Below, in pieces: positions 1 through 64,000 of a stretch of DNA of 64,000 nt. Under the pieces are notes generated by a model that made no database searches, had not been told where the DNA came from, and worked only from the letters and a program-made list of their open reading frames with translations. Made by a program: the position numbers and the translations under genes. The DNA is taken from NCBI GenBank assembly GCA_947475875.1, contig CANJME010000003.1, positions 124,001 through 188,000 on the forward strand, given 5' to 3'. Position 1 is the first letter of the stretch, and the number at the start of each line of letters is the position of its first letter. This DNA comes from Caulobacteraceae bacterium (lineage in GTDB: Bacteria > Pseudomonadota > Alphaproteobacteria > Caulobacterales > Caulobacteraceae).

Positions 1-358
1 CGACAAGCAGGGTGGTGACGAGGGCCACCGTCAGGCTGCCGATCTGGGCGCCGAAGCCGAAGGCGCCGATGAACGAGAAAAAGTAGAGTGGATTGCGGCA
101 CAACGAATAGGGCCCGATGTCGACCAGCTGCATCGACTTGCGTCCGCCGATGAACAGGGTGCACCAGCACCGGCCCAGGATGCAGATGAGAATGGCGGCG
201 AGCCCTGCGCCGATCACGGCGGCCGGCCACCAGGGCGTGACCTCACGGCTGCCGACCAGCCCGAACGCGGCGATGATCAGCACCGCCACGCCTACCAGCA
301 CGCCCCGGCGGCGAAGCTGGGTGTTGTGCAGAGCGCTGGGTGGCGGCGAGGCGGGCAT
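1..358 (-). CDS. Isoprenylcysteine methyltransferase-like membrane protein (partial)
   Basis: The first 119 residues are visible; the C-terminus lies beyond the left edge. Hydrophobic segments lie at about 19-36, 44-64 and 92-119. Residues 82-93 read GPYSLCRNPLYF, the signature of the isoprenylcysteine carboxyl methyltransferase / phospholipid methyltransferase (ICMT/PEMT) superfamily, where it lies near the SAM-binding membrane core. Family members methylate lipids or small molecules in the inner membrane; the substrate cannot be told. The ATG at 358 gives a basic N-terminus (LRRRG) before the first membrane helix, which suits a cytoplasmic start. It follows the phosphatase gene on the same strand with 44 bases between. 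Confidence 0.8.
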   Translation of the reverse strand, partial: MPASPPPSALHNTQLRRRGVLVGVAVLIIAAFGLVGSREVTPWWPAAVIGAGLAAILICILGRCWCTLFIGGRKSMQLVDIGPYSLCRNPLYFFSFIGAFGFGAQIGSLTVALVTTLLV

Positions 359-373
359 GATAGCCCGGAACTA

Positions 374-400
374 GTGCGCTTTCCCGAAAAGGGGAAGCAC
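374..400 (-). terminator. Hairpin just after the phosphatase gene
   Basis: An imperfect inverted repeat (GTGCTTCCCC pairing with GGAAAGCGCAC on the minus strand) begins two bases after the phosphatase stop codon. There is no clear U-run, so termination is inferred from position only; it could be a 3'-end stabilising hairpin. Confidence 0.35.
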
Positions 401-402
401 GA

Positions 403-2025
403 TCACAGCCGCTTGCAGCTGTCCGCCGGCCCTGCGTCGAGGTCGAGGCACCGGCCGTCCACATCGCCGGCCGGGATGCGCACACCGATCAGGGCCGCCA
501 GACTGGGCGCGATATCAACCGTCTCGATCGGCAACGGCTGCTCGAACCCGGCCATTCCGGGGCGATAGAAGACGATCGGCACTCGCCGGTCGTAGTCCCA
601 GGGCGAGCCGTGGGTAGCGACCGAATTGCCGCCGGCGGCGATGATCGAGGTGACGTTCGGCCTTAGCGCCACCACCAGATCGCCGGAGCGCTGGGCGTCA
701 TAGCTCTCGCGGAACCGCTCGATCAGGCTCCACTCGGTGACCGCGCGGGTGGGGTGGGAAGTGGCGCGGATCTCCTCGGCGGTGAACACCGCCTCAACCT
801 GCGGATCGGCCTGCAGGCGCGCCTTCAGCGCAGCGATTGCGCGAGGCCGCATGGCGGCGGGCACGGCGGGGGTCAGGTAGATGTCGCCGGCTATGCCTTC
901 GCCATCGATGATCTGGCCGGAAAGGCCCAGTTGCGCGGCCACTGCATCACCGACCGCGCGCAACGCCAGGCCCGGCGCCAGCCTTTGCTCGGCGGGCTGG
1001 GCGCGCAGATCACTGCGCTCGGGCGCATCATGGCCGCCGTGGTCGGCGGTGAGCGCCACCACATAGGGAACCCCGCTCGCATCCAGCGCCTTCAGGATGC
1101 GGCCGATATTGGCGTCCAGAGCAGCCATTTGGGCGCACATCTCCGCGCCCCCGGGGCCATAGCGGTGACCGACATAATCGGTGGCCGACAGGCTGATGGC
1201 CAGCAGATCGGGGGAAGGGCCCTGACCCAGCTTCATCTCCTTCACCAGCCGCACGGCCAGGTCGGTGGTGGCATCGTCCAGTTCCGCGCTGGCCCGAAAG
1301 GCGACCAGGTCGCCGGCCGCGCGGGCCTGCGGCACACCCAGGGTGCGTGCGCCCGAGGTCACCGGCATGACGCTCTGGCGGCACGATGCCGGCAGGCGCG
1401 CCGGGGCCGGCTTGGCCAGGGCCTGGGTTACGCGCGCGTTCACTGCGGCGACCGATGCCGGCGCGCCCGTGCGCCCCGGCAAGGTTGCAAAGCCCTTGTC
1501 GCGCCAGAACCAGATCTGGTCGGTGTTCTTGCCGCCCATCATCACCGCGGCGCGGTCCTTGCCGGCCACCGCGACGATCCGCGAGCGCGCATCGGCCGCC
1601 TTCATCCGATCGCCCAGGGTCGGGACCCGCAGGGCGTTCGCGGTCACCACATAGTTGGCGGTGGCCCCATCAGACAGCGCCGGGTCCTCGGCGCAGTAAA
1701 CCTGCTTGGCGGTGCGCGAGACGGTGAAATCCCACCAGTTGTTGGCGATGACCCCCGTTCGCGCCGGCCGGTCGCCGGTCAGGATGGTGGAATGTCCCGG
1801 GCAGGTCTCGGTCGCGCCATGACTCTGATAGCCTGAGGCGAACACCACCCCCCCGGTCAGCCGGCGCATCCCGCCGGTATAGGTCTGCCGGTATTGGGCG
1901 AAGAGGTCGGCCGAAAACTGGTCCACGGCGATGGCCACCACCAGCTTCGGCGGCGGCGGTTCTGCCGCGCGCGCCGAGGTCGCCAGCAAGGCCGTCGCCG
2001 CCAGAACAATCGCCGAAAACTTCAT
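403..2025 (-). CDS. PafA-like alkaline phosphatase family protein
   Basis: A 540-residue exported hydrolase of the alkaline phosphatase superfamily. A signal peptide spans residues 1-20, ending ARA/AE. Metal and active-site features can be seen in order: Asp35 in AIAVDQFSAD; the nucleophile region ATETCPGHST (71-80, probable Thr74); Asn95-Asn96 in NNWWD; the K-x-R pair in AGKDRAAV, which in the PafA phosphomonoesterases contacts phosphate; and the metal-binding ADHGGHD. This set fits periplasmic calcium-independent PafA phosphatases better than PhoA. The likely role is releasing phosphate from phosphomonoesters in the periplasm. No Pho box was recognised. Transcribed alone, with a hairpin right after the stop. 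Confidence 0.85.
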   Translation of the reverse strand: MKFSAIVLAATALLATSARAAEPPPPKLVVAIAVDQFSADLFAQYRQTYTGGMRRLTGGVVFASGYQSHGATETCPGHSTILTGDRPARTGVIANNWWDFTVSRTAKQVYCAEDPALSDGATANYVVTANALRVPTLGDRMKAADARSRIVAVAGKDRAAVMMGGKNTDQIWFWRDKGFATLPGRTGAPASVAAVNARVTQALAKPAPARLPASCRQSVMPVTSGARTLGVPQARAAGDLVAFRASAELDDATTDLAVRLVKEMKLGQGPSPDLLAISLSATDYVGHRYGPGGAEMCAQMAALDANIGRILKALDASGVPYVVALTADHGGHDAPERSDLRAQPAEQRLAPGLALRAVGDAVAAQLGLSGQIIDGEGIAGDIYLTPAVPAAMRPRAIAALKARLQADPQVEAVFTAEEIRATSHPTRAVTEWSLIERFRESYDAQRSGDLVVALRPNVTSIIAAGGNSVATHGSPWDYDRRVPIVFYRPGMAGFEQPLPIETVDIAPSLAALIGVRIPAGDVDGRCLDLDAGPADSCKRL

Positions 2026-2102
2026 GGCCCCACCCCCTCTGCTCGCGCGACCTTATAGGCCGCATGCGACAGATTCGAGAAAGGTGGGGTCGTAGTGCGC
2101 AG

Positions 2103-2135
2103 CAAAAAGCCGCCGGACCTGAGCCCGGCGGCTTT
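2103..2135 (-). terminator. Rho-independent terminator of carD
   Basis: On the minus strand a 10-bp GC-rich stem (AAGCCGCCGG with CCGGCGGCTT) closes an 8-base loop and runs into TTTTTGC. It lies 24 bases after the carD stop codon: a textbook intrinsic terminator. Confidence 0.85.
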
Positions 2136-2158
2136 CGCATTTCGTGTGGCGGTATTGC

Positions 2159-2665
2159 TTAAGCCGCCTTGCGCAGCGACTTGTTCAGCATGTCCACCGC
2201 CGCGTCGCGGTCGATCTTTTCGATGGCGGCGACTTCGCGGGCCATGCGGTCCAGAGCGCTCTCGTAAAGCTGGCGCTCGGAATAGGACTGCTCGGGCTGG
2301 TTTTCGGCCCGGTGCAGGTCGCGCACCACCTCGGCGATCGAGATCAGGTCGCCCGAATTGATCTTGGCTTCGTATTCCTGGGCTCGCCTGGACCACATGG
2401 TGCGCTTGATGCGCGCGCGGCCTTTCAGGGTGGTCAGGGCCTGGGTCACCACGTCATTGGCCGCCAGCGGGCGCAGGCCCGAGGCCGCGGCGCGTTTGGT
2501 CGGCACCCGCAGGGTCATCTTCTCGTGTTCAAAGGTGATCACATAAACCTCGAGGGTCATGCCCGCGACGGTCTGGCTTTCGATGCCCGCGACCGCGCCT
2601 ACGCCGTGCGCCGGATAAACGACGCTGTCACCAACCGAGAATTCATGCGTGGAAGCCTTGCTCAT
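2159..2665 (-). CDS. carD: CarD/CdnL family transcription regulator
   Basis: 168 residues, the usual length for alphaproteobacterial CdnL. The N-terminal half (FSVGDSVVYPAHGVGAV onward) is the Tudor-like RNA-polymerase-interacting domain shared with transcription-repair coupling factor; the C-terminal half is the helical DNA-binding domain (YSERQLYESALDRMA). CarD/CdnL binds the RNA polymerase beta subunit and stabilises open complexes at rRNA and other housekeeping promoters; in Caulobacter CdnL supports growth and metabolic gene expression. Monocistronic, with a strong terminator. In many relatives carD lies next to fdxA; here two plus-strand genes separate them. Confidence 0.93.
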   Translation of the reverse strand: MSKASTHEFSVGDSVVYPAHGVGAVAGIESQTVAGMTLEVYVITFEHEKMTLRVPTKRAAASGLRPLAANDVVTQALTTLKGRARIKRTMWSRRAQEYEAKINSGDLISIAEVVRDLHRAENQPEQSYSERQLYESALDRMAREVAAIEKIDRDAAVDMLNKSLRKAA

Positions 2666-3041
2666 TGACTAGTCCTTCTTCATCTCTTCGCGCCCCATTT
2701 CGCCCTTGGCAAAAGTGTCGACGCTTCACCCAAGGCCGCCCCGGAAAGCGGTCGGCCCCTATATTACGTCTGAAAATCCGTCTCTTAGGACACCCTCGCC
2801 TTTGTTTGGGCGGACCGGTTTGCCGGCATGTGCGATTCTCAAAAAAGGCGACCGCTTCCGCGCCCGCCGGGTTCAGTATGTACCACAATTTTCCGCATAA
2901 ATAAAGGCTTGCGGCAATGTTTGTGACGGAACCTTGAATCCGGCGCACAACCGTGCACCAGAGCTTGCGCGCAAAAAGACCTCTGGACCTGATCGGGTTT
3001 TGGTGTTGGATGGCAGAATTGCAACCTGGGGAGGATTGGCG
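2666..3041. other. Intergenic region between divergent genes
   Basis: 376 bases between carD and the exported proline-rich protein. I see no gene. It must hold the carD promoter; a TAATAT hexamer on the minus strand at 2766-2761 is a candidate -10 element but has no convincing -35 partner. Longer plus-strand reading from 2934 has no secretion signal at its start and was not used. Confidence 0.5.
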
Positions 3042-3470
3042 GTGAAAGTCCGGCAGTTAATTGGCGTGACCCTCTTCGCGGGACTTGTCGTGGCCGCGCC
3101 GCTTGAGGGCCTGGCCCAGTCTCCGACCTATTACAAGCCGCCTCCGCCCTATAAGCCACCCACGCCCTATGGGGCCGCCCAGACCAGGTCCTATGACGCA
3201 CAGGCCAACAAGGTGCTGGCGAACATCAAGCGGGCCGGGACTGAGGCTGAGCGAGCCAACGACAAGGCCGAGGCCGACATGGCCAAGGCGCAGCGCGAAC
3301 GCGAGGCGGCCGCCGCCAGGGCGAAGGCGGAGCGTGACCGCCTCGCTGCGACCCAGCCCGCCCCGGTCGTCCGACCGACGCCGGCCTTGCCGACGCCGGC
3401 CTATCCGGGCCTGCAGCCCTTTCAGCCCCTCCAGCCGTTCAAGCCGCTGGTTCCGGGCCCCATCAGGTAA
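3042..3470 (+). CDS. Exported proline-rich coiled-coil protein, unknown function
   Basis: 142 residues from a GTG start at 3042. This start is preferred over an in-frame ATG at 2934 because it puts a signal peptide first (VKVRQLIGVTLFAGLV, ending GLAQ) and has GGGGAGG upstream. The mature protein starts with a Pro-Tyr stretch (YYKPPPPYKPPTPY), then a charged Ala/Glu/Lys/Arg helix of about 60 residues likely to be a coiled coil, and ends in a Pro-rich tail. I recognise no family. Probably periplasmic or cell-wall associated; function unknown. The neighbouring DUF1176 gene follows after 57 bases on the same strand. Confidence 0.65.
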   Translation: MKVRQLIGVTLFAGLVVAAPLEGLAQSPTYYKPPPPYKPPTPYGAAQTRSYDAQANKVLANIKRAGTEAERANDKAEADMAKAQREREAAAARAKAERDRLAATQPAPVVRPTPALPTPAYPGLQPFQPLQPFKPLVPGPIR

Positions 3471-3527
3471 AAACACGGAGGACTGCGCTGTCTCGACAAG
3501 CCCGGCGCGCGCCGTCTAACTGAGGCC

Positions 3528-4670
3528 ATGCGCAAGACGGGCCTGGCCGCTCTCCATCTGATCATCGCTCTTGCAGCGCTGCTGGCCGCGCCCGCCGCCA
3601 GGGCGCAGGCCCGCGCGCCAGAGCCGGTCTATCGCGAGCTCAAGCAGTGGATCCTCGGCTGCGATAACACCCGCCGTTGCACGGCCCGTTTCGTGCGCAG
3701 CGAATTTGCCCCGCCGGCGGCTCTGCGCGGCCGCGATCTTGCCCTGATGAGCGTCACCCGCGAGGGCGGCGCCACCGGCGCCCTGACCGTCAGGCTGTCG
3801 ATCCCCAGCGAATATGACGAGGACACCCGGCAAAAGACCCTGATGCGTTTTGATCCCGCGCGGCTGCAGCTTGACGGCCAGCCGCTCGCGCCCCGCCTTG
3901 ATGCGCCCCGGCGCGCCGGCCCGGTCTCCGAACATGTGCTGACCGGACCTGCGGCCCTGCAGTTCCTGATCACGCTGCAGGGCGGATCGCTGCTCGCCCT
4001 GACCAATCGCCCGGACAGCCCGCTCATCTCTCTGGAAGGTCTGACCGAGGCGCTGGTCGCCATGGACCAGGCCCAGGGCCGCGCCAACAACCAGAGCGCC
4101 CTGATCCACGGCGCGGGGGCCGCGCCGGCCTCGGCCACGCCGCCGGGATTGCCTGCGCCCCTCGTCAAGGCCGCGCCGGCGCCCCAGCCCCTGCCGAACG
4201 CCGCCGCCATCGCCGCCCAGGTGCGAGGCGCCAAGGTCAGAATCTTGCGTCAGCACGGGTGCGACCTGCGACGCTCGGACGATGTCGCCGCCCGGCTGAA
4301 CGAGCGTGAGGTTGTCATCCTGCTCAAGTGCAACACCGGCGCCTATCAGGGCTATGTCCTGGCCTTCCGCGCGACCCTCGCCAACCTCTCGGACGCGCGC
4401 ATCCTGCGCCTGCCCTGGCCAGGATTCCTCAGCGAAGCGAACGGCGGCGACGTGGCCGGCGAATACGGCGCCGGCGCCTATGATCCTTCCACCGCCACCT
4501 TCAGCCAGACCGGCTATGGGCGAGGGATCGGCGACTGTGGCACCAGGGCAAGGTGGGTGTTCGATGGCAAGGACTTCCACCTGGCCGAACTGAACTACCA
4601 GGACCGCTGCGGCGGTGTTCCAGAAGACTGGCTGACGCTCTACCGCACCCGGGTGCTGGAGCTGCCTTAA
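3528..4670 (+). CDS. DUF1176 domain exported protein
   Basis: 380 residues with a signal peptide (residues 1-26, ending AARAQ). The mature part matches the layout of DUF1176 proteins: an early CDNTRRC cysteine pair, a central invasion-associated-locus-B-like segment, an Ala/Pro linker near residue 200-225, and a C-terminal beta-rich half with paired cysteines ([31 protein letters not shown]) likely to form disulphides. Members are periplasmic proteins of unknown role in proteobacteria. Its last four bases overlap the 3' end of the convergent fdxA. Confidence 0.8.
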
Positions 4671-5008
4671 GACCCCGACCCCGGTTTCTCGCTGAAGTAT
4701 TTCTCGAACTTGCCGGTTTCGCGTTCGAAGTCGGCGGCGTCCTCGGGCGCTGTGCCCTTAACCGTGATGTTCGGCCAGATCTTGGCGTAGTCGGTGTTGA
4801 TGCGCAGCCACTTGCCGTCGGGATCGTCCTCGGTGTCGGGCTTGATGGCGTCGACCGGGCATTCGGGTTCGCAGACGCCGCAGTCGATGCATTCGTCCGG
4901 ATTGATCGCCAGGAAGTTCTCGCCCTCATAGAAGCAGTCGACCGGGCACACTTCCACGCAGTCCATGAACTTGCATTTGATGCAGGCGTCGGTGACGATA
5001 TAGGTCAT
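4667..5008 (-). CDS. fdxA: 7Fe-8S ferredoxin FdxA
   Basis: 113 residues starting [17 protein letters not shown]. Two ferredoxin cysteine motifs are present: an N-terminal set (C-x2-C-x4-C-x3-C, with non-ligand spacing typical of a [3Fe-4S] site) and the classical [12 protein letters not shown] for a [4Fe-4S] cluster. The acidic C-terminal extension ([22 protein letters not shown]) is characteristic of Azotobacter-type ferredoxin I/FdxA. It is a soluble one-electron carrier. It follows the S4-protein gene in the minus-strand helicase-S4-fdxA order that is common in alphaproteobacteria, 87 bases downstream. Confidence 0.93.
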
Positions 5009-5095
5009 CGAAGGACGGTTCTCGGGCGAGAGTTGACGCGACTTTGGGCCGCGTCTTTTTCAGTGTCACGGGCCTTTAGTCAATGGCGCCGGGGC

Positions 5096-5376
5096 TCAGT
5101 TATTCTCAAGGGGGCAATAGAGCGCGGCGGCTTCGGCGGCCGGACCGCGCCGCATCCCCAGCGCTTCGACGCGTACGGCGATCAGCCGCCCGTCGATTGC
5201 GAACACCAGCTCATCACCCGGCCGCACCGTACGGCTGGCCTTGTCGGGGCGGGTTTCCTGGCCGTGGCGGGTCAGCCGCACACGCCCGCCTTCCACGAAT
5301 GTCGCCGCCAGGGCCCGCGTCTTGAAGAACCGCGCACGCCACAGCCAGGCGTCGATGCGCAGAGCCGCGTCGCCGC

Positions 5377-5380
<4 letters not shown>
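5096..5380 (-). CDS. RNA-binding S4 domain protein (Hsp15-like)
   Basis: About 94 residues from a TTG start at 5380 that overlaps the stop of the upstream helicase gene (TTGA), implying translational coupling. Residues 8-60 form an S4 domain (RIDAWLWRARFFKTRALAA, then GGRVRLTRHG, then RPGDELVF), as in heat-shock protein Hsp15, which binds free 50S subunits with stalled nascent chains. A longer reading to 5509 exists but would lie inside the helicase gene and has non-S4 sequence, so the TTG start is preferred. The C-terminal tail is short. Confidence 0.8.
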
Positions 5381-7836
<2,456 letters not shown>

Positions 7837-7878
7837 GGGCCGAAGGTGGGAGATTCACCGCCCGGCCGCAAGGGCCGG

Positions 7879-7922
7879 AGCGCGTTCCGAAAAGTGGGAA
7901 CCGGTTTTCGGAACAAACGCGC
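7879..7922. repeat. REP-like palindrome
   Basis: A perfect 10-bp inverted repeat (GTTCCGAAAA and TTTTCGGAAC) around GTGGGAACCGG, with GCG-rich flanks. Its core resembles the widespread alphaproteobacterial palindromic element built around GAAAAGTGGNAACCGGTTTTC. It lies just upstream of the helicase gene. Confidence 0.75.
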
Positions 7923-7982
7923 GAATACCAAAATCCACGCCGGTTAACAGGCATGACTCTAGCTGCGGAACAGGGATGAAAC

Positions 7983-8018
7983 GAATCATGACCGAATCAG
8001 TGACCTCCACCGATTCGG
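7983..8018. other. Hairpin with three GANTC sites upstream of the helicase
   Basis: An 11-bp stem with one mismatch (7992-8002 with 8008-8018, loop ACCTC) contains GAATC at 7994 and GATTC at 8012; a third GAATC is at 7983. GANTC is the target of the cell-cycle methyltransferase CcrM in Caulobacter. The rest of the 7837-8068 gap has no gene that I can support. Confidence 0.5.
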
Positions 8019-8068
8019 ACTTTGTTCTCTACGAGATATGGTAGCTTAAGGCTCGTTAACCACAAGCC

Positions 8069-8512
8069 CTAATGCTTGGCGCCCGGCGGGCAAGTCTCGC
8101 CCTGCCAGGTCGCGGTGATGGTTCCCGGCGGGATATTCCCGACACGGGCGTTCAGCGTCAGCTTGTGAGCGGTGTAGGTGCCTTCGGCGCGGATATTGGT
8201 GCGCTCGCCGTCCTGGTCCTGCCAGTAGCCGATATATTTGACCTTGCCGTTCCCGACATTGTTCGACTCGTACTTGCAGATCGTGCGCTTCTTGCACGGA
8301 CCGTCATTCAGGAACTTGTCGGCCTCGGCCTGGGTGCCCAGGCACCGGTAGTCGGTGTCGTTGATAAACAGCAGAACCGAGGCTTTGACCTTCCAGTAGC
8401 CGGGCGAGAGGGTGTCGTTCGCCGGGCGGGCCGTTCCCTGCGCGCGCAGCGCCGCGCCCGGCGCGAGGGCCAGGGCGGTCAGAAGAGCAAGCAGGGCGGC
8501 TTTGCGGATCAT
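8069..8512 (-). CDS. DUF3617-like exported protein
   Basis: 147 residues: signal peptide 1-24 (ends ALRAQ), then a small domain with cysteine pairs (YRCLGT, GPCKKRTICKYE, GETCPPG) and the phrase LSPGYWKVKA near the start of the mature chain. The length, the GxWxV opening and the cysteine spacing are like DUF3617 periplasmic proteins, whose function is unknown. No partner gene in the same operon; 231 bases separate it from the helicase. Confidence 0.65.
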   Translation of the reverse strand: MIRKAALLALLTALALAPGAALRAQGTARPANDTLSPGYWKVKASVLLFINDTDYRCLGTQAEADKFLNDGPCKKRTICKYESNNVGNGKVKYIGYWQDQDGERTNIRAEGTYTAHKLTLNARVGNIPPGTITATWQGETCPPGAKH

Positions 8513-8824
8513 CTTGGTTCAAACTAATGGCGAATGGGCGCGGAAAAAAGGCGTTTGGCGATGTCTGGTTCCATCCAACACCCCGGCCCATGAACAGCGC
8601 TTGAATGGCCGCGTTTGTTTCCCCGGACTGCAATTTCGGTCAAACGCGCCTGGCGGGGAGCGAATATGGAACGGCGGTTTGGCGGCGGCGGGCCGGTCGC
8701 CGCGTCGGCAACCGGTTCTGGAACGCTACGGCGCAGAGTTTGACGCCATGCGCGGCGACGGCCAGATGGAAATCTGGATTCCAGTCGCGCCGGGGTGAGA
8801 CGGCGGAAGGACCCGGTCCCGCCC
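8513..8824. other. Intergenic region without visible gene
   Basis: About 300 bases between the divergent DUF3617-like gene and the rpmB promoter. Reading frames through it (for example 8605-8964 plus) have no family resemblance, no clear ribosome site, and run into the rpmB promoter and coding region in another frame. I see nothing else. Confidence 0.5.
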
Positions 8825-8854
8825 TTGACGGAACAAGCCCCATTCGCCTATATC
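8825..8854 (+). promoter_or_regulatory. Housekeeping promoter of rpmB
   Basis: TTGACGG at 8825-8831 and CCTATATC at 8847-8854, 15 bases apart. This is close to the consensus for the Caulobacter housekeeping sigma factor (TTGACGS then GCTANAWC) and would give a leader of about 50 bases before the rpmB ATG. Confidence 0.65.
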
Positions 8855-8909
8855 GCCCGCTCTTCGCGCCGGACCCCGGTGCGTCCCAACAATTCCAAAG
8901 GTCAGCGTC

Positions 8910-9209
8910 ATGTCGCGCCGTTGCGAGCTTACCGGGATCGGCCCCATGGTCGGTCACAATGTGAGCCACTCGAATATCAAGACCAAGCGGCGCTTTCTGC
9001 CGGCTCTCAAGGTCGCCACCCTGCAGTCCGACGCGCTCGGCCAGTCCTTCCGCCTGCGCATCACCAACGCCGCGCTGCGCACCCTGGACTTCCGCGGCGG
9101 GCTCGATCCCTTCCTGGTCAAGGCTTCGGACGATGAGCTGTCGCTCCGCGCCCGCAAGATCAAGCGCCAGATCAAGGCCAAGCTCGCGGAAACCACTGCG
9201 GCCGCCTAG
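8910..9209 (+). CDS. rpmB: 50S ribosomal protein L28
   Basis: 99 residues with the L28 pattern: [20 protein letters not shown], then [10 protein letters not shown], then [20 protein letters not shown]. Alphaproteobacterial L28 proteins are about 97-102 residues, longer than the 78 of E. coli. L28 is a small basic protein of the large subunit needed for 70S assembly. Single-gene unit with its own promoter and terminator. Confidence 0.97.
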
Positions 9210-9236
9210 GCGATCCAAAATCAAGGCACTGCAAAG

Positions 9237-9262
9237 GCCGGCGTCATCGCCGGCTTTTTTGT
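9237..9262 (+). terminator. Rho-independent terminator of rpmB
   Basis: Perfect 7-bp stem GCCGGCG / CGCCGGC with loop TCAT, followed by TTTTTTGTTT, 27 bases after the rpmB stop. Confidence 0.9.
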
Positions 9263-9313
9263 TTGCCCCCTCCGCCGCCGTCTGTTTGATGGCCGCACCA
9301 ACGCGGGGCAGCC

Positions 9314-12300
9314 ATGACCGTCAAAAAACTGCTGATCGCCAATCGCGGAGAGATCGCGATCCGCATCACCCGGGCGGCCGCCGATCTGGGCGTCGCGACG
9401 GTCGCGGTGCACTCACAAGACGACGAGGCCTCCCTCCATCTGCGCCCCGCCGACCAGGTTCAGCCCCTGCCCGGCAAGGGTCCCGCCGCATACCTCGATA
9501 TCGCGGCGGTCATCGCCGCCGCCAAAGCCACCGGATGCGACGCTGTCCACCCCGGCTATGGGTTCCTGGCCGAACGCGCCGATTTCGCCCGCGCCTGCGC
9601 GGAGGCGGGCCTCATTTTCGTCGGTCCAACGCCGGAGATCCTCGACCTCTTCGGTGACAAGGGCAGAGCCCGCAAGGCGGCGGCCGCGGCCGGCGCGCCG
9701 GTCATCCGCGGTCTCGACCACGCGATCACGCTGGAGGAGGCAAGAGCTTTCTTTGCGGCTCTCAACGGCGGGGCGATGATCATCAAGGCCATCGCCGGCG
9801 GCGGCGGGCGCGGCTCGCGGGCCGTGATGGCGGCGGACGAGATCGAAGCCGCTTACGCCCGCTGCCAGTCCGAGGCCAGGGCCGCCTTTGGCCGCGACGA
9901 ACTCTACGTCGAGGAATTCATCCCCCGGGCTCGCCACATCGAAGTGCAGGTCCTCGGCGATCGGAGCGGAAACATCGTTCACCTGGGCGAGCGCGAATGC
10001 AGCGCCCAGCGGCGCTTCCAGAAGATCATCGAGATCGCGCCGGCTCCAGCGCTCGATCCGGGCCTGCGGGACCAGATCATTGAGGCGGCCTTATCCGTCG
10101 CCAAAAGCACGGCTTACGAAAACCTCGGCACCTTCGAGTTCCTGGTCGACGTTTCCGGCCGGCCGGGCGCTCAGCCCTTCGCCTTCATCGAGGCCAATGC
10201 GCGGCTGCAGGTGGAGCACACCGTCACCGAAGCGGTCACCGGCGTTGATCTTGTTCAGTCCCAGATCCGGCTCGCGGACGGGGCCACCCTGAAAGACCTC
10301 GGCCTCGATGCGCCCATCGCCCCGCGCGGCTATGCCATCCAGACGCGCGTCAATATGGAGACGATCGGCCCCGACGGTACGGTCAGGCCAGGCTCCGGGA
10401 CCCTCACCACCTATGAGCCGCCCAGCGGCCCCGGCATCCGCAACGACGGTTTCGGCTACGCCGGCTATCGCACCTCGGGGCTCTACGACTCGCTGCTGGC
10501 CAAGGTGATCGCCCACAGCCCGGCGCCCGACTTCGCTGCCGCCCTCGGCCGGGCCCGGCGCGCCCTCGGCGAATTCCGCATCGAGGGGGTCGGCGTCAAT
10601 ATCGACCTTCTGCTCGCCATCCTCGCCCATCCGGACTTCGCGGCCGGCAAGATCCACACCCGCTGGATCGATGAAAACATCGCAGACCTTGCGGCCACGA
10701 CAACCAGTCGCCCCACTCCCGCGGCGAAGAGGAGCGGATTTGCCGGAGCGCGGGTCGACACCCGCGATCCGCTGGCCCTGTTCGCTCACGATGCGGCGAC
10801 GAAAGCCGCCACGCCCGTAGCCGCGCCTGAAGCCGCCCCAGACCTGACCGGCCCGGAAGGCTCGGTGGGCGTGGCCTCGCCCATCCAGGGCACCATCGTC
10901 AGCATCCTCGTTTCCGAAGGCGATGAGGTCGGCGCGAGCCAGGCCGTCGCCGTGGTCGAGGCCATGAAGATGGAGCATGTCATCGCAGCCCCCCACTCGG
11001 GCGTCGTCTGCGCGGTCACCATGTCGGCCGGCGATGTGGTGCTGGAGGGCTTTCCCATCGTCTTCATACGCGAGGCCGAGGTCAGCGTCGGCCGCGTTGC
11101 GGCGGCCGTGGAAATCGATCTCGATCACATCCGCGCCGACCTGCAGGAAAACATCGACCGGCATGCGCTCGGGCTCGACGAGAACCGGCCCGAGTCGGTC
11201 GCCCGGCGGCGCAAGACCGGCCACAATATGGCGCGCGAGAACATCGCCCGCCTGGTCGATCCTGGCTCGTTCGACGAATACTGGCCCCTGGTCGTCGCCC
11301 GACAGCACCAGCGCAACACCCTTGATGAGCTGCGCCGCAACACGCCCGGCGACGGCGTCGTGGCCGGCATGTGCTCGATCAACAGAGACCTCGTGGGCGA
11401 GGCCCGGTCCCAGGCCGCTCTCGTCCACTACGACTACACCGTGCTGGCCGGGACCCAGGGCCAGCGCAACCACTACAAACAGGACCGCATGTTCGAGCTG
11501 GCGCACCGCTTCCGCCTGCCCATGATCATGTTCGCCGAGGGCGGGGGAGGGCGGCCCGGCGATGACTGGACGGGCCCGCGCGTCGCCATCGACACCAAAA
11601 CCTTCACCACCTTCTCGAAACTCAGCGGCCTCGTCCCGATGATCTCGGTGGTCAACGGCCGCACCTTTGCCGGCAACACCTCGCTGGCCGCCTGCAGCGA
11701 CGTCATCATCGCCACCGAGGGCACGACGCTCGGCATGGGCGGCCCCGCCATGATCGAGGGCGGGGGGCTTGGCATCTACACGCCCGACGAGGTCGGGCCG
11801 ATGTCGTTTCAGGTGCCCAACGGCGTCGTCGACATCCTGGTCAAGGACGAGTTCGCCGCCGTCGACACGGTCAAGAAGTACCTCTCCTATTTCCAGGGTC
11901 CGATCGCCACGTGGGAAGCCCACGACCAGCGCCTTCTGCGCCACGCCGTGCCGGAAAACCGGTTGCGGCTCTACAACATGCGCGATGTCGTCCACACCAT
12001 CGCCGACAAGGACTCGGTCCTGGAGATCCGCGAGAAGTTCGGCATCGGCATCATCACCGCCTTCATGCGCGTCGAGGGCCGTCCCATGGGCGTGGTGGCC
12101 AACAATCCCCACCATCTGGCCGGCGCGGTAGATTCCGACGGCGCCGACAAGGGCGCGCGCTTCATGCAACTGTGCGACGCCTTCGATATCCCGGTGCTGA
12201 ACCTGGTCGACTGCCCGGGCATCATGGTGGGGCCCGACCATGAGCGGACGGCTCTGGTCCGCCACGCCGCGCGGCTCTTCAACGTCGGGGCAAACATGAC

Positions 12301-12685
12301 GGCGCCGCTTTTCACCGTCGTGGTGCGCAAGGCCTATGGCCTGGGCGCCCAGGCCATGCTGGGGGCCGGATCGCTGGTCGGCTTCTTCTCCGTTGCCTGG
12401 CCGACCGCCGAGTTCGCCGGCATGAACATCGAAGGCGCGGTCAAGCTCGGCTACCGCAAGGAGCTGGCGGCGATCACCGACCCCGAAGCCCGCCGGGCCG
12501 AATTCGAACGGCGAACGGCCCTCGCCTACGAGGACGCCAAAGCCGTCAATGCAGTGATGGGCGGCGGCATCGACGACGTCATCGACCCGGCAGAAACCCG
12601 GCGCTGGATCATCAATGGCCTGAAACGCGTGCCGCCCACGCCGGTGCGGACCGAGAAGAAGTACCCGTATATTGATCCATGGTGA
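9314..12685 (+). CDS. Single-chain biotin-dependent acyl-CoA carboxylase (BC-BCCP-CT)
   Basis: 1123 residues carrying all parts of an acyl-CoA carboxylase. Residues 1-450 are the biotin carboxylase (LIANRGEIAIRITRA start, the glycine-rich AIAGGGGRGSR ATP loop, FIEANARLQVEHTVTE). The biotinyl domain is at about 515-590 with EAMKMEH, biotin on Lys552. Residues 600-1123 are the carboxyltransferase (LAGTQGQRNHYKQDRM, MGGPAMIEGGGLG, LGAGSLVGFFSVAWP). It would carboxylate acetyl-, propionyl- or another acyl-CoA; the sequence does not say which. Such fusions occur in alphaproteobacteria and actinobacteria, usually beside the separate AccABCD (accA is also in this window). No acyl-CoA partner genes adjoin. 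Confidence 0.92.
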   Translation: MTVKKLLIANRGEIAIRITRAAADLGVATVAVHSQDDEASLHLRPADQVQPLPGKGPAAYLDIAAVIAAAKATGCDAVHPGYGFLAERADFARACAEAGLIFVGPTPEILDLFGDKGRARKAAAAAGAPVIRGLDHAITLEEARAFFAALNGGAMIIKAIAGGGGRGSRAVMAADEIEAAYARCQSEARAAFGRDELYVEEFIPRARHIEVQVLGDRSGNIVHLGERECSAQRRFQKIIEIAPAPALDPGLRDQIIEAALSVAKSTAYENLGTFEFLVDVSGRPGAQPFAFIEANARLQVEHTVTEAVTGVDLVQSQIRLADGATLKDLGLDAPIAPRGYAIQTRVNMETIGPDGTVRPGSGTLTTYEPPSGPGIRNDGFGYAGYRTSGLYDSLLAKVIAHSPAPDFAAALGRARRALGEFRIEGVGVNIDLLLAILAHPDFAAGKIHTRWIDENIADLAATTTSRPTPAAKRSGFAGARVDTRDPLALFAHDAATKAATPVAAPEAAPDLTGPEGSVGVASPIQGTIVSILVSEGDEVGASQAVAVVEAMKMEHVIAAPHSGVVCAVTMSAGDVVLEGFPIVFIREAEVSVGRVAAAVEIDLDHIRADLQENIDRHALGLDENRPESVARRRKTGHNMARENIARLVDPGSFDEYWPLVVARQHQRNTLDELRRNTPGDGVVAGMCSINRDLVGEARSQAALVHYDYTVLAGTQGQRNHYKQDRMFELAHRFRLPMIMFAEGGGGRPGDDWTGPRVAIDTKTFTTFSKLSGLVPMISVVNGRTFAGNTSLAACSDVIIATEGTTLGMGGPAMIEGGGLGIYTPDEVGPMSFQVPNGVVDILVKDEFAAVDTVKKYLSYFQGPIATWEAHDQRLLRHAVPENRLRLYNMRDVVHTIADKDSVLEIREKFGIGIITAFMRVEGRPMGVVANNPHHLAGAVDSDGADKGARFMQLCDAFDIPVLNLVDCPGIMVGPDHERTALVRHAARLFNVGANMTAPLFTVVVRKAYGLGAQAMLGAGSLVGFFSVAWPTAEFAGMNIEGAVKLGYRKELAAITDPEARRAEFERRTALAYEDAKAVNAVMGGGIDDVIDPAETRRWIINGLKRVPPTPVRTEKKYPYIDPW

Positions 12686-12694
12686 GGCTGGCCT

Positions 12695-12985
12695 CTATCC
12701 CTCCAGCACCCCTTTCAGATAGGCCACGTGGTCGGTGAAGGCCCGCTTGCCTGCCTTGGTCATACTGATCCGGGTCCGGGGCTTCTTGCCCACGAAATCC
12801 TTGAGCACCTCGATATAGCCGGCCTTTTCCAGGGTACTCAGGTGGGCGCCCATATTGCCGTCGGTGGCGTTCAGGATCGCCTTTAGCCGCGTGAATTCCA
12901 TGGGTTCGGTCTGCGGCAACACATTGAGCGTCGCCATGATCTTCAGCCGCATGGACTGATGGATAACCTCGTCGGGAGCGCCCAT
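12695..12985 (-). CDS. Winged-helix DNA-binding protein (ArsR/MarR-like)
   Basis: 96 residues. The ATG at 12985 shares its first base with the stop of the upstream membrane-protein gene (TGATG), implying translational coupling; a longer frame upstream lies inside that gene. The layout is a compact winged helix: SMRLKIMATLNVLP, FTRLKAILNATDGNMGAHLSTLEKAG as helix-turn-helix, wing KKPRTRISMTKAGKRAF. It matches transcription regulators with the winged helix DNA-binding domain of the ArsR/PadR-like group that pair with small membrane proteins. It probably regulates its own operon. Confidence 0.8.
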   Translation of the reverse strand: MGAPDEVIHQSMRLKIMATLNVLPQTEPMEFTRLKAILNATDGNMGAHLSTLEKAGYIEVLKDFVGKKPRTRISMTKAGKRAFTDHVAYLKGVLEG

Positions 12986-13557
12986 CAGACCCTCCGCAGC
13001 CAGAGCGCGCTGAGCATCATCCCGCCGCCGCACACAATGCCCATGAAGGCGGTGTAGTATTCGAAGATGAACAGGTGACCGATCATCGAGAAGACCGCGA
13101 TGAAAACGCCAACGGCGAAGATGCGGCGCCCCATCCACAATCCTAGGGCCGCATAGGCCGCGCCCGAGGCCAGGCCGATAAACGAATGGATGTAGCGGCC
13201 GTTCGAAGGGGCGAAGATGACGAAGGTGCCGACGACGAAGATCACCGAGATGATCCAGATGCCCTGGGCTTTCCAGAAGTGGTCGTCAAAACCCTTGGCG
13301 CTGGCCGGCTTGCGCTGGCGGGCCTGGAAGACTGACACGACGACGAAGATCGGCAGCGAAATGACGCTGACAACGATCCAGGCCCAGTGCTTTCCCCAGT
13401 CGGTGAACTGGAACAACAGGTCGGCTACCAGCCACATCAGTCCCGTGAGAAACAGGTAGGGCGCCGAAAGAGTGTAGGAATACAGGCTTGCGCTGCGCTT
13501 CTGGCTCTGGCCGATCTCGGCCAGAGCCTCCGCGGCGCCGGATTTATCCAGCGTCAT
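12985..13557 (-). CDS. Multi-pass membrane protein, unknown function
   Basis: 190 residues with about five to six hydrophobic helices (about 28-48, 58-74, 96-116, 125-141, 147-165, 169-186) and short loops. No enzyme motif. The start overlaps the stop of the DUF2141 gene by four bases (ATGA), and its own stop overlaps the regulator start, so the three genes are translated from one message. Small membrane proteins in this arrangement with a winged-helix protein are common but uncharacterised; a sensor or membrane tether for the regulator is possible but unproven. Confidence 0.75.
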   Translation of the reverse strand: MTLDKSGAAEALAEIGQSQKRSASLYSYTLSAPYLFLTGLMWLVADLLFQFTDWGKHWAWIVVSVISLPIFVVVSVFQARQRKPASAKGFDDHFWKAQGIWIISVIFVVGTFVIFAPSNGRYIHSFIGLASGAAYAALGLWMGRRIFAVGVFIAVFSMIGHLFIFEYYTAFMGIVCGGGMMLSALWLRRV

Positions 13558-13976
13558 TTTGGTCCCTCCTGGGGGCGATAGGTCATGTGAATGGTTTGCC
13601 GCGCTTCGTCCTTAACTTCAAAGCTGGCGTCGGCCATGGGGCGGGGCGGCGGGGCGTCGTTGCCGAACGCCGTTCCCTCAAAGGCGACGGATGGGACGAA
13701 GTCTCCGTCCTCGTCGTGGAAGGCGACCAGCGCATAGACGCCCGGCGTGACGTCGTGGAACTGCAGCTCGACCTTGCCGGCCTCGGCCGGAACTGCCGCC
13801 TGGTATTTGCAGCCCGCGACCGGATAGCCCTGCGGTTTGTCGCACAGCTGGGCGAGTACGAAGCCGGTACCCGAGTGCACATCTTTGATGGTGACGGTCA
13901 CGGTGGCGGCCGCGGCGGGGAGGCCGCAGGCCAGGGCGGCGAGAGCGCCCAGCGAGAGAGATTTGAACAGAGTCAT
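13554..13976 (-). CDS. DUF2141 exported protein
   Basis: 140 residues from the ATG at 13976, chosen because it starts a signal peptide (MTLFKSLSLGALAALACG, cut near AAA/TVT); a longer frame exists without a signal. The mature domain is the DUF2141 beta-sandwich: VTIKDVHSGTGFVLAQLCD, a cysteine pair, then FHDVTPGVYALVAFHDEDGD, which matches the family's typical PGxYAvxxxHDeDgdg loop. Members are periplasmic proteins of unknown function, sometimes near carotenoid or lipid genes. First gene of the operon with the membrane protein and regulator. Confidence 0.85.
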   Translation of the reverse strand: MTLFKSLSLGALAALACGLPAAAATVTVTIKDVHSGTGFVLAQLCDKPQGYPVAGCKYQAAVPAEAGKVELQFHDVTPGVYALVAFHDEDGDFVPSVAFEGTAFGNDAPPPRPMADASFEVKDEARQTIHMTYRPQEGPK

Positions 13977-14127
13977 CAGATTTGCGTCCTTTGCGAGAGA
14001 GACCCATGCCACCGGGTTGCCCGACGGCACGGAGAACTCTGTATCACAGAGCAATCTGAGTCAATGATTTTATTCTTCAGGATTTGCAATACGTTATGAA
14101 AACGCCTCATCACGAAAGTGGGAGGAT

Positions 14128-14150
14128 CCTCCCCAGCCGGGCTGAGGAGG
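14128..14150 (-). terminator. Hairpin after cobT
   Basis: Inverted repeat CCTCCTCAGCC / GGCTGGGGAGG on the minus strand (one mismatch), four bases past the cobT stop. No U-run follows, so it may be a weak or Rho-assisted end. Confidence 0.35.
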
Positions 14151-14153
14151 TGT

Positions 14154-16085
14154 TCAGGTCCGCAGCGCGGCCCGTAGCGCGTCAAACGACGTCTTCTTCG
14201 GCATCACCGTCGGCGGCGCCTGCAGCATCAGACCACCGCCCTTGCCGACGGTTTTCGGCTCTTCGTCAAACAGCTCGGCAAGCTGTTCGATGATCGTGCC
14301 GCCCAGTTGCTCCACATCGACGATAGTCACCGCCCGCCGGTAATAGCGCGTCACATCGTGGCCGATGCCGATGGCGATCAGCTCGACCGGCGAGGCAGTC
14401 TCGATCTCGGTGATCACCTGTCGCAGGTGCCGCTCCAGATAGTGGCCGGAATTGACCGACAGCGAGGAATCGTCCACCGGCGCGCCATCCGAAATCACCA
14501 TCAGGATGCGGCGCTGCTCGGTGCGCGCCATCAGCCGCTGGTGCGCCCAGATCAGCGCTTCGCCGTCGATGTTTTCCTTGAGCAGGCCCTCGCGCATCAT
14601 CAGCCCAAGGTTCTTGCGCGCCCGGCGCATGGGCGCATCGGCCGACTTGTAGATGATGTGGCGCACATCGTTCAGCCGGCCGGGGCCCGGTGGCCGGCCC
14701 GCCGCCGCCCAGGCTTCGCGCGAGGCGCCGCCCTTCCAGGCCTTGGTCGTGAAGCCCAACAGCTCGACCTTCACCCCGCAGCGCTCCAGTGTGCGGGCCA
14801 GGATATCGGCGCAGACCGCCGCCACCATGATGGGACGCCCCCGCATCGAGCCGGAATTGTCGATCAGGATAGTCACCACCGTGTCGCGGAACTCGGTGTC
14901 GGACTCCTGCTTGAACGACAGCGGCGCGGTCGGATCGACGATCACGCGCGTCAGGCGCGCTACGTCCAGCATGCCCTCCTCGAGGTCGAACGACCACGAG
15001 CGGTTCTGCTGGGCCATCAGCCGCCGCTGCAGCCGGTTGGCCAGGCGCGAGACGACGCTGGAAAGACCCTGGATCTGCTGATCGAGATAGGCGCGCAGCC
15101 GCGATAATTCTTCAGCGTCGCACAGCTCGTCGGCGTCGATCACCTCGTCGAACTCGCTGGTGAAGATCTTGTAGGCTGGCTGGTTCGCCCCATCCGGCCC
15201 CTGCGGCCGCTCGGCTGGCTCATCGCCCTCGCCCGCGTCCACCGCCTCGTCGGAAGGCTCGGCGTCGTCGAAGTCCGAGGCCTCGGTCATCTGCCGGTCA
15301 GCGTCGTCGGCCAGTTCGTCGGACGCTTCCGACCGCTCGCCCCCTTCGGCGCCCTCGTCCGGATCGCCGTCGTCGCCCTCGTTCTGGGACTGGTTGGTCG
15401 GTTCCGGCGCGGTCTGGTCCTCGTCCTCCTGCGAGCCCTCCTCGCCGTCGGTCTCGTCGGTCAGTTCAAGCTCGCGCAGGATGGTCCTGGAAATCCGCGC
15501 ATAGGCCTTCTGATCGTGGATGGCCTCGATCAGCCGGTCCATCTCCTTGCCCGCCCGCTTTTCGATGTCGCCGCGGAAGAGGTTGATCAGCGCCTCGGCC
15601 AGACCCGGCGGCTTCTGGCCGGTCATCTTCTGGCGCGCCATCAAAGCCAGCGCCTCGTGCATAGGCGCGTTGACCCGTTCGATGAACTTGCCCAGGCCCT
15701 TGATCTCGACCTCGGATTCCAGCGCGGCGGTCAGGTTGCCCTTGACCCCGGTCATGGCGTTGGAGCCGATCGCCTCGATCCGCGCCTGTTCCAGAGCATC
15801 CCAGGCGGCCTGGGCTTCCGGCGCCCGCGGCCGGGCCTTCGCATCGGTCTTGTCGTCGTGGTAGGCGAGCCTGAGCGCCGCCCGGTCGGCAAGGCCACGC
15901 AGCTTGGCGACGTCTGCCGCAGGCATGTCCCGCTGGGGATGTGGCAGGATCAGCCGCCCGCCGGCCATCTTGGGTCCTTCGCCGGAATAGACCACCTCCA
16001 GCTCCGGCGCTTCACCAAGCGAGCGCACGGTCGCGGTCAGCGCCCGTTTGAACGGCTCGGTGGGGGAGGCGGGGGCCTTGGACAT
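14154..16085 (-). CDS. cobT: Aerobic cobaltochelatase subunit CobT
   Basis: 643 residues from ATG 16085 (a longer frame upstream has low-complexity sequence and no family match). Three parts: an N-terminal helical region (to about 210), a very acidic linker (about 220-330, rich in Asp/Glu), and a C-terminal von Willebrand A domain with the MIDAS motif DNSGS ([16 protein letters not shown]). CobT with the AAA+ protein CobS drives cobalt insertion into hydrogenobyrinic acid diamide by CobN in aerobic cobalamin synthesis. cobS is 2.5 kb away on the same strand; cobN is not in the window. Confidence 0.93.
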
Positions 16086-16179
16086 TTGGAGTCTGATAGC
16101 TGATTGGAGCGACGAGGTCAGCCGGAACACGAACGATCCGCCGGCCCGGCTGGAAAAAAGGGGGGGTGAACGGTCCTGC

Positions 16180-17418
16180 CTAGCGGTTCGGCGGCCCGCG
16201 CCAGGCGCGGCCCTGGCGGGCGACATAGTCCACCAGGTCGCCCATCGATACGCTCATGTCGACCAGATGCAGGCCCCAGTTGGGATCAGGCCTGCCATCG
16301 CGCACCACATCGCCGGGAATGACATCCGTGCGCGGCTCGCGCGGGTCGGCGTTGACATGGACCGAGAGGTACGAGCCGCCGATGCCGCTGACGCACTGGG
16401 TGCTCAAAAGGCCCGGCGTCTTGACGAAGGGCGTGCCGATCGGCGTCCAGGCATCGCCGGTCCAGTTGGGCTGAGGCCCGGAATTTGCGCCCCCCAGGGT
16501 GTAGAAATAGGGCTCCGGATCGCCCTTGCCGGTGCGCAGGTTCGCCGGATTGACGCAAGCCGTCACCATGCCGGGCGTCTTCGAGCGGCCGAACAGGGCG
16601 CCGTCGGGCGGCGTACCCGTGTCCCGGAAGCTCGAATAGGCGATGACGCAGTTCACCTGGTTGTCACGCTCGCACAGCGGCGTCACCTTGAACGTACCCC
16701 CCACCTTGGCGCCCATCGGCACATCGATGTCGGTGCCGAGCAGAATGGCCGAAACCATGTAGCGCTGGATCGGCTTGCCCTCGATTTCCTCGGCGATCAG
16801 GCGCTTCAGAAGGCTCGCGCCCTGCGAATGGCCGATCAGTACAAAGCCCCGGCCCTGGTTATTGCGCTCCATATAGGCCCGGAAGGCGGCCAGAACGTCG
16901 GCATAGGGCCCGCCGTCGTTCGGCGCCGGCGTGGCGCGCAGGGAATCGAGTCCGCCGGGCTGGGCCATGGCCTGGTTGAGGGCGGTGAGCGTAATCTGTC
17001 GGTACATGGGCGCGTAGGGACGGCAGCCCTGGGCGAAGCGCGCGAACTGGGCCTGGACCACCTGCCGCTCCTCGATGCCCGCCACCATGTCGCTCAAGGG
17101 GCCGGAATCGCGGCTCACGGTCGGATAGACGTAGAAACAGTCGATCAGCGGCTCGCGGGCCGGCAGCACGAACTCTTCCAGGCGCGCCCGCCCGCCGGAT
17201 GACACCACCATGGCCGACTCATCCACCGAGCAAGCGTCGATGCGGCCGGGCAGGCAAAGCCAGGCGCTGGAATTGGCATAGTTCGGCGGCGGCGGGGCCG
17301 GCGCGGGCAGCGATCGCGGCGTCGCCGCCGGCTGCGCGGATGCGGCGATGCCCGCGGCGAGGCACAGGGCGAGGCCGCTCAGGGCTTTCCACGCTGGGTT
17401 TGTGAAACGCATGATCAA
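16180..17418 (-). CDS. DUF3089 alpha/beta hydrolase-like exported protein
   Basis: 412 residues with a signal peptide (about 1-28, ends ASAQ). The DUF3089 pattern is clear: [24 protein letters not shown], the nucleophile elbow [14 protein letters not shown], then [11 protein letters not shown]. The serine elbow suggests a lipase/esterase-like enzyme in the periplasm or outside; no substrate is known for the family. It sits upstream of cobT on the same strand, 94 bases apart, with no obvious functional link. Confidence 0.85.
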
Positions 17419-17482
17419 CTAGATGCCGCCAAGCACCGCACGGAGTCTAGGGGTTGGACCAAAACGGGCGTATAACACCACT

Positions 17483-17854
17483 GTGAAAGGTTTCCTGCTC
17501 CGCGCGATCATCTGTGGCCTGGGCCTTTGGCTGGCCGACTGGCTGCTCAAGGGTGTGGGCTTTACCTCGACGGGCAGCCTGATCCTGGCGGCTGTGCTGC
17601 TCGGCGTCGCCAACGCCATCGTTCGACCGGTGCTGTTCTTCCTGACCCTGCCGCTGACCGTCGTGACGCTGGGCCTGTTCATCTTCGTCGTGAACGGCCT
17701 GACGGTAGCCCTGGTCGCCTGGGTGATCCCCGGGATGAAGGTCGAAGACTTCTGGCACGCGGTGCTCACCGCCGTCATCGTCGGCCTGACCGGCTGGGTG
17801 GTCTCCTGGTTCATCGGCGGCGAAGGCAAGATGCGGCCAGTTCAGCCGGATTAG
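17483..17854 (+). CDS. Phage-holin-family (PF04020-type) membrane protein
   Basis: 123 residues from GTG 17483 (VKGFLLRAIICGLGLWLADWL); an in-frame ATG at 17423 would add 20 residues of non-hydrophobic sequence. Four hydrophobic helices with the family pattern of short loops (ANAIVRPVLFFLTLPLTVVT, then FVVNGLTVALVAWVIPGM, then GWVVSWFIG). Despite the name these are chromosomal four-helix membrane proteins of unknown role; there are no phage genes around. TATAAC at 17471-17476 ends six bases before the GTG, so the message could be leaderless. Ends four bases into the convergent brnA. Confidence 0.75.
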   Translation: MKGFLLRAIICGLGLWLADWLLKGVGFTSTGSLILAAVLLGVANAIVRPVLFFLTLPLTVVTLGLFIFVVNGLTVALVAWVIPGMKVEDFWHAVLTAVIVGLTGWVVSWFIGGEGKMRPVQPD

Positions 17855-18135
17855 GCGATCGACTTTTTCAGCGTCTCGTTGATGCGCGACTGCCAGCCGG
17901 ATCCCGTAGCCCGGAAGTGGTCGATGACGGTCTGATCAAGGCGCAGGGAAACGGCTTTCTTGAGGGGCGTCTTCTGTTTGCCGCGACGACGGACGGCCTC
18001 GGCCGTGCGTGGGAACGCGGCCAGGACCTCCGCAGGCAGGGATTCCGGTCCTTTCGCGCGGGCGAAGTCGGCCTTGGTCCATTCAGGGTTTTCGGCGTCC
18101 ATCTTGATGGTCTTGCCGCGTTTCTCAGCCGACAT
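17851..18135 (-). CDS. brnA: BrnA antitoxin
   Basis: 94 residues. The C-terminal half is a ribbon-helix-helix DNA-binding domain (KKAVSLRLDQTVIDHF then GWQSRINETLKK), the hallmark of BrnA. The N-terminal part (NPEWTKADFARAKG) is the toxin-wrapping arm. It neutralises BrnT and represses the operon. Its start overlaps the brnT end by 11 bases, with toxin gene first, the standard brnTA order. Confidence 0.9.
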   Translation of the reverse strand: MSAEKRGKTIKMDAENPEWTKADFARAKGPESLPAEVLAAFPRTAEAVRRRGKQKTPLKKAVSLRLDQTVIDHFRATGSGWQSRINETLKKSIA

Positions 18136-18379
18136 GGCGTCGATACTCCTTCAAATGCGCCCGCCGCAGGCTGATGGCTCGAACCACGCCTGAGCGCCAA
18201 GTGAACACCAGACAGTAGGGCGCATCGCCAATGGTCCCGAATGCCCGGTATCTGGTTTCGTCATAGTCCCGGTCGTCCACCAGAACGGCCCTGATCTCCA
18301 GTTCGGCCGCCAGGGCGAGAGACAGGCCATGCTTCTCGACGTTGGCAGCATCCTTGGCGCGGTCGAATTCAACGGCCAT
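18125..18379 (-). CDS. brnT: BrnT ribonuclease toxin
   Basis: 84 residues of the BrnT/RelE-fold family: VEFDRAKDAANVEKHGLSL, then DDRDYDETRYRAFGTIGDAP, then SLRRAHLKEYRRH. BrnT toxins cut RNA and stop growth under stress; the conserved His/Arg residues in KHGLSL, ETRYRAFG and RRAHLKE are present, so it looks intact. First gene of brnTA; the palindrome just upstream is probably the operator. Confidence 0.92.
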   Translation of the reverse strand: MAVEFDRAKDAANVEKHGLSLALAAELEIRAVLVDDRDYDETRYRAFGTIGDAPYCLVFTWRSGVVRAISLRRAHLKEYRRHVG

Positions 18380-18384
18380 AGAAT

Positions 18385-18402
18385 AAATTGTATATACGAT
18401 TT
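18385..18402 (-). promoter_or_regulatory. Probable brnTA operator palindrome
   Basis: Dyad AAAT-T-GTATATAC-G-ATTT six bases upstream of the brnT start, AT-rich in a GC-rich genome. A TTGACA lies at 18407-18402 on the minus strand. BrnA-BrnT complexes bind such dyads in known systems; binding here is inferred. Confidence 0.6.
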
Positions 18403-18403
18403 G

Positions 18404-18568
18404 TCAAGGTTGCCGTTCTGGGTTCCAGTCGGGCGCAAATGCACCAGGATTCAGGACTAGCCCCTCCTTGTTTGAGCTACCCAACGGCGCCCAAATAACC
18501 AGAACTGCGATGACTGCCAGGACGAAGGCCGCGAAGCCCAATGGTAACCATGGCCGCCGGAGCCTCAC
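18404..18568 (-). CDS. Small single-pass membrane protein coupled to cobS
   Basis: A 54-residue open frame from a GTG at 18568 that overlaps the cobS stop by four bases (GTGA), so it is probably translated by coupling. It reads basic N-terminus (RLRRPW), one hydrophobic helix at about 8-29, then a short tail with SNKEG and a C-terminal PDWNPERQP. The helix and the positive-inside N-terminus argue that it is real. I do not recognise the family. It ends 25 bases before the brnT start, overlapping the brnTA promoter region. Function unknown; a membrane link to cobaltochelatase is only a guess. Confidence 0.55.
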
Positions 18569-19566
18569 GCCACCTTCACTCTGGTGGTCGCTTCCGGCAG
18601 GTCCTGCCCGAACGCCCGCTGGTAGAATTCGGCGATGACGCCGCGTTCCAGCTCGTCCGATTTGTTCAGGAACGTCATCCGGAAGGCATTGCCGATGTCG
18701 CCTGAGAAGATCTCGGCGTTCTCGGCCCAGGTGATCACGGTGCGGGGGCTCATCACGGTGGAGATATCCCCGTTCATGAAGGCGTTGCGGGTCAGGTCGG
18801 CGACCCGCACCATGGCCGCGATCGTGCGCCGGCCCTCGTTGGTCTGATAGCTGGGCACCTTGGCGGCCACGATCTCGGCCTCGGCGTCGTGGCTGAGGTA
18901 GTTGAGCGTGGTCACAATCGACCAGCGGTCCATCTGGCCCTGATTGATCTGCTGGGTGCCGTGATAGAGCCCCGTCGTGTCGCCCAGACCAATGGTATTC
19001 GTGGTCGAGAACAGCCGGAAATACGGGTTGGCCCGGATCACCTTGTTCTGGTCGAGCAGGGTCAGCCTGCCGCCCGCTTCCAGCACCCGCTGGATCACGA
19101 ACATCACGTCGGGACGGCCGGCGTCGTACTCGTCGAACACCAAAGCGACGGGCCGCTGCAGCGCCCAGGGCAGCATGCCTTCGCGGAACTCGGTAACCTG
19201 CTTGCCGTCGCGCAGCACGATGGCGTCCTTGCCGACCAGGTCGATCCGGCTCACGTGGCTGTCGAGGTTCACCCGCACCATCGGCCAGTTCAGCTTGGCC
19301 GCCACCTGCTCCAGGTGGGTCGATTTTCCGGTGCCGTGATAGCCCTGGATCATCACCCGGCGGTTGAAGGCGAACCCGGCGCAGATCGCCAGCGTCGTCT
19401 CCGGATCGAACCGGTAGGCCGGATCGACGTCCGGCACATGGGCGTCGCGGGTCTTGAAGGCCGGCACCTGCATGTCCGAATCCACGCCAAAGGCTTCGCG
19501 CACCGAAACCTTGTGGTCAGGGGCGAGTGTCAGCAGCGGATCGATGGGCTCGGCGGTGTCAGGCAT
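18565..19566 (-). CDS. cobS: Aerobic cobaltochelatase subunit CobS
   Basis: 333 residues, the usual CobS length. AAA+ ATPase of the MoxR/CobS group: Walker A in [16 protein letters not shown], Walker B in [11 protein letters not shown], and the family-specific [19 protein letters not shown]. With CobT it forms the ATP-driven ring that powers CobN cobalt insertion. It is preceded by the flavin monooxygenase gene (53-base gap) and followed by the small membrane frame. Confidence 0.95.
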
Positions 19567-19619
19567 GGGGGCGACTTAGCGGTTTTGGCTCACGAAGGAA
19601 ACACCCGGAACGGGCGGTG

Positions 19620-20720
19620 TTACGGAATGACCAGGGGGTGATCCAACCCGATCGCCTGCCTCAGCAGCGCGTTGCGCAGCGGCGGGACAGCGGCGACCAG
19701 TGGCAGGATGATGGGCCTTAAGGCAGCGGCGAGGGGGCCTCTTGCGCGCACGCCATTGGTCAGCCGTTCCACGCGCTTCACCACGCCGAAATCGAAATGC
19801 CGGCGGCTCTCCCCGTAAGCCGCGAGCTTGCCGCTCTCGCCCTTCAGGAAGGCCTCGGCGCAGGCCGCCCAGACCCAGGCGTCCTCTATCCCCAGGTTCA
19901 TGCCCCGCGCCCCGATCGGCGAGTGAATGTGGGCGGCATCGCCGGCCAGGCACACCCGCCCGACATTGAAGGCGCTCGCCACCCGGTGGCTGACGTGAAA
20001 TTCGGAGACCCAGGCGACCTTGCCGGCCGTCCAGCCCTTGGGCAGGTTCTCCAGCAGCGGCGGGCCAAACCCGATCAGCCGCCACAGGCGCGCGTTGAAC
20101 GGCAGGGCGACAAAGGGGCCGGCTGGGCGAAAATTCGCCCAGGCCTCGGTGACCTCGGGGCCTTCCAGTTCCACATCGATGATCTGCCAGGTTTCCGGAA
20201 AGGCTGAGCCGGCGAAATCCACGCCCAGGGCATGGCGCACCGGCGAATGGGCCCCATCCGCGCCCAGCAGGATCGGCGCTTCGGCCACCTCGGCGCCCAG
20301 GCTGGCGGCGACGCTGCGGCCGTCCTGTACAAGGCCCGTCAAAGCCTTGCCGCGTTCAACCTTGATCCCCCGTCCGGCCAGCGCCTGGGTCAAGAGCGCC
20401 TCGGTGCGGGCCTGGGGCAGGATGATCATCGGCCAGGCCGCGCCCACCTGCTTCACGGGGATCTCGAGCCGCGCCAGCCGCCGCCCGCCCTGGTGGGCGT
20501 TCAGAAACCGCATCGGCAGGCCCTCGGCGGCAATAGCCTCGTCGACCCCGGTGCCTTTCAGGATCGCCATGGTGCGCGGATTGACGCCCAGCGCCTTCGA
20601 CGTGGTGGCGGGTTTGTCAGCCGCATCGACAATGCGCGCGGCGATTCCGCGGTGGGACAGAAACAGCGCCGCCGCAAGGCCGGTTGGACCGGCGCCTACG
20701 ATCAGCGGGGCGGCCGTCAC
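19620..20720 (-). CDS. FAD-dependent monooxygenase
   Basis: 366 residues of the UbiH/PheA-type flavoprotein hydroxylase family. FAD motifs: N-terminal PLIVGAGPTGLAAALFLSHRG (dinucleotide fold), a central ILLGADGAHSPVRHALG (the DG motif), and VCLAGDAAHIHSPIGARGMNLG (the GD motif contacting ribityl and pyrophosphate). The substrate is probably an aromatic ring but is not predictable. Overlaps the J-domain gene by four bases (ATGA), so it is translated with it; the pairing with cobS may be incidental. Confidence 0.87.
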   Translation of the reverse strand: MTAAPLIVGAGPTGLAAALFLSHRGIAARIVDAADKPATTSKALGVNPRTMAILKGTGVDEAIAAEGLPMRFLNAHQGGRRLARLEIPVKQVGAAWPMIILPQARTEALLTQALAGRGIKVERGKALTGLVQDGRSVAASLGAEVAEAPILLGADGAHSPVRHALGVDFAGSAFPETWQIIDVELEGPEVTEAWANFRPAGPFVALPFNARLWRLIGFGPPLLENLPKGWTAGKVAWVSEFHVSHRVASAFNVGRVCLAGDAAHIHSPIGARGMNLGIEDAWVWAACAEAFLKGESGKLAAYGESRRHFDFGVVKRVERLTNGVRARGPLAAALRPIILPLVAAVPPLRNALLRQAIGLDHPLVIP

Positions 20721-21358
20721 GTGAGCTTGGCCGCCTTCAGAATCTTGAAGGCCTTGATGACCCGCCCGAGCTTTTCTTCCATCGACCGGTCGCCGCCATT
20801 GGCGTCCGGGTGCAGGCGTTTGAGCAGGTCTGTGTAGCGCGCCCGGATCTTTTCGGCCGAGACGCCGGGCTCCAGGTCCATGTCGGCCAGGGCCTTGCGC
20901 TCGATCTTGCCGACCCGCCGGTCATTGGCCGGTTCCTGGGCAGGCGCTGCGCCCGGCGCGCCGAAAAAGCCGAAGGCGTCCTTGAACGCGCCCCTCGAAA
21001 GGCTGGCGGCGGCTTCGCGCGAAGCGTTCGAAGCCTTGAACTTCCAGGTCGGCCGTCCGCCCGTCATGCGCTCGTCCTCGACCCGCTTGGCGATCTCGGC
21101 TTCGGACAGGCCGGAGAAATAGTCCCAGTTCTTGTTGTACTCGGCCGCGTGCGGCGTGCAGAACCAGTAGTGGTCGCCCGGGTGCTCGCGCGATTTTGGG
21201 GCCCGCGCCGCGCCGGCGGTGCGACATCCCGGCCAGTCGCAGCGTATCTCGCCGGGCTTCAGCGCGTTGACGTCATGCTTGTGGTCGTCCTCGCCCTCGA
21301 TGGGAGGACGGATCCGCATGTCGCGAAATTTGGGCTTGTATTGAAAGGCGCCGCTCAT
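20717..21358 (-). CDS. J-domain protein (C-terminal DnaJ domain)
   Basis: 213 residues. The J domain is at the C-terminus (about 150-213) with the HPD triad in LLKRLHPDANGG, needed to stimulate DnaK. The N-terminal half has a conserved alphaproteobacterial segment with a possible metal site (RCDWPGCRTAGAARAP, DHYWFCTPHAAEYN; Cys, His) and an aromatic stretch NKNWDYFSGLS. This protein is regularly found next to cobS in alphaproteobacteria; a chaperone role for the cobaltochelatase has been suggested only by position. Divergent from bolA with 52 bases between. Confidence 0.87.
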   Translation of the reverse strand: MSGAFQYKPKFRDMRIRPPIEGEDDHKHDVNALKPGEIRCDWPGCRTAGAARAPKSREHPGDHYWFCTPHAAEYNKNWDYFSGLSEAEIAKRVEDERMTGGRPTWKFKASNASREAAASLSRGAFKDAFGFFGAPGAAPAQEPANDRRVGKIERKALADMDLEPGVSAEKIRARYTDLLKRLHPDANGGDRSMEEKLGRVIKAFKILKAAKLT

Positions 21359-21410
21359 CGTTTCAAGTATGAGGTTCGTGTTGATCTATTCAAGGGCCGG
21401 GAGTCCACAG

Positions 21411-21677
21411 ATGGGCGTTATCGCCGACAGGATACGAAAAAAGCTCGAAACGGCCTTCGCGCCCGCGCGGCTGGAGATAACCGACGACAGCGACAAACAC
21501 CATGGCCACGCGGGCTCCCGCGAGGGCGGCGAGAGCCATTTCACGCTTCTGATCGAGTCGGCGGCCTTTGCCGGAACCAGCCGGGTCGATCGCCAGCGGA
21601 TGATCAACAAGGTCCTGGCCGAGGAACTGGCCGGCCCGGTTCACGCCCTTTCAATCCGCGCGGAGGCCCCCCAATGA
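21411..21677 (+). CDS. bolA: BolA family protein
   Basis: 88 residues from ATG 21411, chosen because GGGAG lies eight bases before it and the family starts there (IADRIRKKLETAFAP); an upstream in-frame ATG adds 14 unusual residues. The BolA fold is visible: LEITDDSDKHHGHAG, then SHFTLLIESAAF, then RQRMINKVLAEEL and GPVHALSI. The conserved His in SHF and the HGH region are the ligands that BolA shares with monothiol glutaredoxins for a [2Fe-2S] cluster. Its stop overlaps the next gene by four bases. Confidence 0.92.
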   Translation: MGVIADRIRKKLETAFAPARLEITDDSDKHHGHAGSREGGESHFTLLIESAAFAGTSRVDRQRMINKVLAEELAGPVHALSIRAEAPQ

Positions 21678-22525
21678 CTGTTGCCCCGACCAAATCCAGG
21701 CTGAACGTCCGTCGCCTGGCCGGCGCGCTGGGCGCCGAGATCACCGGCGTCGACCTCTCCGAACCCCTGGGCGACGAGACCCTCGCCGAAATCCGCGCCG
21801 CCTTCGTCCAGCACCAGGTTATCTTTTTTCGCGATCAGACCCTTACCCCCGACCAGCAGGTGCGCTTCGGGGCCCGCTTCGGTCCGCTCAATATCCACCC
21901 CTACGTTTCCGGCATGCCCGGCCACCCCGAGATCATGGAGATCATCAAGGAACCGCAGGACAAGCTGAATTTCGGCGGGGGCTGGCATTCGGACATGAGC
22001 TTTCTGGAAACCCCCGCCATTGGCTCGATCCTCTATGCGCTGGAAGTCCCCGAATTCGGCGGTGACACCCTCTTCGCCAGCCAGGCCGCGGCTTACGACG
22101 CCCTCTCGCCCGGCCTGAAGAAAACCCTCGAGGGCCTCAACGCCATCCACTCGGCCAGCCGCGAGTATTCGGCGCAAGGCGCCTCCGCCCAGAAACGCTC
22201 GTCCATGACCGTCGCCGAGGCCGAGGGCGCGGCCGGCGAATACGTCCACCCCATGGTGCTGGTTCACCCCGAGACCGGCCGCAAGGCGCTCTACGTCAAC
22301 CCGGCCTTCACCCTGAAGATCGAGGGCTGGTCGACCCGGGAGTCCAAGGCCTTGCTCGACTACCTGTTCGAGCACTCGCGCTACGAGGCGTTCACCTGTC
22401 GCTTCACCTGGCGGAAAGGCTCCATCGTCTTCTGGGACAACCGTTCAGTCTGGCACTTCGCCCTGAACGACTACCCCGGCCAGCGCCGGCATATGCGAAG
22501 GGTGACGGTCGATCCGCGCAGTTGA
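21674..22525 (+). CDS. TauD/TfdA family 2-oxoglutarate dioxygenase
   Basis: 283 residues from the ATG at 21674 overlapping the bolA stop (ATGA). Non-haem iron facial triad: His and Asp in WHSDMSF, and the distal His in RSVWHFALNDY; the 2-oxoglutarate arginine lies in the RRHMRRVT region after it. GAEITGVDLSEPL at the N-terminus is the family hallmark. Members oxidise taurine, sulfonates, phenoxyalkanoates or other carboxylates; the substrate here is unknown. Coupling to bolA suggests shared expression, not necessarily a shared pathway. Confidence 0.88.
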   Translation: MTVAPTKSRLNVRRLAGALGAEITGVDLSEPLGDETLAEIRAAFVQHQVIFFRDQTLTPDQQVRFGARFGPLNIHPYVSGMPGHPEIMEIIKEPQDKLNFGGGWHSDMSFLETPAIGSILYALEVPEFGGDTLFASQAAAYDALSPGLKKTLEGLNAIHSASREYSAQGASAQKRSSMTVAEAEGAAGEYVHPMVLVHPETGRKALYVNPAFTLKIEGWSTRESKALLDYLFEHSRYEAFTCRFTWRKGSIVFWDNRSVWHFALNDYPGQRRHMRRVTVDPRS

Positions 22526-22561
22526 ATTGTCCACCTCATCGCGTATATACACGTATATACG
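22522..22561 (+). promoter_or_regulatory. vapBC promoter and operator
   Basis: TTGAAT at 22522-22527, a 16-base spacer, then TATATA at 22544-22549. The -10 lies inside a dyad with two copies of GTATATAC (22543-22550 and 22553-22560), arms perfect around AC. This is the expected place for autoregulation by the VapB-VapC complex. Confidence 0.65.
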
Positions 22562-22572
22562 GAGTGCTAACA

Positions 22573-22821
22573 ATGACCACGGTCACCAGCAAGGTCTTCA
22601 AGAGCGGGAACAGTCAAGCCGTGCGCTTGCCGAAGGAAGTCGCGTACGAGAAAGACGTCGAAGTCACCATCATCAAGACCGGTGATGTGCTGACCATTCG
22701 TCCCAAAAAGTCCTCGAAACTTAACCCGGCAGAGCTGGTCGCGCTGCTGCGCACATTGCCCTCGCCGGGAGACATTGAAGTGCGTGACCCGGACATATTT
22801 CCGGACCGTCCCGGACTTTAG
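22573..22821 (+). CDS. vapB: VapB antitoxin (AbrB/MazE-type)
   Basis: 82 residues from ATG 22573 with GGAG 9 bases before. The N-terminal half is a swapped-hairpin AbrB domain (VTSKVFKSGNSQAVRLPKE), which binds DNA as a dimer. The C-terminal tail (PSPGDIEVRDPDIFPDRPGL) is the flexible toxin-binding arm. Antitoxin first, toxin second, three bases apart, the standard vapBC order. Confidence 0.92.
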   Translation: MTTVTSKVFKSGNSQAVRLPKEVAYEKDVEVTIIKTGDVLTIRPKKSSKLNPAELVALLRTLPSPGDIEVRDPDIFPDRPGL

Positions 22822-22824
22822 GCT

Positions 22825-23211
22825 GTGGCCTATATGCTCGACACCAGCGTGGCGATCGGATTGCGGGACAATGATCCCCGGATTCTGGCGCGCGTCGAGG
22901 CGCTCGAAGGCCCCTTGCTAATGTCCGTCATCACCCGAGTTGAACTTGAAGGGGGAACCTGGCGAATTCCTGAGGCAGGACCAGCGAAAGAGATCAGGTT
23001 GGAAGCTCTGCTACAGAACCACGAGGTCTTGGCATTTGATAGAGATCAGGCTCTTGCCTACCGCCAGATTGTCAGGTCGGCCGGATATTCCCGGCGGAAG
23101 GTTGCCGACCGGATGATCGCGGCTCAGGCGCTGGTCGCCGGAGCCACGCTGGTCACGCTCAATCCAGACGACTTTACCGACGTTCCGGGCCTCCAGCTCC
23201 TCGGCTGGTAG
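22825..23211 (+). CDS. vapC: VapC PIN-domain ribonuclease toxin
   Basis: 128 residues from a GTG start. PIN-domain acidic residues are all in place: Asp in YMLDTSVAIG, Glu in TRVELEGG, Asp in KVADRMIAAQAL and the C-terminal NPDDFTDVPGL. These bind magnesium to cleave RNA, typically tRNA or rRNA. It appears intact. It ends one base before the convergent cupin gene. Confidence 0.93.
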   Translation: MAYMLDTSVAIGLRDNDPRILARVEALEGPLLMSVITRVELEGGTWRIPEAGPAKEIRLEALLQNHEVLAFDRDQALAYRQIVRSAGYSRRKVADRMIAAQALVAGATLVTLNPDDFTDVPGLQLLGW

Positions 23212-23733
23212 CTATCCCCCGCCGACCAGCACCGCCACCAAGGTCGCGACCTCATCGCCGGTGTTGACCCAGGCGTGGTTCGTCCCGCGCTGGATGACCA
23301 CGTCGAACGGCTTCATCGGCACATCCGCCTCGTCCAGCAACAGGGTGATCTCCCCTGAAAGCAGGATGATGAAATCCACCGTCTCGGTCTTGTGCATGGC
23401 CGGGTGACGCGTGCGGTCGACGAGGGCGTGTTCGGCCCCCATCTCGATGAACCGCTGGCGGGCGAATTCCCACAGCTCCTCGCGGGGCACATGCGCCACA
23501 GCCTTGTCCGGCTGAATCTGGAAGAAGCGGAACTTCACCCCGCCCGGCGCGGGCTCCAGACCCATGGGCTTGCCGGGCACGCTCGGGTCCGGCGCATTAT
23601 AGTCGGCCGGCACGGTGTCGATGGACCAGAAGTTGATCAGGGACCCCATGGTGTCGGTGCTCGGCCCGTCCGAGACTACGATGGAGCGCCCATTGGCGTC
23701 ATGCCCGGTGACGATACGGCGAAATTCGCTCAT
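23212..23733 (-). CDS. Cupin domain protein
   Basis: 173 residues. The cupin barrel is in the C-terminal half: PAMHKTETVDFIILLSGEIT is motif 1 (G-x5-H-x-H-like, here HKTETVDF), and GTNHAWVNTGDEVATLV is motif 2. The N-terminal part (RRIVTGHDANGRSIVVSDGP) is typical of cupins in acyl or aromatic metabolism. Metal ligands and substrate are unknown. Last gene of the aroK operon, overlapping the hlyC/corC end by four bases. Confidence 0.82.
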   Translation of the reverse strand: MSEFRRIVTGHDANGRSIVVSDGPSTDTMGSLINFWSIDTVPADYNAPDPSVPGKPMGLEPAPGGVKFRFFQIQPDKAVAHVPREELWEFARQRFIEMGAEHALVDRTRHPAMHKTETVDFIILLSGEITLLLDEADVPMKPFDVVIQRGTNHAWVNTGDEVATLVAVLVGGG

Positions 23734-25046
23734 TCGGCCTCCTCCTTGTCCTCGCTGTCTTCCAGGCGGGGGCTGACGTTTAAGAGGGTGATCTGGTTGC
23801 GCACCTTGCGCTGCACGGAAAACAGGTGCCGGTGGAACAGGAAGATCTGTCCGGGCTCAGGGATCGCCTGGGCCTCGTGGATGACCAGACCGGCGACCGT
23901 CACCGCATCCTCGTCCGGCAGGTGCCAGTCCATGGCGCGGTTCAAGTCCCGCACCGTCACATCGCCGTTGACGTTGACCGAGCCGTCGGCCTGCCGCCGC
24001 ACGCCCTGGACCACCAGATCGTGCTCATCGTCGATCTCGCCGACGATCTCTTCCAGGATGTCTTCCAGCGTCACCAGACCCTGCAGTGCGCCGTATTCAT
24101 CGACCACCAGGGCAAAGTGCGACTGGCGGCGCAAAAAGGCCCCCAGCTGGTCCTTGAGATTGGTGGTCAGGGGCACGAACCACGGCTCGCGCGCCATGCC
24201 GGGGATATCCAGGCCCGACAGCTTGCCGCCCGCTCTTGCGACCGCTGCGAGCAGGTCCTTGGCGTGCAGGACACCGATGACGTTTTCCGGCTCGTCGCGC
24301 CACATCGGAATGCGGCTGTGGCTGGACTCGATCACCGCCGCCAGCAGCTCCTTGGCCGTCAGGTCGGCGTCCAGCATGTCCATCTGTAGCCGGTGGACCA
24401 TGACATCGCCGACATCCATTTCGGAGAGATCGAGCACGCCGCCCAGCATCCGCCGGTCGGCTGATTCCACGATACCTTCGGAGTGGTGGTACTCCACCGC
24501 GCCCCGGATCTCCTCGTGGGCGGCCAGCACGTCCATTTCCATGGTCATCTTGATGCCAAAGAGGCCCAGCGTGCGGCGCACGATGAACTGGATGCCATAG
24601 ATGATCGGGCCCAGCACCCGCACGATGAAGAGGATCGGGCCCGACAGGAACCGCGCCACATCGTCGGCCCGCACGATGGCGAGCGACTTGGGCAGCACCT
24701 CGACGAACACCACGACCAGGGTGGTCATCACCACGGTCGAGAGGAACACGCCCACCCAGGCCGGCGCTCCAAGGCTGTCGGAAATCCGGGTGATGATCTC
24801 GCCGGCCATCACCGAGGCCGAGATGTTGATGGCGTTATAGGCGACCAGGAGGGCGCCGATCATCGACTCCTGGTCGGAGATCAGCTTGTTCACCCGCTTG
24901 GCGGCCTGATCGCCCTCGCGCTCCAGCTGGTGCATGCGCCCGCGGCTGGCTCTGGTCAGCGCGGTCTCGGCGGCCGACAGCAAGGCCGAGCCGATCAGGA
25001 AAATCAGGATCACCACCCCTGCGGTGGTGAACAACGCCGCCATCAT
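23730..25046 (-). CDS. HlyC/CorC family CBS-domain membrane protein
   Basis: 438 residues. The N-terminal DUF21 membrane region (about 1-190, several helices including [20 protein letters not shown]) is followed by a tandem CBS pair (about 210-340, [17 protein letters not shown] to [17 protein letters not shown]) and a C-terminal CorC/HlyC domain. Family members are magnesium or cobalt transport-associated proteins; some export Mg. It may serve in metal balance. Third gene of aroK-aroB-hlyC-cupin, each overlapping the next by four bases. Confidence 0.88.
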
Positions 25047-26155
25047 GGCTTTGCGCCCTCTTCGATCAGGAACGTGCGGAGCGCCGGGATATCGACGCCC
25101 TTTTGCACAAAAGCCTCGCCCGCGCGGCGGGCCAGGATGAACGTCAGCTGGCCGCCTTCGGCCTTCTTGTCATTGCCCATGTGGGCGATCAGCCGGTCGG
25201 CGGCGAACGAGGCGCCATTGGCGATCTGCGACAGCCGGGTCGGCAAGCCCGAGGCCGCGATGGCCGCCTCGGCCCGCGCCGCATCGGCCGCGCGGCAGAT
25301 GCCTTGGCGCGCAGAGAACCGGAACGCCTGGGCGCAACCCAGCGCCACCGCCTCGCCGTGCAGCAAGGCATCGCCAAACCCGACCTCGGCCTCCAGCGCA
25401 TGGCCGAAGGTGTGACCGAGATTGAGCAACGCCCGGCGGCCGGCTTCCTTCTCGTCTTCCGCCACGATCTCAGCCTTCATGGCCACACAACGCGCCACCG
25501 CGTGGGAGAGCGCGTCAGGATCGCGGGCCAGCACCCTGCCGCCATTGGCTTCCAGCCAGGTCAGGAAATCCGCATCGCCCAGCAGGGCGTATTTGATCAC
25601 CTCCGCGTAGCCCGCGCGCATCTCGCGATCGGGCAGGGTGTCCAGCATGGCAAGGTCGGCCAGCACCAGCACCGGCTGATGAAAGGCGCCGATCAGGTTC
25701 TTGCCGCGCGGCGTATCGATCGCCGTCTTGCCGCCCACCGAGGAATCCACCTGGGCCAGCAGGGTGGTCGGGATCTGGATGAAATCGACACCGCGCTTGT
25801 AAATCGCCGCGGCGAACCCGGCGAGATCGCCCACCACTCCGCCGCCGAACGCCACGATCAGGTCGCCGCGATCCAGTTCCAGTTCGAGCAGTTCGTCGCT
25901 GATCCGCTCCAGCTCGGCGAAGCACTTGGAAGCCTCGCCCGCCGGCACCGAGATGATTGGCGATTCGATGCCGGCCCGCACAAAGGCCGCTACCAGTTCG
26001 CCGCCGTGCAGGCGCATCACCGTATCGTCCGCGACGATGGCGACCCGCCGGCGTTTCAGATGCGGCCCGGCCAGCTCGCCGGCTCGCGCCACCAGGCCGG
26101 CGCCGATCAGCACGTCATAGGCGCGGCCGGCCAGGGCGACCTCGACCCGGGTCAT
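25043..26155 (-). CDS. aroB: 3-dehydroquinate synthase
   Basis: 370 residues. NAD and metal-binding motifs are clear: [16 protein letters not shown] (nucleotide), [37 protein letters not shown] and the zinc ligands in [13 protein letters not shown] and HGEAVALG. AroB turns DAHP into 3-dehydroquinate, step two of the shikimate route. It overlaps aroK and hlyC by four bases each, so it is translated as a coupled unit. Confidence 0.96.
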
Positions 26156-26724
26156 GTCGGTTCCTTTTCAGCGAGGGCCGTAAGGCCTTCGATAATGGCG
26201 GCGACAGTCGCCGCATGCGGCTTGTCGCCCGATTCCACCGTCAGGTCCGCCAGCGCATAGACCGGCTCACGCACGGCGGCGAGTTTGGTCAACACTTCTT
26301 TCGGGTCCTGGCCGGTCAGCAGCGGCCGGGTATCCTTGCGCGCCACGCGCTTGGCCAGCACATCGACATCGGCCTTCAGCCACACCGAGACGCCGGTTTG
26401 TTTGATCGCCGCCCGGGTTTCCTCGTCGATGAAGGCGCCGCCGCCGGTGGCCAGCACATGCGGCGGGTCTTTCAGCAGCCGCGCCATCACCCGGCGCTCG
26501 CCTTCGCGGAATCGCTGCTCGCCATAAAGCTCGAAAATTTCCGGCACCGTCAGCCCGGCGGCCTTTTCAATTTCGTCGTCGCCGTCGCGAAAGGCCATGC
26601 CCAGTTCAGTAGCCAGCCGCTTGCCGACGCTGGTCTTGCCCGCGCCCATCAGGCCGACCAGAACGATGGTGCGGCGGCGCAAGGCCTCAGGGGCCTCGGC
26701 GCGGTCATTTGGCGGGCTGTCCAT
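26152..26724 (-). CDS. aroK: Shikimate kinase
   Basis: 190 residues from the ATG at 26724 (an upstream in-frame ATG at 26754 adds ten residues). P-loop [15 protein letters not shown], the shikimate-binding FRDGDDEIE, and VLATGGGAF are all present. It phosphorylates shikimate with ATP, preparing for EPSP synthase. First gene of the operon; divergent from xerD with 58 bases between, an arrangement frequent in alphaproteobacteria. Confidence 0.95.
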
Positions 26725-26782
26725 CGTCCGCCCGTGATTACACGAGATTGCCAAGCAGAGCCAAGCACCTCAGCATTGCGTC

Positions 26783-27691
26783 ATGCCTGCTGCGTGGACC
26801 GAAGCCTTTCTGGAGATGATGTCCGTCGAGCGCGCGGCGGCGAAAAACACCCTGACCGCCTACGAAAAGGACCTGGCCGACGCGTCCGGCTACCTCGCCG
26901 CCCGCAAACAGACTCTGGAGACCGCGAGCGCCGAGGACATCGAGGCCTGGTTCAACGACCTCGGCCGCCGGGGCCTTTCCCCCGCTACCGCCGCGCGTCG
27001 CCGCTCTTCCATCCGCCAGTTCTACCGTTTCGCCCTGACCGAAGGCTGGCGCGAGGACGATCCTTCGCGCCGGGTCGATGCGCCGAAAGCCGGTCGGCCT
27101 CTCCCTAAGGTCCTCTCCCGCGCCGACATGGAACGGCTGCTCGCCACCGCGGCGGAAAAGGACGGGGCAGGGGGCCTGCGTCTCACCGCCATCGTCGAGG
27201 TGATCTACGCCTCGGGCCTGCGCATCTCCGAGTGCCTCGACCTGCCGCTGGCCGCGCTCGCCCGCGACCCGGCCTACCTCATCGTCCGGGGCAAGGGCGG
27301 CAAGGAGCGTCTCGCCCCCCTGAACGATCCCGCCCGCCAGGCCGTTAAAGCCTACCTGGAGGTGCGGAAGACGTTTCTGCCCAAGGGAGCCAAGGAGTCC
27401 CCCTGGCTGTTTCCCTCGCGGGGGTCGACCGGCCGGCTGACCCGTCGTCGGTTCTCGCAGATGCTGGAGGAGGCCGCGGTCCTCGCCGGCATCGACCGCT
27501 CGCAGGTCAGTCCCCACGTTCTGCGCCACGCCTTCGCCACCCACCTGCTGGAAGGCGGCGCCGATCTGCGCACCGTGCAGAAACTGCTCGGCCATTCGGA
27601 CATCGCCACCACCCAGATCTACACCCACGTGGCCGAGGGACGCCTTGCGCAGATCGTGGCCGACAAGCATCCTCTGTCGCGAAAGGACTGA
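26783..27691 (+). CDS. xerD: Tyrosine recombinase XerD
   Basis: 302 residues. An N-terminal SAM-like core-binding domain (FLEMMSVERAAAKNTLTAYEK) and a C-terminal catalytic domain: the first Arg in YASGLRISECLDL, Lys in VRGKGGKERLAPL, His-x2-Arg in HVLRHAFATHLLEGG, His in LLGHSDIATTQIYTHV and the nucleophile Tyr in QIYTHV. XerD with XerC resolves chromosome dimers at dif. It is the housekeeping copy by context (aroK, accA-type neighbourhood); no integrase-associated elements. Confidence 0.92.
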   Translation: MPAAWTEAFLEMMSVERAAAKNTLTAYEKDLADASGYLAARKQTLETASAEDIEAWFNDLGRRGLSPATAARRRSSIRQFYRFALTEGWREDDPSRRVDAPKAGRPLPKVLSRADMERLLATAAEKDGAGGLRLTAIVEVIYASGLRISECLDLPLAALARDPAYLIVRGKGGKERLAPLNDPARQAVKAYLEVRKTFLPKGAKESPWLFPSRGSTGRLTRRRFSQMLEEAAVLAGIDRSQVSPHVLRHAFATHLLEGGADLRTVQKLLGHSDIATTQIYTHVAEGRLAQIVADKHPLSRKD

Positions 27692-27697
27692 CGCGAT

Positions 27698-28738
27698 ATG
27701 GCCCAGGACGTGATCCCCAGGGATATCCTGCCCAAGGAGCTGCAGAACCTCGACTCGTTCCAGCTGATCAGCCTGAACAAGTCCCACATCACCGTCGGCA
27801 GCCTGATTACCGGCGTCATTATCGTCATCCTGACCTTTGTCCTCGCCCGCCTGGCGGTGGCCGCCTTCCGGCGCTGGCGCTCACGCCTCGACGACCAGAA
27901 CGCCCCGTCGGTCTACATTTTCGAAAAACTGGTCAGCTACGGCATCATAATCGTTGGCCTGACCATGGGGCTGACGGCGCTGGGCCTGAACCTGTCGTCC
28001 TTCACCCTCTTCGCCGGGGCCCTGGGCGTGGGTCTCGGTTTCGGCCTGCAGGGCCTGGTCAAGGAGTTCATGTCAGGCCTGGTGATCCTCTTCGACCGCA
28101 TGATCCGCATCGGCGAATACGTCGAACTGCAGAGCGGCCAGCGCGGCATCATCCAGGAGATCAGCCCCCGGGCCACCCGCATCCGCAACAACGACGATGT
28201 CGACGTGCTGATCCCCAACTCCCAGCTGATCGAGGGCGTCGTCGCCAACTGGACCCTGCGCGGCAAGACCCGCCGTTTCCACATCCCCTTCACCGTCGCC
28301 TACGGCACCGACAAGGCCGCCGTGCGCGACGCGGTGCTCAAGGCCGCCCACGAAGTCTCCTTCACTCAACCCGACAACGACCGCCAGAAGACCCAGGTCT
28401 GGCTGGTGGGCTTTGGCGACCACGGCCTGAAGTTCGAACTGGTGGTCTGGCCGAACCTGGAAGCGGTCAAGCGCCCCAACGCCCTCCACGCCGCCTACAC
28501 CTGGGCGATCGAAGACGCCCTGCGCGCCGGTGGGTTCGAAATCCCCCTGCAGCAGATCGACCTGCGCCTGCGCGCCCTGTTCGGCGAGGAAGGCAAGGCC
28601 GCGCTGACCACCCTCAACCTCAAACCCGCCAAGCCTGCCCCCGTTGCCGAGGCCCCCGCCAGCCACAACGACGCCGCCGACGACGTGCTGCTGCCGATTG
28701 AAGCGCCGGAACCGACGCCGCCGCTGTCGAAGTCTTGA
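27698..28738 (+). CDS. MscS-family mechanosensitive channel
   Basis: 346 residues. Three hydrophobic helices (about 28-50, 80-100, 105-130), the third being the Gly/Ala-rich pore helix (FAGALGVGLGFGLQGLVKEF), followed by the beta-domain ENNDDVDVLIPNSQLIE pattern and a C-terminal vestibule. Channels of this family open under membrane tension to release solutes. It has a Pro/Ala tail. It follows xerD by only six bases, so may be co-transcribed. Confidence 0.9.
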   Translation: MAQDVIPRDILPKELQNLDSFQLISLNKSHITVGSLITGVIIVILTFVLARLAVAAFRRWRSRLDDQNAPSVYIFEKLVSYGIIIVGLTMGLTALGLNLSSFTLFAGALGVGLGFGLQGLVKEFMSGLVILFDRMIRIGEYVELQSGQRGIIQEISPRATRIRNNDDVDVLIPNSQLIEGVVANWTLRGKTRRFHIPFTVAYGTDKAAVRDAVLKAAHEVSFTQPDNDRQKTQVWLVGFGDHGLKFELVVWPNLEAVKRPNALHAAYTWAIEDALRAGGFEIPLQQIDLRLRALFGEEGKAALTTLNLKPAKPAPVAEAPASHNDAADDVLLPIEAPEPTPPLSKS

Positions 28739-28789
28739 CGCACCGCAGCATAGGTTTCAAACGAGGCTCCAACTGACGGAGCGCACCCC

Positions 28790-29839
28790 ATGAAAACCCC
28801 CCGCGGATTCTTCAAGCCCCTGGCCATCGGCGCGCCGGCCCCGTTGCGCGACCTGCCCGTCCGCGTCGAGCGCATGATCCATTTCGTCCCGCCGCACCTG
28901 GAAAAGGTCCGCGCCAAGGTTCCCGAGATCGCCCCCACCGTCGATGTGGTGCTGGCCAACCTCGAGGACGCCATCCCCGCCGACGCCAAGGACGCGGCCC
29001 GCGCCGGCGCCGTCGAAATGGGCAAGACCGTCGATTTCAAAAAGGCCGGCGCCGGCTTCTGGAGCCGCGTGAACTGTCTGAATTCCCCCTGGCATCTCGA
29101 CGATGTCTCGGCCCTGGTCGAAGGCGTGGGCGACAGGCTCGACGTCATCATGGTCCCCAAGGTCGAAGGCCCCTGGGACATTCACTATATGGACCAGCAG
29201 CTGGCCCTGCTCGAGGCCAAACACGGCGTCAAAAAACCCATCCTGCTGCACGCCATTCTCGAGACCCCCGAGGGCGTCAACAATATCGAGGCCATTTGCG
29301 GCGCCTCGCCCCGCATGCAGGGCATCAGCCTCGGCCCCGCCGACCTCGCCGCCAGCCGCGGCATGAAGACCACCCGGGTCGGCGGCGGCCACCCGTTCTA
29401 CAAGGTCATCGAGGACGTGCGCGAAGACGGCGGGCCCCGCGCCGCCGCCCAGCAGGACATCTGGCACTACACCTTCGCCAAGATGGTCGACGCCTGCGCG
29501 GCTTATGGCATCAAGGCCTTCTACGGCCCGTTCGGCGATATCGCCGACCTGGCCGGCTGCGAGCAGCAGTTCCGCAACGCCTTCCTGCTGGGCTGCGTCG
29601 GCGCCTGGACCCTGCACCCCAGCCAGATCGAGGTCGCCAAGCGGGTATTCAGCCCCGATCCCGGCGAGGTGAAATTCGCCGCCCGCATCCTCGAAGCCAT
29701 GCCGGACGGCACGGGCGTCGTCATGCTCGACGGCAAGATGCAGGACGACGCCACCTGGAAACAGGCCCGGGTGATGGTCGAGGCGGCCAAACAGATCGCC
29801 GCCAAGGATCCGGAATACAAGGCGCTCTACGGTTTCTGA
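28790..29839 (+). CDS. HpcH/HpaI-family CoA ester lyase (malyl-CoA lyase-like)
   Basis: 349 residues of the CitE/malyl-CoA lyase family. Family features: [17 protein letters not shown] near the start, [15 protein letters not shown] (Mg-binding region), [25 protein letters not shown] and the C-terminal [12 protein letters not shown]. Closest in layout to L-malyl-CoA/beta-methylmalyl-CoA lyase of Rhodobacter, which splits malyl-CoA to glyoxylate and acetyl-CoA. The actual substrate is inferred. Spacing of 51 bases after mscS; GGAG lies before the start. Its end overlaps the convergent exported protein by 13 bases. Confidence 0.86.
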
Positions 29840-30237
29840 GCCTCCGGGGCCGGCGCCGGGACAGGAGCGGCTGGCTGAGCGGGCGGGATCGGGCCGTCGT
29901 ACAGGGACAGTTTGCGGTCCGGGCCCAGGTTGCGCAGATTGATGGTGCGCACGCCAAAGCCTGAAACCGCCGAGACGGTCCCATCGGGTTTGCGGGGTTC
30001 CTTCAGAGCCAGGCTGTTGTTGTAGGCCCGGCCCAGGTCCTCGGGCGTGCCCTTCAGCGCTTCCACCGCCGCCATGTCGCCGCGCTCGACGGCGGCTTCC
30101 AGCGGGGTTGGTGCTTTGGCTTCAGCCGCGGCGGCCTCCTTGGCGGGCGTGGCGGCGGGCTCCTCAGCCCAGGCGGCAAGGCCAGCGAGGCTCAGCGCCG
30201 CCAGCCCGAGGACGGGAACGATCAACCGGCGGGTCAT
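29827..30237 (-). CDS. Exported protein with motifs shared with the M56 sensors
   Basis: 136 residues from ATG 30237; the frame is open to 30267 but the signal peptide ([20 protein letters not shown], cut near AWA/EE) starts here. After an Ala/Glu-rich stretch it has a helical segment at 45-71 ([19 protein letters not shown]) and at 103-123 the phrase [13 protein letters not shown] followed by QPA. The first motif recurs in the protein at 35702-36277 and in the M56 protein at 36439-38109; the second in the M56 protein at 32990-34480. Pro/Ala-rich C-terminus. Function unknown; it may belong to the same periplasmic system. Confidence 0.6.
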
Positions 30238-30319
30238 GACGGGTCTCCGATACGAAGCGGGCGTCAATGTTTAAACCTGTAAACGAAATTGTCAAGGCGA
30301 GATGTCCAACCCGTTTTTT

Positions 30320-30436
30320 CCCTCCCGCTTGTCGGGAGGGACAGGTCGCAAAGCGACCAGGGTGGGCGACTCGCCCGCAACAGACCCACCCGTCTCGGCG
30401 CTCCGCGCCGAGCCACCCTCCCGACAAGCGGGAGGG
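30320..30436. repeat. Dispersed palindromic element, copy 1
   Basis: 117 bases bounded by inverted hairpins (CCTCCCGCTTGTCGGGAGGG on the left and its complement on the right) with an inner hairpin GGTCGCAAAGCGACC. A relative in the opposite orientation lies at 54449-54603. No coding capacity; BIME/MITE-like. Confidence 0.85.
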
Positions 30437-30447
30437 AAAGATGATGA

Positions 30448-30900
30448 TTACTCCTCGCGGCCGCGCCGCAACTCCCGTAACTGTTTTTGCAGCGCCTCGA
30501 TCTGGCGTTCCAGCACGTCGGCGGTCTGTTCGCGCAGCAGCGTCTTCTGCTCGTCGACCAGCGCTCGAAGTCGGGCCATTTCCTCGGGCGTGGGCTTCAG
30601 CTGGTCGGCAACCGCCTTCAACGCCTCGCCCTGGACCTTCAGCCGATCGCTGGCGCTCCGGGCTGCCAGTTTCGCTTGCTCTCCGGCGATGCGCAGCCGC
30701 GCCTCCTCCTCGTCGGTCAGCCAGCGGCTGCCCGGACGGCGCGCCTGATCCTCAGGCGGCGCGGGGGCTTCATCGCCGGCAACGTCCGGATCTGTGGCGG
30801 CAAACGGCTCGCTCGCCGCGCCAGGCTCCTCCGCCCGCGCGGCCGCGCCCGACAGCCAGACGGCGGCGATCATCGACATCAGAAAGGCAGGTTTGCGCAT
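30448..30900 (-). CDS. Exported coiled-coil protein, unknown function
   Basis: 150 residues from ATG 30900 with a signal peptide (MRKPAFLMSMIAAVWLSGAA, cut near ARAEE). The mature chain has a Pro/Ala/Glu linker and then about 90 residues of heptad-like, charged helix (EEEARLRIAGEQAKLAARSA to QKQLRELRRGREE), predicted coiled coil. I recognise no family. Probably periplasmic. A spacing of 44 bases separates it from the gene upstream on the same strand (30945-31517), so it may be in one message with it. Confidence 0.6.
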   Translation of the reverse strand: MRKPAFLMSMIAAVWLSGAAARAEEPGAASEPFAATDPDVAGDEAPAPPEDQARRPGSRWLTDEEEARLRIAGEQAKLAARSASDRLKVQGEALKAVADQLKPTPEEMARLRALVDEQKTLLREQTADVLERQIEALQKQLRELRRGREE

Positions 30901-30944
30901 GTGTCCCTCAGCCTGCTCCCGACTTGTGGCGTCGGCAAGGCCGA

Positions 30945-31517
30945 TCAAGGCGCCTCGACGGTGAACTGGGCCTGAACGGATGCGGGCAGGGGGCCCGGCG
31001 GCTGGTTCGGGAACGATAATGTCTCAACAAAGCGCACGATGCGGTCGGTGCGCTCGTCGGCGTTTGGCGGCAGCGCCCGGCCTTCCACCACAAACAGACG
31101 CCTGCCCAGCATGAAAACCGCCACATCGCCATAGCCGCCGTCCTTTGCCGCGATGCTCAGCTGCCGGCCGAACTGCAGATCGACGTGGGCTTCGAGGTTC
31201 AGCTTGATCTCGCCGCCCTGGCCGGCCGCCGCCGCTGCCGCGCTCATGATCGCCGCCCGGTCCTCGGAACTGGCTGAGAAATCGGCGACCGTCACCTTGT
31301 AGGTCGCGCCGCGCTCACGCGCCGCATAGACCGTGGCCGGGACGGTGCGTCCGCCCGGGGCAGGCCAGGTCCCCGTGCTCACGCTTGGAGCCACCGGAAA
31401 CTGGATCAGAAATCCCATCTCCGGATAGGCATAGTCGCGCCAGACGGTCGGCGCCTGGGCCATCGCGGGCGCGCCGAGTCCCAGGCAAACCAGCATCGCC
31501 AGAACGGCTCGTCTCAT
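30945..31517 (-). CDS. Exported protein, unknown function
   Basis: 190 residues with signal peptide (MRRAVLAMLVCLGLGAPAMA, cut near AQA). The mature part begins VWRDYAYPEMGFLIQFPVAP and ends in a Pro-rich tail. The pattern (YP..GF.iqFP.aP, then a repeat of YKVTVADF, then RLFVVEGRALP) resembles a domain found in small periplasmic proteins of proteobacteria, but I cannot name the family with confidence. Overlaps the DUF6152 gene by four bases (31514-31517), so the two are translated together. Confidence 0.65.
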   Translation of the reverse strand: MRRAVLAMLVCLGLGAPAMAQAPTVWRDYAYPEMGFLIQFPVAPSVSTGTWPAPGGRTVPATVYAARERGATYKVTVADFSASSEDRAAIMSAAAAAAGQGGEIKLNLEAHVDLQFGRQLSIAAKDGGYGDVAVFMLGRRLFVVEGRALPPNADERTDRIVRFVETLSFPNQPPGPLPASVQAQFTVEAP

Positions 31518-31921
31518 GGCGCCAGCCGCGCGAAGGGCCGGTCGGCGTCCAGCTCGCGGCCGTCGGGCAGCACGATATAGATCAACTGGCCGCCGTGCGA
31601 TCCGTCCAGCCGCGGGTGGATGCTGACGCTGACCTTGTCGCCCGGTTTGACGCTGTCCTTTGTCCAGCCCTCACGCGTCAGCTGCGCCGGATCGCCCATC
31701 TCCAGCGCCCATTCGACCGGGCGGCCGCCGGTCTCGACCGCCGCCACATGCAGCCAGCTGTGCGGGTTGACCATCTCGAAGGACTTCACCGTCCCCTTGA
31801 GGACCAGGGTTCGCTGGGAATCGAACATGGCGAAAGAGTGGTGCGCGGCCGCGCCGCTCGCCACGCCGGCGGCGATCAGGGCCAGGGCAGGCAGGATCAG
31901 GGTCTTCAGCACCGGCCCCAA
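31514..31921 (-). CDS. DUF6152 family exported protein
   Basis: 135 residues, signal peptide about 1-24 (ends GAAAHHSF). The mature chain carries the hallmark HHSFAMFDSQRTLVLKGTVK followed by NPHSWLHV, the copper- or metal-like HH and NPHSW signature of DUF6152 proteins. Function unknown; they lie near oxidase or copper genes in many genomes. Overlaps the next gene by four bases. No promoter seen; region upstream is shared with the divergent desaturase-like gene (67 bases). Confidence 0.82.
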   Translation of the reverse strand: MGPVLKTLILPALALIAAGVASGAAAHHSFAMFDSQRTLVLKGTVKSFEMVNPHSWLHVAAVETGGRPVEWALEMGDPAQLTREGWTKDSVKPGDKVSVSIHPRLDGSHGGQLIYIVLPDGRELDADRPFARLAP

Positions 31922-31988
31922 AACTTTCCCACCCGATCACTCATCACCTTTAACAATCCCAACACCACGCCTGCGTTATGCCTCCGGC

Positions 31989-32993
31989 ATGGTGTTTTCG
32001 AGCATTGGCGATTTCACGGCAAGGCTGGCCGACGCAGGAAGCGTCTTCGCCGGCAATCTTTCCGGCGTGTTCCTGGCGCCCGGCTCGCAATTTTCGATCC
32101 TGTCCATCGCCAGCGCGCTCGTCATCGCCGCCCTGTTTCTGATCATCAAGCGCCGCCGCCCGGTGCGGCTGAAGGTGCTCATCCGCGCGCTCTTTCCCAA
32201 ACGCATCCTGCTGGGCGAGACCACCCGCGCCGACATCACCCTGATGGCCTTCAACACGCTGGCCGCCGGGATGCTGTTCGGCTGGGCCATGCTCTCCTAC
32301 CATGTGGTCGGCGGGGCGGTGACCTCAGGTCTGGAGCGCGTGTTCGGCGCCCTGACCCCGGCCTCCATTCCCCAAGGCGCCTGCGTGGCCATCATGACCG
32401 TGGCCCTCTATCTGGCCTACGAATTCGCCTACTGGTTCTACCATTACCTGTCCCACCGCATCCCGTTCCTGTGGGCCTTTCACCGGGTGCATCACACGGC
32501 TGAGGCGCTCTCGCCCCTGACCAATTTCCGGGTCCATCCGATCGACAGCCTGGTGTTCGGCAATGCGGTGGCGCTGGTCACCGGCGTGGTTGGCGGAGCC
32601 CTGGTCTGGATCTTCGGCCGGCCGGTCAATCCGTTCGTCCTCAACGGCACGAACCTGATCCTGGTCGGTTTCATGTTCTGCCTGGTTCACCTGCAGCACT
32701 CGCACATCTGGATCGCCTTCAGGGGACCGCTGGGCAAGATCATCCTCTCGCCCGCCCACCACCAGCTGCACCATTCGGAAAACCCGGAACACTTCGGGCG
32801 CAACTTTGGCAGCTGCCTGTCGGTCTGGGACTGGATGTTCGGCACCCTGCTTCTGCCGACCGCCAGGCCGCAGAAGCTCGTCTTCGGCGCCGCGCGCGCT
32901 TACGAAAAGCCGCACTCGCTCAAGGAAAGCCTCATCACCCCCTTCGCCGACAGCATCCTCGGCGTCGACATGGGCGTGCCGCAGCCGGCTTAG
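31989..32993 (+). CDS. Sterol desaturase/fatty acid hydroxylase family protein
   Basis: 334 residues from ATG 31989; an upstream in-frame frame reads through the divergent DUF6152 gene and is not used. Hydrophobic helices at about 35-55, 80-105, 125-150 and 200-225, with the iron-binding His clusters of the family: YHYLSHRIPFLW, FHRVHHTAEALS, HLQHSHIW, and HHQLHHSENPEHFG. These di-iron membrane enzymes hydroxylate or desaturate lipids, sterols or hopanoids; the exact substrate is unknown. The C-terminus overlaps the convergent M56 gene by four bases. Confidence 0.87.
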   Translation: MVFSSIGDFTARLADAGSVFAGNLSGVFLAPGSQFSILSIASALVIAALFLIIKRRRPVRLKVLIRALFPKRILLGETTRADITLMAFNTLAAGMLFGWAMLSYHVVGGAVTSGLERVFGALTPASIPQGACVAIMTVALYLAYEFAYWFYHYLSHRIPFLWAFHRVHHTAEALSPLTNFRVHPIDSLVFGNAVALVTGVVGGALVWIFGRPVNPFVLNGTNLILVGFMFCLVHLQHSHIWIAFRGPLGKIILSPAHHQLHHSENPEHFGRNFGSCLSVWDWMFGTLLLPTARPQKLVFGAARAYEKPHSLKESLITPFADSILGVDMGVPQPA

Positions 32994-34480
32994 GGAGCGG
33001 GCGGAGTCGGAACCGAAGGCGCGGGTGCATCGGGGGTCGAGTAGTTCTTTTGCAGATAGTCCTGCACGGACGGACCGTCGGCCGGTTGCCGCGGCAATGC
33101 GGCGCCATCGAACAGGGTCAGGGTGCGACCCGCTCCAAGGTTGCGCACTGTGAGGACGCGAGCGGCGTCGGCGGGCTCGGCGCCCCGCAGCATGCTGAGC
33201 GCCATGGCGCGAACCTGCGGAGAAGGGCTCTCCACGAGTTCCGCCAGGGTCCCGCTCGCCATCAAGCAAGGCGTTAGGGACGCACCGGCCTCCGGAGAGC
33301 AGGGCGGAACCGCGGCTGGCGGGAGGGTGGGAGACGTTTCCGCGCTGGGATCGCCGCCTTCACCGGGCTTTACAGTCGGCGCAGCGGGCTGGGACACAGC
33401 GGCCTTGCCCTGGGCCGACGCGCCCAGCGCAGCGGCGGCAGCGCCTTGCGCCAGGATCATCTCGCGGGCCTGCTCGCCGCGCAGGATGCTCAGCGACAGC
33501 CTGCCGCCGCCGTCCGGCGACCAGAACGGTTTGGCCTGCGGCGGCGCGATGACGATGGGCCTCGGGTTGGCCGCCCAGGCCGCGACCGTGGCGCTGAGCG
33601 CGAAGCTGACGACGAAGGCCATGCCGGTGATCCGCCGCAGGGCGCCCGGCGGGTTCAAAGCCAGGGTCTGCAGCCGCTCGCGGATCAGCTGGTGCGAGCG
33701 GCCCGGCCAGTAACAGCCCAGCGGCAGGGGCAGGCCGGCCAGCTGGGTCTTGAGCAGGGCCGCGCCATAGGTGCGCCGCTGCGCCGGATAGCGCGCCACC
33801 ACCGAGGCGTCGCACGCCAGTTCCTGGTCGACCCGGATGGCGAACCCGGCCAGGTGAACCAGCGGATTGAACCAGTTGAGGCAGGCCAGGGCCGCGCACG
33901 CCGCATTGACCGTCACATCGCCGCGGATCAGGTGTTCGGTCTCGTGGGCGATGATCACCTGGCGCTCGTGCGCCTCGAAACGTTCTTCAAAATCGGCCGG
34001 CAGAATGATCCGCGGCCGCACCGCGCCAACGATGGCCGGGCCGTCCGAGCCCGTGGCGCGATAGACCTCCGGCGGATCGCCAACCTGATGCTGCATGCGG
34101 CCCAGCATCCGTAGCGCGTGGCGCTGGCGGACGACGACGACCGCCGCCAGGGCGACGGCGCCGGCGATCCACAGGACCAGGATCAGCGCGGGCCAGTCAA
34201 GGTTTGGCGCGGGCAGATGGGCGATGGCGGGCGCTGCGGCCGCGCTGGCAGCTGCGACGGGCGCTGCAACCGGCGCTGTGGCCACCGGCAGGTTCACGAA
34301 CTTCGGCGCGCCCGGAACCAGGGTCGCGACGGCGGACATTGGAACGGCAAGCCACAGACCGTAGGCGGCGTTCGGGCCGAGCCAGCGGCGCAGCGGGGCT
34401 CGCAAGATCAGCACCACCAGGATCGCGGCGGCCGCGGCGAGGTTGGCGATGAACAGGACCTTGAGGATGTCAGCGGCCAT
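32990..34480 (-). CDS. M56-family metallopeptidase (BlaR1-type), module 1
   Basis: 496 residues. Membrane helices at about 5-27, 38-55, 97-118 and, after the peptidase, near 290-312. The zinc site is HETEH at 179-183 (VIIAHETEHLIRGD), followed by LNWFNPLVHLA and an RVDQELACDA motif, all typical of M56/BlaR1. BlaR1 senses beta-lactams through a penicillin-binding domain; here that domain is absent and the last 180 residues are Ala/Pro-rich with a tail motif NLGAGRTLTLFDG at 447-459. Its start overlaps the blaI-like gene by 11 bases. The signal sensed is unknown. Confidence 0.88.
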   Translation of the reverse strand: MAADILKVLFIANLAAAAAILVVLILRAPLRRWLGPNAAYGLWLAVPMSAVATLVPGAPKFVNLPVATAPVAAPVAAASAAAAPAIAHLPAPNLDWPALILVLWIAGAVALAAVVVVRQRHALRMLGRMQHQVGDPPEVYRATGSDGPAIVGAVRPRIILPADFEERFEAHERQVIIAHETEHLIRGDVTVNAACAALACLNWFNPLVHLAGFAIRVDQELACDASVVARYPAQRRTYGAALLKTQLAGLPLPLGCYWPGRSHQLIRERLQTLALNPPGALRRITGMAFVVSFALSATVAAWAANPRPIVIAPPQAKPFWSPDGGGRLSLSILRGEQAREMILAQGAAAAALGASAQGKAAVSQPAAPTVKPGEGGDPSAETSPTLPPAAVPPCSPEAGASLTPCLMASGTLAELVESPSPQVRAMALSMLRGAEPADAARVLTVRNLGAGRTLTLFDGAALPRQPADGPSVQDYLQKNYSTPDAPAPSVPTPPAP

Positions 34481-34835
34481 TTTTCAGATCCTCCACCAGA
34501 CGTTCCAGTTCCTTGATATCGTCTTCGGTGAGCTGCTCGCGCCGCGAGAAATGCGCGAAGAACGGGCTCACCTGGCCGCCGAACAGCCGGTCGATCAGGG
34601 TCTTGCTCTCGGCGTGCACATAGTCGGCGCGGCTCACCAGCGGCCGGTAGAGGAACCGGCGTCCGTCCCGTGTCGCGGCGGCGGCTTTTTTGCGGACCAG
34701 GCGGGTGAGGAAGGTGCGGACGGTCGCCTCCGACCAATCCTCTTGCAGCTCAGCACGAATTTCCTCGGCCGTCAGTGGCCCCTGGGCGCTCCACAGGGCC
34801 TCCATGATCTGACTTTCGGATGGTGTTATTTTCAA
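34470..34835 (-). CDS. BlaI/MecI/CopY family repressor, module 1
   Basis: 121 residues from a TTG start at 34835; alignment with the paralogue at 38099 (both begin MKIT.[AS]ES.IME.LW) supports it, and an ATG upstream meets a stop at once. Winged helix in residues 1-80 (ESQIMEALWSAQGPLTAEEI, then VRTFLTRLVRKKA) and a C-terminal dimerisation region. BlaI represses its targets until the M56 partner cleaves it. Its stop overlaps the M56 start by 11 bases. Confidence 0.88.
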   Translation of the reverse strand: MKITPSESQIMEALWSAQGPLTAEEIRAELQEDWSEATVRTFLTRLVRKKAAAATRDGRRFLYRPLVSRADYVHAESKTLIDRLFGGQVSPFFAHFSRREQLTEDDIKELERLVEDLKNGR

Positions 34836-34864
34836 TTTATTTCATCCGTAACAATGCTGCAATA

Positions 34865-34880
34865 TGTGACACGTGTCACA
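34865..34880. promoter_or_regulatory. Operator palindrome of BlaI module 1
   Basis: A perfect 16-base palindrome TGTGACACGTGTCACA 30 bases upstream of the TTG start. Its half-site TGTGACA is like the TACA/TGTC-type sites bound by BlaI-family repressors, so autorepression is likely. Confidence 0.7.
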
Positions 34881-34984
34881 GAAAGAGTCAAGGGCCGCCG
34901 CTCTTGATCAGCGCCTGACGCTGTGTGCTATCTGAGCCATGCCTTTGCGGACCCTGTTCACAAGGCTTTACGGTGGGGCGGGCG

Positions 34985-35698
34985 ATGTCGGGTCAAAAGA
35001 CGGCTGTTTTGATGAGCGGCCAGTTCCGCACGTTCGCGTTTTGCCTCAACACCCAGCACTGGCATGTCTATCGCCGCTATCCGGACCTGCAGTTCTTCGT
35101 GGTCATGCAGAACACGCCCGAGGCGCCCGCCGGGGTTCAGCTGCTCAAGGACCGCTACGGCGCTGATCGCGTTCACGTTCGCCTGATCGACGATCCGACC
35201 GACCTGCCGGCCATCCATCTGTCGTTTGGCGACTATGCCCCCACGGTCAACGCCGCCCCGCATGAGCGCCTGCTCCTGCAGCACTGGTACCAGAACGAGG
35301 TGCTGAAATTCTTCCAGGCCTCGGGCTATCAGGCCGACGTCGTCATCCGCATGCGCGCGGACATCTATTTCTCCAATTTCGACCACGCCTTTCAGCAGGT
35401 TCCGGACGCTGTGCACTCGCCCTACTGGGGCCGGTTCGGCGGCATCAACGACCGGTTCGCGATCATGTCCGGCCGCGCCACCCAGCACTATTTCGGTGTC
35501 TATCCGAAGATCCAGAAACTGCTCGACATCGGCTGTCCGTTCCACCCCGAAAGCCTGTCCAAGGCCTCGCTGGAGGATGGCGGCATCGCCTCGATCGACA
35601 CGCTGAAGACGGTGTTCACCACCTACCGGGCCGACGGCAACCATCGCTATCCCGAGATCACCCCGGACGACACGGTCCACATGGTCTCGCAGAGGTAG
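34985..35698 (+). CDS. Hypothetical glycan-type protein (SGQFRTF family)
   Basis: 237 residues from ATG 34985 (GGGGCGGGCG precedes it; a longer frame to 34925 lacks a better start). It opens KTAVLMSGQFRTFAFC, contains VVIRMRADIYF, a DxD-like Asp-Ile with an Arg-Met-Arg context, and ends TPDDTVHMVSQR. This layout (SGQ.RTF and RMRADIYF) is found in uncharacterised proteins of capsule and glycan loci and hints at a nucleotide-sugar-dependent glycosyltransferase, but I cannot prove it. Divergent from the blaI-like gene. Confidence 0.55.
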   Translation: MSGQKTAVLMSGQFRTFAFCLNTQHWHVYRRYPDLQFFVVMQNTPEAPAGVQLLKDRYGADRVHVRLIDDPTDLPAIHLSFGDYAPTVNAAPHERLLLQHWYQNEVLKFFQASGYQADVVIRMRADIYFSNFDHAFQQVPDAVHSPYWGRFGGINDRFAIMSGRATQHYFGVYPKIQKLLDIGCPFHPESLSKASLEDGGIASIDTLKTVFTTYRADGNHRYPEITPDDTVHMVSQR

Positions 35699-35701
35699 CG
35701 C

Positions 35702-36277
35702 TCAGCGCGGCTGCACACCCGGCGGTGGCGGCGGCGGCATGGTCTTCAGCAATTGCCGGCGCTGTTTGTCCAGCGCGGCGAATTTGGCCAACCCGATTTC
35801 GGCGCTGGTGCCGCCCAGGGCGGTGACGCGGGCGACGTCTCCGTTGGCGATGGCGGCTTCGATATTGGCCCGCACGCCGGCTGCGCCGATGCCGGCGTTC
35901 GACGAGCCGATCTTGGCGATAGCGGTTGGCGCGGTGGGCGGCGCCAAGGCTGGCGCCGGGGCGACGGGCGGGGCGGCCCGCGCGCCCATCGGCCGGATCG
36001 TCCGGGTCAAGCCACCCTTGGTCAGAGTCAGGAGGTTGCCGTCCATGGCCTTCAGGATCCAGCCGTCGCGGTACTCATCGCCGATGCTCAACGTGCGGGT
36101 GCTGATGACGCCGTATTCCTCTTCCGACAGCAACAGCCGCGGCCCCTCAGCTGACAGAAACACCCCGCTCGTTTCCCGGGACAAATTGACCAGCGGGTCG
36201 GGACTGGTCTGCGTCGCCAAGGCCGCACCAGCGAGCAGGGCAAGGATCGCGGCCGCTCTCCCAGCGTGCGCAAACAT
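35702..36277 (-). CDS. Exported protein duplicated from the M56 module 2 C-terminus
   Basis: 191 residues with a signal peptide (about 1-21). Residues 34-97 (DPLVNLS..., then SIGDEYRDGWILKAMDGN and LTKGGLTRTI) match residues about 325-395 of the M56 protein at 36439-38109 (AVGEVFRDGWRLTFIQPG, SKDGQTRTI). Residues 137-168 (IEAAIANGDVARVTALGG) match its 436-455 region. The first segment resembles the periplasmic HR domain of GspC, a resemblance seen by pattern only. Gene lies downstream of that M56 gene on the same strand, 161 bases and a terminator apart. Function unknown. Confidence 0.65.
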   Translation of the reverse strand: MFAHAGRAAAILALLAGAALATQTSPDPLVNLSRETSGVFLSAEGPRLLLSEEEYGVISTRTLSIGDEYRDGWILKAMDGNLLTLTKGGLTRTIRPMGARAAPPVAPAPALAPPTAPTAIAKIGSSNAGIGAAGVRANIEAAIANGDVARVTALGGTSAEIGLAKFAALDKQRRQLLKTMPPPPPPGVQPR

Positions 36278-36355
36278 CGGCGGAAACCCTCCCGGTGCGT
36301 TACGATTACTGAAGCAAATATGGTGTTGGCTGCGAGGTCAAATCAACCTTGCTGT

Positions 36356-36387
36356 GACAAAACGGGCGGTGGTTTCCCACCGCCCGT
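36356..36387 (-). terminator. Rho-independent terminator after M56 module 2
   Basis: On the minus strand an 11-bp perfect stem ACGGGCGGTGG / CCACCGCCCGT with a 4-base loop runs into TTTTGTC, 51 bases after the M56 stop. Confidence 0.8.
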
Positions 36388-36438
36388 CCCGCGCCGCTAG
36401 CAAGCGCTGTCTGCCGTCCTGGCGCGGCGGCAGAGTTC

Positions 36439-38109
36439 CTATTCGCGGTGTTCAGGGGCCGTGATGGGCGCGATGACCAGGATGGCTCCGCCCGTGACGC
36501 GCTCGCCGGAGATGAGGGACGTCCGCCTGGGGTTGGGGATCGGCGGCGCGGGGACCGCCTCCACTTCGCCGCTCGGTGTGAACCCTGCGAAGTCCGGGGT
36601 GACTTCAATCTGACGATTGCCCCTGGGACCGGTGAAAGCGATGCCGTAACGGTCGCCGACCTTTACAAAGGCCGCCGTGGCGGGGTCGGCGCCCACCGCG
36701 CCGGGGGTTGTTCCCTTGGCGGACATGGCTGACAGAGCATCCTGCGCCGAGCCGCCCAGCTTCAGCACCTGGGAGACATCGCCAGCGGTGACTGCCGCCT
36801 GCAGGGCGGGTGAGCGGCCGCCCGCGGCGGCGCTGCCGCTTCCGCTGGCCACCGAATTGCTGGCCGCGACCGTGGCTGGCGGCGCCGGAACGGGCTCAGC
36901 GGCCCTGGGCTGATCCTTTCGGCCTTCAAGATTGATCGTCCGCGTTTGTCCATCCTTGCTCAGCACGACCGCGCCCGGCTGGATGAAGGTCAGCCGCCAG
37001 CCGTCGCGAAACACCTCGCCGACGGCGAGCGAGCGCGTGCCGGCAACGCCGTGGTCTTGCTCATTGATCAGGATGTGAGGGTCTGTTCCTTCGGGGAAGA
37101 CCGCGGCGACGTCGGTGGACAGGTCAGCCAGCGGATCGCCGGCGGCCGGCGCCGGGGCGGCGATGGTGCGCACTTGCGGCGCCTGGGCGGACCAGGCGGC
37201 GAGGCCGGCGGAAACGCTGAGCACGGCGACCGTGGCGGCGCCCGCGAACAGGCGCATAGGGGAGGGCGATGACTTGGCGAGCATCTCAATTCTCTCTCTG
37301 AGAAGGTTGGGGGACCCGCCCGGCCACGCACAGCCGAGCGGTATCGGCGTTGGCTCCAGCTGGGTTTTCAGCAGGGCCCGCGCGTACGTCCGGCGCTCGC
37401 CAGGAAACCGCCCCACGACCGCCGCGTCGCAGGCCAGTTCCTGATCCACACGCAGGCGGCGGGCGCCCAGGTGGATCAGGGGATTGAACCAGTTGAGGGC
37501 GCGCAAGGCCGCCACAACTGCATTGATAAGAGCATCGCCACCCGCCAGGTGGGTCCGCTCGTGGGCCAGGATCATGGCCTGTTCCGAAGGGTCGAACCGC
37601 GTCTCGAAATCGGCCGGGACAACCAGCCTTGGCCGCACGATGCCGACCAGGGCCGGTCCCGCGCCGGGATTGGCCGCCCGTGACAGGCTGGGATCGCGCC
37701 GGTCAGGCGTGAGCTTGCCGAACCGCGCCAGGGCGCGGCGCTGGCCGAAAATCAGCATCAGGATGAAGACCGCCGCGCCCGCCAGCCACACACCAGCCAG
37801 CAGGGTCGACAAATCCGGCAGGCTCGACCCGCTCGCGACCGGCCCGAGGAACGCCGGCAGGACCGGGGCAGGGCCGTCCATGGACTGCATGGGCAGGGGT
37901 GCGAACCGCGGCGCGGAGATGACCCGCTCGACCACGCGCGGCGGCGCGAAGCTTGCCAGCATGACCGCGGGAATCACCAGCCACAGGCCATAGGCCGCCC
38001 GCGCCCCGATGCGGCTGCGCACCACGCCGCGCAAGGCGAGCACCGCCAGCACCGCAGCGCCGGCCGCGACATTCATGCGCAGGATCTGGACGATCAGGTC
38101 ACTGGTCAT
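36439..38109 (-). CDS. M56-family metallopeptidase (BlaR1-type), module 2
   Basis: 556 residues from ATG 38109, which overlaps the blaI-like gene by 11 bases as in module 1. Membrane helices near 10-30, 40-60 and 102-122, zinc site HERTH at 183-187 in ILAHERTHLAGGD, then LNWFNPLIHLG and RVDQELACDAAVV, and a fourth helix near 290-310. No penicillin-binding domain. The periplasmic part has a DPLADLS..VF segment, a GspC-HR-like unit (VGEVFRDGWRLTFIQPG ... DGQTRTI), then an AAVTAGDVSQVLKLGG helix motif, all recurring in the gene downstream. Sensed signal unknown. Confidence 0.88.
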   Translation of the reverse strand: MTSDLIVQILRMNVAAGAAVLAVLALRGVVRSRIGARAAYGLWLVIPAVMLASFAPPRVVERVISAPRFAPLPMQSMDGPAPVLPAFLGPVASGSSLPDLSTLLAGVWLAGAAVFILMLIFGQRRALARFGKLTPDRRDPSLSRAANPGAGPALVGIVRPRLVVPADFETRFDPSEQAMILAHERTHLAGGDALINAVVAALRALNWFNPLIHLGARRLRVDQELACDAAVVGRFPGERRTYARALLKTQLEPTPIPLGCAWPGGSPNLLRERIEMLAKSSPSPMRLFAGAATVAVLSVSAGLAAWSAQAPQVRTIAAPAPAAGDPLADLSTDVAAVFPEGTDPHILINEQDHGVAGTRSLAVGEVFRDGWRLTFIQPGAVVLSKDGQTRTINLEGRKDQPRAAEPVPAPPATVAASNSVASGSGSAAAGGRSPALQAAVTAGDVSQVLKLGGSAQDALSAMSAKGTTPGAVGADPATAAFVKVGDRYGIAFTGPRGNRQIEVTPDFAGFTPSGEVEAVPAPPIPNPRRTSLISGERVTGGAILVIAPITAPEHRE

Positions 38110-38467
38110 GATCGAGCCTCTCAATCAGATCGCGAAGCTGGGCGAGTTCTTCGGCCGACAGATTCTGCCGTTCGGAAAAGTGCGCCACGAAAGGCCCGAT
38201 CTGGCCGTCGAACAGCCGGTCGATCAGACCCTTGCTCTCGGCGTGCACATAGTCGGCCCGCACCAGCAACGGCCGATACAAAAACCGCTTGCCGTCCTTG
38301 CTGGCCGCCACCGCGCCCTTGTGCACCAGGCGCGACATGAAGCTGCGCACCGTGCCGTCCGTCCAGTTGGCGTCGCGCAGTTCATCGCGCAACTCCTCCA
38401 CCGCCAGCGGGCGATCCGCGCGCCAGAGGATTTCCATGATCAGGCTTTCGGCGGCAGTGATTTTCAT
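38099..38467 (-). CDS. BlaI/MecI/CopY family repressor, module 2
   Basis: 122 residues from ATG 38467 (MKITAAESLIMEILWRADRP); the frame upstream to 38620 is repeat-derived and not used, though an ATG at 38476 is also possible. Winged helix (VEELRDELRDANWTDGTVRS, FMSRLVHKGAVAASKDGKRF) plus a C-terminal dimer region (FVAHFSERQNLSAEELAQL), the BlaI layout. Autorepression through the GACA-type boxes just upstream is likely. Overlaps the M56 start by 11 bases. Confidence 0.88.
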   Translation of the reverse strand: MKITAAESLIMEILWRADRPLAVEELRDELRDANWTDGTVRSFMSRLVHKGAVAASKDGKRFLYRPLLVRADYVHAESKGLIDRLFDGQIGPFVAHFSERQNLSAEELAQLRDLIERLDHDQ

Positions 38468-38468
38468 C

Positions 38469-38510
38469 CGAGACATCCGTCGCAGTTGGCTATCCGTGAC
38501 ATCTGTCTCG
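38469..38510. promoter_or_regulatory. Two operator boxes of BlaI module 2
   Basis: Box A CGTGACATCTGTCTCG at 38495-38510 and an imperfect copy CGAGACATCCGTCGC at 38469-38483, both with GACA-NN-TGTC-type half sites, centred 26 bases apart in the leader of the repressor gene. Likely sites for autorepression. Confidence 0.6.
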
Positions 38511-38589
38511 GATGCTGTCAAGCGGGGTGTCTGAGTGTGGATGTCAGTCGCGCGCAAAGTCTCCGCCAAACCCCTCCCACCTACCGACT

Positions 38590-38680
38590 GTCCCCGCGAA
38601 GGCGGGGATCCATGAGGCATATGGGGTTGGCGCCGAAGCCCGATTGCAGGCGCCGGATGGGTCCCCGCCTTCGCGGGGAT
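38590..38680. repeat. Paired-hairpin repeat (TCCCCGCGAAGGCGGGGA)
   Basis: Left hairpin GTCCCCGCGAAGGCGGGGA and right mirror GTCCCCGCCTTCGCGGGGA enclose about 50 bases; no coding sequence. This form is widespread between genes of caulobacters and sphingomonads. Confidence 0.75.
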
Positions 38681-38703
38681 GATCGGTTATGAACTTGCCG
38701 TTT

Positions 38704-39951
38704 CTACAGCTTGTCCAACCCATACGCCGAATGCAGCGCCCGCACCGCCAGCTCGGTGTATTCGGCGTCGATCAGCACACTGATCTTGATCTCACTGGTG
38801 GAGATCACCTGGATATTGACGCCCCGCTCGGCGAGCGCCGTGAACATGGTCTTGGCGACGCCCGCGTGGCTGCGCATGCCGACCCCGATGACCGACACCT
38901 TGGCGACGTCTTCATTGACCGCCAGGTCGGCAAAGCCGATCTCCGACTTGGCCCCATTCATGATCTCGACCGTACGGGCCGCATCGCGCCGCCCGACCGT
39001 GAACTCCATGTTCGCCGCGCCCTCGGAGCGCGCGTGGGACTGGACGATCATGTCGACATTGATGTTGGCGTCGGCCAGCTTCGAGAAGATCGTGGCCGAC
39101 ACCCCGGCCCGGTCGGGCAGGCCGAACAGGCTGATCTTGGCCTCGTCACGGCTGTAGGCCACGCCCGACACAATACGCTTTTCCATGATGTCTTCCTCGT
39201 CGCAGACGATGGTTCCCTGTCCCGGCGCCTCGCCCGGCTCCACAAAGCTTGAAAGCACCCTAAGCGGCACGCGCTGGGCCATGGCCAGCTCGACCGAGCG
39301 GGTCTGCAGCACCTTGGCGCCCAGCGAGGCCATTTCCAGCATTTCTTCGTATGAGACGCGGGCCAGCTTTCGCGCCTTGGACTCGATGCGCGGGTCTGTG
39401 GTGTAGACCCCGTCGACGTCGGTATAGATATCGCACTGGCCGCCCACGGCCGCGGCGATCGCCACGGCGCTGGTGTCCGAGCCGCCCCGGCCCAGCGTTG
39501 CAATGCGGCCTGAGCGCGACACGCCCTGGAAGCCCGCGATCACCGCGATCTCGCCCGTATCCATCGCCGCGCCCAGTTTTTCGCCGGGTACGTCGTCGAT
39601 CCGCGCCCTGCCGTGCGCGTCGTCGGTGATGATCGGGATTTGCCAGCCCATCCACGAGCGGGCGTTGAGGCCCATGTGACGCAGCGTCATGGCCAAAAGC
39701 CCCGCCGTCACCTGCTCGCCGGACGCGACCACCGCGTCGTATTCTTCGTCTGAGGGCGCCAGGCCCGGCGCCGCAGCGCCCGCCGCGTCGGTCCAGGCGA
39801 CCAGCTCGTTGGTCTTGCCGGCCATAGCCGAAACCACCACGGCCACGCGCTTGCCGGCCGCGACTTCCGCCGCCACCAGCCGCCCGACCCGGGCGATGCG
39901 TTCCATGTCGGCCACCGAGGTGCCGCCGAACTTCATGACCAGACGAGACAC
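38704..39951 (-). CDS. lysC: Aspartate kinase
   Basis: 415 residues. Kinase domain 1-260: KFGGTSVADMERI ATP loop at the N-terminus, then GRGGSDTSAVAIAA. Two C-terminal ACT domains (about 265-415, ending MFTALAERGVNIQVISTSEI) that bind lysine and/or threonine for feedback control. It starts the aspartate-family route to lysine, methionine and threonine by forming aspartyl phosphate. Divergent from ubiG across 284 bases, an arrangement common in alphaproteobacteria. Confidence 0.96.
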   Translation of the reverse strand: MSRLVMKFGGTSVADMERIARVGRLVAAEVAAGKRVAVVVSAMAGKTNELVAWTDAAGAAAPGLAPSDEEYDAVVASGEQVTAGLLAMTLRHMGLNARSWMGWQIPIITDDAHGRARIDDVPGEKLGAAMDTGEIAVIAGFQGVSRSGRIATLGRGGSDTSAVAIAAAVGGQCDIYTDVDGVYTTDPRIESKARKLARVSYEEMLEMASLGAKVLQTRSVELAMAQRVPLRVLSSFVEPGEAPGQGTIVCDEEDIMEKRIVSGVAYSRDEAKISLFGLPDRAGVSATIFSKLADANINVDMIVQSHARSEGAANMEFTVGRRDAARTVEIMNGAKSEIGFADLAVNEDVAKVSVIGVGMRSHAGVAKTMFTALAERGVNIQVISTSEIKISVLIDAEYTELAVRALHSAYGLDKL

Positions 39952-40065
39952 CGCCGGGGCTACTCCAAACCATTTCCAAAGAGCGCGTGCTTCTAGCGGC
40001 GCCCCGAAACAAAGGTCAACCGCGCTTGGCGGGATAGGCCTCTTGCGCCGAAGGCGCTTTGAAGA

Positions 40066-40171
40066 GGTTCACACGACGAGCACGACGAAAGACACAACGA
40101 TCACGACGCTATTCGTGCGCGTCCGGTCTCGTCGTGTTCGTCGTGCGCCCGTTGTGATCGTCGTGTGAACC
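40066..40171. repeat. Long inverted repeat (ACACGACGA family)
   Basis: GGTTCACACGACGA at the left and TCGTCGTGTGAACC at the right are perfect 14-bp arms; inside, imperfectly paired copies of the CACGACGA unit carry the pairing about 40 bases inward. Lies between divergent lysC and ubiG; no gene. Confidence 0.8.
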
Positions 40172-40235
40172 CCTTTTAGGCGCGCCGCGGGCGCGAAGGG
40201 GTGCATCCACATCCGTTCGGCGCTAAACCCGCGGA

Positions 40236-40994
40236 ATGGCCGAGGCCCTTAAATCTTCCATCGATCCGGACGAGGTCGAGCGTTTTTCGCGCATCGCCGC
40301 CGAATGGTGGGATCCGAAGGGCAAGTTCGCGCCGCTGCACAAATTCAATCCGGTGCGACTTGGCTTCATCCGCGACCGGGCGCTCCGCCATTTCAGGCGC
40401 GATCCGAACGCTCGCCAACCGTTCCAGGGCCTGCGTCTGCTCGACATCGGCTGCGGCGGCGGCCTGCTGTCCGAGCCGATGACCCGCCTCGGGTTTTCGG
40501 TGATGGGCGTCGACGCCTCTGACCGCAATATCGGGACCGCCTCCGTCCACGCCGAGGCCGGCGGCCTGGCCATCGACTACCGCGCCTCCACCGCCGAGGC
40601 GCTGGAGGCCGCCGGCGAGGGGCCGTTCGACGTGATCCTCAACATGGAGGTGATCGAACACGTCGCCGACCCGGCCGAGTTCCTGCGCACCTGCGCCCGG
40701 CTGCTGGCCCCCGGCGGACTGATGATCGTCGCCACCCTCAACCGCACATTGAAAGCCTTTGCGCTTGCCAAGGTCGGCGCCGAATACGTCCTGCGCTGGC
40801 TGCCGGCCGGCACCCATGACTGGAACAAGTTCATCAAACCGGACGAACTGCGAAGCTTTGTCACAGATCAAAACCTCGCGATTGAAGGTCCGATAGGGAT
40901 ATCTTTCGATCCCCTGAGCGGACGCTGGTCTGTCGCGTCCGAGACGGACGTCAACTACATGATGGTGATCACGAGACCCCTGACGCCATGCTGA
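40236..40994 (+). CDS. ubiG: Ubiquinone biosynthesis O-methyltransferase
   Basis: 252 residues. SAM motif [19 protein letters not shown], the following DAS acidic loop ([10 protein letters not shown]), and motif II ([15 protein letters not shown]) fit UbiG. It methylates both the 2-polyprenyl-6-hydroxyphenol and the 3-demethylubiquinol intermediates. The N-terminal [20 protein letters not shown] is the UbiG signature. Overlaps the HTH protein gene by seven bases. Confidence 0.94.
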
Positions 40995-41470
40995 GAGAAG
41001 AATTTCAGACCCCGGAAGCCGGCATGGGCGAGCGCGCCGCCGCCCGCCTGACCACCCGGTTCGTCCTCGACCTCTGCGGCGTCATGGCCGAGGTGGCGGG
41101 CGGCGATCTGTTGCGCGGCCTGATCCTCACTGCCATCGTCGACGCCAATGTCGGTCACCTGGCGGCGCAGGAAAGCCGGGACCACGGTAGCATGGAAGGC
41201 ATTCCGCCCGATGACCTGCGCCGTCCTATCAGCATCAGCGCGCTCGCCCGCTTGTTGAAGATTCCCTACGAGACCACCCGACGCCACGTCGCCCGCCTGC
41301 TCGATGAGGGCATCTGCATCAGAATCGAGGATCGCGGCGTGATCGTTCCGGCGGCCATGCTCGCCCAGATAAAGCCCGTGACGGCGCACCACTACGAAAG
41401 TCTCAGAGGCCTGCTGTTGGCCCTGAACGAAGCCGGTTTCGACGTAGAGGCGATGTCCCGCCCCAGCTAG
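40988..41470 (+). CDS. HTH DNA-binding protein, paralogue A
   Basis: 160 residues. Residues 80-109 form a helix-turn-helix ([20 protein letters not shown] then VARLLDEG) followed by a wing-like GVIVP. The C-terminus has [16 protein letters not shown]. It is homologous along its length to the protein at 42042-42539, so the pair is a tandem duplication. Family unknown to me; a transcription regulator is inferred. It overlaps ubiG by seven bases, so it is probably expressed with it. Confidence 0.7.
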
Positions 41471-41474
41471 CGGC

Positions 41475-41837
41475 TCAGACGATGTGTTGTTCCAGGTCGA
41501 CGACGCCCTGCTGCAGCCGCTCGTGGAACGATCGCGACAAGCCCCAGCGGCGTGACTCCGGACCATAGACCTTGCGGAACATCGCCTGGTCGCCGTCCTT
41601 TCCATCCGTCTCGCAATGGGCGGTGAACACCTCCAGGATCTGCCGGCGCAGCGCCGCGCGCGCGTTCGGATCGATCAGCTTTCGTTCGGCCGCAATGTGA
41701 TCGATTACGCTGTCGTAGTGGGCGCTGCCGCCCAGGTTTTCGAGCGCCTGAATGATCTCGGCGATGATGGCCAGCCGTCTCGCCCGGCGGGTATTGCGCC
41801 GCACCGGAACACGGTTGAACGCCACCACTGAACTCAT
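41475..41837 (-). CDS. Hypothetical basic protein with helix-rich N-terminus
   Basis: 120 residues. N-terminal RVPVRRNTRRARRLAII is strongly basic; the middle has a helical LENLGGSAHYDSVIDHIAAE segment like a winged-helix (HARE-type) fold, and a C-terminal KVYGPESRRWGLSRSF. I recognise no firm family. It converges on paralogue A (four bases apart) and diverges from paralogue B, with 204 bases upstream that would hold its promoter. Confidence 0.6.
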   Translation of the reverse strand: MSSVVAFNRVPVRRNTRRARRLAIIAEIIQALENLGGSAHYDSVIDHIAAERKLIDPNARAALRRQILEVFTAHCETDGKDGDQAMFRKVYGPESRRWGLSRSFHERLQQGVVDLEQHIV

Positions 41838-42041
41838 CGCCGCCCCCGGACTTCGCTGTTCGCGATTATTGTTTTCACTGTTTCAATAACAGAGAGATTT
41901 CGACTTCGCCAGAGAGGCGAAAACCATCAGTTTGGGTAATCGTTTTCAGTCAATTCCCCGCAATTACACGGAAAAATGGACTAGCTAAGCTCGCCAAAAC
42001 CGACTGAGGGGGCTGATATGTGCGTCTGAGGTGTAGGAGGG

Positions 42042-42539
42042 GTGGCAGCCGTGCTCAAGAGTGAGTTGAGCGGCGGACAGGCCGGCGCTGGCGAGCGCCT
42101 GGCGACGCGCATCCTCGTGGACTCGCTTTTGCGCCAGCTGGTCATCGTCGGCGGCGCGCAGAAGAGCGATGTGATGCTGACCGTGGTCTATCTCGCCATC
42201 CTCAGCGCCAACCTGCAGCATATCGGAACCGATACCGACACGGCGCGCCGGTATGGCGGCGTTGACCAGACCCCGCCGGATGCAGAGCTTCGCCCGATCA
42301 GCGCCCATTCGCTGGCCCTGTCACTGGGCATCCCTTACGAGACCGCGCGCCGCTACATCGGCAAGCTGATCGCCGCGGGCCGCGTCGCCCGCGTCAAGGG
42401 CGGCGTCATCGTTCCCGATCGCCTGGCGGCCTCGGAAGCCGGCAAGGAACAGGTCCGCCAGTTCTACGCGGCGCTGCGCCGCCTGCTGATCAACCTGCGC
42501 CGTGCGGGGTTTGATCTTGAGGCGATGAGCCAGGGCTAA
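42042..42539 (+). CDS. HTH DNA-binding protein, paralogue B
   Basis: 165 residues from GTG 42042; because AGGAGG lies only three bases upstream, a second GTG at 42051 (LKSELSGG) may be the true start. HTH at about 89-113 (SLALSLGIPYETARRYIGKL) and wing GGVIVP, ending RAGFDLEAMSQG. It matches paralogue A at the HTH (GIPYETARRYIGKL against [14 protein letters not shown]), at the wing and at the C-terminal EAMS, showing duplication. Role unknown. Ends four bases into the convergent nitrilase gene. Confidence 0.7.
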   Translation: MAAVLKSELSGGQAGAGERLATRILVDSLLRQLVIVGGAQKSDVMLTVVYLAILSANLQHIGTDTDTARRYGGVDQTPPDAELRPISAHSLALSLGIPYETARRYIGKLIAAGRVARVKGGVIVPDRLAASEAGKEQVRQFYAALRRLLINLRRAGFDLEAMSQG

Positions 42540-43360
42540 GGCCCCGAAAATTCCCGCCCGTTCAGCAGCGAGGGGATCGCCGCGCGCGCCTTGGTCACCT
42601 CGTCCAGATTAAGGTCGGCGAACAGCACGCCCGGCTCGTCCCCATCAAACGCAGCCAGCACCTCGCCCCAGGGCGCGATGGCCATGGAGTGGCCCCACGT
42701 CGCCCGGCCGTCCTCGTGGGTTCCGCCTTGCGCGGCGGCCAGCACGAAGGCGCCGTTCTCGATGGCCCGGGCGCGCAACAGCGTCTCCCAGTGCGCCTTG
42801 CCGGTCGGCCGGGTAAAGGCCGAGGGAACCGTCAGGATCGACGCTCCGGCGCTTGCCAGCCGTCGATATAGGCCCGGAAAGCGGATGTCGTAGCAAATGG
42901 TCAGGCCCAGCACGCCGTGCGCCACCGGCGCGACCACCGCCGCCTCGCCCGGCGTATAGAGGTTTGACTCGCGATGCCGCTCGCCGGTCGGCAGATCAAC
43001 ATCGAACATGTGGATCTTGTCATAGGTCGCCACGATATCGCCGGTCGGATCGACCAGCAGCGAGCGGTTGGCGCACTTGCCGTCCTCGCGCCGCACCAGG
43101 GCCGAGCCGATCAGGATGTGGGTCTTGTGCGCCCGCGCCAGCGCCCGAACCCCCAGCACGAACGGATCAGCCTCGGTCGACGTCACCGTCTCTTCGAAAA
43201 GCGGCCGGGCCTTTTGCAGAAAGTTCGAGCCCTCAGGCGTGATGATCAGCCCGGCGCCGCCGCTGGCCGCTTCTTCGATCAGCGGCGCGGTGTGCTCCAG
43301 CGCCGCCGCCTGGCTCGCGGGCGTGCGCGTCTGGACGAGGGCGACCCGCGCGATAGTCAT
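42536..43360 (-). CDS. Carbon-nitrogen hydrolase (nitrilase superfamily)
   Basis: 274 residues from ATG 43360, which overlaps the grxC end by four bases (ATGA). The Glu-Lys-Cys triad is visible: Glu in ITPEGSNFL, Lys in TYDKIHMFDVDLP, Cys in GLTICYDIRFPGL. Closest in layout to omega-amidase/Nit1-type enzymes (NIT family), often acting on deaminated glutathione; the substrate is inferred. Last gene of comF-grxC-nitrilase, a conserved order. Confidence 0.88.
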   Translation of the reverse strand: MTIARVALVQTRTPASQAAALEHTAPLIEEAASGGAGLIITPEGSNFLQKARPLFEETVTSTEADPFVLGVRALARAHKTHILIGSALVRREDGKCANRSLLVDPTGDIVATYDKIHMFDVDLPTGERHRESNLYTPGEAAVVAPVAHGVLGLTICYDIRFPGLYRRLASAGASILTVPSAFTRPTGKAHWETLLRARAIENGAFVLAAAQGGTHEDGRATWGHSMAIAPWGEVLAAFDGDEPGVLFADLNLDEVTKARAAIPSLLNGREFSGP

Positions 43361-43614
43361 CCGGCCAGCAGGGCGTCGAGACGGCCCTCTTCTTCCAGCT
43401 CTTCCAGCTCGTCGCATCCGCCGATGTGGTCATTGCCGATAAAGATCTGCGGAAAGGTGCTCTCCCCGCCCGCCCGCTCGCGCATTTCGTGGCGCAGATC
43501 GGCGTCCATCCCGGCTTCAATCTCGGTCACAGGCGCGCCTTTCTCGTTGAGCAGCCGCAGGGCGCGGCTGCAATAGCCGCAGAAGTCCCGGGTGTAGATG
43601 GTGACAGGGCGCAT
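43357..43614 (-). CDS. grxC: Glutaredoxin 3
   Basis: 85 residues from ATG 43614 (the frame also opens at 43662, overlapping the comF stop as ATGA, which would add 16 residues). The active site is CGYC in YTRDFCGYCSRALRLL; then STFPQIFIGNDHIGGCDELEEL with the cis-proline and glutathione-binding region. It reduces protein and small-molecule disulphides with glutathione. Sits between comF and nitrilase on the same strand. Confidence 0.94.
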   Translation of the reverse strand: MRPVTIYTRDFCGYCSRALRLLNEKGAPVTEIEAGMDADLRHEMRERAGGESTFPQIFIGNDHIGGCDELEELEEEGRLDALLAG

Positions 43615-43658
43615 GACGGACGGGTTGTCGATCTCGGGCAAGGGGTGAATCAGACCCC

Positions 43659-44384
43659 TCATATAGGCAGACTCGCCGCCTCTTTCACCCGGGCGATCAC
43701 GGCCACATCCACGCCCACCGCGCCGGCGCTGCGCAGGGCCCTGGCGCAGGCCTCGGCCGTGGCGCCGGTGGTCATGACATCATCGATCAGCAGCACCCGC
43801 TTCCCCGCCACCTGACCACGGCGTCCCGGCGGCACGGCGAAGTCGGCCGCCACATTGCGCCGGCGACCCGAACCGCTCCGTCCCGCCTGGCTGCCGGTGT
43901 CGCGCTTTCGCACCAGGGCGTCGGGGAGATAGGCGCGGCCGGCCTTCTTCGCCACCAGCCGGGCGATCTCGGCGGCCTGGTTGTACTTGCGGCGAAACAG
44001 GCGTGAGCCGTGCAAGGGAACGGGCGCCACCGCGTCCGCCTCGCCGAGCACATCGCTCGCCGCCCGGCTGATCCAGGCGGCGAACAGGGGCGAAAGGTCG
44101 GTGCGGTCGGCGTGCTTGAATTGCAAAACGAGATCCCGCGAACTCTCGTCATAAAGACAGGCCGCCCGCGCCCGGTCGAAGGCCCGCGGCCTGGTCTGGC
44201 ACGGCGCGCAACGCAGGCCGGTTTCAAACTCGTAAGGGCTCCCGCAGCCGTCGCAGAACGGGGCGTCGATGAAAGCGACCTTCTCCCAGGCGCCGGGGCT
44301 GAGGCCCGTGGTCATCGCCACGCCGCCGCCGTCGAGCAGGGCGGGCGGAAACAACAGATCAAGCGCGGCGGAAAACCGTCTCAA
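43659..44384 (-). CDS. comF: ComF family phosphoribosyltransferase-like protein
   Basis: 241 residues. An N-terminal zinc-finger-like part (FCDGCGSPYE, CAPCQTRP) and a C-terminal type I phosphoribosyltransferase region with VLLIDDVMTTGATAEACA, the PRPP loop. ComF is required for DNA uptake in transformable bacteria; many genomes carry it without known competence. Followed by grxC; preceded, six bases upstream, by the redoxin-cytochrome fusion gene on the same strand. Confidence 0.9.
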   Translation of the reverse strand: MRRFSAALDLLFPPALLDGGGVAMTTGLSPGAWEKVAFIDAPFCDGCGSPYEFETGLRCAPCQTRPRAFDRARAACLYDESSRDLVLQFKHADRTDLSPLFAAWISRAASDVLGEADAVAPVPLHGSRLFRRKYNQAAEIARLVAKKAGRAYLPDALVRKRDTGSQAGRSGSGRRRNVAADFAVPPGRRGQVAGKRVLLIDDVMTTGATAEACARALRSAGAVGVDVAVIARVKEAASLPI

Positions 44385-44390
44385 TCAGGA

Positions 44391-46463
44391 CTAGCCGCGG
44401 GGGCTTGGCGTCGCGCTGGCCGTTGGCCGGGCGGGGGGCATGGCCGCCTGGACCTCGTCATCCGGATCAAGGTTGATCGCCCGGCCGCGCGTAGCAGCCG
44501 CCAGCTCGGTGGTGTCGAGTCCCCCGTCGCCGTTACGGTCCAGCATTGAGAACAGCGGCTTCATCGGCGCGAACTGCCGGCCGTTGAGCTCGGCCACTTC
44601 CACCTTGCCGTTGAGGTTCTTGTCCAGGACCCCGATGTTGCGGCTGGTGTTCAGAGCCAGGTCATGCTGCGGCGTGCGGTGGGAAGAGGTCTCGTCCTTC
44701 CACTGGTAGTCGAAGGCCACGTAGAACATCTCATCCCACGACTGCGAACCCCACGGCACCGTGCGGCTGGAGTCGGGATTGGCCGCGTTGCGCTTGGAGT
44801 TGTCGTATGACAGGTGCGCGACCAGCTTGGTGCCGGCCGGAATGTCGATCGGCTCCTTGAAGTTGTACCAGGCCTGCCAGTTGAAGTCCCAGTGCGGGAC
44901 CGCCAGGATCGTCTCCCTGCGCCCGTCGGGATACTGCAGCTCCGCGCTCGCAGAGCGCCCACGGTAGTGCGCGTGCGGGAAGATCGAGAACAGCTTCGCG
45001 TCGGCCGGGAAGGTGATGTAGGCCACGTCCTGCCAGTTGTTGGTATTGGGCGTCAGGGCGATGTTCGGGTCGGTGATCACCGACGAGTGCTGGATGTGGG
45101 TCGGCGTCACGCCCTTCGGGAAGAAATAGAGCCCGACCTTGGTGTTATCGACCACTTCCTTGCCGAACGAGGTGTAGTGCATCTGGAAGCCCAGGGCGCC
45201 GCCCTTGGTCAGCAGCGTGCCGGAATCCGGCGGCAGCATCGAGGAATCGCCGCCCACCGCATAGGTGCCAACCGTGTTGCCGCCGCTGAAACCGCCGCGG
45301 GTCACATCACCCCCGGAGGGCAGGGTCGGACGATAACTGGTCAGGATGTGGTGGACGCCCTGACGCTGGTCGATCTTGAAGGTCGAGGCGCGCAGCCAGC
45401 GGTCCTCGAAATCGGCCGGCATGGCCGCCCACGGGGTCTTGTAATCGACGGTGCCGTTGGCCGGGATCGTAAAGGCCGGGATGTTCAAAACCACGTCCGG
45501 CGTGCCCAACGGCCATTCCTTGGCGGCGAAGGTCTGCGCGCCCAGCGGGTCGGCGCCGGTTCCGCGCGGCGAGCCCGCTTCCACCCAGTGCACCAGCGTC
45601 TTGATCTGATCGGCGCTCAGGCTGACGTCATTGGCGAAGTGGCCGATGCGCGGATCGGCGTGGAAAGGCGGCATGCGCTTGGTGCGCAGCACCTCGCGGA
45701 TCATCAGTGCATGACCTCTTACCTGCTCATAGTTGACCAGGGTCATCGGGCCGATGCCGCCGGCCTGGTGGCAGCTGACGCACTTTTCCTGAATGATCGG
45801 GGCGACGTCCTTGACGTAGGATATCTTGGCGAAATCGCTCTTCGCCGCCAGCAAGGCGATCGGCGAGCCGGGGGCGGCGACGTGGGCCACCTTCACCGGG
45901 CTTCCGGCCAGCACCGCGTCCAGCGCGTCCTTGGCGTAGGTCTTGGTGGCGGCTGATTTCGTGGCCCCCCGCGACACGCGGTCATCGACCGGGCCGCGAT
46001 AGGCGATGGTCCAGGTCTTGGCGTCGACGACGATCACTTCGCCGGTGCGTTGCAGTTCCAGCTGCTCGGCGACCAGCTGGTTGAGGTCCTGCAGAACCGG
46101 CATGTCGTAGTGATAGTCGGCCGCTTCCTTGGCGATGGACTCACGGGTGTCGCCGGCGGTGGCGTTGAGCATGAACACCTCGACGCCCTTGCCGGCGTAG
46201 GCGGTCTTCAGCGCGTTGTAGGCCTGCGCATTGGCGCGCACCAGCTTATCGCCGTTCGCCTGGCTGATCAGCACAATGGCCTTGGCGTCGGCGCCCATCG
46301 GGTAAAGGTGGTGAGCGAGCAGATTCTGGTCGGGCAGTTCGAAGTCATCGACCTTCTGGCTGTCGGCGGCGACCGCCCGGTGGCCCGTTCCGGCCCCGGC
46401 GAAACCCCAGGCGCCAACAAGGGCTGCAACGGCCGCGGTGGCCAGCAAGCGAGAAGCGGTCAT
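44391..46463 (-). CDS. Redoxin-cytochrome c-copper monooxygenase-like fusion
   Basis: 690 residues from ATG 46463; the frame stays open upstream to 47153 but that part overlaps the divergent methyltransferase and has no signal peptide. Order: signal peptide (1-33), a thioredoxin-fold region to about 195 without a CXXC, a cytochrome c site CVSCH at 228-232 with a later Met in RTKRMPPFHADP, then a beta-rich domain at 310-600 with HH 371-372 (GVHHILTSY), H429 (QMHY), H497/H499 (PHAHYRGR), M579 (WDEMF), the full copper ligand set of peptidylglycine monooxygenase. Two EF-hands at 614-625 and 642-653. Substrate unknown; periplasmic. Confidence 0.82.
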   Translation of the reverse strand: MTASRLLATAAVAALVGAWGFAGAGTGHRAVAADSQKVDDFELPDQNLLAHHLYPMGADAKAIVLISQANGDKLVRANAQAYNALKTAYAGKGVEVFMLNATAGDTRESIAKEAADYHYDMPVLQDLNQLVAEQLELQRTGEVIVVDAKTWTIAYRGPVDDRVSRGATKSAATKTYAKDALDAVLAGSPVKVAHVAAPGSPIALLAAKSDFAKISYVKDVAPIIQEKCVSCHQAGGIGPMTLVNYEQVRGHALMIREVLRTKRMPPFHADPRIGHFANDVSLSADQIKTLVHWVEAGSPRGTGADPLGAQTFAAKEWPLGTPDVVLNIPAFTIPANGTVDYKTPWAAMPADFEDRWLRASTFKIDQRQGVHHILTSYRPTLPSGGDVTRGGFSGGNTVGTYAVGGDSSMLPPDSGTLLTKGGALGFQMHYTSFGKEVVDNTKVGLYFFPKGVTPTHIQHSSVITDPNIALTPNTNNWQDVAYITFPADAKLFSIFPHAHYRGRSASAELQYPDGRRETILAVPHWDFNWQAWYNFKEPIDIPAGTKLVAHLSYDNSKRNAANPDSSRTVPWGSQSWDEMFYVAFDYQWKDETSSHRTPQHDLALNTSRNIGVLDKNLNGKVEVAELNGRQFAPMKPLFSMLDRNGDGGLDTTELAAATRGRAINLDPDDEVQAAMPPARPTASATPSPRG

Positions 46464-46653
46464 GTGACTCTCCAGAGACGATGCCAGAACGATGAATCGC
46501 GTGCGTGGGACCGCACGGTGAGAACAGCCTACCCAATACTCGTAAAATAACCCCAAAACTGTCAATTTGGCGATAGAATAATATCGATTGTCGACAAAGG
46601 CGCAGGCGACGAAAGAACGCGCCTCGTCCCGGCAATTTGCTAAACCCCAACCG

Positions 46654-47544
46654 ATGTCCGCGCCGCCCCGCCTGTTTGACCGCGCCCTGCACCGCCGCCG
46701 CCTCGATCGCGCGGCGCCCAAACACGACGCGGCCGGCTTCCTGCAGGCCCGTGCGGCGGCCGATATCGTCGAGCGGATGGAGACCATCCAGCGGCAATTC
46801 CCCCTCGCCGTCGACCTCGGCGCGCGCCGTGGGGCTTTTTCGGTCGCCTTGGCGCAAAGCCCAGCCCAGGACAAGGTCGGCCTCCTCATTGAAACCGATC
46901 TCTCCGCCCGCATGCTCGCGGGGAGGAAAGGGGCCCGCCTCCAGGCCGACGAGGAACGCCTGCCGTTCGCGCCGGAGAGCCTCGATCTCGTCGTCTCGGC
47001 GCTGGCTCTGCACTGGGCCAATGACCTGCCGGGCGTGATGATCCAGATCCGACGCGCCTTGAGGCCCGACGGCCTCTTCCTCGGCGCGATTCTCGGCGGC
47101 GAGTCCCTGCACGAACTGCGCGCCGCGCTGCTCGCCGCCGAAGCCGAACTCACTGACGGCGCGTCCCTGCGCGTCGCCCCCCTCGCCGACGCCTTCGATG
47201 CGGCGGGCCTTCTGCAGCGCGCCGGTTTCGCCTTGCCCGTGGCCGACGTCGACCGCGTGGTCGTCCGCTACAGCCATCCCCTGAAACTGATCGAAGACCT
47301 GCGCGCCATGGGCGAGACCGCGGCGCTCGCCGGCCGCGCCCGCCCGCTCTCCCGCGCCGTCATCGCCCGCGCCTGTGAGATCTACGCCGAACGCTTCTCA
47401 GGCGCGGACGGCAAGGTCGCCGCCACCTTCGACATCATCACCCTCACCGGCTGGTCACCGCACGAAAGCCAGCAGAAACCGCTCAAGCCGGGCGAGGGGA
47501 AGGTCAGGCTGGAAGACGCGCTGAAGGCGGTGAGGCGCGACTGA
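46654..47544 (+). CDS. SAM-dependent methyltransferase (NDUFAF5/BioC-like)
   Basis: 296 residues from ATG 46654. SAM motif (PLAVDLGARRGAF) and LDLVVSALALHWANDLPG are those of the NDUFAF5/BioC group; in eukaryotes NDUFAF5 hydroxylates an arginine in complex I subunit NDUFS7, and the alphaproteobacterial relatives are likely to have a similar role, by inference. The N-terminus FDRALHRRRLDRAAPKH fits the family. Divergent from the redoxin gene across 190 bases; in other caulobacters this gene usually faces comF. Confidence 0.85.
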   Translation: MSAPPRLFDRALHRRRLDRAAPKHDAAGFLQARAAADIVERMETIQRQFPLAVDLGARRGAFSVALAQSPAQDKVGLLIETDLSARMLAGRKGARLQADEERLPFAPESLDLVVSALALHWANDLPGVMIQIRRALRPDGLFLGAILGGESLHELRAALLAAEAELTDGASLRVAPLADAFDAAGLLQRAGFALPVADVDRVVVRYSHPLKLIEDLRAMGETAALAGRARPLSRAVIARACEIYAERFSGADGKVAATFDIITLTGWSPHESQQKPLKPGEGKVRLEDALKAVRRD

Positions 47545-47640
47545 CTTCGGTGACAGTTTACAGTGTCACCGAAGTGGAACGTGCATCCTCGGTTCACGTG
47601 ACGGCGCAACTTCGGTGACACTGTAAACTGTCACCGAAGC
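47544..47640. repeat. Mirror repeat of a 32-base palindrome-rich unit
   Basis: ACTTCGGTGACAGTTTACAG (start of the unit) at 47544-47575 is followed after 33 bases by its reverse complement at 47609-47640. Each arm is itself nearly palindromic (ACTTCGGTGAC with GTCACCGAAGT). The same arm recurs at 53514-53601. No coding sequence; it lies between convergent genes. Confidence 0.9.
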
Positions 47641-47647
47641 AACGTCC

Positions 47648-47890
47648 CTACAGCACCCCACCGATCGTCGTGCCGATCTTGTTGTAGGTCTCGGAGGTCT
47701 TGTCGGCGAACAGGCCAACCCCGCCGATGATGGCCAGGAAGATCAGGCAGGCGATCATGCCGTATTCGACGGCCGTGGCGCCGCTCTCGTCCTTCAGGAA
47801 CCGGGCTACAAAAGATCGCGCAGCCAGGCGACCAGCGGTTCGTCCGCGGGGGGCATCGGATAGTCTCCGAGTTTGTCCGGTTTCACCCAC
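47648..47890 (-). CDS. Flp/Fap type IVb pilin with long leader overlapping mutT
   Basis: 80 residues from ATG 47890. Pilin core: FLKDESGATAVEYGMIACLIF, with cleavage predicted between Gly37 and Ala38 and Glu at position 5 of the mature chain (TAVEY), followed by one hydrophobic helix, the Flp layout for tight-adherence pili. Mature length about 43 residues. Oddity: no ATG, GTG or TTG is present between residue 1 and the core in this frame, so the leader is 37 residues and the first 28 codons lie inside mutT. A usual leader is about 10-20. Confidence 0.6.
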   Translation of the reverse strand: MGETGQTRRLSDAPRGRTAGRLAARSFVARFLKDESGATAVEYGMIACLIFLAIIGGVGLFADKTSETYNKIGTTIGGVL

Positions 47891-48210
47891 GCCAGCGCCT
47901 CATGTTCCTTGGCCAGGACCACCCCGGTCCAGCGTCTGCAGAGGTAGAGTGGCATAAGGAGGTGAAATGTCTCGTAAACGTGACTGGTAAAGACGAACGG
48001 GGCCAAACAGGCGTGCGTCACCTCGATTCCCAGCTCTTCTTCGAGCTCACGGATCAGGCATTCCTCGGGCGTTTCGCCGTCTTCGACCTTGCCGCCGGGA
48101 AACTCCCAAAGCCCCGCCAGATGCTTGCCCTGTGGGCGTTTGCAGATCAGCACCCGCCCATCGACATCGATCAGCGCGCAGGCCGCCACCAGTACGGTTT
48201 TACCCGCCAT
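47806..48210 (-). CDS. mutT: MutT-type (deoxy)nucleoside triphosphate pyrophosphohydrolase
   Basis: 134 residues from ATG 48210; a longer frame upstream has no family sequence. Full Nudix box: GGKVEDGETPEECLIRELEE then ELGI, matching G-x5-E-x7-RE-U-x-EE-x-G-U. MutT removes 8-oxo-dGTP and prevents A-to-C mutations. The C-terminal WLRDLL is followed at once by TAG; the Flp frame starts 85 bases before that. No clear promoter seen. Confidence 0.92.
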   Translation of the reverse strand: MAGKTVLVAACALIDVDGRVLICKRPQGKHLAGLWEFPGGKVEDGETPEECLIRELEEELGIEVTHACLAPFVFTSHVYETFHLLMPLYLCRRWTGVVLAKEHEALAWVKPDKLGDYPMPPADEPLVAWLRDLL

Positions 48211-48275
48211 GGGCCTCACCCCCGAACATGGCGAATTTCCCGGTAAGGTTTCCAAATAGCCGTGGTTGACGCGGA

Positions 48276-49838
48276 TTAAGCATCGCCGGTCAGCCATTTG
48301 TCCTTGTTCAGCGAGGCCACGATCGCCACCACCGCGACCAGCAAAAGCGCCGGAAGGATGGCCCACGCCGTTCCCGCCGCCGCCATGCCGGTGACTGAAC
48401 CGAACAGCATGCAGATCACCGCTTCCAGGATCGCCACCCACGGGCTGCCCGAGCCGCGCCGGCGCATGCGGAAGCTCGAGCGCTTGCCCGGCCGCTGCAT
48501 CCACAGCTCGATATAGGCGATTACCGCCGCGCAGACGCAGGAGCCCACAAAGGCCATCAGCCCGGCCCAGGGCGACAGGAACGCCAGGCCGATCGACAGC
48601 ACTGAGAGCAGGCAAGCCACCGGCAACACCACGGCGGTGACCTTGGCCCGGGCCACCTGGTCGGACGTCACCGGCGCGCAGGTCAGGAGTTCCGGCGCCT
48701 CTTCCGCCGAGATGGTCAGCCAGCCGAACCCCGCCGCCAGCTGGCCCGCCACATAGGCCATGGCCCCGGCGCAGATGGCGTAGGTGACATGGGTGAAAAA
48801 CTGCGAGCCGCCGCGCCCGCTCAAGGTGATGAACATCACGAACGGCAGGTAGAGAATCTGCAGCAGCACCTGCGAGATCAGGGACGGATCACGCCAGAGC
48901 AGCTTCAGCTCCTTGATCACCATGATCTTCCGCAGGCCCCGGGTCTTGAAGGTGCTTGGCGCCCGGCGGGTGTTGGCGCGCGCCGGCTGGGCCTCCCCGG
49001 CCGCGATCGAGGCGTTGGCTGCGAACCGCCGGCCCAGCAGCACCGTCACCAAGGCGAAGATGCCGATCGCTCCGGCCGCCAGCGAGATCAGCTCCACCGG
49101 CGATCCGGTCGCGGCCCTGGCCATCCAGCGGGCGGCGGGTTCGAGCCCGCTGTCGTGCAGCCACGGGCCCAGCGGCCGCAGGCCCTTGCCGCCACTGCCG
49201 CGTATCAGCCGGGTCATCACCACGATGGAAAGGCCTGTGGCCACCCCGATCAACTGGGCGACAATACGCGTGCGCCGGGGGCCCAGGATGCGGAACAGAC
49301 CCATGGCGATGGCCACGCCCAAGGCCGCGGCGACCAGCGCCAGCAGGCTCACCACCAAGGGAATGGCCAGCAGCCCCCAGTACTCGGTGATCGCCGTGGC
49401 TGTCAGGATCAGCGGCAGGCTGAGGATCTGGAAGAACAGCATGCTGTTGAAAGCGATGACCAGCATCCGCGTCGCCAGGATCTTCCAGGGCGGCGTCGGC
49501 GAGGCGAGTAGCAGGTCCAGGTCGCCGCGGTCGTTGAACACCATGGTCGCCACGCCCACCGTCTGGGCCATCATCAGCGAAGCGGTGAACAAGAGGACCC
49601 CGTCGACGATGATCACCACAATGGCGGGCAGGTCGCCCAGCGGCGGGGCGTGGACTCCCTTGCTGCGCAGGGCAAGGCCGATGGTGGCGGCAAGCCCCAG
49701 GGCGGTCAGTCCGATGACCGCGAAGGTGATGATGATCGAGCGGCCCTTGCCCCCGCCCATACTGGCCAGGAAGCGCCAGGAAATGCGCAGTTCGTGCTCC
49801 AGGAACCAGCCCAGGGACCCCTGTCGAAACAGCTTCAC
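48276..49838 (-). CDS. ABC exporter permease subunit
   Basis: 520 residues with about 12 hydrophobic helices and a large middle loop (residues about 265-300). Overlaps the ATPase gene start by four bases (ATGA). Patterns (WRFLASMGGGKGRSIII near the N-terminus, FVMFITLSGRGG, LLRDPSLISQVLLQIL-like) suit DUF-type ABC-2 exporters. Substrate unknown; might be a lipid, peptide or drug. Confidence 0.85.
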   Translation of the reverse strand: MKLFRQGSLGWFLEHELRISWRFLASMGGGKGRSIIITFAVIGLTALGLAATIGLALRSKGVHAPPLGDLPAIVVIIVDGVLLFTASLMMAQTVGVATMVFNDRGDLDLLLASPTPPWKILATRMLVIAFNSMLFFQILSLPLILTATAITEYWGLLAIPLVVSLLALVAAALGVAIAMGLFRILGPRRTRIVAQLIGVATGLSIVVMTRLIRGSGGKGLRPLGPWLHDSGLEPAARWMARAATGSPVELISLAAGAIGIFALVTVLLGRRFAANASIAAGEAQPARANTRRAPSTFKTRGLRKIMVIKELKLLWRDPSLISQVLLQILYLPFVMFITLSGRGGSQFFTHVTYAICAGAMAYVAGQLAAGFGWLTISAEEAPELLTCAPVTSDQVARAKVTAVVLPVACLLSVLSIGLAFLSPWAGLMAFVGSCVCAAVIAYIELWMQRPGKRSSFRMRRRGSGSPWVAILEAVICMLFGSVTGMAAAGTAWAILPALLLVAVVAIVASLNKDKWLTGDA

Positions 49839-50590
49839 GCCAGTTCCGCCTCGTCGGCCTGGCCGGTCATTTCCAGGAACAGGTCTTCCAGGGTGTCCTT
49901 GCCGTCGCCGTGCGCGGCGCGCAGTTCGTCCAGCGTGCCTTCGGCCAGCAGCCGGCCGTTCTGAATGACCCCGATGCGCTGGGCCATGCGCTCGGCCACC
50001 TCGAGGATGTGGGTGGTCAGGATCACCGTCGCCCCCTCGCTGACCTTCTGCATGAGCAGGTTCTTCACCTGCCGGGCGATGGCGGCGTCGAGGCCGGTCA
50101 GCGGCTCGTCGAGGATCAGCAGTTTCGGGTCATGCACCAGCGCCCCGGCCAGCGAGGCCTTCTGCTTCATGCCCCGCGAAAACCCTTCGCAGCGCTGGTC
50201 GCGGTTGTCCCACAGACCCAGAAGTTTCAAGAGGTGCTCGGCCCGCTCGGCCGCCAACTTCGGATCGACGCCCCACAGCCCGGCGATGAATTCCAGATAT
50301 TCCAGCGGCGTCAGCTTGTCGTAGAGCATCGGCTCGTCCGGCAGCCAGGCGATCATCCGCTTGGCGGCGATCGGGTCCTTCAGAGCATCTACCCCGAACA
50401 CCCGGATCGCGCCCTTGTCGGGCTTGAGCAGGCCCGTGACCATGCGCAGCGTCGTCGTCTTGCCCGCCCCGTTCGGACCCAGCAGCGCATAGAGCTCGCC
50501 CGCCCGCACATCGAGATCGAGATCGTCGACCGCCACCTTGGCGTCGAACGCTTTTCGCAAGCTCCGGATTTCCAGCGCGGCTTCAGTCAT
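49835..50590 (-). CDS. ABC transporter ATP-binding protein
   Basis: 251 residues from ATG 50590; the frame upstream is hairpin-derived. Walker A GPNGAGKTTTLRMV, the Q-like loop near PDEPMLYDKLTP, the signature EGFSRGMKQKASLAGALVHDP (a variant of LSGGQ) and Walker B LLILDEPLTGLD, then THILEVAERMAQ. Pairs with the permease gene downstream (four-base overlap). CcmA/drug-export-type ATPase; substrate unknown. Confidence 0.92.
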   Translation of the reverse strand: MTEAALEIRSLRKAFDAKVAVDDLDLDVRAGELYALLGPNGAGKTTTLRMVTGLLKPDKGAIRVFGVDALKDPIAAKRMIAWLPDEPMLYDKLTPLEYLEFIAGLWGVDPKLAAERAEHLLKLLGLWDNRDQRCEGFSRGMKQKASLAGALVHDPKLLILDEPLTGLDAAIARQVKNLLMQKVSEGATVILTTHILEVAERMAQRIGVIQNGRLLAEGTLDELRAAHGDGKDTLEDLFLEMTGQADEAELA

Positions 50591-50601
50591 GGTGCGGCTC
50601 C

Positions 50602-50677
50602 GGGGAGATGTACCTTCGGTACGTGTCCCCTCTCGGAAGGCGTCCCCCCGGGGACACGCACTGAAGTGCATGTCCCC
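50602..50677. repeat. Two hairpins of the GGGGACA family
   Basis: Hairpin 1 (50602-50630) pairs GGGGA and TCCCC around GTACC-TTC-GGTAC; hairpin 2 (50650-50677) pairs GGGGACA with TGTCCCC around GCACT-GA-AGTGC. They fill the 104-base gap between the ATPase gene and cutA. A related arm recurs at 60647-60718. Confidence 0.7.
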
Positions 50678-50694
50678 GCCGCCTGCGCGCCTCG

Positions 50695-51015
50695 TCAGTC
50701 ATGGCTTTCCCCCGTCACCTCGTCGATCCACTTCAGATAGTCGCGCGAACCCGCCGTAACGGGGTGAGCCAGAATTTCAGGTGTCTGATAGGGCGTCATA
50801 TCGCAGAGCGTCTTTTCGAGGACATCGTAAAGTTCAGCCCGCGTCTTGATGGTCAACCGGATCTCGTGCTCGGTTTTCACCTTGCCTCCCCAGCGGTAGT
50901 AGCTGGTCACGTCATCCATCTGCACGCAGGCTGCCAGCCGCCGGTCAACTAACGTCTTGGCGATCTTGTGGGCGTGCGACACCGGTGCGGTGGTCACGAC
51001 CACCAGTGCGCTCAC
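50695..51015 (-). CDS. cutA: Divalent cation tolerance protein CutA
   Basis: 106 residues from GTG 51015, which overlaps the argJ stop by four bases (GTGA). CutA1 pattern: VVVTTAPVSHAHKIAKTLVD, RLAACVQMDDVTSYYRWGGK, then EHEIRLTIKTRAELYD and TPEILAHPVTAGSRDYLKW. The trimeric protein is linked to copper and other metal tolerance in E. coli; its function is not settled. Translated with argJ. Confidence 0.93.
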   Translation of the reverse strand: MSALVVVTTAPVSHAHKIAKTLVDRRLAACVQMDDVTSYYRWGGKVKTEHEIRLTIKTRAELYDVLEKTLCDMTPYQTPEILAHPVTAGSRDYLKWIDEVTGESHD

Positions 51016-52370
51016 GAGCGGTAATCCCCGTTGATCGCGACATATTCCTTGGTCAGGTCGCAGGTCCACATCACCGCATGGCCGCGCCCCACACCCACGT
51101 CGACGGAAACCTCCAGCTCCTTGCCCTTCATGTAACGGCTCATCTTGCCCTCGTCGTAGGTGGGCGAGACCAGACCGTCCTGGGCGGCGACCAGATGGCC
51201 GAAGCGGATCGCGATCCGCTCACGATTGACCGGCTCGTCGGCCCGGCCGACCGCCATGACGATGCGGCCCCAGTTGGCGTCCTCGCCGGCGAAAGCGGTC
51301 TTGACCAGCGGGCTCTCACAGATCGTCCGGCAGATCTTGCGCGCCGAGGCCGCGCTTTCCGCCCCGTTGACGCTCACCTTGATGAACTTGGTCGCGCCTT
51401 CGCCGTCGCGCACCAGTTGCTGGGCGAGGTCGAGCATCACCCCTTCCAGCTTGTCCCGGAAATCGGCCAGCCGCTTGTCGCCGGCCCGCGAAATTCTCGG
51501 AGCGCCTGATTGCCCGGTGGCGAACAGCAGGCAGGTGTCGTTGGTCGAGCGGTCGCCGTCCACCGTCACGGCGTTGAAGGTGCCGCGGGTGTAGAGGCTG
51601 ACCAGTGTCTGCAGCGCGCCGGGCGAAATCGCCGCGTCGGTGGCGATGAAGGCCAGCATGGTCGCCATGTCGGGCGCGATCATCCCCGAGCCCTTGCAGA
51701 TGCCGGAAATCCCCACGGAAACCCCGTCGATCTTCGCTACAGCTGTCGCCCCTTTCGGGAAGGTGTCGGTGGTCATGATCGCCGCGGCCGCCTGGGACCA
51801 GGCGTCGGCCGTCAGCTTCGCATCGATCTCGGGCACTTTGTGGGTGATCTTGCCGTCGTCGAGCAGCACGCCAATGACGCCGGTCGAGGCCATCATCACC
51901 GCCCGCTGCGGGCAGTCGAACCGCTTGCCGATAGCCGCGGCCACCCGCCGGACCGCATCGGCGCCGGGCTTGCCGGTAAAGGAATTGGCGCAGCCGGCGT
52001 TGACCACCAGGGCCCGGATATCTTCACCCTCACTCGCCGCCAGCTGCTTCTGGCACCAGTCCACCGGGGCGGAACCCACGCCGTGCCGGGTAAAGACGCC
52101 GGCGCAGGTCGTGCCCTCGGCAAAGCGCATGACCAGCACGTCCTCGCGCTCGTGCTTGTAAAACCCGGCCCGGGCCGTGGCGATCTCCACGCCCGCCACC
52201 GGCGGCATCTTCGGCAGTGCAACGGCCAGGGGCGAGACCTTCAGATTGGGCTTTCCCGGCGCGGCGGCCGTGGGCGCGAGCCCTTTCGTCGCGCGCTTGA
52301 TCGCCCCGGTCAGCGGATCGAGAGCCCGTTCGATGGCGCCGGGCGCGGCGGGTTTCCTCGGCGGCTTCAC
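51012..52370 (-). CDS. argJ: Bifunctional ornithine acetyltransferase / N-acetylglutamate synthase
   Basis: 452 residues. The self-cleavage site is Ala-Thr in MMASTGVIGVLLDDG, the Thr becoming the nucleophile. Other family motifs: NAGCANSFTGKPGADAV, KGSGMIAPDMATMLAFIATDA, ATDAAISPGALQTLV. It transfers acetyl from acetylornithine to glutamate (and may use acetyl-CoA). Compared with typical ArgJ (about 405) it has an extra 45-residue N-terminus rich in Lys/Pro/Ala. Its start overlaps the parvulin stop by four bases. Confidence 0.95.
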   Translation of the reverse strand: MKPPRKPAAPGAIERALDPLTGAIKRATKGLAPTAAAPGKPNLKVSPLAVALPKMPPVAGVEIATARAGFYKHEREDVLVMRFAEGTTCAGVFTRHGVGSAPVDWCQKQLAASEGEDIRALVVNAGCANSFTGKPGADAVRRVAAAIGKRFDCPQRAVMMASTGVIGVLLDDGKITHKVPEIDAKLTADAWSQAAAAIMTTDTFPKGATAVAKIDGVSVGISGICKGSGMIAPDMATMLAFIATDAAISPGALQTLVSLYTRGTFNAVTVDGDRSTNDTCLLFATGQSGAPRISRAGDKRLADFRDKLEGVMLDLAQQLVRDGEGATKFIKVSVNGAESAASARKICRTICESPLVKTAFAGEDANWGRIVMAVGRADEPVNRERIAIRFGHLVAAQDGLVSPTYDEGKMSRYMKGKELEVSVDVGVGRGHAVMWTCDLTKEYVAINGDYRS

Positions 52371-53437
52371 GGGTTGGGAACCGGGGCCGCCTTCGGGGCG
52401 GGCGTTGCGGGTGCTGCCGGTGCGGCGGCTTTCGGCGCCGGCCCTGCGGAGGCGGTCTTGGCCGGCGCGGGAGTCGCGGCGCCCTTCGCGGGCGCAGACG
52501 TCGCAGGCGTGGCGGGGGCCGGTGTCGCGGGAACGGGCAGGGCGCCGGGCGCCGGCGGGGCGCTGGCGGGCTCGGGCGCGGCCTCGCCCGCGGGCGAAGC
52601 GATCAGCACCTGCACCTTGGTCCGCCTTCTCAACGTCTCCAGCAGGTCGCGGATATTGCCATAGGTCAGGAACCGCACGATCTGCGGCCGCGCGGCCTCC
52701 AGGGTGATCGGCGGTTCGGGCCGCCGGTCCTCGACCTTGAGCAAGGCCCAGCCGGTGTCGATCTGGAACGGGCCGACCAGCTGGCCCTTGCGCGCGTTCT
52801 TCAGCGCCGCCGCATACTGGTCGGGCATGACGTCGGGCGTGAAATAGCCCAGGTCGCCGCCGGAAAACCGCGTCGCCCCGTCGGTCGACTTGGTCAGCAC
52901 CAGCGATTCAAACGACGCGCCCGTGCCGATCTGGCGTTTGACGTCCTGGGCGTCGCGCTCGGTGGCGGTGATGATCTGGCGGGCGTGGAACTCATCGCCG
53001 GCCGAGCCGGTGTTGGCGGTCTGCTGATAGAGCTGGCGGATGGCGTTCTCGCTGACCGCCTTCTGGACGCTGTTTTCCAGCAGGATGTCGCCCAGGATCC
53101 GATCCTGGGCCATTTCCAGACGGTGCCGCGAGGCTGCGTCATTACCCAGACCCCGCTTTTTCGCCTCGCTGGCCAGCAGCTTCTGGTCGATCACGCTTTC
53201 CAGCACCTGGTGAAACAGCTGCGAGGAGGTGTCCAGCGGCTCGCCATCGTTGATTAGCGCCTGGGCCACCGCCTCGCGCTTGACGTCCGACACCCAGATC
53301 GTCTTGTCGCCAACCTTGGCGGCGGCCTGATCGCCGGCTTCCGGCGGCTTTTCCTGCGGCGCCTTGTTCTGACAACCGGCGAGGACGAGCGCCACCGCGA
53401 TCACAAGGCCCGTGCAGATGGCGAGTTTGCGGGTCAT
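52367..53437 (-). CDS. PpiC/SurA-type peptidyl-prolyl isomerase lipoprotein
   Basis: 356 residues with a lipobox LVLAGC, Cys22 as lipid site. The chain has a SurA-N-like helical region (VAQALINDGEPLDTSSQLFH to LEMAQDRILGDILLE), then the parvulin domain at about 150-250 (EFHARQIITATERDAQDVKR, GGDLGYFTPDVMPDQYAAAL, VGPFQIDTGWALLKVED). The last 70 residues are Ala/Pro-rich and low-complexity. Likely a periplasmic foldase for outer-membrane proteins. Overlaps argJ by four bases. Confidence 0.9.
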   Translation of the reverse strand: MTRKLAICTGLVIAVALVLAGCQNKAPQEKPPEAGDQAAAKVGDKTIWVSDVKREAVAQALINDGEPLDTSSQLFHQVLESVIDQKLLASEAKKRGLGNDAASRHRLEMAQDRILGDILLENSVQKAVSENAIRQLYQQTANTGSAGDEFHARQIITATERDAQDVKRQIGTGASFESLVLTKSTDGATRFSGGDLGYFTPDVMPDQYAAALKNARKGQLVGPFQIDTGWALLKVEDRRPEPPITLEAARPQIVRFLTYGNIRDLLETLRRRTKVQVLIASPAGEAAPEPASAPPAPGALPVPATPAPATPATSAPAKGAATPAPAKTASAGPAPKAAAPAAPATPAPKAAPVPNP

Positions 53438-53513
53438 GTCAGCGAATCCGCCTTCGATAATGTTCAGGTCGCTCCCCTATACCGGGCTGGCGCGAGGCGA
53501 AAGTCCTGCGTGG

Positions 53514-53601
53514 ACTTCGGTGACAGTTTACAGTGTCCCTGTCCGAGTCCCGCTCGTTCGATCAGGTTCGTTCTCGGGACACTGTAAACTGTCACCGAAG
53601 C
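53514..53601. repeat. Mirror repeat related to 47544-47640
   Basis: The same arm (ACTTCGGTGACAGTTTACAG) at 53514 and its reverse complement ending at 53601, separated here by about 36 bases. It lies in the leader of the crotonase gene, downstream of divergent parvulin. Confidence 0.9.
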
Positions 53602-53625
53602 TGCCGCACGAGAGGAGAGTCCCCC

Positions 53626-54441
53626 ATGACCGTCAGAATCGAAAAAGCCGGGCCCGTCTGGACCGTCATCCACGACCGGCCGCAGGCGCGCAACGCCATG
53701 GACCCGCAGAGCGCCAAGGACCTCTACGACGCCTTCCTCGAATTCGACGCCGACGACAGCGCGGCGGTGGCCGTCTTCTACGGCGAAGGCGGCGCCTTTT
53801 GCGCCGGCTGGGACCTCAAGTACGTCTCCACCCTTGACCTGAAATACCCCAACGCCGAGCTGGATTTCTCGACCGCCACGCCGAGGGGCAACGGCGGCGA
53901 TATCGCCCGGGCGCCCATGGGCCCCTCGCGCCTTGAGCTCGACAAGCCGGTAATCGCCGCCATCGAAGGCCCGGCCGTGGCCGGCGGCATGGAGCTGGCC
54001 ATCTGGGCCGATTTCCGGGTGATGGCCGAGGACGCCTACATGGGCGTCTATTGCCGCCGCTGGGGTGTGCCCCTGATCGACGGCGGCACCGTGCGACTGC
54101 CCAGGCTGGTCGGCCAGGGCAGGGCGCTCGAACTCATCCTCACCGGCCGCCAGGTCATGGCCGAGGAGTGCGCCCGCATCGGCCTTTGCGAATACGTCAC
54201 GCCTCCGGGCGGCGCCCGCGAAAAGGCCGAACAGCTGGCCCGCGACATCGCCCGCTTCCCGCAGACCTGCGTGCGCGTCGACCGCCGCTCAGCCATCAAG
54301 AGCCACGGAATGCCCGTCCGCGATGCGCTGATGCAGGAATGGGTCAACGGCCGCCAGGCCGTCACCGCCGACGGCGTCGCCGGCGCGACAAGGTTCAAGG
54401 ACGGCCTCGGCCGCCACGGCGACTTCGACAAGATCTGGTAG
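53626..54441 (+). CDS. Enoyl-CoA hydratase/crotonase family protein
   Basis: 271 residues from ATG 53626 with AGAGGAG before it. Crotonase features: oxyanion-hole regions near GEGGAFCAGWDLKY and AIEGPAVAGGMELAIWAD, then RWGVPLIDGGTVRLPRLVG. The usual catalytic glutamates are partly replaced, so the exact reaction (hydratase, isomerase or other) cannot be told. It stands alone, upstream of secA. Confidence 0.87.
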   Translation: MTVRIEKAGPVWTVIHDRPQARNAMDPQSAKDLYDAFLEFDADDSAAVAVFYGEGGAFCAGWDLKYVSTLDLKYPNAELDFSTATPRGNGGDIARAPMGPSRLELDKPVIAAIEGPAVAGGMELAIWADFRVMAEDAYMGVYCRRWGVPLIDGGTVRLPRLVGQGRALELILTGRQVMAEECARIGLCEYVTPPGGAREKAEQLARDIARFPQTCVRVDRRSAIKSHGMPVRDALMQEWVNGRQAVTADGVAGATRFKDGLGRHGDFDKIW

Positions 54442-54448
54442 CTCTTAT

Positions 54449-54603
54449 CCTTCCCGCTTGTCGGGAAGGTGGCTCGCCGCGTCGCGGCGAGACGGATGGG
54501 TAAACGGCCTCAACCAGCCAGGCGATAGGCCAGCGCGGCACGCCCGGCAGTGGCGGCCCACCCTGGTCGCTTCGCGACCTGTCCCTCCCGACAAGCGGGA
54601 GGG
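54449..54603. repeat. Dispersed palindromic element, copy 2
   Basis: 155 bases, opposite orientation to the copy at 30320-30436: CCTTCCCGCTTGTCGGGAAGG left end, GGTCGCTTCGCGACC inner hairpin, CCTCCCGACAAGCGGGAGGG right end. The central region differs between copies. Fills most of the gap before the secA promoter. Confidence 0.85.
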
Positions 54604-54619
54604 AGATGGTGAGCCCGCG

Positions 54620-54647
54620 TTGACTTGTGGAGTTGCGATGCTTAAGT
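54620..54647 (+). promoter_or_regulatory. Candidate promoter of secA
   Basis: TTGACTT at 54620-54626 and GCTTAAGT at 54640-54647, 13 bases apart; matches the Caulobacter housekeeping consensus moderately. It would leave a leader of about 80 bases before the secA ATG. Confidence 0.45.
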
Positions 54648-54732
54648 CCCCTCCGCGCTTGAACTGGCGGATTTTACGGGGTTTCCCGCCGCTTTTCCCC
54701 TCTCTGAATGCTCCGACCCCGAATAGAGACAG

Positions 54733-57495
<2,763 letters not shown>

Positions 57496-57528
57496 GGTCG
57501 AAATTCCGGCGCCAGTTCTGACCGAAAT

Positions 57529-58759
<1,231 letters not shown>

Positions 58760-58796
58760 TTACTCGTTCGCCGAAGGCGAACCCAACCTAAGCCGC

Positions 58797-59765
58797 CTAG
58801 ATCCCCGCCACGCGCCCGATCGCTTCGAACCGCGCCGCCCTCTGCGCCCGCAACGCTTCGGCCGACAGCCCCAGCAACCCCTTCAATTCTTCCTCGATCG
58901 CATCCCCCGCCGCCGAGATCGCCGCGTCCGGGTCCGAGTGCGCCCCGCCCGGCGGCTCGGGGATCACCCGGTCCACCACGCCCAGCCGCTTCAGGTCATC
59001 GGCCACGATCTTCATCGACGCCGCCATATGCGGAGCCTTGTCGCGGTCGCGGAACAGGATCGACGCCCCGCCCTCGGGCGTGATCACCGAATAGATCGAA
59101 TGCTCCAGCATCATCACCACATTGCCGGCCGCCAGCGCGATGGCCCCGCCCGAACCGCCCTCGCCGGTGATGGTGCAGATCATCGGCGTGCCCAGCGTCA
59201 GGGACCGCTCGGTCGAGCGCGCGATGGCCTCGGCCTGGCCGCGCTCTTCGCCGCCGACGCCGGGATAGGCGCCCGCCGTATCCACAAAGGTCAGCACCGG
59301 CAGGTTGAATCGCTCGGCCAGATCCATCAGCCGCACGGCTTTGCGATACCCCTCGGGGCGGGCCATGCCGAAGTTGTGCTTGATGCGCGTGGTCGTGTCG
59401 TGACCCTTCTCGTGGCCCATCACCACCACCGCCTGGCCGCGGAACCGCCCGAGGCCGCCCACAATCGCCTGGTCGTCAGCGAATTTCCGGTCGCCGCGCA
59501 GTTCCTCGAAATCCTCGATCAGCCCGGCCAGATAGTGGGTAAGGTGCGGCCGGTCCGGATGGCGCGCGACTTGCGTTTTCTGCCAGGGATCCAGCGAAGC
59601 GTAGGCCTCGCGCCGCATGGCCTCGGTGCGGGCGCGCAGACCCGCGATCTCGGACTCGAAGCTGCCCTCGCCGGCGGTTTCCGACAGTTTGGAGAGTTCC
59701 TCGATCTTGGCTTCCAGCTCGCCGATCGGCCGCTCGAACTCAAGATAATGACGCTGCGATTCCAT
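58797..59765 (-). CDS. accA: Acetyl-CoA carboxylase carboxyltransferase subunit alpha
   Basis: 322 residues, typical for AccA. Motifs: TVRARTEAMRREAYASLDPW-like start, HLTHYLAGLIEDFEELRGDR, FRGQAVVVMGHEKGHDTTTR, TFVDTAGAYPGVGGEERGQA, ITGEGGSGGAIALAAGN. With AccD it transfers CO2 from carboxybiotin to acetyl-CoA, the first step of fatty acid synthesis. Separate from the one-chain carboxylase at 9.3 kb. A tandem repeat of hairpins lies upstream. Confidence 0.95.
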   Translation of the reverse strand: MESQRHYLEFERPIGELEAKIEELSKLSETAGEGSFESEIAGLRARTEAMRREAYASLDPWQKTQVARHPDRPHLTHYLAGLIEDFEELRGDRKFADDQAIVGGLGRFRGQAVVVMGHEKGHDTTTRIKHNFGMARPEGYRKAVRLMDLAERFNLPVLTFVDTAGAYPGVGGEERGQAEAIARSTERSLTLGTPMICTITGEGGSGGAIALAAGNVVMMLEHSIYSVITPEGGASILFRDRDKAPHMAASMKIVADDLKRLGVVDRVIPEPPGGAHSDPDAAISAAGDAIEEELKGLLGLSAEALRAQRAARFEAIGRVAGI

Positions 59766-59812
59766 AAAGGCCTTGGCGTTACACTTAAGCGCGGGAAACT
59801 AGCGGCATTACT

Positions 59813-59916
59813 CCCCGCGCTCAAGCAGGCGCGGCGCAGTCCGCGCCGTTAGCGCAACGCAAATACCCCGCGCTCAAGCAGGCGCGGCGCAGTCCGCGCC
59901 GTTAGCGCAACGCAAT
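59813..59916. repeat. Tandem repeat (period 53) ending a methyltransferase gene
   Basis: Unit CCCCGCGCTCAAGCAGGCGC... of 53 bases at 59813-59865 and again at 59866-59916, identical except for the last bases. Each contains a GGCGCGG / CCGCGCC hairpin. The second unit holds the last codons and stop of the FkbM gene, so the first looks like a copy of that 3' end. A diverged unit is at 62442. Confidence 0.85.
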
Positions 59917-60645
59917 ATGTTCGCGGCACAGCCGGGCCAGGCCGAACGAGCCGTAGCAACGCTCGACGATCAGCGCCAAGGCCTCCAGCTGGTCCACGCT
60001 CATCAGCTCTGGCCGGGTGAAGTCGCGCACATAGATCATGTCGCCGTCGATGAACTGGTTCGCATCGCCCGCGATGCCGTTGAACTCGAACAGCTTCGGG
60101 GGAGGGGCGGTGTGGAAGACGAACCCTTGCCCCCGCAGCTCCACGTCAATCTCGCCGAACGATGGCTGGTTTTTGTAAAACGGCATGAACGTCACCTCGG
60201 TATGGACCACCACGCAAGTCGAGAGCTTGTCCCGGGCGTGGCGGAACACATCCAGTTCGGCGCCCTGCACGTCGATCTTCAGCAGGTCGATGCGCTCGAT
60301 CTCGGCGATATCGTCCAGCCGGCGCGTCGGCATGGTCACGCGCTCGATGACCTCGGTGCGCTCGATCAGCCCGGGATGCAGCTTCACCACATTCGGATCG
60401 GGCTCCAGAAAGCCGCTGAATCCGGAGTAGGCGCAGATGTTGAACACCCGCTCGGTTCCATCCCCGATCACATAGGGAAAATAGCGCTAGTTCGGCCCCT
60501 TCAGCGCATTCAGTTCCGCCAGCGCCGCTTCCTGCGGCTCAAAGCCGGTGACCCGGCAAAGCCCCGCCTGCAACAGGCCCTTGTAGGGCGCATCGCCCTC
60601 AATGGGGTTGGCCCCCACATCCACAACTTCCACCAGCCGGTTCAT
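59902..60645 (-). pseudogene. FkbM-family methyltransferase interrupted by TAG
   Basis: The frame from ATG 60645 codes for 52 residues (including SAM motif VEVVDVGANPIEGDAP) and meets a TAG at 60489-60487; the same frame then continues without another stop for 195 codons, with RYFPYVIGDGTERVFNICAY, DLLKIDVQGAELDVFRHARD and a C-terminal region, to TAA at 59902. Together they are a complete FkbM protein of about 247 residues. The break is a single base change (CAG, AAG, GAG or TGG) or a sequencing error. A GTG at 60471 could restart but would lose the SAM loop. Confidence 0.8.
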
Positions 60646-60646
60646 G

Positions 60647-60718
60647 ATGGGGACATACACCATTTCCTCGCACGGCGACCGTTGACCTCGAAAGGCCGGG
60701 TATGGTGTGTGTCCCCAT
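60647..60718. repeat. Inverted repeat spanning two divergent start codons
   Basis: ATGGGGACATACACCAT (60647-60663) and ATGGTGTGTGTCCCCAT (60702-60718) pair over 17 bases with one mismatch. The right arm includes the ATG of the glycosyltransferase gene; the left ends one base beyond the start of the FkbM gene. Confidence 0.8.
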
Positions 60719-61460
60719 GAAAGTCGCCGTCGTCAGTCCCTACTACAAGGAAGCGCCCGAACTCCTCGACCGCTGCAACCGGTCCGTCCAGGCCCAGACG
60801 CACCCTTGCACCCACTTCATGGTCGCCGACGGCCATCCGGTCAGCCTCTTCGACGGCCGCGAGCGCACCGAACACATCGTCCTGCCCCATCCCAATGGCG
60901 ACTACGGCAACACCCCCCGCGCCATCGTCAGCCTGCTGGCCGCCGCCTACGGCTATGATGCGGTCGCTTTTCTCGACGCCGACAACTGGTTCGAGCCCGA
61001 TCACATCGAAGGCCTGATCGCCTGCCAGCAGCAGACCGGCGCGGCCGCCGTCACCGCCCGGCGCCGCTTCTTCGGCATCTATGACGAGCCGCTCCCCATC
61101 ACCGAAGCCATGGAGGAGGAGAACCGCCACGTCGACACCAGCTGCTGGCTGGTCTTCCGCCCGGCCTTTTCGCTGTTCAACGCCTGGCTGATGCCAAAGG
61201 AACTGGCCTCGGTGGGCGACCGCATCTTTTTCCAGAAGGCGCTCTTCGACGGCGTGCCCATCGCCTTTTCCGGCCGCCGCACGGTCTGGTACCGCTCGAC
61301 CTACGCCTTCCACTACCGCTGGGCGGGCCTGCCGGTCCCCGACACCCTGAAAGACCAGGACGAACACTACGCCGCCCGCGCCTTCCTGCTCTCCGAAGAA
61401 GGCCGCAGGGCGACCGAGGCCCATCTGGGCTTCTATCCCGGCGAGACGTTCCGGTGGTGA
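60717..61460 (+). CDS. Glycosyltransferase family 2-like protein
   Basis: 247 residues from ATG 60717; an ATG at 60702 adds five residues. GT-A fold: VAVVSPYYKEAPELLDRCNR at the start, then DAVAFLDADNWFEPDHIEGL with the DxD metal site, then SCWLVFRPAFSLFNAW. It probably moves a sugar from a nucleotide donor to a glycan or lipid acceptor. Divergent from the broken FkbM gene, so both may belong to one locus. No transport or polymerisation genes in the window. Confidence 0.86.
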   Translation: MKVAVVSPYYKEAPELLDRCNRSVQAQTHPCTHFMVADGHPVSLFDGRERTEHIVLPHPNGDYGNTPRAIVSLLAAAYGYDAVAFLDADNWFEPDHIEGLIACQQQTGAAAVTARRRFFGIYDEPLPITEAMEEENRHVDTSCWLVFRPAFSLFNAWLMPKELASVGDRIFFQKALFDGVPIAFSGRRTVWYRSTYAFHYRWAGLPVPDTLKDQDEHYAARAFLLSEEGRRATEAHLGFYPGETFRW

Positions 61461-61487
61461 CCGCGCGCTCCTAAAACCTGCTAACAA

Positions 61488-62078
61488 TCACCTCTGTCTT
61501 GGCGCGCGGGCGGACAAGAACCGAATCTGTTGTTTGAGAAGCAAGGGTTGTCCCTCGAAGCTTGACACCATGGCGTCCAGGAAGTCCCTGGCGTCGAGTC
61601 TGTCCAACTCGAGCGGATGACCCGCCCGAAAGGCCAGGAGCGCCATAAAGAGCGCTTGAGTCCTGCCATTGCCTTCGCGGAAGGGGTGGATCGCATTTAG
61701 CGTCGCGAGAAACTCTGGGGCTTGCTCGGCGAACAATTCATTGGAAACGCCACGAAGATTTCGTTTGGCCTTGAGCCCGCCGAACAACAGGTTCATCTCG
61801 CGATCGATGTGTTCGGGATAGCAGAATGAGCTCGTTTCCTTGCTCATCCGCACCGTCCGAAACTGGCCTGCCCATGGAAAAACATCCTGGAAGAGGTGGC
61901 GGTGGAGGGCCTTGTAATGCGTGACGCTCAGGCGACCGTCCGGGAGGGGCTCGTCAGCCCGCTGCATCGTGCTGACCGCCTCGAAGGCGTCGAGTGCTTC
62001 TTGAGTTTGCAGGCCGGCAAGATTTATTAGCACGGCCGTGCCGGGATAGCAGTAAGGGTCTGCTACGGCTTCATACAT
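61488..62078 (-). CDS. Fic/DOC family AMP-transferase
   Basis: 196 residues. Fic motif HPFREGNGRT (residues 131-140) with catalytic His131; FPWAGQFRTVRMSKETSSF is the family flap region before it. Fic enzymes usually move AMP onto target proteins; the activity can be blocked by an inhibitory helix with motif S/T-x3-E-G/N. No such helix is clear inside this protein, which fits a class I Fic with separate antitoxin. Its partner gene ends nine bases upstream. Confidence 0.9.
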   Translation of the reverse strand: MYEAVADPYCYPGTAVLINLAGLQTQEALDAFEAVSTMQRADEPLPDGRLSVTHYKALHRHLFQDVFPWAGQFRTVRMSKETSSFCYPEHIDREMNLLFGGLKAKRNLRGVSNELFAEQAPEFLATLNAIHPFREGNGRTQALFMALLAFRAGHPLELDRLDARDFLDAMVSSFEGQPLLLKQQIRFLSARAPRQR

Positions 62079-62087
62079 GGCGCCGCG

Positions 62088-62288
62088 TTAGCGTGCCTTG
62101 CCGAACGCGGCGGCTAGGGCCTCACGGCGTTTGGCGGCGGGAAGCTCATCCCTGTCAAATGTTTTGAAATGCGCTTCCATCTCGGGCGTCAGGCGGATTC
62201 CCTCAACGGCGCTGATTTTCGCAAACGCGCTTCGGCCTAAGGTGTAGGCCTTCCGGGATGTCTTTGTCGGTGCAGGCGACTTGGTCAT
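62088..62288 (-). CDS. Small Fic-associated protein, possible antitoxin
   Basis: 66 residues, the gene directly upstream of fic on the same strand (nine bases between). GRSAFAKISAVEGIRLTPEM (residues 18-37) recalls the VbhA-type inhibition helix S-x3-E-G; here Glu29-Gly30 are kept but the residue four before is Ile25, while Ser26 is three before. C-terminus DELPAAKRREALAAAFGK. Likely the Fic antitoxin, by position and motif; not proven. Confidence 0.65.
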   Translation of the reverse strand: MTKSPAPTKTSRKAYTLGRSAFAKISAVEGIRLTPEMEAHFKTFDRDELPAAKRREALAAAFGKAR

Positions 62289-62441
62289 TTTTTCATTCTA
62301 GCACGAATACGGAATTCTCGCGCCCATAGGGTTTCGGAAGCACGACCCAGGACACACGCCAACCCCCACCCATCGACGGCCCGGCAGAGCCTGCGACGAT
62401 GGCCTATGTTCCCATTTGTCCGCTGGCTGATGTTTGCTAAG

Positions 62442-62496
62442 CCCCGCACTCAGGCAGGCGCGGCGAAGTCCGCGGTCCTCGGACTTGTTCCGAGGA
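62442..62496. repeat. Diverged repeat unit plus hairpin
   Basis: CCCCGCACTCAGGCAGGCGC at 62442 resembles the 59813 unit; it is followed by TCCTCGG ACTTGTT CCGAGGA (62476-62496), a stem-loop. The rest of 62289-62441 has no gene that I see. Confidence 0.65.
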
Positions 62497-62511
62497 TGGC
62501 GCAAGGTGAGT

Positions 62512-64000
62512 ATGACCATGACAGCGTACCCCTCGGCGTGGCAGGCCTATCAGGCGGGCGATTTCGCCGCCGCCGGCGCCCTGCTGCGTGAGGCCCTGGA
62601 CCAGGGACCGGAAACCTTCGAGGACCTCAACCTGCTCTCGGTCGTGGAAGCCAACCAGGGCCGGTCCGAGGCGGCGCTGGCCGCCAACACCCGGGCGCTG
62701 GCCCTTAAACCGGCCAACCTCCAGGCGCTCCAAAACCGCGGCGTCTTCCTCCAGGCCCTGCAGGACCACGAGGCCGCGATCGAGGCCTATCAGGCCGTCC
62801 TGGCCGCCCAGCCGGGCCAGGCCGAGGCCCTGGGCAATCTCGCCCTCTCGCTGCTGACCCTCGGCCGTTACGATGCGGCCCTCACCCGCTACGATCAGGC
62901 CATCGCCGTCGCCCCAGAATTCTTCGCCGCCCACAACGGGCGCGGCGTCACCCTCAGCCACCTCGGCCGCGACGCCGAGTCCCTCGCCGCCTACGACGCG
63001 GCCCTGGCGCTCAGCCCGGATGACGCCCTCACCCTGGCCAACCACGCCAACGCCCTGATGGCGCTGGGCCGCCTGGACGAGGCGCTGGCCGGTTTTGACG
63101 CCGCCGTGGCGATCCAGCCCGCCGTCGACAGCCTGATCAATCGCGGCGTCGCCCTGCACCGCCTGAGGCGCTATGACGAAGCGCTGGAGAGCCATGAGCG
63201 GGCGCTGGCCCTGTCCCCCGGCCACCCGGGCGCGCTCAAGAACCGCGGTGTCGCGCTCTCCCAGCTGCGCCTCTACGATCAGGCCCTGGTCTGCTACGAT
63301 CAGGTCCTCGCCGCCAAACCCGGCGATCTGGAAACCCTCTACAACCGCGGCGTCGCGTTCGAGGCCCTCAAACGCCCGGCCGAGGCCCTGGCCTGCTACG
63401 ATCAGGTCCTCGCCGTCCTTCCGCACCACGTCGACGCCCTGAACAACCGCGGCGCCGCCCTGCAATCCATGCGCCGCTTCGGCGAGGCGCTGGCCGCTTT
63501 CGAGGCCGCCCTCGCCGCCGGCCAAGCCGCGGGCCGCACCGGCGCCATGGGACTTTCCGGCGCGGCCAGCGCGGCGCTCCGGCTGTGCGACTGGGACCGG
63601 CAGGATCGCTACGCCGCCGCCCTGAACGAGCAGGTCGCCACCGAAAACTCGGTGGTCGTGCCCTTCATGATGCTCAGCTACGGCGCCCCGGCGGCGCTGC
63701 AGCTCAAGGCCGCCCGGACCTATGTGCGCGACATGTTCCCGGTCCCCCCGCCACCCTTGTGGACCGGCCCGGCCCGCCCGAAGGACAAGCTGCGCGTGGC
63801 CTATCTCACCGCCGACTGGCGGCCCCATCCCATGGGCTATCTCACCGTCGGCGTCTTCGGCCTGCATGACCGCTCCCGCTTCGAGGTGGTGGGACTGGGG
63901 TTCGGCCCGCCCGACGACAGCTGGGTGCGCCGGCGCGTCATCGAAGGCCTCGACGCCTTCCACGATATCGGCGGGATGACCGACGCCGAGGCCGCCCAGC
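62512..64000 (+). CDS. TPR/GT41-type O-linked glycosyltransferase (partial)
   Basis: Open frame from ATG 62512 to the right edge, 496 residues seen, AAGGTGAG before the start. Residues 8-350 are about ten tetratricopeptide repeats (for example ALALKPANLQALQNRGVF, YDAALTRYDQAIAVAPEFF). From about 425 the start of a GT41 catalytic domain is visible (KLRVAYLTADWRPHPMGYLT, then FGLHDRSRFEVVGLGFG). Bacterial members are SPINDLY/OGT relatives; some modify flagellin or surface proteins in alphaproteobacteria. The catalytic domain is cut by the window. Confidence 0.85.
   Translation, partial: MTMTAYPSAWQAYQAGDFAAAGALLREALDQGPETFEDLNLLSVVEANQGRSEAALAANTRALALKPANLQALQNRGVFLQALQDHEAAIEAYQAVLAAQPGQAEALGNLALSLLTLGRYDAALTRYDQAIAVAPEFFAAHNGRGVTLSHLGRDAESLAAYDAALALSPDDALTLANHANALMALGRLDEALAGFDAAVAIQPAVDSLINRGVALHRLRRYDEALESHERALALSPGHPGALKNRGVALSQLRLYDQALVCYDQVLAAKPGDLETLYNRGVAFEALKRPAEALACYDQVLAVLPHHVDALNNRGAALQSMRRFGEALAAFEAALAAGQAAGRTGAMGLSGAASAALRLCDWDRQDRYAAALNEQVATENSVVVPFMMLSYGAPAALQLKAARTYVRDMFPVPPPPLWTGPARPKDKLRVAYLTADWRPHPMGYLTVGVFGLHDRSRFEVVGLGFGPPDDSWVRRRVIEGLDAFHDIGGMTDAEAAQ

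What the first reader, a model, noticed from the sequence alone, without database searches (positions are those of the whole stretch)
44391..46463. One protein combining thioredoxin-fold, cytochrome c, PHM-type copper ligands and EF-hands
The sequence shows HH 371-372, H429, H497/H499 and M579 in the same order as the two copper sites of peptidylglycine hydroxylating monooxygenase (H107/H108/H172 and H242/H244/M314), with M579 in WDEMF as M314 lies in DEM. It also has CVSCH, a CXXC-less thioredoxin fold and two calcium loops. Known PHM takes electrons from ascorbate; a fused cytochrome c suggests a built-in electron supply. The gene sits between comF and the NDUFAF5-like methyltransferase, which often face each other directly. 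Substrate and function are unknown.
Basis: partly seen in the sequence, partly recalled or inferred. Interest (0 to 1): 0.62.

Follow-up and report, generated by a model that had tools for sequence, protein, structure and literature searches.

The report
Bacterial PHM-type copper enzyme with built-in haem
A bacterial protein that joins the two-copper oxygen-using module of animal hormone- and adrenaline-making enzymes to a haem electron-carrier module, one of nine copies in this genome, which suggests that bacteria power this chemistry with an attached wire instead of vitamin C.

Summary
The 690-aa protein (window 44391-46463, minus strand) is redoxin - c-type cytochrome - PHM/DBH dicopper module - EF-hand pair. 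The AlphaFold model (pLDDT 89.6) matches rat PHM at Z about 21 over about 270 residues and DBH at Z 21.6. A profile alignment places all six ligands on PHM's six. In 97 aligned sequences (itself included), the only His, Met or Cys residues kept in at least 98% are the haem motif, the probable haem Met and those six ligands. Nine copies lie in this 2.85 Mb Caulobacteraceae genome. The redoxin cysteine changed state at least 11 times and the EF-hands are optional. Three divergent members are cytochrome-PHM only. In strain LSUCC0112 one redoxin-cytochrome gene lies among three PHM-only genes. Best reading: a periplasmic dicopper monooxygenase fed with electrons by its own cytochrome c, not an amidating enzyme. 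Electron flow, activity and substrate are unproven. A new variant of a known kind.

The parts
44391..46463 (-). whole gene, 690 aa: redoxin - cytochrome c - PHM-type dicopper module - EF-hand pair
   Evidence: translation; Pfam; model
46362..46463 (-). signal peptide, residues 1-34 (judged by eye, cleavage near AVA-AD; no signal-peptide program was run)
   Evidence: sequence; pLDDT about 50 for residues 1-30
45864..46352 (-). redoxin/thioredoxin-fold domain, residues 38-200; Cys of the family motif NGCP is D72 here
   Evidence: Pfam AhpC-TSA; 3u5r Z 22.7 over 172 residues; Cys state
45549..45848 (-). c-type cytochrome domain, residues 206-305
   Evidence: CXXCH and RMPP invariant in 37 of 37 rows; the 9 VIA-align rows with Z of 2 or more are c-type haem proteins, best PccH Z 7.4
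45768..45782 (-). haem-attachment motif CVSCH, residues 228-232
45672..45674 (-). M264, probable axial haem ligand (in RMPP)
   Evidence: 97 of 97; axial role inferred
44658..45530 (-). PHM/DBH-type dicopper domain, residues 312-602
45348..45353 (-). H371-H372, CuH ligands (PHM H107, H108)
45177..45179 (-). H429, CuH ligand (PHM H172)
44967..44975 (-). H497-A-H499, CuM ligands (PHM H242, H244)
44727..44729 (-). M579, CuM ligand (PHM M314)
44589..44624 (-). EF-hand loop 1, residues 614-625
   Evidence: helices 598-613 and 632-641 in the model
44505..44540 (-). EF-hand loop 2, residues 642-653
   Evidence: helices 632-641 and 651-662 in the model
44377..46610 (.). segment present here and absent between comF and the methyltransferase in relatives
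   Evidence: blastn against L174 (G001); 29 of 29 other loci

Best explanation
It is a secreted (periplasmic) dicopper monooxygenase of the PHM/DBH superfamily that carries its own electron donor. CuM (H497, H499, M579) would bind and activate O2 and hydroxylate an aliphatic or benzylic C-H of a small organic substrate; CuH (H371, H372, H429) would supply the second electron. Instead of ascorbate, the covalently attached c-type cytochrome domain (CVSCH, M264) would reduce the coppers, itself reduced by the respiratory chain or by a neighbouring periplasmic dehydrogenase. The redoxin domain is probably structural or a docking module, because its cysteine is often lost; the EF-hand pair is an optional calcium-binding tail. 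Shown here: domain make-up, fold of the model, ligand correspondence, conservation, modularity, gene copy number. Inferred: metal and haem content, direction of electron flow, hydroxylation, location. The substrate is unknown; nine paralogues suggest a set of related substrates.
For: Fold: model pLDDT 89.6, pTM 0.88; PHM entries fill Foldseek's first six ranks (best E 1.9e-14), DBH is at rank 7; VIA-align 1opm Z 20.9, rmsd 3.4 over 269 residues, 4zel_A (DBH) Z 21.6 over 290. Ligands: profile alignment pairs HH/H/HxH/M one to one with PHM. Of 21 His, 14 Met and 2 Cys in the protein, only H232, H371, H372, H429, H497, H499, M264, M579, C228 and C231 are kept in at least 98% of 97 sequences, whose median pairwise identity is 42%. 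Cytochrome coupling: 3 divergent proteins are cytochrome-PHM without redoxin (L142; L160 and L167); in LSUCC0112 a redoxin-cytochrome gene (308 aa) lies among three PHM-only genes on the same strand, with signal-like N-termini on reading. Redoxin Cys present in 46 of 97, at least 11 changes on the tree. Operon context: of 105 immediate same-strand neighbours, 6 match the PQQ dehydrogenase model and 6 a redoxin model (one of the latter may be the broken-off redoxin part of L119, which was in the set). Neither is among the 25 families listed for 104 distant genes, where families with one member are not all shown. A CXXCH occurs in 7 of 105 neighbours against 2 of 105 distant genes.
Against: No biochemistry exists. 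The haem-to-copper distance could not be measured (model coordinates not given). Three PHM-only genes in LSUCC0112 and one divergent sequence, L137, with P at the H499 position show that the parts can separate or vary. In the DBH match by sequence the alignment stops before the CuM Met. The cytochrome fold match is weak on its own: best Foldseek E 1.0, best VIA Z 7.4. P0001's own neighbours (comF, methyltransferase) carry no functional hint. Neighbours of the family are mixed and include housekeeping genes such as gyrB, a RecG-like helicase and parB; the loci counted are partly close relatives of each other.
Confidence: 0.62

Rival explanations
1. The PHM module is a genuine dicopper monooxygenase, but electrons come from a soluble small-molecule reductant, and the cytochrome only senses redox state or takes electrons away.
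For: PHM takes its reducing equivalents from ascorbate (PMC6123673, passages); three PHM-only genes exist in LSUCC0112.
Against: Haem motif and M264 invariant in 97 of 97; the cytochrome is kept in three proteins without redoxin; bacteria are not known to make ascorbate as animals do (recalled); the LSUCC0112 PHM-only genes sit beside a cytochrome gene.
Confidence: 0.17
2. The protein is a copper and haem redox or copper-handling protein with no hydroxylase activity (sensor, store or electron relay) that keeps the ligands for metal binding.
For: The PHM residues that hold the peptide carboxylate (recalled: R240, N316, Y318) are not kept; no substrate is known; nine copies.
Against: Both copper sites are kept in the 97 sequences (H499 in 96), including the CuM Met after an invariant Glu, more than a mere store would be expected to need (inference); PQQ-type dehydrogenases recur as neighbours.
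Confidence: 0.13
3. A thiol peroxidase or thiol-disulfide enzyme in which the redoxin is the active part.
For: The redoxin domain gives the best single-sequence Pfam match, and a stand-alone redoxin gene follows in 6 loci (L040, L048, L058, L059, L062, L063).
Against: This protein has no Cys in the redoxin; Cys is missing at that position in 51 of 97 sequences.
Confidence: 0.03

Closest known systems
Peptidylglycine alpha-hydroxylating monooxygenase (PHM; rat, 1phm/1opm/1sdw)
   Same: Fold over about 270 residues, all six copper ligands in order
   Different: No Arg at the R240 position (0 of 97) and no Asn at N316 (0 of 97); no disulfides possible (2 Cys, both haem); fused to cytochrome c and redoxin; bacterial
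Dopamine beta-hydroxylase (4zel)
   Same: Same fold (Z 21.6) and best sequence match of the family's copper-domain profile (E 7e-6)
   Different: DBH has an N-terminal DOMON domain (recalled), not cytochrome c plus redoxin; substrate unknown here
Bacterial redoxin SMc02350 (3u5r) and 2ywi
   Same: N-terminal domain fold, 24-28% identity, Z 22-23
   Different: The Cys of the family's NGCP motif is Asp here; fused to other domains
PccH and other monohaem c-type cytochromes
   Same: The nine VIA rows with Z of 2 or more for the cytochrome domain are c-type haem proteins, best PccH Z 7.4 (that the cd1 and NirN entries hold a haem c domain is recalled)
   Different: Weak fold match; here an internal domain of a copper enzyme

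Membership tests
PHM/DBH (copper type II, ascorbate-dependent) superfamily | two-domain PHM fold | tested here: met
   (on a predicted model)
PHM/DBH (copper type II, ascorbate-dependent) superfamily | three His for CuH and two His plus Met for CuM | tested here: met
   (by alignment; distances not measured)
PHM/DBH (copper type II, ascorbate-dependent) superfamily | Pfam Cu2_monoox_C at curated cut-off | tested here: inconclusive
   P0001 22.9 against 23 bits in hmmscan; in the genome search 7 of the genome's 9 copies matched, all 7 over the cut-off, P0001 with 26.2 bits; 32 of 73 sequences at E 0.001 or better
PHM/DBH (copper type II, ascorbate-dependent) superfamily | ascorbate-driven hydroxylation | not testable with these tools
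   needs protein
PHM proper (peptide amidation) | peptide-carboxylate anchor R240/N316/Y318 (roles recalled; positions taken by offset from H242 and M314) | tested here: not met
   equivalents F495, Y581, A583; Arg 0 of 97, Asn 0 of 97, Tyr 15 of 97
PHM proper (peptide amidation) | five disulfides of the PHM core (recalled) | tested here: not met
   only two Cys in the protein, both in CVSCH
Class I c-type cytochrome | CXXCH plus distal Met | tested here: met
   (Met as ligand inferred)
Class I c-type cytochrome | cytochrome c fold | tested here: inconclusive
   best Foldseek E 1.0; VIA best Z 7.4
Peroxiredoxin/redoxin | redoxin fold | tested here: met
Peroxiredoxin/redoxin | catalytic Cys | tested here: not met
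   D72 in this protein; Cys in 46 of 97
EF-hand pair | two 12-residue DxNxD/NG....E loops between helices | tested here: met
   Pfam hits under gathering cut-off

The most novel reading that the evidence does not exclude
A periplasmic hydroxylation cycle without ascorbate: the cytochrome-fused dicopper monooxygenase hydroxylates a substrate, and a co-encoded PQQ quinohaemoprotein dehydrogenase (with its own CXXCH) oxidises the alcohol and returns electrons through c-type cytochromes to the monooxygenase. The nine copies would be a set of substrate-specialised enzymes for breaking down organic matter in fresh or marine water.
Probability: 0.18. Interest if true: 0.78.

Novelty: new variant of a known kind. 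Interest (0 to 1): 0.62.

Why it matters
PHM and DBH are known mainly from eukaryotes and PHM relies on ascorbate; how electrons reach the coppers and pass between them is a long-standing question (recalled). A large bacterial family with a covalently attached cytochrome offers a version in which electrons could be injected and followed optically. [quoted passage not shown] this family shows a broad bacterial branch. Nine searches of the open PMC library on this subject (listings seen) showed no title or abstract start that describes the fusion; most subscription papers are not held there, and the listings were capped.

Tried and rejected
Peptide amidation (PHM proper): rejected because the anchor residues as recalled are not kept. 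Thiol enzyme: rejected for this member, no Cys. Type III effector XopAW and lanmodulin matches from NCBIfam: these cover only the EF-hand region and lie far under cut-off. Genomic context of the window gene itself: uninformative; the 2-kb segment was inserted between two divergent genes, no listed repeat brackets its ends, no transposase was among the nine neighbour ORFs scanned, and no promoter or terminator match was found. First neighbour clustering contained an artefact: its cluster 2 was ORFs antisense to the target gene; gene calls were redone with a codon model. PQQ link inside this genome is modest: of 23 loci that I took from the 36 G000 matches, 4 lie within 6 kb of a copy against 0.86 expected (P 0.01), 4 within 8 kb (P 0.02), 3 within 5 kb (P 0.04), 1 within 3 kb (P 0.42); the distances were tried after seeing the positions. 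PqqD (PF05402) has no match in this genome and PqqC none in 3 genomes, but the PqqC search rang in no control either, so PQQ would have to be imported or the hits are not PQQ enzymes. The split or short genes in Phenylobacterium J426 (L163, L164) and Hyphomonas ih12 (L162) look truncated or frameshifted (not checked further) and were not used as evidence. The only hit of the cytochrome profile in the PDB by sequence is hydrazine synthase alpha, E 6e-5, with no stretch significant on its own: not used. Prevalence: 12 of 100 genomes of the relatives search, the own genome included and one (G074) only a weak N-terminal match; 3 of 398 genomes of the phylum, namely the own genome, one of its family and G193.

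The A5 and A6 'alignments' are lists of unrelated neighbour genes put together only so that one Pfam call could scan them; the loci behind them are partly close relatives, so the counts are not independent.

Full report
OBSERVATION. The gene lies on the minus strand at 44391-46463 and encodes 690 aa. Pfam alone gives marginal support: AhpC-TSA 4e-6, Cu2_monoox_C 22.9 bits against a cut-off of 23, EF-hand pair and cytochrome under cut-off. NCBIfam gave no match for the whole protein; its two hits are the EF-hand region, far under cut-off.

FOLD. A model on 73 aligned sequences has mean pLDDT 89.6 and pTM 0.88. Foldseek against the PDB puts PHM first (3mll, E 1.9e-14), DBH at rank 7, and bacterial redoxins from rank 30. 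VIA-align gives PHM entries Z 17.5-21.7 (1opm Z 20.9, rmsd 3.4, 269 aligned, model 322-620 on chain 62-345), DBH Z 21.6 and redoxin 3u5r Z 22.7 over 172 residues. The cytochrome domain predicted alone (pLDDT 86.7) has a best Foldseek E of only 1.0, but the nine VIA rows with Z of 2 or more are c-type haem proteins, best PccH Z 7.4.

COPPER AND HAEM RESIDUES. A profile of the copper domain alone (37 rows) finds DBH (E 7e-6) and PHM (E 0.001) by sequence. Its printed PHM alignment pairs H371/H372 with H107/H108, H429 with H172, H497/H499 with H242/H244 and M579 with M314; the DBH alignment stops before the Met (PHM numbering recalled and as in the finding). In 97 sequences, P0001 included, with median identity 42%, the only His, Met and Cys residues kept in at least 98% are the three of CXXCH, M264 and these six. 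The single exception is P for H499 in L137. The positions of PHM's peptide anchors (roles recalled) hold F, Y and A here; Arg occurs in 0 of 97 at the first and Asn in 0 of 97 at the second, Tyr in 15 of 97 at the third. So peptide amidation is unlikely.

FAMILY AND SPREAD. The window's genome (2.85 Mb) holds nine copies by two searches, four of them on one contig within 33 kb. It is patchy: 12 of 100 genomes with the own one and one weak match counted in, and 3 of 398 across the phylum with the own one counted in. Hyphomonas ih12 gave 9 matches (7 genes by my count) and the marine isolate LSUCC0112 gave 12.

MODULARITY. The redoxin cysteine (NGCP) is present in 46 of 97; the tree needs at least 11 changes, and this protein has Asp. 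At least one intact EF-hand loop is present in 79 of 97, with one change (FastTree, no bootstrap). In the 97, haem motif, M264 and copper ligands vary only in L137. Three divergent proteins are cytochrome-PHM without redoxin: L142 (414 aa), L160 and L167 (425 and 499 aa); by reading, each keeps CXXCH, MPP, the His ligands and the Met. In LSUCC0112 (L159) one redoxin-cytochrome gene of 308 aa lies among three PHM-only genes of 318, 319 and 350 aa on the same strand, with one doubtful 69-aa call on the other strand between two of them. Over 115 sources (window included, loci overlapping in part), gene calls gave 113 full-length architectures, 3 cytochrome-PHM (one is the 3' part of a broken gene, L119), 7 PHM-only (3 in L159; 3 that look truncated or frameshifted; 1 at a locus end), 2 redoxin-cytochrome (L159, and L164 which looks frameshifted) and 11 redoxin alone.

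NEIGHBOURS. Of 105 immediate same-strand neighbours, the commonest Pfam families include PQQ propeller dehydrogenases (6), ABC ATPases (6), redoxins (6; one may be the broken part of L119), hydroxyacid dehydrogenases (5), cytochrome CBB3 (5; probably the same proteins as the PQQ enzymes, which have a CXXCH), DUF885 (4) and ParB (4, from near-identical loci). In 104 distant genes of the same loci no family has more than 2 members, and these are not among the 25 listed of 139. The PQQ enzymes beside the gene carry a CXXCH of their own (L041, L050, L059, L076, L081, L111). In L059 the order is PQQ enzyme, this gene, redoxin; in L041 the PQQ enzyme lies between two copies. This fits a hydroxylase whose alcohol product is oxidised next door, but within the window's genome the PQQ association is modest, and PqqD was not found.

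SITE IN THE WINDOW. In 29 of 29 other genomes for which a locus was held, comF and the methyltransferase are back to back. The 90%-identical copy of G001 lies elsewhere; blastn shows that the DNA similarity to it covers essentially the gene only (44432-46451). So the gene probably jumped, or was copied, into this site after the split from G001; no listed repeat brackets the segment.

MECHANISM. From the anatomy: Sec-exported protein (signal judged by eye), haem c attached in the periplasm, copper sites loaded there, O2 activated at CuM, second electron from CuH, and cytochrome c as the electron entry. The last step is the inference that matters, supported by invariance and gene/domain pairing and open to direct test. 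Substrate: unknown; probably not C-terminal glycine peptides.

NOVELTY. The parts are known; the combination as a large bacterial family with built-in cytochrome was not seen in the listings of nine library searches on the subject, nor in passages of PMC8812541, PMC6919629 and PMC6123673. A tenth search was for the strain LSUCC0112 (listing only). Hence a new variant of a known kind.

Noticed in passing
G000 (window's genome), 23 loci taken from the rows: Many PQQ-type beta-propeller proteins in a 2.85 Mb genome (36 matches to TIGR03075, 3 over its cut-off), yet no PqqD match: perhaps PQQ is imported.
   Followed up: partly
window 44377-46610: Single-gene insertion between comF and a methyltransferase gene that are back to back in 29 of 29 other genomes seen; no listed repeat at the ends.
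   Followed up: partly
L123:7976-10036: A member on a contig titled Klebsiella pneumoniae MAG; shares neighbour families with L121, L126 and L128 of other gammaproteobacteria, so the MAG is probably mislabelled or chimeric.
   Followed up: no
L159:7156-11689: LSUCC0112: three PHM-only genes around one redoxin-cytochrome gene, with an old-yellow-enzyme-like gene (name from reading the sequence) next to them.
   Followed up: partly
L056, L061, L067, L068, L085, L094: A 2-hydroxyacid-dehydrogenase-like gene lies 50-64 bp from the gene in L056, L061, L067, L085 and L094, and a DUF885 gene 115-167 bp from it in L056, L061, L067 and L068.
   Followed up: no
window 40988-41467 and 42042-42536: Two similar small genes (160 and 165 aa) about 570 bp apart, put in one blastp cluster.
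   Followed up: no
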